From a virus, in the IMG/VR virus record IMGVR_UViG_3300021197_001082, positions 1-30,043 of that record: a stretch of 30,043 bases of DNA. One strand, given 5' to 3'. The notes beneath the pieces were generated by a model that saw nothing but the letters and a program-made list of their open reading frames with translations, ran no database searches and was not told the origin of the DNA. The stretch's first letter is position 1. Each line of letters begins with the position of its first letter. Below, piece by piece: positions 1 through 30,043 of this stretch. Position numbers and translations under genes: made by a program.

Positions 1-112
1 ACTGCATCGTGGTCATAAGTATATGTAATACCTTTTTTGTTAGTGAATGTAATGATTGCTGATTTACCGATTAATGTTTTAGAGATAACGAATCTTGATT
101 TAGTAATTTTCA
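1..112 (-). CDS. 5' part of a leftward gene, function unknown (runs off the left edge)
   Basis: Reading the minus strand from the ATG at 112-110 gives 37 complete codons with no stop before the edge. The protein begins MKITKSRFVISKTL and continues through SAIITFTNKKGITYTYDHDA, a mix of short basic and beta-prone segments. It is the only gene seen on this strand, and its start faces the rightward gene block across the 113-401 control region. In many Bacteroidetes phages early or replication genes and late or virion genes form two divergent blocks, so this may be the first gene of the opposite block; that is inference. I do not recognise the family. The start codon is preceded, on its strand, by an A/T-rich leader without a Shine-Dalgarno sequence, like the other genes here. 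Confidence 0.55.
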
Positions 113-258
113 TAATGTAATTAGTTTAATTTAGTTAATGTATTAGTTTATATTTGTTACAGTAATATTATCCAAATCGATTCGTATTTGATTTGCAAAG
201 TAAATATATGAAATAAATGAAGGCGGGGGCGGGTAAACTATTTGGCTTTTGTAGGAGA

Positions 259-281
259 GGGAGGGGAGGGGGGTAGGGGGG
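259..281 (+). promoter_or_regulatory. Potential G-quadruplex motif
   Basis: Four G-runs of 3, 4, 6 and 6 bases are separated by loops of only 1, 1 and 2 bases (GGG at 259-261, GGGG at 263-266, GGGGGG at 268-273, GGGGGG at 276-281). This fits the classic G3+N1-7 quadruplex rule with very short, stable loops. Another G-rich patch (GGCGGGGGCGGG) lies just upstream at 222-233. The rest of the window is AT-rich, so this is a sharp local composition change. The motif is on the non-template strand for the rightward genes and could affect transcription, replication start or packaging. Confidence 0.7.
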
Positions 282-316
282 CTACGCTATACCCCTATAT
301 TTACAATAACTTTTTA

Positions 317-364
317 TGTGACAATAGGCTATTAAGAAAGTAAGAGTAAGGGGCAACTGTCACA
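317..364. repeat. Inverted repeat TGTGACA / TGTCACA, possible operator
   Basis: TGTGACA at 317-323 is exactly the reverse complement of TGTCACA at 358-364, with 34 bases between. It lies 38 bases upstream of the first rightward start codon. It could bind a dimeric or looping regulator, but a 7-base arm pair can occur by chance in a region of this size. Confidence 0.25.
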
Positions 365-401
365 CTTTTAACATATTTACTATGCAAGTAATAATATAAG
401 C

Positions 402-584
402 ATGGCATACAAAATGAGTGGTCCTTTATTCTTCAGTGACCCTGATAACAAGAAAGAAGAACGTAGAGAGAATAAACAAACGAGAAGGCTTAAGCGTTTA
501 AGAAGACTTGAGGCTAAAGGTAAGACCAACACTAAAAGATACGATAGGTTGAAAGACAAAGTATATAATCCTTTCGGTAAGTAA
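402..584 (+). CDS. Small basic protein, function unknown
   Basis: A 60-residue protein, first of the rightward block. After MAYKMSGPLFFSDPDN it is dominated by Arg and Lys (for example RRLKRLRRLEAKGK) and ends NPFGK. The charge pattern suggests nucleic-acid or capsid-interior contact, but no family is recognised. Its N-terminus MA(Y/F)K(M/L) recurs in two other small proteins of this window, at 5655 and 6028. The stop codon overlaps the next start as TAATG, suggesting coupled translation. The upstream leader (ATAATATAAGC) has no Shine-Dalgarno sequence. Confidence 0.7.
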   Translation: MAYKMSGPLFFSDPDNKKEERRENKQTRRLKRLRRLEAKGKTNTKRYDRLKDKVYNPFGK

Positions 585-820
585 TGCCAAAGCAGAAGCT
601 ATCACCTAAAGCTGCTGCAGCTAAAAAGAAAAGAGATCTAGCATTTGCTAAGACCTTTGCTCGTAAACGCAAGAAAGCAGAGAACCAAAGATTAAGAAGA
701 GCTGCCATTAAGTCAGGTAGAAATATAAAAGGTAAAGACTACGATCATAAAGATGGTAAGTTTAAATCCGTTAAGGCTAATCGTGGTAACGATGGCAAAG
801 GAACTAAAAAAGAAAGATAA
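584..820 (+). CDS. Small lysine-rich protein, function unknown
   Basis: A 78-residue protein starting at the TAATG junction with the gene before. It is extremely basic throughout (stretches such as AAAAKKKRD, ARKRKKAENQRLRR, KGTKKER) and should carry a strong positive charge and be partly disordered. Such proteins in phages can be DNA-condensing or minor head proteins, but nothing here decides between these. The next gene begins only two bases after its stop, so it is part of the same operon. No homologous family recognised. Confidence 0.7.
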   Translation: MPKQKLSPKAAAAKKKRDLAFAKTFARKRKKAENQRLRRAAIKSGRNIKGKDYDHKDGKFKSVKANRGNDGKGTKKER

Positions 821-822
821 AC

Positions 823-1866
823 ATGTACAAACCATTAAGAAAACGTAAGATGGGTTCTTATACAAGTAGTCTTCGAAAGATTATTAACGACGAAGTAGAG
901 AATAAAATTTCAGCGCTTAAGAAAGAAGATGTTGATCCACCAAGTAAAGAACAAGAAGGCTTTACTACATTTGACTACGATTACGGTCCAACACTTGAAG
1001 CTCCAGAAGATTATTATAGTGAAACTAGTACTATGTCAAAAGAAGAGTTTGAAAAAGAAATGGGCTCTGACCAAGTTGACATACAAAATAAAAGATACAC
1101 GGCTGAGCAATGGAACAAAGAAGCAGAAGAGGTATCTTTTGATAATCTAACACCCGAGCAGAAAACGTCTTTGGACAATTTTTACGGAGAAGATATTGAA
1201 AAAAGAAAAGGTACAAAAATACTTAAAAAAGATAATAAGTTTTATTTGGATCAAGGGGACTACCATACAGACGAAAGTGGTGTAACTAAGCCGATGGAAA
1301 TAACAGACCCGGCGTTCAATCAAGCTCCTGACAAATCTGAACCTGGAGTAGAAGAAAGAAGCGAGCCAACTATAGGAGCAGTGAACTTAGCTGACGTTTT
1401 AGGCTACGGGGATGATGGACGATTACAAAACATGTCTGCAAATGACCAAAAGTTTTTTAATACAAAATTCAGCGAAGACAATGAGGCTCTTAATATTTTA
1501 AGTGATCAAAAATTTATAAAAAAGTCGCGTAAACAGTATGAAAAAGCGATGAAGGGCAAGAAAAACAAACAACCTTTCGGTAAATGGCTAATGAACCAAT
1601 CACACCCTGAGTTAGGTGGTAAAATTATGAACGCCGCTAGACAATGGGAGGGCGATCAAGCAACTGATACAGACAGCTCTGGAGAAACGCAAGATCAAAG
1701 AGTAATAAAAGGACCAAGTCAAACTAGAGGGGTAAGTCCAGGTCAAGAACAAAGTCCAGAAACAATAGGTCAATTTAACATGAATAGAAACGCATCGTCA
1801 AAAGGGCAATCTAAGATGATTAAAGCTTTTGGTAAACCGATGTCATTTAGAAACAATAAACACTAG
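823..1866 (+). CDS. Charged, probably partly disordered protein, function unknown
   Basis: A 347-residue protein with a basic N-terminus (MYKPLRKRKMGSYTSSLRK), a long acidic middle rich in Glu, Asp and Lys, and a short region with better-ordered composition at about residues 185-285 (AVNLADVLGYGDDGR; KKNKQPFGKWLMNQSHPELG). The last part is Ser/Gln/Gly-rich and ends FGKPMSFRNNKH. No enzyme motif, signal peptide or membrane segment is visible. It sits between small basic genes and another small gene four bases downstream. It could be a minor virion or scaffold-like protein; that is a guess from composition only. Confidence 0.65.
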   Translation: MYKPLRKRKMGSYTSSLRKIINDEVENKISALKKEDVDPPSKEQEGFTTFDYDYGPTLEAPEDYYSETSTMSKEEFEKEMGSDQVDIQNKRYTAEQWNKEAEEVSFDNLTPEQKTSLDNFYGEDIEKRKGTKILKKDNKFYLDQGDYHTDESGVTKPMEITDPAFNQAPDKSEPGVEERSEPTIGAVNLADVLGYGDDGRLQNMSANDQKFFNTKFSEDNEALNILSDQKFIKKSRKQYEKAMKGKKNKQPFGKWLMNQSHPELGGKIMNAARQWEGDQATDTDSSGETQDQRVIKGPSQTRGVSPGQEQSPETIGQFNMNRNASSKGQSKMIKAFGKPMSFRNNKH

Positions 1867-1870
1867 AAAT

Positions 1871-2116
1871 ATGTACAACTACAAAACAAAATTACCAGGC
1901 ATCGATAGATCGTCTGACAAAAACAAAATGGGTAGAGCTAACTCTTCTGCTTTGCAAAAGGGCACTAGAGAATACACTAACGTAGGTTCTTCGCCTGGTA
2001 AATTTATGGGCATGGGATTAATGGGTAAAGCAGCTAAAGCTATAGCTCCTGGAGCAGTAGAGAAGTTGAAAGGGACAAAACTTGGCGGTATAGTTGGTAA
2101 ATTCATGGGAATGTAA
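1871..2116 (+). CDS. Small Gly/Met-rich protein, function unknown
   Basis: I place the start at the ATG at 1871, four bases after the previous stop, rather than at an upstream in-frame codon at 1829 that would overlap the previous gene. The 81-residue product begins MYNYKTKLPGIDRSSDKNKM. Its second half is Gly/Ala/Met/Lys-rich and contains GKFMGM twice, once internally and once as the exact C-terminus, flanking an amphipathic stretch (GKAAKAIAPGAVEKLKG). This could be a membrane- or capsid-binding peptide, but no family is recognised. Confidence 0.6.
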   Translation: MYNYKTKLPGIDRSSDKNKMGRANSSALQKGTREYTNVGSSPGKFMGMGLMGKAAKAIAPGAVEKLKGTKLGGIVGKFMGM

Positions 2117-2163
2117 GGTGACTATAACCAAGTACACTAATTATTAACCTAAAACCAAAAATT

Positions 2164-2460
2164 ATGACGTACCTATATTACCAATCTACCACAACAACCG
2201 GTAGTGAAGCAAAAGCAAACGAAAAAACTAAGAAGCAGTGGTCACATTTAGCTAACAAAAGCAACTGGAGAATAACCCAATTGCCAAACGGCTACTATCA
2301 AACTGAGGTTTCTAACCCAGATAACGAAAACTGGCACGATGTAACGCGCAGAGAGACGTTAGAAGGAGCAGAATCAGCAATAGATGGAAGTGTTGAGCAC
2401 TTTACTAAGAAAATAGAGGCTACGAAAGGCCCTAAAGTAGTGAAAACTTTCGAAAAATAG
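2164..2460 (+). CDS. Conserved-looking small protein, function unknown
   Basis: A 98-residue, compact, globular-looking protein with aromatic and polar residues spread along it (KKQWSHLANKSNWRITQLPNG; WHDVTRRETLEGAESAIDG), unlike the disordered neighbours. It ends in a basic tail, KGPKVVKTFEK. There are 47 bases before it and 24 bases of repeated AATTT-type leader before groEL, so it probably shares the groEL transcript. No catalytic motif, membrane segment or known DNA-binding fold can be read from it. Confidence 0.65.
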   Translation: MTYLYYQSTTTTGSEAKANEKTKKQWSHLANKSNWRITQLPNGYYQTEVSNPDNENWHDVTRRETLEGAESAIDGSVEHFTKKIEATKGPKVVKTFEK

Positions 2461-2484
2461 AATAATTTAATTTAATTTACTAAA

Positions 2485-4050
2485 ATGGAATACAATTTAC
2501 CAAGTGAAATTGTCAAAGACCTAAACTTTGGCGATGATGCTAAAACAAAAGTAATGAAAGGCGTAGAAAAGCTTGCTAGAGCTGTTGCTTCTACGCTAGG
2601 AGCCTCTGGAAAATGCGTAATTTACGAAGACGCCAGAGGAATGCCTGTTATAACTAAAGACGGAGTCACCGTTGCACAATCAGTAGTACTATATGATCCA
2701 GTAGAAAACCTAGGAGCAACTCTTATTAAAGAAGCTGCTAGTAAAACTGTAAACGAAGCTGGAGACGGAACAACTACAGCCACGGTGTTGGCTTCGGCTT
2801 TACTAGGTCACATATACAATCGAATGGACAAAGCTACTATTAGAGATATAAAACTAGGGTTAGACTCTGGTTTAGATAAAATACTAAAGTATCTTGAATC
2901 TATAACTATAGAAGTTAGTGATAAGACACTAGAACACGTGGCGGCTATATCATGTAATAACGATAATGAGCTTGGGGAGATAATTGCTGAGGCTTACCAA
3001 AAAGTAGGTAAAGACGGCGTTGTTTTAATGGAGGGCTCTGGAACAGAAGAAACTTACGTGGAGCTAGTTGATGGCGTTCAAGTTGACTGTGGGCTTACAT
3101 CTCCACACTTTGTGACTAATACTGAAAAGCAAAAAGCAGAGCTAGAATCACCACTTGTATTAATATGCATGTCTGAAATACCTAATGTTAGAAAAATACA
3201 AAGTATATTAGAATATGTTATAAAAAACAATAGATCACTACTTATTGTCGCGCCTGTGTCACAGCAAGTCAAGTCAGCGCTTTTAATGAATAAGGTTAAA
3301 GGTAACATAAAAATCAACATTATTGATCTACCAGGCTTTGGTCAAGGTAAAAAAGATACATGTGAAGATTTAGCCATACTAACAGGTGCTACACTTTTTA
3401 ACGAAGAGCTTGGTGATGATTTAGATGCAATGACACCTGAAGACTTAGGAGAAGTTGAATACTCTGAAACAGACGATAAACACACAGTTATAACCTTAGA
3501 TGACGTAGCTGTTGAAATAGAAGAAAGACTAGACGAAGTACATAAGAAGGTTGCTTCAGAGAAAAACGGTTTTTTTAAGAAAAAGCTAGAAGAAAGACTA
3601 GCTATGCTATCTGGCTCAGTTGGAATAATAAAAGTAGGTGCTGGATCTAAAGTAGAGTTAAAAGAAAAGAAGGACAGAGTAGAAGATGCGATACATGCTA
3701 CTAAAGCTGCTTTAAAGGAAGGTATAGTACCAGGTGGTGGTATTGCACTTCTTAATTCATCTCAAAAAATTAAACCCGATGGAGTTGGTGAAGAGTGCTT
3801 GCTGTTCGCGGCTATGGCTCCTTTCGCTACAATTATGTTAAACGCTGGATTAAACACTACAACAGTGCCAACCAAAGAAGGTACAGGAGTAAATGTTATT
3901 GACGGAAAGAAAACAGACATGATTAAAGCTGGTATCATAGATCCTGTGTTAGTAACTAAGTCGGCGTTAAAAAATGCGGTTAGCGTAGTTAAAACTATTA
4001 TATCTGCAGATTGTGTAATTTCAAACATGAGAACAGATGAAAGCAGTTAA
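2485..4050 (+). CDS. groEL: Phage-encoded chaperonin GroEL (Hsp60)
   Basis: A 521-residue group I chaperonin subunit, which forms ring complexes that fold proteins in an ATP-driven cage. The signature elements are present in order: TKDGVTVA (K58, D59), GDGTTTAT (93-100, nucleotide-binding Asp at 94), the apical region around [26 protein letters not shown] with the catalytic Asp at 401 (equivalent to D398 of E. coli), PGGG at 416-419, and GIIDP with Asp 486. E. coli GroEL has 548 residues; here the C-terminal Gly-Gly-Met tail is missing and the protein ends RTDESS. The nucleotide-contact loop reads TLGASGKCV instead of the usual TLGPKGRNV. ATPase residues look intact, so it is probably active. 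groES overlaps its end by 14 bases. Likely clients are virion proteins (inference). Confidence 0.96.
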
Positions 4051-4297
4051 TCATTACGTAGTAGTTGACAAAATAAAATCTACAGAAGAAAGAAAAGTTG
4101 GAGGCTTAATTATAAGCGAAGAAGACGATCAAGAGAATAGATATTTCAAAGGAACAGTTATATCTGTTGGCAATTTAGTAGAGGGTATAAAGGATAAGGA
4201 TATTGTATGGTATGATCGCCATGCTGGTCACGGAATAGAATTTAAAGATAAGTTTTACTTTGTAATCAAAGCAGGTGATATTGTACTAGTAGATTAA
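4037..4297 (+). CDS. groES: Co-chaperonin GroES (Hsp10), short form
   Basis: An 86-residue co-chaperonin that should cap the GroEL ring encoded just upstream. It starts inside the end of groEL (14-base overlap), so the pair is translationally linked, in the reverse of the usual bacterial order. The N-terminal strand (YVVVDKIKS) is followed by a mobile loop containing GGLII at 22-26, the counterpart of the GGIVL contact with GroEL. The barrel core includes FKGTVISVGN and GDIVLVD. Between VGN and the next strand (KDKDIVWYD) only a few residues remain, where E. coli GroES has the roof hairpin. Phage T4 gp31 is also known to lack this roof and gives a larger folding chamber. The assignment is strong; the roof loss is read by eye. 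Confidence 0.92.
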   Translation: MKAVNHYVVVDKIKSTEERKVGGLIISEEDDQENRYFKGTVISVGNLVEGIKDKDIVWYDRHAGHGIEFKDKFYFVIKAGDIVLVD

Positions 4298-4375
4298 ACA
4301 TAAACCATAAACTTTAATCCTTAAACACAAAATCTTTAAACAAATTATTTATTAATCACTTAAAAATTAAAAAAA

Positions 4376-4810
4376 ATGGCAAGTGCAGTAACAATTGGGG
4401 CTAAAGGCCCTTACTTATACTTCGCGGAAGCAGAAGTAGCAACAACGACTGAAGCTATCATGGTGCCGGCTAACTCTTATTTAGGAGCTAACCCAACTGG
4501 TGATACATCTTTAGTTTTATCGTTTGCAGACGTAGTAGGTACAGACACAGTAAACACTGTAACCTTAACAATCGCAACTGATACTCATAAGGTAGTAATG
4601 GCGGCTTTAGCTGAAATTATTAACTCAAATCCTAACAAAGCTAACAACGGAGTAATAGTTGTAGCAGATGCAGAAGATACAACAGCTAAAGAACTTACTA
4701 CAGCTACAGGTGGCGCTGGTACATCGTACGATCCAGCTGTATTTGGAACTAAAACCGCTGTTTATCACAAAGCGTTTAGAGGTAATGTAACTGGCGTAGC
4801 AATCGCTTAA
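4376..4810 (+). CDS. Probable virion structural protein (paralogue A)
   Basis: A 144-residue, Ala/Thr/Val-rich, beta-prone protein without catalytic motifs. It has GPYLYFAEAE near the start, then PANSYLGANPTGDTSLVLSF, then a helix-like stretch VVMAALAEIINSNPNKANNG followed by VIVVAD. The same order of elements is seen in the next gene, so the two are paralogues. A 78-base A-rich leader ending TTAAAAAAAATGG suggests strong translation. The position before the head genes and the composition fit a capsid decoration or other abundant virion protein, but this is inference; no named family is assigned. Confidence 0.7.
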   Translation: MASAVTIGAKGPYLYFAEAEVATTTEAIMVPANSYLGANPTGDTSLVLSFADVVGTDTVNTVTLTIATDTHKVVMAALAEIINSNPNKANNGVIVVADAEDTTAKELTTATGGAGTSYDPAVFGTKTAVYHKAFRGNVTGVAIA

Positions 4811-4836
4811 TTTGTAACTAAATAAAAAATAGAAAA

Positions 4837-5211
4837 ATGGAAAATTATTTATATTTCTCAGACAGCGATGGAGCAGATGCTACAGGCGACGCAGGTATGT
4901 GGCCAGCTTCAAGATTTATTGGAGTAAGCCCTGCTTCAGGTACTACTACAGAAGTTTACTTTGAAGGTCAGACTGGTGTTGGTGATGGTGTTGATAAAAT
5001 TGTTTTAACACACTTAAACTCAGGCACAGTATTAGACGATCAAGCAGATTTAAAAGGCCACAAGTGTCAGCAAATAGCTAATGCTATTTCAAGCTTGCTA
5101 AACGCACATCCTCACGGAGGTAAATTGCACACTGTTGTTGACTTAACTGAAAGTATTACAGCGGCTGGTATGCCAACTATTTCAACAGTAGCTATTACTA
5201 TTGACTCGTAA
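4837..5211 (+). CDS. Probable virion structural protein (paralogue B)
   Basis: A 124-residue protein that aligns by eye with the preceding one: YLYFSDSD at the start, PASRFIGVSPASGTTTEVYF, then a DKIVLTHLNSG strand, a helix QQIANAISSLLNAHPHGGK and a closing strand TVVDLTES. The shared pattern is an N-terminal YLYF strand, a PA(N/S)xxxGxxP loop, and an AIxxxLNxHP/EIINSNP helix. It lacks the Gly/Thr-rich C-terminal extension of paralogue A. Together they look like a tandem duplication of a small beta-sandwich virion protein; the exact virion role is unknown. Confidence 0.7.
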   Translation: MENYLYFSDSDGADATGDAGMWPASRFIGVSPASGTTTEVYFEGQTGVGDGVDKIVLTHLNSGTVLDDQADLKGHKCQQIANAISSLLNAHPHGGKLHTVVDLTESITAAGMPTISTVAITIDS

Positions 5212-5214
5212 TAA

Positions 5215-5655
5215 ATGAGATTAACCTCTCACGACTTACGTGAATTACAAATCCTAAAGTATTACAGGCTCACTAGAAAGTGGGCTTGTAAGACTTACGG
5301 GTTAACAGATGCTGATCTTGAACTCTTAATATACTTAGACTGCAAGAACAGATTTACAAGACAAGAATTTATTGATGGTACTTACACCATGAGCTGGGAT
5401 AAAACTCGGTGGGACAAGTTAAGAAAATTAGGCTGGATTGAGGTTTGGAGACATAGAAATCGTACAACGATAAAGTATAGCGTATATAAAACCTCTTTTA
5501 AATGCAGCCAACTTATAAGTAGAATATACAGGATGTTACTAGGTGAAGAAGATATACCAACATCAGAAAGAAGTGTATTCTATAATAATAAATCGTATAC
5601 AGATAAAGTTTTTAATAAAGCTATAGATGATATGATAAAAGACTCGGATAGATAA
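5215..5655 (+). CDS. Winged-helix-like (MarR-type?) protein
   Basis: A 146-residue basic protein. The N-terminal half is helical (LRELQILKYYRLTRKW; GLTDADLELLIYLDC), followed by FTRQEFIDG, a recognition-helix-like segment (SWDKTRWDKLRKLGWIEVW) and a two-stranded wing-like part (RHRNRTTIKYSVYKTS), then a C-terminal helix. That order matches a winged helix-turn-helix as in MarR-like proteins. It may regulate late transcription or bind DNA during packaging. Its stop overlaps the next start as TAATG. The fold is inferred by eye, without a profile search. Confidence 0.6.
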   Translation: MRLTSHDLRELQILKYYRLTRKWACKTYGLTDADLELLIYLDCKNRFTRQEFIDGTYTMSWDKTRWDKLRKLGWIEVWRHRNRTTIKYSVYKTSFKCSQLISRIYRMLLGEEDIPTSERSVFYNNKSYTDKVFNKAIDDMIKDSDR

Positions 5656-6023
5656 TGGCGTTTAAACTAGGTAGCAACAAAGGCAATAAAGACTTTAAAC
5701 TTAAGATCGGTGGAACACACGAAACAATAGGTGGTTGCAGGATTGAAAGGGTTGAGCTACCAGAAGGTGTCATGGGTGAAGCTCATAAAGAAGGTGTGAT
5801 ATATATAAGTAACGCTATCGATCCTGAAAGCGAGCAATACAGAAGAGTACTTCAGCACGAGATGAAACACATGACTCACATGAAGCTTGGTAGAGTAGAT
5901 TATGACGACGATTATGTTTATTGGGACGGAGATAAGCACGAGAGAAAAGACGGTTATATTAACTACGAAGGTAAGATGTATCCAGAAGGAGACGTAGAAT
6001 TACCTTGGGAATTTGAAGACTAA
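5655..6023 (+). CDS. Small HExxH metallopeptidase-like protein
   Basis: A 122-residue protein with HEMKH at residues 68-72, matching the HExxH zinc-peptidase motif, within a helix-like segment RRVLQHEMKHMTHMKLG. A further His at 75 would give HExxHxxH; the third zinc ligand cannot be fixed by eye. Upstream strands (GVIYISNA before the helix) fit a minimal zincin layout of strand then catalytic helix. The N-terminus MAFKLGSNKG matches the MA(F/Y)K motif of two other small genes here. It lies 289 bases before a holin-like gene, so it could act in lysis, virion maturation or host-protein cleavage; none is shown. It starts at a TAATG junction. Confidence 0.6.
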   Translation: MAFKLGSNKGNKDFKLKIGGTHETIGGCRIERVELPEGVMGEAHKEGVIYISNAIDPESEQYRRVLQHEMKHMTHMKLGRVDYDDDYVYWDGDKHERKDGYINYEGKMYPEGDVELPWEFED

Positions 6024-6027
6024 AACT

Positions 6028-6315
6028 ATGGCATTTAAAATGAACAGACCGGAGAACGATGCAGTTGCTCCAGCATTAAAGAAAAACGGCGGCTATCACA
6101 AGGGTCAAGTCAACGACGCTGAGAAAGAAGAGATGAATGATAACATCGCTATGGGTAAAGGTCCAGCTAAACCTAAAGTCACGACTAGCGCTAGACCTAA
6201 GCCTAATAAAGAGTCAAATGATCCAACTTTTGAATATGGCTACGAAGAGTCTCCTAAAATAATGAAACTTAGAAGAGAAGGCTTAATACCAAATTCTCAA
6301 AATTTTAAAAAATGA
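6028..6315 (+). CDS. Small polar protein with MAFKM N-terminus, function unknown
   Basis: I choose the ATG at 6028, four bases after the previous stop, over an in-frame TTG at 6013 that would overlap the previous gene. The 95-residue product begins MAFKMNRPENDAVAPALKK, echoing MAYKMSGP of the gene at 402. It is hydrophilic, with Pro/Lys-rich KGPAKPKVTTSARPKPNK in the middle and YGYEESPKIMKLRREG near the end, and is probably largely disordered. It overlaps the next gene by four bases (ATGA). No family recognised. Confidence 0.65.
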   Translation: MAFKMNRPENDAVAPALKKNGGYHKGQVNDAEKEEMNDNIAMGKGPAKPKVTTSARPKPNKESNDPTFEYGYEESPKIMKLRREGLIPNSQNFKK

Positions 6316-6734
6316 TAAGTAATTTAGTAGGGGGTTTATTCGGCAAAGTCTTAGATAACGCAGAAGGTATACTTGATAAAGTAATTACAACTGACAAAGA
6401 GAGAGATGAAGCTAAGCTAGCGTTAAAATCAATAATGCTTGAAGCAGAACGTGAAGCTTTCGCAAAAGAGGTTGAAGATCGCAAATCTGCAAGAGATATG
6501 TATAAGGACGATGCTATTATTCAAAAGGTTTTAGCAACGTTATTTACTGTAGCATACTTTGGTATTACATTTGTAATGTTTAATTACTTTGTTACAAAGT
6601 CAATAGACTTAGGTGAATTTGAAATAAGCTTTATATCGACAATATTTGGTGCTATGAGTGCTAAAGTCAATACAATAATAGACTTCTTCTTCGGTGGAAG
6701 CTCAAAGAAAAACGAACAAATAAAAGAAAAATAA
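6312..6734 (+). CDS. Holin-like membrane protein
   Basis: A 140-residue protein with a hydrophobic N-terminal segment, a charged helical stretch (residues 27-66, rich in Glu, Lys and Arg), then two hydrophobic segments at about 72-95 (VLATLFTVAYFGITFVMF) and 103-128, and a C-terminal IIDFFFGGSSKKNEQ tail. The charged coil before the membrane helices and the FFFG(G)SS-Lys ending match the phage/gene-transfer-agent three-TM holin family (the Holin_3TM type) as I remember it. It would form inner-membrane lesions that time lysis. No recognised endolysin lies beside it; the HExxH protein two genes upstream is a possible partner by position only. Confidence 0.72.
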   Translation: MISNLVGGLFGKVLDNAEGILDKVITTDKERDEAKLALKSIMLEAEREAFAKEVEDRKSARDMYKDDAIIQKVLATLFTVAYFGITFVMFNYFVTKSIDLGEFEISFISTIFGAMSAKVNTIIDFFFGGSSKKNEQIKEK

Positions 6735-6735
6735 A

Positions 6736-7536
6736 ATGGGATATTTTAAAGTAGACGTAAAACCAAATTTTCCAGCTAGCCTACAACATAGTGCCGCAAA
6801 CATGACTGATGGTAAAATATTAGCTGACTGGACTGAGTTTGAAATACCTAGCGGAACAGCTAGTCTTCAAGGTATTAATATATTATATAAAGGAGTTGAT
6901 GGAGCAGACATTGACCCAACAGATTTTGAAATACTTTGGGCAAAAGGAAACGTAGATGGAACAGCGCCAACTAGCTTAGCCACACCTGGTAGTGTGATAG
7001 GCGCGCCAGCTACCGGTAGTAATCCTTGGTTTAATCAAATACAAGGAAAAACTTATGTTGACGCTGGCAACTGTAAAGATGACGGTAACTTAATATATTT
7101 AAGACAACTTACGCCAAACATATCTTTTGGTGGTACTACCGCTGCTCAAACACTTGTGAATCTAGGCTTAGGAAATACTCAATTATGCTTAGAGGGCGTT
7201 CCACAGAGTGGAAGCAGTGTTGGTTATGACAAGCTATACGCGGCTTTACTAGCTAAAGCTACTCACGCTTACACAACATCAACGCTTAATGTTAATGGCG
7301 CTCATGCCTCAGGAACAACTGGAGCTGTATTAACAGTGGCTACTATAGATGCAAGACTTGCTTTTGCGCCAGGAGATGTAATACACGACGAAGATGATCA
7401 ACTAGTAGGAACTGTCAGATATGTGAATAGTGCTACTAAAATAACACTAGACGCTCCTATAGCTAACAGTGTTGCTGATGGTAAGCATTTATATAACTTA
7501 AATCCTATAGTTATACAATGCTCTTTTCATCAGTAA
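6736..7536 (+). CDS. Probable virion structural protein, beta-rich
   Basis: A 266-residue Gly/Ala/Thr-rich protein with no signal peptide or enzyme motif. The first part (MGYFKVDVKPNFPAS; DWTEFEIPSGTASLQGINI) looks like a beta sandwich. A second part from about residue 180 contains AFAPGDVIHDEDDQLVGTV followed by TKITLDAPIANSV, a small beta-barrel-like pattern often found in phage virion proteins and insertions. It begins one base after the holin-like stop. It is likely a decoration, fibre or minor head protein; the composition supports a virion role but not a specific one. Confidence 0.65.
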   Translation: MGYFKVDVKPNFPASLQHSAANMTDGKILADWTEFEIPSGTASLQGINILYKGVDGADIDPTDFEILWAKGNVDGTAPTSLATPGSVIGAPATGSNPWFNQIQGKTYVDAGNCKDDGNLIYLRQLTPNISFGGTTAAQTLVNLGLGNTQLCLEGVPQSGSSVGYDKLYAALLAKATHAYTTSTLNVNGAHASGTTGAVLTVATIDARLAFAPGDVIHDEDDQLVGTVRYVNSATKITLDAPIANSVADGKHLYNLNPIVIQCSFHQ

Positions 7537-7566
7537 AATAACAATTAACTTAAATTAAATTAAATT

Positions 7567-7878
7567 ATGGCAAAAAGAAAAACACCTAAAACTGTTGACT
7601 TAAAACCTCAAGCAGAGAAAATTACAGATCAACAATTAGAAAGACTACAAGGTATAGTCTCAAATATCAATAGAGCTCAAATGGATTTAGGCTCTATAGA
7701 AGTTCAAAAACATTCCTTACTACATACTATTGCAGACTTGCAAGCTATGGTTCAAGAGATGCACGTATCGTTTAAAAAAGAATACGGCGACGTTGTTGAC
7801 ATAGACATAAAAGACGGAAGAATTAAATACAATGAAAATGGAAGCGACGAAACTAATTCGAAAAATAACAATAGGTAA
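7567..7878 (+). CDS. Small coiled-coil protein, function unknown
   Basis: A 103-residue protein with a basic N-terminus (MAKRKTPKTVDLKPQ), a helical coiled-coil stretch (residues 20-70, including DQQLERLQGIVSNINRAQ and LLHTIADLQAMVQEMHVS) and a short strand-like VDIDIKDGRIKYN. The leader AATTAAATTAAATTATGG is A/T-rich without a Shine-Dalgarno sequence. Its end overlaps the next gene by 47 bases. Proteins of this shape in phage late operons can be chaperone- or scaffold-like; no family is recognised. Confidence 0.65.
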   Translation: MAKRKTPKTVDLKPQAEKITDQQLERLQGIVSNINRAQMDLGSIEVQKHSLLHTIADLQAMVQEMHVSFKKEYGDVVDIDIKDGRIKYNENGSDETNSKNNNR

Positions 7879-8065
7879 AGACTACAAGATAGATTCTATG
7901 CATTACTCTGTAGGCCAAGAGGTCTACGGAGGGCATACTATCTCTAACATTATTGAAGAGGAAGAAAAGTACTCAATATATATTAGAAAAAACAAAGACG
8001 TATTGCCTTGGAAGGACTTTAATAAAAACATGGCAATATCTGTTGAGTATAATCTACAGTACTAA
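7832..8065 (+). CDS. Small conserved-looking protein, function unknown
   Basis: A 77-residue protein. The start could be the ATG at 7832 or the in-frame ATG at 7838; both overlap the previous gene. I keep the long form because the segment RKITIGKDYKIDSMHYSVGQ looks like part of the folded domain, so a start at the ATG at 7898 would cut it. It is beta-rich (EVYGGHTISNIIEEEEKYSIYI; MAISVEYNLQY) with a Trp-containing turn. The stop overlaps the next start as TAATG. Role unknown; position suggests a link to terminase or head genes. Confidence 0.6.
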   Translation: MKMEATKLIRKITIGKDYKIDSMHYSVGQEVYGGHTISNIIEEEEKYSIYIRKNKDVLPWKDFNKNMAISVEYNLQY

Positions 8066-8649
8066 TGAAAAGCCCTTATAACTTTGTTGTATCACCAATT
8101 GGAGGTAGATACAATAACACTCTAAAGGTAGATGATAAATCTTTGATAGTTAACACTGAAGTTTTTAATCATCAGTTTTCTAATAGAACAGCTAAAGTAG
8201 TTAGTGTACCAAGCATTGGACCTAGCAACGGTATTAAACCAGGGGATACTGTTATACTTCACCACAACGTGTTTAGAAGATGGCATGATGTAAAAGGTAA
8301 GGAGAGAAACAGTAAAGCTTATTTTGACGAGGATACTTATGTTGTAAGTATAGATCAAATATTTCTTTACAAATCAAACAACTCATGGAAAGCTTTGGAT
8401 GGTTATTGCTTCGTGCAGCCTGTAAAAAGTTTAGATGAAACAAAAGTTGATGTAGAAAAACCTTGCGTTGGTATAGTTAAGTACACCGACGGAGAGATGG
8501 TTAAGGGAGATTTAGTTGGCTTTACGCCTTTCTCAACATACGAGTTTATCGTAGATGGTAAAAGACTGTATAGAGTATACAATAAATTTATTACAATTAA
8601 ATATGAATATCAAGGAGACGAAGAAGAGTATAATCCAAGCTGGACATAG
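8065..8649 (+). CDS. Protein with two GroES-like barrels in tandem
   Basis: A 194-residue protein directly upstream of the terminase genes. The first half carries LIVNTEVFNHQFSNRTAKVVS followed by GIKPGDTVILHHNVFRRW and YVVSIDQIFLY, the strand order of a GroES barrel (outer strand, xGxVVSVG-like strand, xxGDxVxF strand, closing strand). The second half repeats this order: DGYCFVQPVKSLDETKV, CVGIVKYTDGEMVKGDLVGF, KRLYRVYNKFITIKYEY. No clear GG(I/L)VL mobile loop is seen, so it may not cap GroEL in the usual way. It could be a diverged co-chaperonin or a barrel used in packaging or assembly. TAATG junction upstream; the next gene starts 47 bases before its end. Confidence 0.6.
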   Translation: MKSPYNFVVSPIGGRYNNTLKVDDKSLIVNTEVFNHQFSNRTAKVVSVPSIGPSNGIKPGDTVILHHNVFRRWHDVKGKERNSKAYFDEDTYVVSIDQIFLYKSNNSWKALDGYCFVQPVKSLDETKVDVEKPCVGIVKYTDGEMVKGDLVGFTPFSTYEFIVDGKRLYRVYNKFITIKYEYQGDEEEYNPSWT

Positions 8650-8878
8650 AGCGGTTGAAGAGCTTATTAAAGTTGCTAAAGAAGCTATTGTTGATAGTGG
8701 CGATGATATTACTGCCGATAGACTTAAAAATGCTGCTGCTACAAAAAAACTCGCAATATTCGATGCCTTTGAGATCCTTAATCGTATACAAGAGGAACAA
8801 GCTTTACTCGAGGGTAAGACTACTGAAGAGAAAAAAGAGAAAGTTTTTAAGGGCTTTGCCGAAGGTAGATCTAAGTAA
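8603..8878 (+). CDS. Terminase small subunit (probable)
   Basis: A 91-residue, mostly helical protein directly upstream of the large terminase and overlapping it as TAATG. I take the ATG at 8603 (MNIKETKKSIIQAGHRAVEE) rather than an in-frame upstream ATG at 8555, which would overlap the preceding gene by 95 bases. Helices KVAKEAIVDSGDDITADRL and AAATKKLAIFDAFEILNRIQ and a charged C-terminal tail match the size and helical content of small terminases that bind DNA and load the motor. The call rests mainly on position and size, since small terminases diverge strongly. Confidence 0.65.
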   Translation: MNIKETKKSIIQAGHRAVEELIKVAKEAIVDSGDDITADRLKNAAATKKLAIFDAFEILNRIQEEQALLEGKTTEEKKEKVFKGFAEGRSK

Positions 8879-11091
8879 TGTACGAACAAACTTTATTCAA
8901 AATAATAGAACCCGTAAAAAAGACTACTATAAGTAGACTTAACAAGGGTAAGAAGTGGAGCCGAGGCTATAACAAAGAACATGATATAGTAGTCATTGGT
9001 GACACGGGTCAAATAGGTGAAATCTACGAAATACAAGGGTTAAAAATAGCCTTACCCAAAGCACCTAAAGATGTCTACTCAAACGACAATAAAAAGTGGG
9101 CTCAACTCGCTAAGCCTGATATACTAAAAAAGATAAAAACTATATTTGACTGGAAAGCTTATCCAGAAGAGCAAAAAGATCAGTGGCACGACTATATAGA
9201 TGAAGAGTTTAATAGACGTGACGGTGGTTTTTGGTTTAATAATAATGGTAAGCCAACTTACATAACAGGTACACACTACATGTATCTTCAATGGAGTAAG
9301 ATAGATGTTGGTGCTCCAGACTTTCGCGAGGCTAATAGGTTGTTTTTCATATTTTGGGAAGCATGCAAAGTAGATACGAGATGTTACGGTATGTGCTATT
9401 TAAAAAATAGACGATCTGGTTTCTCCTTTATGAGCTCTGCGGAGACGGTTAACTTAGCTACTATTTCAAGTGACTCTAGATATGGAATACTATCGAAAAG
9501 TGGGGCTGATGCTAAGAAGATGTTTACAGACAAGGTTGTACCTATATCTATTAACTATCCTTTCTTCTTCAAACCAATACAAGATGGTATGGACAGACCA
9601 AAGTCTGAGCTAGCATATCGTGTACCAGCGAGTAAGTTTACTCGTAAAAAAATAGACACAAACGAAAAGCTAGAAGAGATAAAAGGTTTAGATACTACGA
9701 TTGACTGGAAGAACACAGGGGATAACAGTTATGATGGTGAAAAGCTTTCACTACTAGTACACGATGAGAGTGGTAAATGGGAACGACCAGATAACATACT
9801 CAACAATTGGCGAGTTACAAAAACTTGCCTTAGACTAGGTAGCAGAATTATTGGGAAATGCATGATGGGAAGTACATCAAACGCTTTGGACAAGGGTGGT
9901 GATAATTTTAAAAAACTATACAATGATTCAGATGTTACAAAGCGAAATAGAAATGGACAAACAAAGTCTGGTTTATATTCTTTGTTTATCCCAATGGAGT
10001 GGAACTTTGAAGGATTTATTGACAAGTACGGACAACCAGTTTTTAATAGTCCAGATAATGATGTTCACGGACCAGACGGTGAATTAATTGACATAGGTGT
10101 TGTTGATCATTGGCAAAACGAAGTTGATGGCTTAAAAGACGATCAAGACGGTTTAAATGAATTTTATCGTCAGTTTCCTAGAACTACGGAGCATGCGTTT
10201 AGAGATGAAACAAAAAACAGTATATTTAACTTAGTTAAGATATACGAGCAGATAGATTACAACGAAGGAATAAGTAGCTCAGCGGTACTTACAACTGGAA
10301 ACTTTCAATGGTTAAATGGAGTAAAGGATACTATAGTAACTTTTAATCCTAATCCCAACGGAAGGTTTAAAATAAGTTGGGCACCTAATGCTGAGTTGCA
10401 AAATAGAGTAATATTAAAAAACGGAATAAAATATCCAGGTAATGAACACATGGGCGCTTTTGGTTGCGATAGTTATGATATATCTGGTACTGTCGATGGT
10501 AGAGGATCCAACGGATCTCTTCATGGATTAACTAAATTTAGCATGGAAGATTCTCCAGCTAACACGTTTTTTTTAGAATACATTGCTAGACCACAAACCG
10601 CTGAAATGTTTTTTGAAGATATACTAATGGCATGCGTTTTTTATGGTATGCCTATATTAGCAGAGAATAACAAACCAAGGCTTTTATATTACTTTAGAAG
10701 AAGAGGGTATAGAGGTTTTAGCATGAACAGACCAGACAAAGCTTGGAATAAGCTTAGCGTTACTGAGAAGGAGATTGGTGGTATACCAAACTCTAGCGAA
10801 GACATTAAGCAAGCACACGCTGCGGCGATAGAGATGTACATAAACGAACACGTTGGAGAATTAGGAGACGGATATGGTGATATGTATTTTAATGAAACGC
10901 TAAACGACTGGGCTAAGTTTGATATAAACAAAAGAACCAAACATGATGCCTCAATAAGTTCTGGGCTAGCTATTATGGCTTGCAACAGACACTTATATAG
11001 ACCAAATAAAGAAAAGAAAAGAGAACCACTTAATATTAGTGTTTCAAAGTATTCTAACGACGGATATACTTCAAAAATAATTAAAAACTAA
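8878..11091 (+). CDS. terL: Terminase large subunit (packaging ATPase/nuclease)
   Basis: A 737-residue motor protein that drives DNA into the head with an N-terminal ATPase and cuts it with a C-terminal RNase H-like nuclease. A Walker A-like loop is KNRRSGFS at 176-183, unusual in lacking the normal lysine before Ser. Walker B is LSLLVHDE (290-297, D296/E297), followed by a GSTSNA coupling-type motif at 331-336. EFYRQFPRTTEHAFRDE (428-444) marks the end of the ATPase region. Candidate nuclease acids are D531 (AFGCDSYD), E596 (ILAEN) and D690 (KHDASISSG). The length and the RR-GFS loop resemble crAss-like phage terminases as I recall them. It is followed three bases later by the portal gene. 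Confidence 0.9.
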   Translation: MYEQTLFKIIEPVKKTTISRLNKGKKWSRGYNKEHDIVVIGDTGQIGEIYEIQGLKIALPKAPKDVYSNDNKKWAQLAKPDILKKIKTIFDWKAYPEEQKDQWHDYIDEEFNRRDGGFWFNNNGKPTYITGTHYMYLQWSKIDVGAPDFREANRLFFIFWEACKVDTRCYGMCYLKNRRSGFSFMSSAETVNLATISSDSRYGILSKSGADAKKMFTDKVVPISINYPFFFKPIQDGMDRPKSELAYRVPASKFTRKKIDTNEKLEEIKGLDTTIDWKNTGDNSYDGEKLSLLVHDESGKWERPDNILNNWRVTKTCLRLGSRIIGKCMMGSTSNALDKGGDNFKKLYNDSDVTKRNRNGQTKSGLYSLFIPMEWNFEGFIDKYGQPVFNSPDNDVHGPDGELIDIGVVDHWQNEVDGLKDDQDGLNEFYRQFPRTTEHAFRDETKNSIFNLVKIYEQIDYNEGISSSAVLTTGNFQWLNGVKDTIVTFNPNPNGRFKISWAPNAELQNRVILKNGIKYPGNEHMGAFGCDSYDISGTVDGRGSNGSLHGLTKFSMEDSPANTFFLEYIARPQTAEMFFEDILMACVFYGMPILAENNKPRLLYYFRRRGYRGFSMNRPDKAWNKLSVTEKEIGGIPNSSEDIKQAHAAAIEMYINEHVGELGDGYGDMYFNETLNDWAKFDINKRTKHDASISSGLAIMACNRHLYRPNKEKKREPLNISVSKYSNDGYTSKIIKN

Positions 11092-11093
11092 AT

Positions 11094-13493
11094 ATGGCTG
11101 AGTCAGTTATAAAAAATTTTCCAAGTCAGGTTGTTCCTGACGTAGAGAAGTTAAGTTACGATTACGGGTTAAAAGTAGCCCAAGCAATAGAGTCAGAGTG
11201 GTTTGACGGAAACAGAAGCAGCGGTGGTAACGTAGGATCTAGATTTAACAATGTGTCTAATGATTTTCATAGACTTAGACTGTACGCTCGAGGTGAACAG
11301 TCTGTGCAAAAGTACAAAGATGAATTATCTATAAATGGAGATTTATCTTACTTAAATCTAGACTGGAAGCCAATACCTATTATATCTAAGTTTGTTGATA
11401 TAGTCGTAAACGGTATGGCTGAAAGAAATTACGACATAAAAGTATTTTCTCAAGATCCATACGGAGTAGCAAAAAGAACTGAGTATATGGAAAGTATACT
11501 TAGGGATATGAAGTCCAAAGAGTTTAACGCTATGGCGAAAGAAAACTTTAATATGGACTTTACTGAAAACAACGCGGAAGACTTGCCTGAAACAGAGCAA
11601 GAGCTAGAACTGCACATGCAGTTAACTTACAAGCAAGCCACCGAGCTAGCAGAAGAGCAAGCTATAAACACGTTGCTTGAAGGAAATAACTATGAGTTAA
11701 TTAGAAAAAGACTTTACTATGACTTAGCGGTACTTGGTACAGCTGCTGTTAAAACTACCTTTAACACTTCAGAAGGAGTTGTGGTTGACTATGTAGATCC
11801 AGCTAGAATAGTACACTCTTACACAGAATCCCCTTACTTTGAAGACGTATACTATATAGGTGAAGTTAAAACTATACCTATAAACGAGTTGGTAAAACAG
11901 TTTCCTCATTTATCAAATGAAGACTTAGAAGAAATACAAGATCAAAGCCTAACACAAGCTCACAGATACAACACTCATAGAAGAGAAAAAGATAAAAATC
12001 AAATAGATGTTTTATACTTTAACTATAAAACTTTTATGAACGAAGTTTACAAGTTAAAAGAAACTTCTAGCGGTGGAGAAAAGGCTATAGAGAAAGATGA
12101 CGGCTTTAATCCTCCTACAGACAAGGTTGGTGGATACGCTAAACTTTCTACTCAAGTAGAGGTTTTATATGAAGGAGCTATGATACTAGGTTCTGACAAG
12201 CTACTAAACTGGGGTTTGGCCGAGAACATGATGAGGGAAAAAAGTGATTATACTAAAGTTAAGATGAACTACAGTATGGTTGCTCCACGAATGTATCAAG
12301 GTAGAATAGAGAGTATAGTAAGTCGTATTACTGGATTTGCTGATATGATTCAGTTGACGCACTTAAAGCTACAACAAGTCATGGCACGTATGGTTCCAGA
12401 CGGAGTTTATTTAGACGCTGATGGCCTAGCGGAAGTTGATCTTGGTAATGGAACAAACTATAATCCACAAGAGGCTTTAAACATGTTCTTTCAAACAGGT
12501 TCTATTATAGGTAGATCTTTTACTGCCGATGGAGATCCTAACCCAGGTAAAATACCTATTCAAGAAATATCTGGTGGAGCTGGAGCTGGTAACAAAATGC
12601 AAACGTTGATAGCTAATTACAATTATTATCTGCAAATGATAAGAGACGTAACAGGTTTAAACGAGGCTAGAGATGGTAGTACGCCCGATAGAAACGCTTT
12701 AGTTGGTGTTCAAAAGTTAGCCGCGGCTAATAGTAATACAGCTACTAGGCATATTCTGCAAGCTGGATTATTTTTAACGGCCGATGTAGCTCAACAGTTG
12801 TCACTTAGAATATCTGACATACTAGAGTATTCTCCTACAAAAGACGCTTTTATCCAACAGATAGGAACGCACAATGTTGCTACGTTAGAAGAAATGTCAG
12901 AGCTACACCTGTATGACTTTGGTATATTTATAGAGCTAGCACCAGACGAAGAAGAAAAGCAGCTATTAGAAAACAACATACAAATGGCTTTAACACAAAA
13001 GCTAATTAAACTTTCTGATGCTATTGATCTTAGAAACATACATAACGTAAAGCTAGCTAACGAGCTGTTAAAGATTAGAGAGAAGAAAAAAATGCAAGAA
13101 GAACAAGCTATGCAACAACAAAACATAGCTGCTCAGCAACAAGCACAACAACAAACAGCTCAAGCACAAGCACAGGCTGAAACTCAAAAGCAACAAGCTG
13201 TAACTCAAATGAGTATGCAGCTGGAGCAAGCTAAATCAGAGTTTAAAGCTAAAGCATTAGAGCAAGAAGCTTCTATTAAAGAAAGGCTTATGGACAAAGA
13301 GTTTGACTTAAATATGAAAATGAGGGAAATGGATAGAGAAGATGCCGAGGCATCTGAACAACGCCAAGACGCTAGATCTGAGAGAGAAGGTCAAAGAAAA
13401 GAAAGAGTAGAATCAAACAAACAAAAAGGTAAAAGATTCGAGTCATCAGGTAATGATGTATTAGGTGACGGCTTGAACATGAATAAGTTTTAA
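11094..13493 (+). CDS. Portal protein
   Basis: A 799-residue protein immediately after TerL, the usual place for the portal, the dodecameric ring through which DNA enters and leaves. The N-terminal region has DWKPIPIISKFVDIVVNG (90-107), a portal-type clip/wing sequence known from Bacteroidetes podovirus-like phages. The middle is mixed alpha/beta with RDVTGLNEARDGSTPDRNALVG, a recurrent portal helix-loop. From about residue 665 it becomes Gln/Ala-rich (QQQNIAAQQQAQQQTAQAQA) and then a Lys/Glu/Arg coiled coil to the end, likely a C-terminal barrel inside the head. No enzyme motifs. The assignment rests on context and these motifs. Confidence 0.85.
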   Translation: MAESVIKNFPSQVVPDVEKLSYDYGLKVAQAIESEWFDGNRSSGGNVGSRFNNVSNDFHRLRLYARGEQSVQKYKDELSINGDLSYLNLDWKPIPIISKFVDIVVNGMAERNYDIKVFSQDPYGVAKRTEYMESILRDMKSKEFNAMAKENFNMDFTENNAEDLPETEQELELHMQLTYKQATELAEEQAINTLLEGNNYELIRKRLYYDLAVLGTAAVKTTFNTSEGVVVDYVDPARIVHSYTESPYFEDVYYIGEVKTIPINELVKQFPHLSNEDLEEIQDQSLTQAHRYNTHRREKDKNQIDVLYFNYKTFMNEVYKLKETSSGGEKAIEKDDGFNPPTDKVGGYAKLSTQVEVLYEGAMILGSDKLLNWGLAENMMREKSDYTKVKMNYSMVAPRMYQGRIESIVSRITGFADMIQLTHLKLQQVMARMVPDGVYLDADGLAEVDLGNGTNYNPQEALNMFFQTGSIIGRSFTADGDPNPGKIPIQEISGGAGAGNKMQTLIANYNYYLQMIRDVTGLNEARDGSTPDRNALVGVQKLAAANSNTATRHILQAGLFLTADVAQQLSLRISDILEYSPTKDAFIQQIGTHNVATLEEMSELHLYDFGIFIELAPDEEEKQLLENNIQMALTQKLIKLSDAIDLRNIHNVKLANELLKIREKKKMQEEQAMQQQNIAAQQQAQQQTAQAQAQAETQKQQAVTQMSMQLEQAKSEFKAKALEQEASIKERLMDKEFDLNMKMREMDREDAEASEQRQDARSEREGQRKERVESNKQKGKRFESSGNDVLGDGLNMNKF

Positions 13494-13513
13494 ACCAATT
13501 ATTATATTATATT

Positions 13514-14647
13514 ATGAGTGAAGAAAAACAAGAAGCACCAGAGGTGCAAGAAGAAAACACTGTTAAAGTGAGTCTAAAATCAGAAGATGTAGAAACAGTC
13601 AACAAGGTTGACTTAAGTAAAAAACCCGATGTTGAAGAAGGTACAACTAACGACTCAGGAGTGGTTGGAAGCGATGAAACTGCCGACACCCCACCGGAAC
13701 AAGAAGAAGTACAGGCGGAAAGTGAAACACAAGAAAGCCCAGTACTAGAAGAGATTACTAAAGAAGAGATTGAAGAAGTTGCTGAGCCGGCTATTGAGGC
13801 TAGCAAAACTAGAACGCTTCCAGAAAGTGTAGAAAAGCTAGTTGAGTTTATAAACGAAACTGGAGGAACGGTACAGGATTACGTTAATCTAAACCGAGAC
13901 TATTCTGAAATGGATAACCTAACGGCTCTTCAAGAATATTATAAAACAACTAAACCTCACTTAAGCTCAGAAGAAAGAGCTTTTTTGATGGAAGAAAACT
14001 TTTCGTTTGACGAAGAACTTGACGACGAAAAAGATGTTAAAAGAAAGAAAATCGCTTTAAAAGAGCAAGTTGCCGAAGCGAAAGCCTACTTAGACGGGCA
14101 AAAGTCTAAATATTACGAAGAGATCAAGGGTGGATCTAAGCTTCCTGACGAAGCAAAGAAAGCTATGGATTTTTTCAATCGTTACAACAAGGAATCTGAA
14201 GAGAATCAGAAAAAAAACGAACGAGTTAGTAACGTCTTTAAACAAAAAACACAAAATGTTTTTAACGAAAAGTTCGAAGGTTTCGAATATAACGTTGGAG
14301 ACAAAAAATTTAGGTTTAATGTTAAAGACTCTAGCGGTGTAAAAGAAACTCAAGGCGACATAAACAACTTTGTCAAAAGGTTTTTGAACGAAGATGGAAC
14401 TATGGAAGATGCCAAGGGATATCACAAAGGCTTATACACGGCTATGAATGCAGACTCTATCGCTCAACACTTTTACGAACAAGGTAAAGCTGATGCTTTA
14501 AAAACTTCGGTTGAAAAAGCAAAGAACGTTAATATGGACCCAAGACAGTCTCATAGAGAAGTTCAAATTGGTGGAACTAAGTATAAAGTTTTAAGTGGAG
14601 ATTCTTCTAATGATTACAAGGTTAGAATTAAAAAAGGAAGGAAATAG
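13514..14647 (+). CDS. Capsid scaffold protein (probable)
   Basis: A 377-residue, very acidic protein between portal and major capsid genes, the usual scaffold position. The first 100 residues are Glu/Ser/Thr/Val-rich and likely disordered; the centre (residues 155-260) is a charged helical region (KIALKEQVAEAKAYLDGQ; EENQKKNERVSNVFKQK); the end holds YHKGLYTAMNADSIAQHFYE and GKADALKTSVEKAKNVNM and a basic tail KVRIKKGRK, fitting a capsid-binding C-terminus. Scaffolds shape the procapsid and are then lost. No head protease gene is recognised beside it. Leader ATTATATTATATTATG has no Shine-Dalgarno sequence. Confidence 0.75.
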   Translation: MSEEKQEAPEVQEENTVKVSLKSEDVETVNKVDLSKKPDVEEGTTNDSGVVGSDETADTPPEQEEVQAESETQESPVLEEITKEEIEEVAEPAIEASKTRTLPESVEKLVEFINETGGTVQDYVNLNRDYSEMDNLTALQEYYKTTKPHLSSEERAFLMEENFSFDEELDDEKDVKRKKIALKEQVAEAKAYLDGQKSKYYEEIKGGSKLPDEAKKAMDFFNRYNKESEENQKKNERVSNVFKQKTQNVFNEKFEGFEYNVGDKKFRFNVKDSSGVKETQGDINNFVKRFLNEDGTMEDAKGYHKGLYTAMNADSIAQHFYEQGKADALKTSVEKAKNVNMDPRQSHREVQIGGTKYKVLSGDSSNDYKVRIKKGRK

Positions 14648-14678
14648 TTTTCTTCCATAACTTAAAAACATATTTATT

Positions 14679-16184
14679 ATGGCAATTTCAAATCCAGGCG
14701 CTGGTCACTCCACCGTCGCAGGTGCGTTGAATAGTGTGCCAGCTTCACAAAAAGCAACACTATCTACGAACTACATTGATTTTACCGCAGACGGAAACGA
14801 CTGGGGTCAACAATATTTACCAGACTTAATGGAGTCTGAAGCTGAGGTTTTCGGTAACAGAACAATCGCAGGTTTCTTATCACAAGTAGGTGCTGAAGAG
14901 GCAATGAGCTCTGATCAAGTAATTTGGTCTGAACAAGGTCGTCTACACTTATCTTACACAGGTAAGTATGACAACAACGAAAACACTTTTACTGTTGTTA
15001 CTGATATTGACGGTAACGGCTTAACAACTACTCATGGTATTCGTATAGACGATATGGTTATCGTTGCTTACAACGAGGGTGTTATCAAGTGTTTAGTGTC
15101 AGCTGTATCTAACGCCGTTGTTACATGTCTACCTTACGAGGTTGCAACTGGTGATGCTGCTACTGCATTTTCTGACACAGGTGCTCCAGGTGCTGTTAAC
15201 GCAACTTTATTAGTTATTGGTTCTGAGTTTGGTAAAGGTAAACAAGGACAAGGTGCTAGTACTGCGACTGTAAACAACGGTTTTGGCTCTGTTAAACCAA
15301 CTCACACTTCTTTTCACAATAAGCCAATCATTATCAAAGATTACTATGAAATCTCTGGTTCTGATACATCTCAAATTGGTTGGGTTGAAATCTCAGGAGA
15401 AGAAGGACAGAATGGTTACTTATGGTACTTGAAGGCTGAAGGAGACACAAGAGCTCGTTTCGCTGACTACCTAGAGATGACTATGCTGGAAGCTGTTAAA
15501 GGTGTTAACACTGCTAACAACGCGGATGCTGCTGTAAACTCTGCTGACACTCCGTTTGGTACTGAAGGTTTATTTGCTGCTATTGAGCACAGAGGAAACA
15601 TTACTACTGGTGTAACGGGTGTTAACGCTGCAACTGACTTAGCTGAATTTGACGCTATATTAGCTGAATTCGACAATCAAGGTGCTATTGAGGAGAACAT
15701 GATGTTTGTAAACAGAGCTACTAGCTTAGCGATGGATGACATGTTAGCTTCTATGAATTCTTACGGTGCTGGTGGTACTTCTTACGGAGTATTCAACAAC
15801 TCTGAAGATATGGCGTTGAACTTAGGCTTTTCTGGTTTCCGTAGAGGATCTTACGACTTTTACAAGTCTGACTTCCGTTACTTAAACGACAAGTCTACTC
15901 GTGGATCAATTAACTCAAGAGCTGCTGGATTCGGCGTTCGTGGTGTTATTATCCCAGCTGGTGTATCTACTGTATATGACCAAACATTAGGTAGAAACTT
16001 AAAGCGTCCGTTCTTACACGTACGTTATAGAGCTTCTCAAATGGAAGATAGAAAAATGAAAACTTGGATCACTGGATCTGTTGGTGGAAACATCACGTCT
16101 GATTTAGATGCAATGCAAGTAAACTATCTATCTGAAAGATGTTTGATTACTCAAGGTGCTAACAACTTCATGTTAATGAAGTAA
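14679..16184 (+). CDS. Major capsid protein (HK97-fold, probable)
   Basis: A 501-residue protein downstream of portal and scaffold, followed by a strong terminator. It has the arrangement expected of a large HK97-fold capsid protein: an N-terminal arm (residues 1-50), YLPDLMESEAEVFGNRTI, an inserted beta domain at about 105-185 (GIRIDDMVIVAYNEGVIKC; NAVVTCLPYEVATG), then alpha/beta core segments with LEMTMLEAVKGVN, NMMFVNRATSLAMDDML and a C-terminal LSERCLITQGANNFML. About half its arginines use CGT (9 CGT to 10 AGA by my count), whereas neighbouring genes use AGA for nearly all, suggesting selection for efficient translation. Fold inferred from context. Confidence 0.88.
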   Translation: MAISNPGAGHSTVAGALNSVPASQKATLSTNYIDFTADGNDWGQQYLPDLMESEAEVFGNRTIAGFLSQVGAEEAMSSDQVIWSEQGRLHLSYTGKYDNNENTFTVVTDIDGNGLTTTHGIRIDDMVIVAYNEGVIKCLVSAVSNAVVTCLPYEVATGDAATAFSDTGAPGAVNATLLVIGSEFGKGKQGQGASTATVNNGFGSVKPTHTSFHNKPIIIKDYYEISGSDTSQIGWVEISGEEGQNGYLWYLKAEGDTRARFADYLEMTMLEAVKGVNTANNADAAVNSADTPFGTEGLFAAIEHRGNITTGVTGVNAATDLAEFDAILAEFDNQGAIEENMMFVNRATSLAMDDMLASMNSYGAGGTSYGVFNNSEDMALNLGFSGFRRGSYDFYKSDFRYLNDKSTRGSINSRAAGFGVRGVIIPAGVSTVYDQTLGRNLKRPFLHVRYRASQMEDRKMKTWITGSVGGNITSDLDAMQVNYLSERCLITQGANNFMLMK

Positions 16185-16196
16185 GCAATATTATTA

Positions 16197-16228
16197 AGGT
16201 CGGGGCTTCGGCTCCGATCTTTTTTTTT
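16197..16228 (+). terminator. Intrinsic terminator with UUCG loop after the capsid gene
   Basis: A 10-base-pair stem (AGGTCGGGGC at 16197-16206 with GCTCCGATCT at 16211-16220, two G-U pairs) closes a TTCG loop at 16207-16210, the very stable cUUCGg type. A run of T follows through 16228. It lies 12 bases after the capsid stop codon. Partial read-through would give more capsid than downstream mRNA. Confidence 0.9.
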
Positions 16229-16251
16229 AATTTTTTATATTTTATATTATT

Positions 16252-17091
16252 ATGGCTAAAAAGCAAACCGCAGCAAAAGCTGCGCCAAAACAAGAGGTGG
16301 AGGCACCTGCTGTTGAAACACAAGTTGTTGAAGCACCAAAACCTAAAAAAACTGAACCTAAAAAACCTACTTGGGAAGTAAAAGACAGGGTTTATTATTT
16401 AAAACAAAACAAATCTGCCTTAACTTATTCTATGAAGTCATCTGGTATATATTACTTTGATGAAGACAAGGGTTACGAAAGAGAAATAAAGTATTGTGAA
16501 AATCAAAGAACTCCATTTGTAGATGAAATGCAGGGAGATCAAAGACTAGCTCACATTATATTTAGAAACGGAGCTTTGTATGTTCCAAGAGAGAAAACAA
16601 CTCTTCAAAAGCTTTTGTCGCTCTACCACCCAATGAGAGACAAGTTGTTCTACGAGTTTAAACCACAAGTCGAAGCGGCTAACGAGCTTGATTGGCTAGA
16701 GGTTGAAGCTGACGCAATGATTGTTGCTAAAAGCTTAGACATAGACAGGCTTGAAGCTGTGCTACGTGTTGAGTTGGGATCTAAGGTATCTAAGATGAGT
16801 TCTAAGGAACTTAAAAGAGACGCTTTACTATTTGCTAAAAGAAACCCAGTTTTATTCTTAGAGTTAGTTGAAGATGAGAACGTAGAGCTTAGAAACGTTG
16901 GTATCAAAGCTGTTGAAGCTGGAATACTAAAGTTGTCTCAGGATCAAAGAACATTTTCTTGGGGTTCTAATGACAGAAAATTAATGACAGTTCCTTTTGA
17001 TGAACACCCATACTCAGCGTTAGCTGTTTGGTTTAAAACCGATGAAGGTATGGAGATATTTAAGAGCATTGAAAAGCGACTAAACATGTAA
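16252..17091 (+). CDS. Head-associated structural protein (probable)
   Basis: A 279-residue protein just after the capsid gene and its terminator. The first 40 residues are Ala/Lys/Pro/Glu-rich and likely disordered (KKQTAAKAAPKQEVEAPAVE); then a folded domain begins WEVKDRVYYLKQNKSALTYS, with GIYYFDEDKGYEREIKYC and RLAHIIFRNGALYVPREKTT. The C-terminal half is helical (ELDWLEVEADAMIVAKSLDI; RNPVLFLELVEDENVELRN). The position and mixture suggest a minor head, head-fibre base or vertex protein. No named family assigned. Leader TTTATATTATTATGG is A/T-rich. Confidence 0.7.
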   Translation: MAKKQTAAKAAPKQEVEAPAVETQVVEAPKPKKTEPKKPTWEVKDRVYYLKQNKSALTYSMKSSGIYYFDEDKGYEREIKYCENQRTPFVDEMQGDQRLAHIIFRNGALYVPREKTTLQKLLSLYHPMRDKLFYEFKPQVEAANELDWLEVEADAMIVAKSLDIDRLEAVLRVELGSKVSKMSSKELKRDALLFAKRNPVLFLELVEDENVELRNVGIKAVEAGILKLSQDQRTFSWGSNDRKLMTVPFDEHPYSALAVWFKTDEGMEIFKSIEKRLNM

Positions 17092-17093
17092 CT

Positions 17094-17149
17094 ATCTTAT
17101 AGTAGAGTGACCACTCTGCAACGGGTGGTTGCTCTAACTATAAAAAGAT
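17094..17149 (+). other. Long imperfect RNA hairpin between genes
   Basis: TAGAGTGACCACTC (17103-17116) pairs with GGGTGGTTGCTCTA (17123-17136) in a 14-base-pair stem with three G-U pairs and a 6-base loop (TGCAAC). ATAG at 17099-17102 continues the pairing with CTAT at 17138-17141 past one bulged A, and TT with AA beyond. There is no U-run, so it is not a standard terminator. It could be an mRNA processing or stabilising structure; it ends seven bases before the next start codon. Confidence 0.7.
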
Positions 17150-17155
17150 AATTAT

Positions 17156-17914
17156 ATGGCTGTAAGCGTAGACACAGTATACCAGCGAGTGTTAGCACTT
17201 GCAAACAAAGAACAAAGAGGCTATATTACGCCACAAGAATTTAACCTGCTTGCTAATCAAGCGCAGATGGTTATATTTGAAGAGTACTTTCACGATCTTA
17301 ATCAATACTTAAGAAACCCTGGAAATGACTCTAACTTCTCAGACTCAGTAGACTACATAGAGGATAAAATTAGCTTCCACAAAATATACGACGAAAAAGT
17401 TGACTTTAATCAAAAGCAAAATCACGAAATTCCTTTGCCACCTTATGTATATAGATTAACAAACGTTATGCTTGATGGCAAAGTTTGTCAGCAATACGAT
17501 TTTAAAAAGTTTAGATTAGCCATGAGAGCTGGATGGAACGCATCTATTCAAGCTGAAAACCCTATATATGTTAGAAAGTTTTCTCCTGAATCAGCGTCAG
17601 TTTTAGAAGGGACTGGATCTACTATATGCGTTTACGGTAGAAATGTTGTTGGTAATAAGTTTGATGTTGCTATTAATGGAGTTACCATAGACTATATTAA
17701 AAAGCCTAAAATGGTTAATTGGGATTACGTTGTGGTTAATGAAAAAGCATTATATAACTCTAACGGATCTTCTAACTTTGACTTACATCCTTCGGAAGAA
17801 ACAACGTTAGTATACAGAATATTAGAACTAGGTGGAGTTGTTGTAAACAAGCCTGGTTTAGCAAGCGCAGCAAAAACAAGTTCAGTAGAAGGTACTAACA
17901 ACGAAAAGCAATAA
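17156..17914 (+). CDS. Head-tail connector / ring protein (probable)
   Basis: A 252-residue protein after the head genes. The N-terminus contains RGYITPQEFNLLANQAQMVI (21-40), a helix pair that I recall as conserved in ring or connector proteins of crAss-like and marine Bacteroidetes phages. The centre is beta-rich (HEIPLPPYVYRLTNVMLDGK; FRLAMRAGWNASIQAENPIY), and near the end LHPSEETTLVYRILELGGV (about 211-229) is another conserved-looking motif. It likely sits under the portal in the neck. The next gene starts three bases after its stop, and that neighbour also looks like a connector. Confidence 0.7.
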   Translation: MAVSVDTVYQRVLALANKEQRGYITPQEFNLLANQAQMVIFEEYFHDLNQYLRNPGNDSNFSDSVDYIEDKISFHKIYDEKVDFNQKQNHEIPLPPYVYRLTNVMLDGKVCQQYDFKKFRLAMRAGWNASIQAENPIYVRKFSPESASVLEGTGSTICVYGRNVVGNKFDVAINGVTIDYIKKPKMVNWDYVVVNEKALYNSNGSSNFDLHPSEETTLVYRILELGGVVVNKPGLASAAKTSSVEGTNNEKQ

Positions 17915-17917
17915 TAT

Positions 17918-18985
17918 ATGAAGTCAGGATACTACCACAATAACTCAGCTAAAAGTCACTCTACGTATTACAACGTTGAAAGTAATCACGGACTTTATCA
18001 ATACATGACGTTAGACGAACTAGTTAACACGTTCTTATTAATGTATGTTGGTGAAAATAAAATGATTGGTAAGGTTGATAGAAACGAAGTGTTTTTTTTT
18101 GGTAGAAGAGCTCTACAAGAATTAAGCTACGACACCTTAAGATCTAAAAAAGATTGGGAGTTTGAGTTGGACAATAGAATGTATATACCTATGCCTCACG
18201 ATTTTGTGGGTTACGCTGGTGTATATTTTAGCGACTCAGCTGGTATAAAAAGACCATTGTATCCCGCTAGAGATACTAGTAATCCTTTTAGGCCTAAAGT
18301 TAAAATTTCAGATACTGCCGGCGAGGCCTTGGATAGAAACTTTGCCGACCAAAGAGGACAAGATCGTAGGGAGCTAGATGATTGGTGGGAGACAGTGTAT
18401 AACGATCCTGCTACTAAACAGTTTATTGAAACAGGAGTAGCACACGACAATACAGATGATGTTGCTGGCCCTCACGTTAGTGGAAATAACTACGACAGTG
18501 CTGGAAACTTGATAACTCAAGTAAATTCAACAACTAACACAAACTACTCTAACACCAACTCTAACGAAACAGACGAACAAGATTTTGACTACAACGATGG
18601 GTTTGACGATATTGCATTAGGTCAGCGCTACGGATTAGATCCAGAGCATGCTCAAATAAACGGAAGCTACTTTATGGACTACAATAACGGTAGAATTTAT
18701 TTTAGCCCTAGCTTAATAGGTAGGACTATAGTTTTAGATTATGTTACAGATGGGCTTGCCGACGGAGGAGATTCTTTAATACATAAGTTTGCTGAAGAAG
18801 CTTTTTACAAGCACATCGCCTACTCAATTGTTTCAACTGGATCAAACTACTCTCCAGCAGCTGCTCAAATGTTAAAAAAAGAAAGGTTTGCTGAAACAAG
18901 AAAAGCAAAGCTTAGATTATCAAACTTAAAATCTACTGAACTTACGCAGGTAATGAGAGGTAAGTCTAAAGTAATCAAGAAATAA
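17918..18985 (+). CDS. Neck/tail-tube connector protein (probable)
   Basis: A 355-residue protein in the neck module. It begins with a polar Asn/Ser/Tyr-rich arm (MKSGYYHNNSAKSHSTYYN), then helical MTLDELVNTFLLMYVGENK and beta DWEFELDNRMYIPMPHDFVG. A low-complexity Asn/Thr/Ser stretch near residue 200 (NSTTNTNYSNTNSNETDEQD) is an inserted spacer. The C-terminal domain has YFMDYNNGRIYFSPSLIGRT and LIHKFAEEAFYKHIAYSIVS (about 288-307) then a basic end. The helix-beta-helix arrangement fits gp4/gp11-like adaptor or tail-tube proteins of podoviruses, though the exact identity is uncertain. It starts three bases after the preceding stop. Confidence 0.68.
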   Translation: MKSGYYHNNSAKSHSTYYNVESNHGLYQYMTLDELVNTFLLMYVGENKMIGKVDRNEVFFFGRRALQELSYDTLRSKKDWEFELDNRMYIPMPHDFVGYAGVYFSDSAGIKRPLYPARDTSNPFRPKVKISDTAGEALDRNFADQRGQDRRELDDWWETVYNDPATKQFIETGVAHDNTDDVAGPHVSGNNYDSAGNLITQVNSTTNTNYSNTNSNETDEQDFDYNDGFDDIALGQRYGLDPEHAQINGSYFMDYNNGRIYFSPSLIGRTIVLDYVTDGLADGGDSLIHKFAEEAFYKHIAYSIVSTGSNYSPAAAQMLKKERFAETRKAKLRLSNLKSTELTQVMRGKSKVIKK

Positions 18986-18988
18986 TAT

Positions 18989-21900
18989 ATGCCTGAATAT
19001 AATAGAAATTTTTCCAAAGGAAAGATGAGCAAAGACCTCGATGAGAGACTTGTTCCAGAAGGAGAGTATAGAGATGCTTTGAACGTAGAGGTTTCAACCT
19101 CAGCAGACAGTGACGTTGGTGCTTTACAGACTGTTCTTGGTAATGTAGAGTTAACACAAGGCGTTATGCCACAAGGCAGCCACTGCGTTGGGTCAATAGT
19201 AAACAATGAAGAAAATTGTATATACTACTTAGTAGCAGGAGCAGAAGAACAAATAGGCCAAGACCACTTCATAACCAAAGATGCTATAATAAAACATAAC
19301 GTTGACACGGGTATAAACACTTACGTATTCGTAGACATATATAGAGTAGTTGTTAACGTTTTAAGCGTAAACGACGACGAAGTTAGTGTTACTAATAACT
19401 TGGGTATAAGACCAGGTATGATACACTCTAACATTGGAACAGTAAAGCACATTAACGGCTTGTTTGGTGCTGTAAGTAATACTAGCTTTACACTAACTGA
19501 TAAAAGCAATGCTGAAGACCTTTCTGGGGCAGCTGTTTTTTTATCTGAAAAAAGAGTGTTAAACTTTAATTCTAGCACTGATATTACTGGAATAAATATT
19601 GTTGATGACTTTATAATGTTTACAGACAACTCTACGGAGCCAAAGCTAATAAACATAAAGAGATCAATAATGGGTACTGGAGTGGTACTTAATAACCCAC
19701 AGTCTTATTTAGAACTAAATCTACTCGAAGCGAACGGTGGAAACTACCACACTAGGTTAGTGACTAGAAGATCTGACGGAGGTTTTCAAAACAATGGATT
19801 TGAAATAGCCAGAGATCAATATGATGAATTATTTTTAACTCACAACGAGCCTGTTTTTGTTGAAGAAGAACACGTAACAACAATAAAAAAAGCTCCACTG
19901 ACACCTCCTACTTTGAAGATGTCATCTACAACTCAAGAGAGAAGTGGACCAGTATCTACAACTCTTACATCTAATCAATTTATTCAGCAAGAAGGCCAAA
20001 ACATTGGTGATCCAATTCCATCTGGTACGCAGCTAACACTAAACTTTAACAGTGGGGTTTCGTATCAAACTGGAGATTTTCTATTGCTAACCAATGATGA
20101 AACTCAAGATCCACTTGGCTTTACTAAGGAAGATATTAGAGTGCAAGTGCTAGCTCCCGCTGGTGGAGAAGAGTACGCAGACAACGCAACTGCTTTTACC
20201 GTTGTTGTTACTTCTATAAATACAGAGCTAAGTTCTTTTGAAGAATTTTTTGTTTTATTAGAGCAGAAAACTCCGATGTTTGAATTTAAGTTTCCTAGAT
20301 TTTCATATAGATACAAATATGTTGACGGACAATATTCGTCGTTTGCTCCTTTTTCTGAAGTAGCATTTTTACCTGGTCCATATAGATATTATCCAAAAGA
20401 AGGATATAATTTAGCTATGGCAAATAGAGTTAGAAGTTTACGTGTAGAAAATTACGCACCACATCCTGATAACAGACCTGAGGACGTTGTTGAAATAGAC
20501 ATACTATATAAAGAGGACAAGTCAACTAATGTTTACACTGTAAAAACTATAAAACAATCTGATGGTGGAGACCTTTGGCCCGCGCCAGACCAGTATTTGT
20601 TTCAGGGTTTTATTTCTAATTCATATCCTAGAGGTAGAGTTAACAGAGGATCTATAAATATTGAGTCTGAATTAATACACGCTGTTGTTGCAGAAAACCA
20701 GTTGCTAAGACCTTGGGATAACGTTCCAAGAAAAGCTTTAGCACAAGAAGTTTCCGCTAATAGATTAATATATGCAAACTACGTACAAAACTACGATATG
20801 TTTGACGCGTTTGGAAACTTAATAACTCCAATGCTTTCTTTAAGTAAGAACACTAGAACTTATGAAGAAGATGGAAGTACTGTTGAAACTGCCTTTAAGT
20901 CTATAAAGACTATGAGAACTTATCAACTCGGTGTAGTGTATAGAGACGAGTACGGTAGGGAGACACCAGTCATGGCGGATAAAGAAAAAGGTTCTATTAT
21001 ATTAGACAAAGAGTTTTGTGCAAGTAAGACGTCTCTAACGGCCTCTATATCTTCTAAAGCTCCATACTGGGCTAAGTCATTTAAGTTTTTTATAAAAGAA
21101 ACGTCTAACGAGTATTACAACATGGCTATGGATCGTTGGTACAACGCTGAAGATGGTAATGTTTGGCTTTCTTTTCCTTCGTCTGATAGAAACAAAGTAG
21201 ATATAGATACCTTTATAGAACTTAAAAAAGCTCACGATAACTCTACACCTGTTTTAGATAAAGCTAGATATAAAATACTAGCTATAGAGAACGAAGCGCC
21301 TCAAGATATAAAAATAAATAGAAGAAGCCAAGGTATAGTTACTAACGCAACAAGAGCCGGCATAGCCAACAATGTTATTGGTGATGGTACGATTGGATTT
21401 CCTATAGACTCTTTTCAATTTGTAACTGTTTCAGCCGCGGCTTTTGAAGAAACTTTTGGTGACAATGATTCGGGAAATAACCCCGTGTACACAAAGTCAT
21501 CTGAATGCAGTTTGATAATTAGAAGAGCAACAGGTGATAGAAGCGAAGTATATCAGATAGTAAGAATTGAGAAGGACGAAGACTTAATGGATGACGACAC
21601 GGCTGGATATAAAATACACATAGACAAAGCTTTTGGACCTGACGTTAACTTTGCTAGTACGAACAACACCTTTGCGGGTCGTAGAAACTTTGTTCAAGTA
21701 GAAATAACTCACGACAAGTTTGAAGATAAACCAGAGTTTGATGGTAAGTTTTTCGTAAAAGTATTTAAAGATAAAATACTAGAAGACAATATAATGGTTC
21801 TTAGTGAGGACGACCTAACGGTTATAAACGCTTTTAAAGTTTCTTATTTACATACTTATGCCCAAGACACAGAAGATACTTATATTGGCCTCAATATTGA

Positions 21901-23980
21901 CAACACAAACAATGAACCAGGTGGTATAGGCGCTAATATAAACAACGAATACTGGAAGACTATAGCGAAGGGAACAACAACAAATCCTTTTAACACTAGT
22001 TATACTTGGAACACCGACAATGTTGTTAGTAATATAACTGGTTATGATTACGTTGGGCTCGACGTGGCAAATGTGGTTGGTATTGTTAGAAGAGGTGTTG
22101 GAAAAGGTAATAAAGGAAGAGCGTTTTGGCACGATTACTTTACTAGCGAAGGTAAAGCTAAATTATTTATAGACGACGCTTGGGCTATTTCGTGGAGACA
22201 AACTCCGCATACAATACCTAACGAATTTATTCCTGGAGGCGTAAATGACAACGACTCATATCCTATTGTTAATCAGTATGACAGCGCTCCGGTGAAAAAT
22301 GGAGCTGGAGAAAGCATTAACGAGAACGCAATGTGGGGCGCGCAGTCAGGTGGATATTATAACGGTTCAAGAGGATTACATGGAAACCAAATAGATATAT
22401 CTGTCTCAGGTGGTATGCCTGGAAAAAATAATCAAGAGCTTTATGATGATGATACCTGGAGAACAATTGATGGAATGAAATTTTTAGGAGCAGCGTCAAA
22501 AAGCAACCCTGCTAATGCGTCTGAAATATCGTTCTTAGAGGCAATCATGGAGCCTGAAATTAAATGGAGATTTAGATCTGATCCAGAACACACGATATAC
22601 ACCACTGTTGACTCTAGAGTTCACTATGGGATAATAAATTATCAACTTCCTGATCTTGAAATGGTAAACTTTATACTTCCACCATTCAGCCTTGTTGCGG
22701 CCCAGGCCGCTGTACTTAACAATAATATGCCTGTCTCTGGAACTGCTGGTCTTCTTCCAGAAGAGTATCAAGTAGAAAGTAACAAAAGAAATAAATTTAC
22801 CATAAGAGTAAACAAAAACTTTGGCGATCATTGGGACCCTAGAACTGAAATGCATCACGATGGATCTGATGATACTGTTATAGAAATAATGGGTGCTTAT
22901 AACACAGACAATGGTAGTCCATCAGACAACCCTGCTGTGTTTGAAACCTACCCAAAAGAAGATATTGGACTAGACATATACTATGAGATTGGTAGAGCTT
23001 ATCCTATAACGCTAGCTAAAGACAACGATGAAACACTAATGCTACTCCACGGTAGAATACTAAGCTTAAACGGAGTAAAACCTGAAGAAGATATATGGAT
23101 AACAGACTTTAGGTTTGAAGATGAAGACAATGCCACAAGACCGTGTAAGCTAATAACTAGCGAAAACATTAACAATTTATTCGCAGGTGGATTTTCTTCT
23201 GGAGATATTGTAGTTGTTGAAGATGGTTGGGGCGGACAAATATCACTAGAAGTAAGCGGTAATAGTGCTGATAACTACTTCTTTGTTCAGCCAAACGTTC
23301 ACAATGCTACAATAAAACTTCCTTGGCACAACTGCTACACATTTGGAAATGGAATCGAGTCAGATAGAATTAGAGACGACTTCAATGCGCCTACAATACA
23401 AAATGGTGTTAAAGCATCGACAACATTAGCAGAGCAATACAAAGAAGAGAAAAGAGGTACTGGATTAATATTTTCTGGAATATTCAACTCTAGAACAGGT
23501 GTTAATAGATTTAATCAATTTATACAAGCAGAACCTATAACTAAAGATTTAAACCCTGATAATGGTAGTATACAAAAACTATTTTCAAGAAAAGGAGATA
23601 TAGTAACGTTATGCGAAGATAAGGTGTTAAAAATATTATCACAAAAAGATGCGCTGTTTAACGCTGATGGTAACACTAACGTTACGGCCACTAACAAAGT
23701 GTTAGGTCAAGCGGTTCCGTTTGCTGGTGACTACGGTATATCTAAAAACCCTGAGTCCTTTGCTTCGGACAACTTTAGATGCTATTTTACAGACGTACAG
23801 AGAGGTGCTGTTATAAGACTTTCTATGGACGGCATGACAAATATTTCAGACTACGGAATGAAGAACTGGTTTACAGACAAGTTTTACTCTTTAACGAATC
23901 CTAGAATAATAGGTAGTTTTGATGATAGAAAAGGAAACTACAACATAACTATTAAAGAAAGATACAATGGCAGACGATAG
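18989..23980 (+). CDS. Large tail protein, nozzle/stabilisation type
   Basis: A 1,663-residue protein, the largest here. It starts MPEYNRNFSKGKMSKDLDER then LVPEGEYRDALNVEVSTS, an N-terminus I recall from tail nozzle or stabilisation proteins of marine and crAss-like short-tailed phages. Near residues 568-600 is QLLRPWDNVPRKALAQE then NRLIYANYVQNYDM, another hallmark. The rest is beta-rich, consistent with a propeller-like nozzle that forms the tail end. It ends SFDDRKGNYNITIKERYNGRR and overlaps the next gene by 14 bases. In homologues as I remember them a GWxSFKSF domain follows in the same chain; here it is separate. Confidence 0.8.
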   Translation: MPEYNRNFSKGKMSKDLDERLVPEGEYRDALNVEVSTSADSDVGALQTVLGNVELTQGVMPQGSHCVGSIVNNEENCIYYLVAGAEEQIGQDHFITKDAIIKHNVDTGINTYVFVDIYRVVVNVLSVNDDEVSVTNNLGIRPGMIHSNIGTVKHINGLFGAVSNTSFTLTDKSNAEDLSGAAVFLSEKRVLNFNSSTDITGINIVDDFIMFTDNSTEPKLINIKRSIMGTGVVLNNPQSYLELNLLEANGGNYHTRLVTRRSDGGFQNNGFEIARDQYDELFLTHNEPVFVEEEHVTTIKKAPLTPPTLKMSSTTQERSGPVSTTLTSNQFIQQEGQNIGDPIPSGTQLTLNFNSGVSYQTGDFLLLTNDETQDPLGFTKEDIRVQVLAPAGGEEYADNATAFTVVVTSINTELSSFEEFFVLLEQKTPMFEFKFPRFSYRYKYVDGQYSSFAPFSEVAFLPGPYRYYPKEGYNLAMANRVRSLRVENYAPHPDNRPEDVVEIDILYKEDKSTNVYTVKTIKQSDGGDLWPAPDQYLFQGFISNSYPRGRVNRGSINIESELIHAVVAENQLLRPWDNVPRKALAQEVSANRLIYANYVQNYDMFDAFGNLITPMLSLSKNTRTYEEDGSTVETAFKSIKTMRTYQLGVVYRDEYGRETPVMADKEKGSIILDKEFCASKTSLTASISSKAPYWAKSFKFFIKETSNEYYNMAMDRWYNAEDGNVWLSFPSSDRNKVDIDTFIELKKAHDNSTPVLDKARYKILAIENEAPQDIKINRRSQGIVTNATRAGIANNVIGDGTIGFPIDSFQFVTVSAAAFEETFGDNDSGNNPVYTKSSECSLIIRRATGDRSEVYQIVRIEKDEDLMDDDTAGYKIHIDKAFGPDVNFASTNNTFAGRRNFVQVEITHDKFEDKPEFDGKFFVKVFKDKILEDNIMVLSEDDLTVINAFKVSYLHTYAQDTEDTYIGLNIDNTNNEPGGIGANINNEYWKTIAKGTTTNPFNTSYTWNTDNVVSNITGYDYVGLDVANVVGIVRRGVGKGNKGRAFWHDYFTSEGKAKLFIDDAWAISWRQTPHTIPNEFIPGGVNDNDSYPIVNQYDSAPVKNGAGESINENAMWGAQSGGYYNGSRGLHGNQIDISVSGGMPGKNNQELYDDDTWRTIDGMKFLGAASKSNPANASEISFLEAIMEPEIKWRFRSDPEHTIYTTVDSRVHYGIINYQLPDLEMVNFILPPFSLVAAQAAVLNNNMPVSGTAGLLPEEYQVESNKRNKFTIRVNKNFGDHWDPRTEMHHDGSDDTVIEIMGAYNTDNGSPSDNPAVFETYPKEDIGLDIYYEIGRAYPITLAKDNDETLMLLHGRILSLNGVKPEEDIWITDFRFEDEDNATRPCKLITSENINNLFAGGFSSGDIVVVEDGWGGQISLEVSGNSADNYFFVQPNVHNATIKLPWHNCYTFGNGIESDRIRDDFNAPTIQNGVKASTTLAEQYKEEKRGTGLIFSGIFNSRTGVNRFNQFIQAEPITKDLNPDNGSIQKLFSRKGDIVTLCEDKVLKILSQKDALFNADGNTNVTATNKVLGQAVPFAGDYGISKNPESFASDNFRCYFTDVQRGAVIRLSMDGMTNISDYGMKNWFTDKFYSLTNPRIIGSFDDRKGNYNITIKERYNGRR

Positions 23981-24962
23981 AGAAAGCAAATATACAGTTT
24001 CTAAAGAAGATCCAAAAAAGATAGATCCAAAAAGTGCTCTCGAAAAAGCGCTAGAAGAAGTAAAAGCGGCTGAAAAAGGCGTTACTGTTGACAAGATTAT
24101 TAAGGAAGAAAAAGCAGAAGAAGAAATAAAACAACTAGAAGATGTAGGCGTTGTACTAGATAATGGTGGAGCTGTTGATAGCTTTGGAGATCCCGTAAGC
24201 CCTATTGACCAAGTGGTTTCTTTAGACGCTGATGAAGGCGCTATTATAGCTGCAGACGGTAGTATTATTGGATCTAAAGAACAACCTGAGTTTGTTCCTG
24301 GATGGTTAGAGCAAATACAAGCTAATCAGTCAAAAGCTGGTCCTCCAGTAACATTGTCGTTTAACGAGCAAGTTAAAGGCTGGGTTAGCTTCAAGTCTTA
24401 TCATAAAGAAAACGGTGTCACGGTTAACAATCAATATTATACTTTTGACAATGGGTCTATGTGGCAGCATCATATAAACCCTATAAGAAATATGTTTTAC
24501 GGTCTAGTGCCTACTACAGAAGAGCATTCTTATGTAACTATAATATTTAACGACGCTCCTAGTTCTGTAAAAAACTTTCAAACAGTAAAGTACGAGGGTA
24601 CTAGATCACATATTAATAAGTTTGAAGAGGTAAGAGTCAAAGACGAAGATGGTGGGTTTGTTTTATATACTGACCAAGAATATTACAATTTAAACGCAAA
24701 AGCAGGTTGGTTTGTTGAATATGCGGAAACAGACTTAGCAACAGGTAAAGTTCCTGAGTTTATAAAAAAAGAAGGTAAGTATTTTAACTATATAAAAGGT
24801 GAGTGCACAACCTTAGACAACCTTGACGAGAGTGAGTTTCAAGTTCAAGGAATTGGCTTCGGCTCGATGACGCACAGCGATCCAGACTCACAAGCGCCGC
24901 AACCAAAAAGAGTTAGAGTTAAAGATTCGTCATTTGACACTGACGGAACTATCTGGGATTAA
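23967..24962 (+). CDS. Detached C-terminal domain of the tail nozzle protein
   Basis: A 331-residue protein overlapping the large tail gene by 14 bases in another frame. The first ~125 residues are charged and acidic (KKIDPKSALEKALEEVKAAE; EEIKQLEDVG). From about 128 a recognisable tail domain begins: TLSFNEQVKGWVSFKSY, NNQYYTFDNGSMWQHH, RNMFYGLVP, VTIIFNDAPSSVKNFQTVKY, then GWFVEYAETDLATGKVPEF and KKEGKYFNYIKGE. I recall these elements in order at the C-terminus of one-chain tail proteins in related phages. It probably associates with the nozzle, and the new N-terminal arm may mediate this. Confidence 0.75.
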   Translation: MADDRESKYTVSKEDPKKIDPKSALEKALEEVKAAEKGVTVDKIIKEEKAEEEIKQLEDVGVVLDNGGAVDSFGDPVSPIDQVVSLDADEGAIIAADGSIIGSKEQPEFVPGWLEQIQANQSKAGPPVTLSFNEQVKGWVSFKSYHKENGVTVNNQYYTFDNGSMWQHHINPIRNMFYGLVPTTEEHSYVTIIFNDAPSSVKNFQTVKYEGTRSHINKFEEVRVKDEDGGFVLYTDQEYYNLNAKAGWFVEYAETDLATGKVPEFIKKEGKYFNYIKGECTTLDNLDESEFQVQGIGFGSMTHSDPDSQAPQPKRVRVKDSSFDTDGTIWD

Positions 24963-24972
24963 ATAAAAAAGC

Positions 24973-26196
24973 ATGGCAGTAGAAAATTGTACAATATCAA
25001 ACTTTGATTACTACGCTCAACTTGGATCAACCATACAAGCAGGCGTTGTAAACTTAACCGTTACTCCAAACAATGGGTTTTCAGTCCAAGCGTCTGACTT
25101 AATTATAGGTGGTGCTTTTATGACCGGGTTAAACGAATGGACAGGTGGAAACGTTACTAGTGGCGTAACAAAAGTAGTGTTTAGTAATAACGGCGATGGA
25201 ACTGTTAACGCCGCGGTGCATCACAACGATTTGTTGGTAACCAATATATTTCCAGGTTTAAATGTAGATATTGATAATACTAAAGTCGCTAGAATATTTG
25301 GTTGTACAGATCCTACAGCTTTAAACTATAATCCAAACGCTAACGTAGACAATGGAACTTGCACTTACGAGCAAGAAGATGTAAAAGGTTGTACAGATCC
25401 AACGGCTATTAACTATAATCCTTTAGCAAATAGTGACGATGGTACTTGCGAGTATTTAGATCCTGATCCTATAGAAGACCTTCAGGAGCTTCATGTGACA
25501 TTACATTTAATCAAGGGTAAATCTTTATTTTACAACGAAGGAGGTTATCCCGAGTATAATCATCAAAAGCAATTTACGGTTGGTGGTGCTATTATGGGTG
25601 CGGACTTAGATAATGAAGACATAAACATTAATGGAACAATGTACGCTCCAAACAATGGACTTCTTAACGCTAATGAAATTCAAAGCGCTGAAAGTTTTGG
25701 CGGCTTTGTTGATGAGCCAACTTTTGAAAATCAGCCTATACCTGGATTCAACACTAATCCTGACAAAGACGTTGCTACAATAATAGCTAACGACAACTGG
25801 CAAATGAATTATGGTGTTGACAACCAAAGGTTTGCTCAAATAGAATATAGAGCTAGACAAGGATATTATTATCCTCTTACTTTTCAAGTTTCTATTCCAG
25901 CGTTAATAGATGAAAATTTATTAGTGCAGGGTGGTAAAAATGTTTTTGAATATGAAATAGAATATTTTTATTGGCCTACAGGTGAGATAAGTGGGGTCAA
26001 TGTTTACCTACAGCACTATCCTCCTTTAGAAAACACAGCTATTCCTAATGATGTTCCTAGCGACTGGCCTGTTGAAGGAGGTTTATCTTCAAACTATGGC
26101 GGAGGACCATTAATAATAATCGACCAAAGACGAAACGTTCAAGCAATGCTTGTGGAAGACACGGATGAAGACTATGTTCACGGCGTAATACTATAA
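24973..26196 (+). CDS. Tail/adhesion protein with two Cys-flanked GCTDPTA repeats
   Basis: A 407-residue protein in the tail module. The N-terminal part (residues 5-100) is a beta domain (FDYYAQLGSTIQAGVVNLTV). It is followed by two 23-residue repeats, 110-132 and 139-161, each GCTDPTA-x-NYNP-x-A-x-x-D-(N/D)-GTC-x-Y with Cys near both ends. Such repeats are common in secreted and surface proteins of marine Bacteroidetes. The C-terminal half is a larger beta-rich domain (LHVTLHLIKGKSLFYNEGG; RQGYYYPLTFQVSIPALIDE). It may be a receptor-contact or tail-fibre protein (inference). It begins ten bases after the previous stop. Confidence 0.72.
   Translation: MAVENCTISNFDYYAQLGSTIQAGVVNLTVTPNNGFSVQASDLIIGGAFMTGLNEWTGGNVTSGVTKVVFSNNGDGTVNAAVHHNDLLVTNIFPGLNVDIDNTKVARIFGCTDPTALNYNPNANVDNGTCTYEQEDVKGCTDPTAINYNPLANSDDGTCEYLDPDPIEDLQELHVTLHLIKGKSLFYNEGGYPEYNHQKQFTVGGAIMGADLDNEDININGTMYAPNNGLLNANEIQSAESFGGFVDEPTFENQPIPGFNTNPDKDVATIIANDNWQMNYGVDNQRFAQIEYRARQGYYYPLTFQVSIPALIDENLLVQGGKNVFEYEIEYFYWPTGEISGVNVYLQHYPPLENTAIPNDVPSDWPVEGGLSSNYGGGPLIIIDQRRNVQAMLVEDTDEDYVHGVIL
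25300..25455 (+). repeat. Two direct 69-base repeats within the tail gene
   Basis: Copies at 25300-25368 and 25387-25455, 87 bases apart start to start, encode the two GCTDPTA modules. Both begin GGTTGTACAGATCC and share TATAATCC; many third-codon positions differ, so the duplication is not recent. The aspartates and DNGTC/DDGTC ends might bind calcium (inference). Confidence 0.88.
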
Positions 26197-26198
26197 CA

Positions 26199-27086
26199 AT
26201 GGCATATCAATCAAGTAAAGCAAGATCATCAACAACAGAAAGTTCTAGAGCAGCTAATAACTCTGGAATAAGAACTATTAATGGCTCAAAGTTAACTAAC
26301 GAAAAGTTAAAGTTTTCTCATGGTAAAAACGCCACGTTTGAAGTTCACATTAAAAATATGACTACTGGTCAAGAGTACAACTTTGACAAAAACATATTTG
26401 AAGACTCTAAAAACGCGTTAACCAAAACTTTCACTAGAAAAACTCTTGATGACGGCAGAACGGTTATTGATAAGACGTTTAGCAACCAAAACAACTTATT
26501 TAAAGCTAGCTCAACTACTACGGAAGTTTTTGTTATGTTTCCAAAAGAAACAGCTACAACAGAGTACAACGTTTGGCTTATACCAACGGGTAGTACAGCG
26601 CTAAGAGGAAGTATTAGTGAAACAAATCCTTATATAATAATAAATAGAATAGACACGGTGGTTTCATTATCTTTGACCTCTGGATCTAATAGCGCTCGAT
26701 GGACTAATGCTAGTCCAACTTCATTTTCAGCTACAGGTAGAGAGGGTTTAAGACCGGCTAAGCAAACATCTGAAGATACTGGATTTGTAGAGTTTAGCTT
26801 GGTAACTGATTTTTCCGCTGGTGGAGGATTAAGCTCTGTTGCTATAACATCTAACAAGCAAGCTACAAACATTGACTTAAGCGCGGCGACTGCAATAACA
26901 AACACTAGTGATTTAACTCCTATAGAAGATATTATTTATATTTCAAACGATGTTTACATCACAAACGTTACAACAACACTTGCCACGGCAAAGCTTACGA
27001 TAGCTGGAAACTTAAAAGTAAATCAGTTTGGTAGCAAATCAGAAACACTAACAATAGACATCGATAACTTTATAACATACAGCTAA
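26199..27086 (+). CDS. Tail fibre-like structural protein (probable)
   Basis: A 295-residue Ser/Thr/Asn-rich, beta-prone protein with no enzyme motif. It begins with a polar arm (MAYQSSKARSSTTESSRAAN), then HGKNATFEVHIKNMTTGQEY, a Thr/Lys-rich part, and repeated beta strands (TTEVFVMFPKE; EYNVWLIPTGSTAL; YIIINRIDTVVSLSL). The end KVNQFGSKSETLTIDIDNF also looks like strand-rich fibre. It lies three bases after the previous stop, and its own stop overlaps the next start as TAATG. It is probably a tail fibre or tail-associated sandwich protein; the function is not proved. Confidence 0.65.
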   Translation: MAYQSSKARSSTTESSRAANNSGIRTINGSKLTNEKLKFSHGKNATFEVHIKNMTTGQEYNFDKNIFEDSKNALTKTFTRKTLDDGRTVIDKTFSNQNNLFKASSTTTEVFVMFPKETATTEYNVWLIPTGSTALRGSISETNPYIIINRIDTVVSLSLTSGSNSARWTNASPTSFSATGREGLRPAKQTSEDTGFVEFSLVTDFSAGGGLSSVAITSNKQATNIDLSAATAITNTSDLTPIEDIIYISNDVYITNVTTTLATAKLTIAGNLKVNQFGSKSETLTIDIDNFITYS

Positions 27087-27664
27087 TGCCAGACTTTACT
27101 ATAACATTAGAATTTGACTACCGATTACAAGACTCTGTTTCTGTTGGAGACGTTGCTTACTATGTTTTTACAGACGAGTCTGGTGGCTTTCAAATCAATA
27201 GTGCAAACCTCGTAGAGATAGGAGAAATTACAAGTATAATATCAAGAATGCCTGGTAAAATAATATGCAGTACTAATTTATACGGCGATCAACTAGAAAT
27301 AGGTTGTAACGCTGGTGACAACAAGGAAGCTTGTGAAAAAGCGCAAAACAAGTACGATGAGGTTTTAGCAGAACACCTAGCGCTTATGCCAGTGCACCGA
27401 GCAAACCCAACAGAAGCCACGGCGAGCGAGCTAATTGGATTAGGTGAAGAAATAGAGTACTGGCATAATTTTTTAGCAGAAAATGGATGTAATAGATTAG
27501 GTGACGGTGGATGTGGAGATCCATTTATACTTTTTAGCAAAAACAATTGTCAGGAGTTTGCTTCAATGATAGGTTATTACGGCTTGTTTACGTTTAAAAA
27601 TGACTCTGTAGATAAAGCTGAGCTATTTAATGTTACTGTTGATGCTTTTGAAAGTAGCAAATAA
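27086..27664 (+). CDS. Small tail-module protein, function unknown
   Basis: A 192-residue protein with beta N-terminus (MPDFTITLEFDYRLQDSVSV; VAYYVFTDESGGFQINSAN), a Cys-containing loop (GCNAGDNKEACEKAQNKYDE), helical middle and a conserved-looking end (FILFSKNNCQEFASMIGYYG then LFTFKNDSVDKAELFNVTVD). Similar FILFSKN...YY...F.N....K.ELF endings occur in virion proteins of marine Bacteroidetes phages as far as I recall. It starts at a TAATG junction with the fibre-like gene, so it is probably its partner. No enzymatic motif. Confidence 0.62.
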   Translation: MPDFTITLEFDYRLQDSVSVGDVAYYVFTDESGGFQINSANLVEIGEITSIISRMPGKIICSTNLYGDQLEIGCNAGDNKEACEKAQNKYDEVLAEHLALMPVHRANPTEATASELIGLGEEIEYWHNFLAENGCNRLGDGGCGDPFILFSKNNCQEFASMIGYYGLFTFKNDSVDKAELFNVTVDAFESSK

Positions 27665-27668
27665 GTGT

Positions 27669-27685
27669 AACTATACTATATAGTT
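27669..27685 (+). other. Small A/T hairpin upstream of the cupin-like gene
   Basis: AACTATA at 27669-27675 pairs with TATAGTT at 27679-27685 over a 3-base loop. The stem is weak and ends 12 bases before the next start codon. It could affect translation or be chance. Confidence 0.3.
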
Positions 27686-27697
27686 AAATATAATTAA

Positions 27698-28168
27698 ATG
27701 AAAAAAGAAATCGAAAAACGTGGACAACACAACGTGTCTACATCTCGAGAGATAATATCAGAACTTCAGCAGTATCTAGTAGATAACGCCGATGGTGTAA
27801 ATATTGTTAAAGGAAGAGTTACGGATTTATTTCCGCTAAAGCATACTTTTGCAGATCAATTATATCTAAGGCAGATGAGCATGCAGCAAAACTCTTTTCT
27901 TGTAGGAGCTATACATAAACACTTGCATGTTTGGTTTTTATTAAGCGGCCACATTACGGTTGTAACAGAAGACTCTACAGAAGAATACATAGCCCCTTGT
28001 TATACAGTGTCAACGCCAGGAAGCAAAAGAGTAATCTTTGCTAATGAAGATTCAATATTTGTTAATGTACATAAAAATCCTGACAATACAGAGGATATAG
28101 ATGTGCTAGACAAGCAGATAGTCTGCGATACTTGGCAAGAGTATAACGAATATATTAAAAATAAATAG
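27698..28168 (+). CDS. Cupin-fold-like protein
   Basis: A 156-residue protein whose centre fits a single small beta-barrel of the cupin type. Residues 67-90 (FLVGAIHKHLHVWFLLSGHI then TVV) give a HxHxH metal-ligand pattern (H73, H75, H77) followed by a Gly at 84, as in cupin motif 1. Residues 100-125 contain TVSTPGSKRVIFANEDSIFV with PG at 107-108 and a His at 125, as in motif 2. The usual Glu ligand is not evident. It could bind a metal or sugar, or only keep the fold as a virion part. It is the only likely enzyme-type fold in the tail end of the window. It starts 33 bases after the preceding stop. Confidence 0.62.
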   Translation: MKKEIEKRGQHNVSTSREIISELQQYLVDNADGVNIVKGRVTDLFPLKHTFADQLYLRQMSMQQNSFLVGAIHKHLHVWFLLSGHITVVTEDSTEEYIAPCYTVSTPGSKRVIFANEDSIFVNVHKNPDNTEDIDVLDKQIVCDTWQEYNEYIKNK

Positions 28169-28972
28169 ATGAGTTTTTTATTAGCAGGAGCAATAGCCGC
28201 TGGAGCAGCTGGAGCCGCAAAAGCAATATCAGGCGGTGTACAAAAAAAGAAAGCTAAAGCCGCGCAAGCGCAGGCTCAAGCAGATCTAGACGCTCAAAAA
28301 CAGGCGTTTAAAAATCTAGATACTAGTAATCCTTACGCTAATCTAGAGAACACAATGGAAGACTTAACGGTCAATCAAGAAGAAGCTCAGTTTGTAGCAG
28401 AACAACAACAAGCATCACAAGCAAACATACTACAAGATTTAAGAGGCGCAGCTGGATCGTCGGGTATAGCTGGACTGGCTCAAACATTAGCTAACCAAGG
28501 ATCTAAAAATGCTAGACAAGCAGCTGTATCTATAGGTAAGCAAGAACAGGCTAATCAAATGAAAGAAAGAGCTGAAGCGGGAGCAATACAAAAAGCAGAG
28601 CGTCAAGGAGACATTATGTCTAGAAATATGGAGCTCGATAAAGTTGACACATTAATGAGAATGGCTGGTCAAGACGTGGCGGCGCAAAGACAAGCTGTTG
28701 CAGCTGCAGACGATAAAATGTGGTCAGGTATTACTAGCGCAGCGGGCTCTATAGGTGGTATCGGCAAGGCTATGGGCGGCGTTGGTGGTGGTGCTGGTGA
28801 CATGGCTAAAAGCATGGGTCAAAATGTTGATCCATCACAAATAGATTTTAGTAGCATGCAAATGGCTCCAGGAACAGATCCAGACATGCTTGGATTACCA
28901 GAAGGACTAAACTACTCTTTAGCAGGCGACTACGATCAGCAACACTTATATACTAACGACCCAAGTTATTAA
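28169..28972 (+). CDS. Internal virion / ejection protein (probable)
   Basis: A 267-residue Ala/Gln/Gly-rich protein. It begins with a small hydrophobic Ala/Gly segment (MSFLLAGAIAAGAAGAAKAI), continues as a basic then Gln-rich helix (KKKAKAAQAQAQADLDAQKQ), then NLENTMEDLTVNQEEAQF and LRGAAGSSGIAGLAQTLANQ, a stretch I recall from internal proteins of marine short-tailed phages. A Gly-rich region and an Asp/Ser/Pro-rich end close it. T7-type internal core proteins leave the particle with the DNA and build a channel; the size and composition are like gp14. Start ATG follows the previous stop directly. Confidence 0.65.
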   Translation: MSFLLAGAIAAGAAGAAKAISGGVQKKKAKAAQAQAQADLDAQKQAFKNLDTSNPYANLENTMEDLTVNQEEAQFVAEQQQASQANILQDLRGAAGSSGIAGLAQTLANQGSKNARQAAVSIGKQEQANQMKERAEAGAIQKAERQGDIMSRNMELDKVDTLMRMAGQDVAAQRQAVAAADDKMWSGITSAAGSIGGIGKAMGGVGGGAGDMAKSMGQNVDPSQIDFSSMQMAPGTDPDMLGLPEGLNYSLAGDYDQQHLYTNDPSY

Positions 28973-28975
28973 AAT

Positions 28976-30043
28976 ATGGCAATAGATTATACATCCAAGG
29001 TAAAATTAAAAGGAGGTCTTAGCGAAGGCACTCTAAAGCAAATGGGCGAGGTTGCTAAGGCCAACGCTGGAGTAGGTAAGTACGAAAACAAAGGCTTTGA
29101 AGGAGCTATGGACGAACTTGGAAAGTACGGACAAGAGAAGCTTGACGAAGCTCAAGCAGAGCAAGATAAATTAAAAGCAGAAGAAGAGAAGAAAAATAAA
29201 GATGCTGAAGATAAGTTTTCTAAAGTATCTGAAGAGGTTCAAGCATTAGGCGGTTCTCTCGGACCAAACTACTTTGATAGCATATACGATGATATGGCTG
29301 CGTTGAAAGAAGAGTACTTAAACGCTACAACCGAAAAAGAGAGAGCTGCTATAATGAACAAGGTTAATGAATATAAGTTAGAAACAGAAAACCTAAAACA
29401 GTCTCGGCTAGACATGTCTGATAGTCAAAAGAAAAACTTGCTTAGCAATTCAATGACGGCAGAGCAAAAACACGTGATGACTGAGTTCTTAAGTAACAAA
29501 ACTAAAATAATAAAAAACGAAGACGGAACTAGAAGTCACGAAATAACGCTACCAAATGGTGAAACTAAGGTAATGACAGCCGATGAAATATCAGGCATGC
29601 AAATATTAAAAGCCAACGACTTTGATTTAGCTTTGTCTGAGAACATGCAGAACGCATTGACTATTGGTAGTGAAAATGGTTTTTATGATAAAGAAAGTAT
29701 TAGAAACCAAATAAACAACGGTATAACAGATGACAATGTAGCCTCTTTAATAAATGATCCAATGGGTGGTGGAAAGTCTTTTAAACAAGACTTAGCAGAA
29801 GGATTAGAAGCTTCTCAATACCAAGACTTAGCAAAAATGCTTCCAAACGACATAGTGCAAAAAGAAGAAGACGAAGAGTTTTGGTACTCTAATTTATCTA
29901 AGTCAGACGTAGAAGCTTTGTCTAGCGCTTTTACAGATCCTAACAACGAATTTTACAGTGCCGACGTAACTAAAAGCGCACTGTCTAACTATTTTATGGG
30001 TATAGTAGATAACAACCACACTAAGGGTCAAAACTATAGGCAA
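28976..30043 (+). CDS. Large internal virion-like protein, 5' part (runs off the right edge)
   Basis: Starting at the ATG at 28976, three bases after the previous stop, the frame stays open for 356 codons to the window edge. It begins MAIDYTSKVKLKGGLSEGTL, then a Lys/Glu/Ala helix (EKLDEAQAEQDKLKAEEEKK), then LGGSLGPNYFDSIYDDMAAL and further charged helices. The later part has mixed elements (EITLPNGETKVMTADEISG; SLINDPMGGGKSFKQDLAE). High helix content and position after the gp14-like gene suggest a gp15/gp16-type internal ejection protein, possibly very long. No lysozyme or transglycosylase motif is visible in the part available. Confidence 0.7.
   Translation, partial: MAIDYTSKVKLKGGLSEGTLKQMGEVAKANAGVGKYENKGFEGAMDELGKYGQEKLDEAQAEQDKLKAEEEKKNKDAEDKFSKVSEEVQALGGSLGPNYFDSIYDDMAALKEEYLNATTEKERAAIMNKVNEYKLETENLKQSRLDMSDSQKKNLLSNSMTAEQKHVMTEFLSNKTKIIKNEDGTRSHEITLPNGETKVMTADEISGMQILKANDFDLALSENMQNALTIGSENGFYDKESIRNQINNGITDDNVASLINDPMGGGKSFKQDLAEGLEASQYQDLAKMLPNDIVQKEEDEEFWYSNLSKSDVEALSSAFTDPNNEFYSADVTKSALSNYFMGIVDNNHTKGQNYRQ

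Follow-up and report, generated by a model that had tools for sequence, protein, structure and literature searches.

The G-rich tract that separates two opposed gene blocks in a phage of Bacteroidetes lies within a conserved element of two sequence modules that, across a large group of marine phages, stands ahead of the virion genes. We consider this element, at positions 225-308 of the window (the entire IMG/VR record that was analyzed, 30,043 bases with ~37% G+C), to be probably the promoter of the rightward structural late block, most likely read by a sigma factor of the phage, with a G-quadruplex that could tune the promoter and would not be required for it.

Source phage and gene layout

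The window derives from a podovirus-like Bacteroidetes phage that is related to Elemovirus and more distantly to the Cellulophaga phages. Its terminase is 64% identical to that of MW202828 and 47% identical to those of Flavobacterium elemo phages, and the records matched by this terminase also include Cellulophaga phages. The beginning of the late block is present in the window and encodes GroEL, the terminase large subunit, the portal and virion proteins, with the designations "early" and "late" for the two blocks being inferred from gene content. The phage-encoded GroEL occupies positions 2485-4050 of the late block, and GroEL together with GroES is also annotated in the elemo and phi38:1 records. 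On the other side, the record stops short of the early block, including the sigma gene described below, and retains a 37-aa leftward fragment that by eye is like the leftward genes of ~72-77 aa in relatives, with no match obtained in a family search using the fragment itself. These small leftward proteins by the control region ('FTNKKG..YxYDHD', with positions 1-113 of the window listed among them) occur as paralogues, for example at 12492-12710 and 12915-13148 of G013 and at 8951-9181 and 9831-10049 of G003, and the leftward promoter motif is present close to several of them.

Relatives of the control region were collected in two ways, by using the second rightward protein as a query and, independently, by using a G-free pattern located to the right of the tract; all relatives that carry the element are uncultured contigs. 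Five of these are near-complete records of 60-70 kb, each with one rightward block of ~50 kb, one leftward block and a single point of divergence. The features of the window are collected in Table 1.

Table 1. Features in and around the divergent control region of the window
Feature	Position	Strand	Remarks
5' part (37 aa) of first leftward (early-block) gene	1..113	-	start codon at 113; runs off the contig
Leftward promoter-like motif (minusP), 44 bp	155..198	-	PWM score 46.8 versus a null maximum of 7.5 in the window
Module A, GGGGGCGGGTAAACTATTTGGCTTTT	225..250	+	TTTT at 247-250 near-invariant in relatives
Variable G-rich filler between the modules	251..275	+	composition taken over 60 relatives
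Canonical G-quadruplex motif, runs of 3, 4, 6 and 6, loops of 1, 1 and 2	259..281	+	direct reading of the sequence
Module B (M3), GGGGGGCTACGCTATACCCCTATATTTACAATA, putative late-promoter core	276..308	+	PWM score 46.4 of 48.8 possible
Putative -7/-10 box, TATATTTA	296..303	+	family form WATATTTR
Imperfect palindrome TGTGACA...TGTCACA	317..364	+	in the presumed late leader
Conserved motif TTTACTATGCAAGTAATAATAT	376..397	+	directly before the first late start codon
First rightward ORF, 60 aa (MAYKMSGPLFF...)	402..584	+
Second rightward ORF, 78 aa, phrog_6437 (unknown function)	584..820	+	query for finding relatives

A strand-asymmetric G-rich tract

The original prediction described runs of 3, 4, 6 and 6 G next to a second G-rich patch, located between two opposite gene blocks, and this description is confirmed. 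The tract consists of GGG at 259-261, A, GGGG at 263-266, A, GGGGGG at 268-273, TA and GGGGGG at 276-281, the second patch is GGGGGCGGG at 225-233, and the two lie between the leftward start at 113 and the first rightward ORF at 402. Using a definition of four runs of at least three G with loops of 1-7, a scan of both strands finds no other canonical quadruplex motif in the 30,043-base window. The original prediction also judged chance to be unlikely; when the window was shuffled 300 times with dinucleotides preserved, a canonical motif of any kind arose in only 6 of the shuffles. The three relatives nearest to the window, L177, L181 and L189, are 80-86% identical in DNA sequence over the region and keep quadruplex motifs of their own, with run patterns and spacing that differ from those of the window. 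Because these independent relatives carry their own, differently spaced G-runs, the tract is not an artefact of assembly.

Among 60 de-duplicated relatives, the DNA between the modules contains 45% G versus 9% C, while the flanks contain 16-19% G, and G exceeds C in 57 of the 60, on the + strand only. A canonical quadruplex motif precedes module B in 18 of the 60, where 2.7 would be expected from shuffling each stretch at the same composition, and the C-rich counterpart is found in none of the 60. Thus, strand-asymmetric G content is favored in this group and the quadruplex is not constant. Comparison across relatives, which the original prediction had called for, yields a divided answer in that G-runs are present in most relatives with the same gene order, but 12 of the 60 have no GGG directly before module B. 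Since these 12 lack GGG and 42 of the 60 lack a canonical quadruplex motif, the quadruplex is not essential to the family; it is a lineage-specific, optional extra in some relatives. In L088 (3200-3560) the control region has undergone a long polypurine (GA-rich) expansion that contains two canonical quadruplex motifs, which suggests that purine tracts may be subject to slippage.

These counts bear on the proposal of a regulatory switch in which the quadruplex itself chooses between the two blocks. The excess of canonical motifs over expectation, the lack of C-rich equivalents and a location over the presumed -27 to -60 region would all fit such a switch, but the relatives that lack the motif, or even a GGG, do not, and the excess clustering of runs could stem from slippage in purine tracts. 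We consequently regard a quadruplex switch as quite unlikely. What stands of the claim of block control is that the tract is within a divergent control element, apparently placed for the rightward late block; what finds no support is the quadruplex as its functional unit.

Two modules at fixed spacing

The layout of the element was obtained from iterated nhmmer searches and alignment of the 60 loci, which were anchored on the module B sequence. Judged from this alignment, the conserved unit is a pair of modules at fixed spacing around the tract, not the quadruplex. Module A has the approximate family form GGGGcccgtGGG...cGnTTTT, in which the TTTT is near-invariant, and module B has the family form GGGGGCaACaCTATACCCCTATATTTATAATA, with the alignment of relatives giving GGGGGCaACaCTaTACcCCtATATTTAtAAtA. 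From the start of module A to the ACAC of module B the distance is 60-61 bp in 24 of 26 scored loci, the others being 62 and 41 bp, and the sequence of the filler varies among relatives while this spacing stays. The match of the module B PWM at 276-308 is the only one in the window. Additionally, a G-free pattern for module B alone matched 42 viral contigs, with G-runs upstream in most of them, and the strict module B pattern had no match in bacterial or archaeal genomes. More distant loci that bear the sigma gene, such as L255, L263 and L268, keep the modules and have lost the G excess of the filler.

Searches among named phages found no DNA similarity to this region, and module matches in phi38:1, elemo and MW202828 did not rise above background. 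A loosely G-rich patch is present in phi38:1 at 33,900-33,960. An Rfam search gave no match, a tRNA search found none, and scans for terminators and for the sigma-70 consensus returned no more than chance. A GGGG..CCCC hairpin within module B was also considered as a functional feature and was rejected, as its CCCC side varies with no matching changes on the G side and there is no conserved stem. L144 (9588-9643) has about three copies of the module B core, spaced at a period of 20 bp.

Position in front of the late block

Module B scores above background once in four of the five near-complete genomes, always at the divergence point, and a pattern search located a copy there, with two mismatches, in G013, the fifth genome. 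The element thus occurs in fixed orientation upstream of the late block whichever gene comes first, with several unrelated genes occupying the first rightward position behind module B. The distance from the end of module B to the first rightward start codon is 27 nt in L177, L182 and L189 and mostly 27-140 nt elsewhere. Because only 27 nt separate the two in those three loci, an additional promoter would hardly fit between them, and a host-type TAnnTTTG is found in the 94 nt downstream of module B in none of the 60 loci.

Two other conserved sequences lie in the interval between module B and the late genes. The motif TTTACTATGTAATAATA, a few bases ahead of the start codon of the first late gene, is kept even where the first gene is a different one and is possibly a translation-start signal; to our knowledge, Bacteroidetes do not have Shine-Dalgarno sequences. 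The palindrome, of 45-48 bp in relatives (L082, L097, L103, L111, L137 and others), is dispersed in both orientations, with copies in the presumed leader of the late genes, others between genes of the leftward block and others at the beginning of a leftward HTH gene that adjoins the sigma gene. It is perhaps an operator of that HTH protein.

The region was also proposed as a replication origin, at which the G-rich non-template strand would hold an R-loop or quadruplex that primes replication or exposes DNA, comparable to mitochondrial CSB II or the R-loop origins of T4. An origin would be in keeping with G clusters that favor one strand of a divergent region, where nearly all of the fillers have more G than C, with an adjoining AT-rich box and with the GC skew, which in near-complete relatives changes sign at the divergence point. 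This change tracks gene direction exactly, and is hence not independent evidence and adds nothing further. No DnaA-type boxes and no iterons were found in the region, more distant relatives retain the modules but not the G content, and module B is at promoter distance from the first late gene. An origin at this location is therefore unlikely.

An additional suggestion, that the tract is a signal for packaging or cutting (a cos or pac site, or a physical genome end), might draw on the many shorter contigs that end within ~3 kb on the leftward side. The near-complete records of 60-70 kb, however, pass continuously through the element and have their ends elsewhere, the terminase is ~9 kb away, and the contig ends are scattered and do not fall at one point. 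The repeated leftward promoter motifs and paralogous small genes could break assemblies and may explain these shorter contigs. We view a packaging site as extremely improbable.

The leftward block and a phage-encoded sigma factor

The 44-bp motif at 155-198 is likely a leftward promoter. Each near-complete relative has four to eight copies, which share a single orientation and do not occur outside the leftward block, and the distance from this motif to module B is variable (123-334 bp), unlike the fixed spacing of modules A and B.

Leftward blocks of two near-complete relatives encode a protein of 250-253 aa with the Pfam domains Sigma70_r2 and Sigma70_r4, which are detected in 23 and 20, respectively, of 26 family members. 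This protein matches phrog_351 (RNA polymerase sigma factor), and a search of its profile against solved structures returns sigma factors only, including nearly full-length sigma-28. Its predicted structure is of moderate confidence (mean pLDDT 76.7), and the PDB matches of the model are sigma factors with low TM-scores, perhaps owing to a different placement of domains. Directly beside the sigma gene is a gene for a conserved protein of 206-211 aa with a C-terminal HTH (leftward at 3083-3703 in G003; 5819-6454 in G013), for which Pfam HTH_11 falls just under the cut-off and which is a candidate activator or repressor.

A search of viral contigs that starts from the sigma factor leads independently back to the two-module element. 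Among 40 sigma loci that extend at least 9 kb further on the side in question, 27 carry a module B that scores above a column-shuffled background, at 6-10 kb from the sigma gene and on the opposite strand, and 23 of these 27 also show both marks of module A. In several sigma-bearing genomes module B is too diverged for the pattern. In G008 module B is present with no sigma match, and the contig apparently ends where the gene would lie, as judged from the palindrome that precedes the neighboring gene in relatives. Elemo, phi38:1 and MW202828 have neither the sigma gene nor module B, and an RNA polymerase that was sought in the 3,859-aa late protein of MW202828 was not found. We infer that the sigma gene is also present in the phage of the window; the co-occurrence of sigma and module B may result through shared ancestry alone.

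Which sigma factor may read the proposed late promoter

Bacteroidetes sigma-A promoters have TAnnTTTG at -7 and TTTG at -33 (PMC7366714, PMC9723704), with the Flavobacterium consensus placing TAnnTTTG at -12 to -5 (PMC9723704). The main rival to our explanation is that host sigma-A reads the late promoter through a TATATTTR box, with a phage activator bound at module A that substitutes for the -33 contact in the manner of T4 middle promoters, and that the phage sigma is used at promoters elsewhere, such as the repeated leftward motif. The WATATTTR box is indeed near the host form. It reads TATATTTA in 29 relatives and TATATTTG in 5, such that 34 of the 60 are one or no step from TAnnTTTG and a host sigma with a phage activator could serve. 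TTTG is present in the -33 zone in 2 relatives and missing in the other 58, which fits dependence on an activator, and an HTH protein is encoded beside the sigma gene. Several features weigh against this rival. In 13 of the 60 the box is AATATTTA, in which the TA of the host box is disrupted, the near-invariant positions of module B reach well past that box, and the three named relatives that were tested lack the sigma gene and the element alike. We judge recognition by host sigma-A to be possible, though doubtful. A separate objection to our explanation is that the repeated leftward motif, and not module B, could be the target of the phage sigma.

In the explanation that we favor, recognition by the phage sigma, module B would be the promoter core, with the WATATTTR box ~10 bp upstream of the presumed start and with CaACaCTATACCCC and a G-run lying between -13 and -32. 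Module A, 60 bp upstream of the ACAC of module B, would be an upstream contact site. If the box at 296-303 sits as does the -7 box of Flavobacterium, then transcription would start near 308. On that numbering the last G-run would span roughly -32 to -27, with module A further upstream, its TTTT near -61 to -58 and its G patch near -83 to -75. The sigma factor is presumably expressed before the late promoter is used because its gene is located in the leftward block, and it would be made from the leftward promoters. Host RNA polymerase carrying this early-block sigma-70-family factor would then start rightward transcription after early expression. The length of the DNA between the modules, and not its sequence, would be under selection, and in this lineage the filler is G-rich on the non-template strand, should be able to form a quadruplex and could tune the promoter. 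A stronger version would have the non-template quadruplex, at -27 to -60 of a late promoter read by the phage sigma, hold that promoter open or block it and thereby time the switch from early to late expression; this seems very doubtful.

Comparison with known systems

The closest parallels are phages phiEco32 and 7-11, which have their own sigma factor and phage-specific late promoters before the structural block (PMC4331800). As in the present group, the functional genes of these phages form a minus block and those for structure and packaging a plus block, and there are a phage sigma and a small number of well conserved promoters (PMC4331800). Their consensus is a short sequence of the extended -10 type, TAATGTATA, that occurs in several copies (PMC4331800). 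In contrast, the phages described here have one element composed of two modules at 60-bp spacing, with a G-run near -30 and quadruplex-prone filler, and a putative dependence on sigma. Relative to Bacteroidetes sigma-A promoters, the WATATTTR box resembles TAnnTTTG, but it usually ends in A instead of G, often starts with AA and is accompanied by a large conserved upstream sequence.

Phage factors of T4 switch host RNA polymerase in time at the middle (MotA/AsiA) and late (gp55, TATAAATA) promoters. The element would share with these promoters a temporal switch of the polymerase and the combination of an upstream box with a -10 box, and it differs from them in sequence and spacing. Mitochondrial CSB II and ColE1-type sites use G-rich R-loops for priming and have clustered G-runs on the non-template strand. 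Clustered non-template G-runs are also present here, but this G tract lies upstream of the presumed start and hence would not be transcribed from it.

In our search of openly licensed papers, no late promoter or phage sigma was described for these marine Bacteroidetes phages, and no described promoter resembled a two-module element with a G-run near -30. The element provides a precise candidate promoter together with a candidate cognate sigma, by which early and late genes could be assigned from sequence in many uncultured phages. Additionally, a filler of constant length with lineage-specific G-richness constitutes a natural series of putative promoters with and without a quadruplex motif, which could be used to study quadruplex effects on bacterial promoters. 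By analogy with phiEco32 and 7-11, a phage sigma with its cognate late promoter would be a known strategy, and what appears to be new is the two-module element and its quadruplex-prone upstream region.
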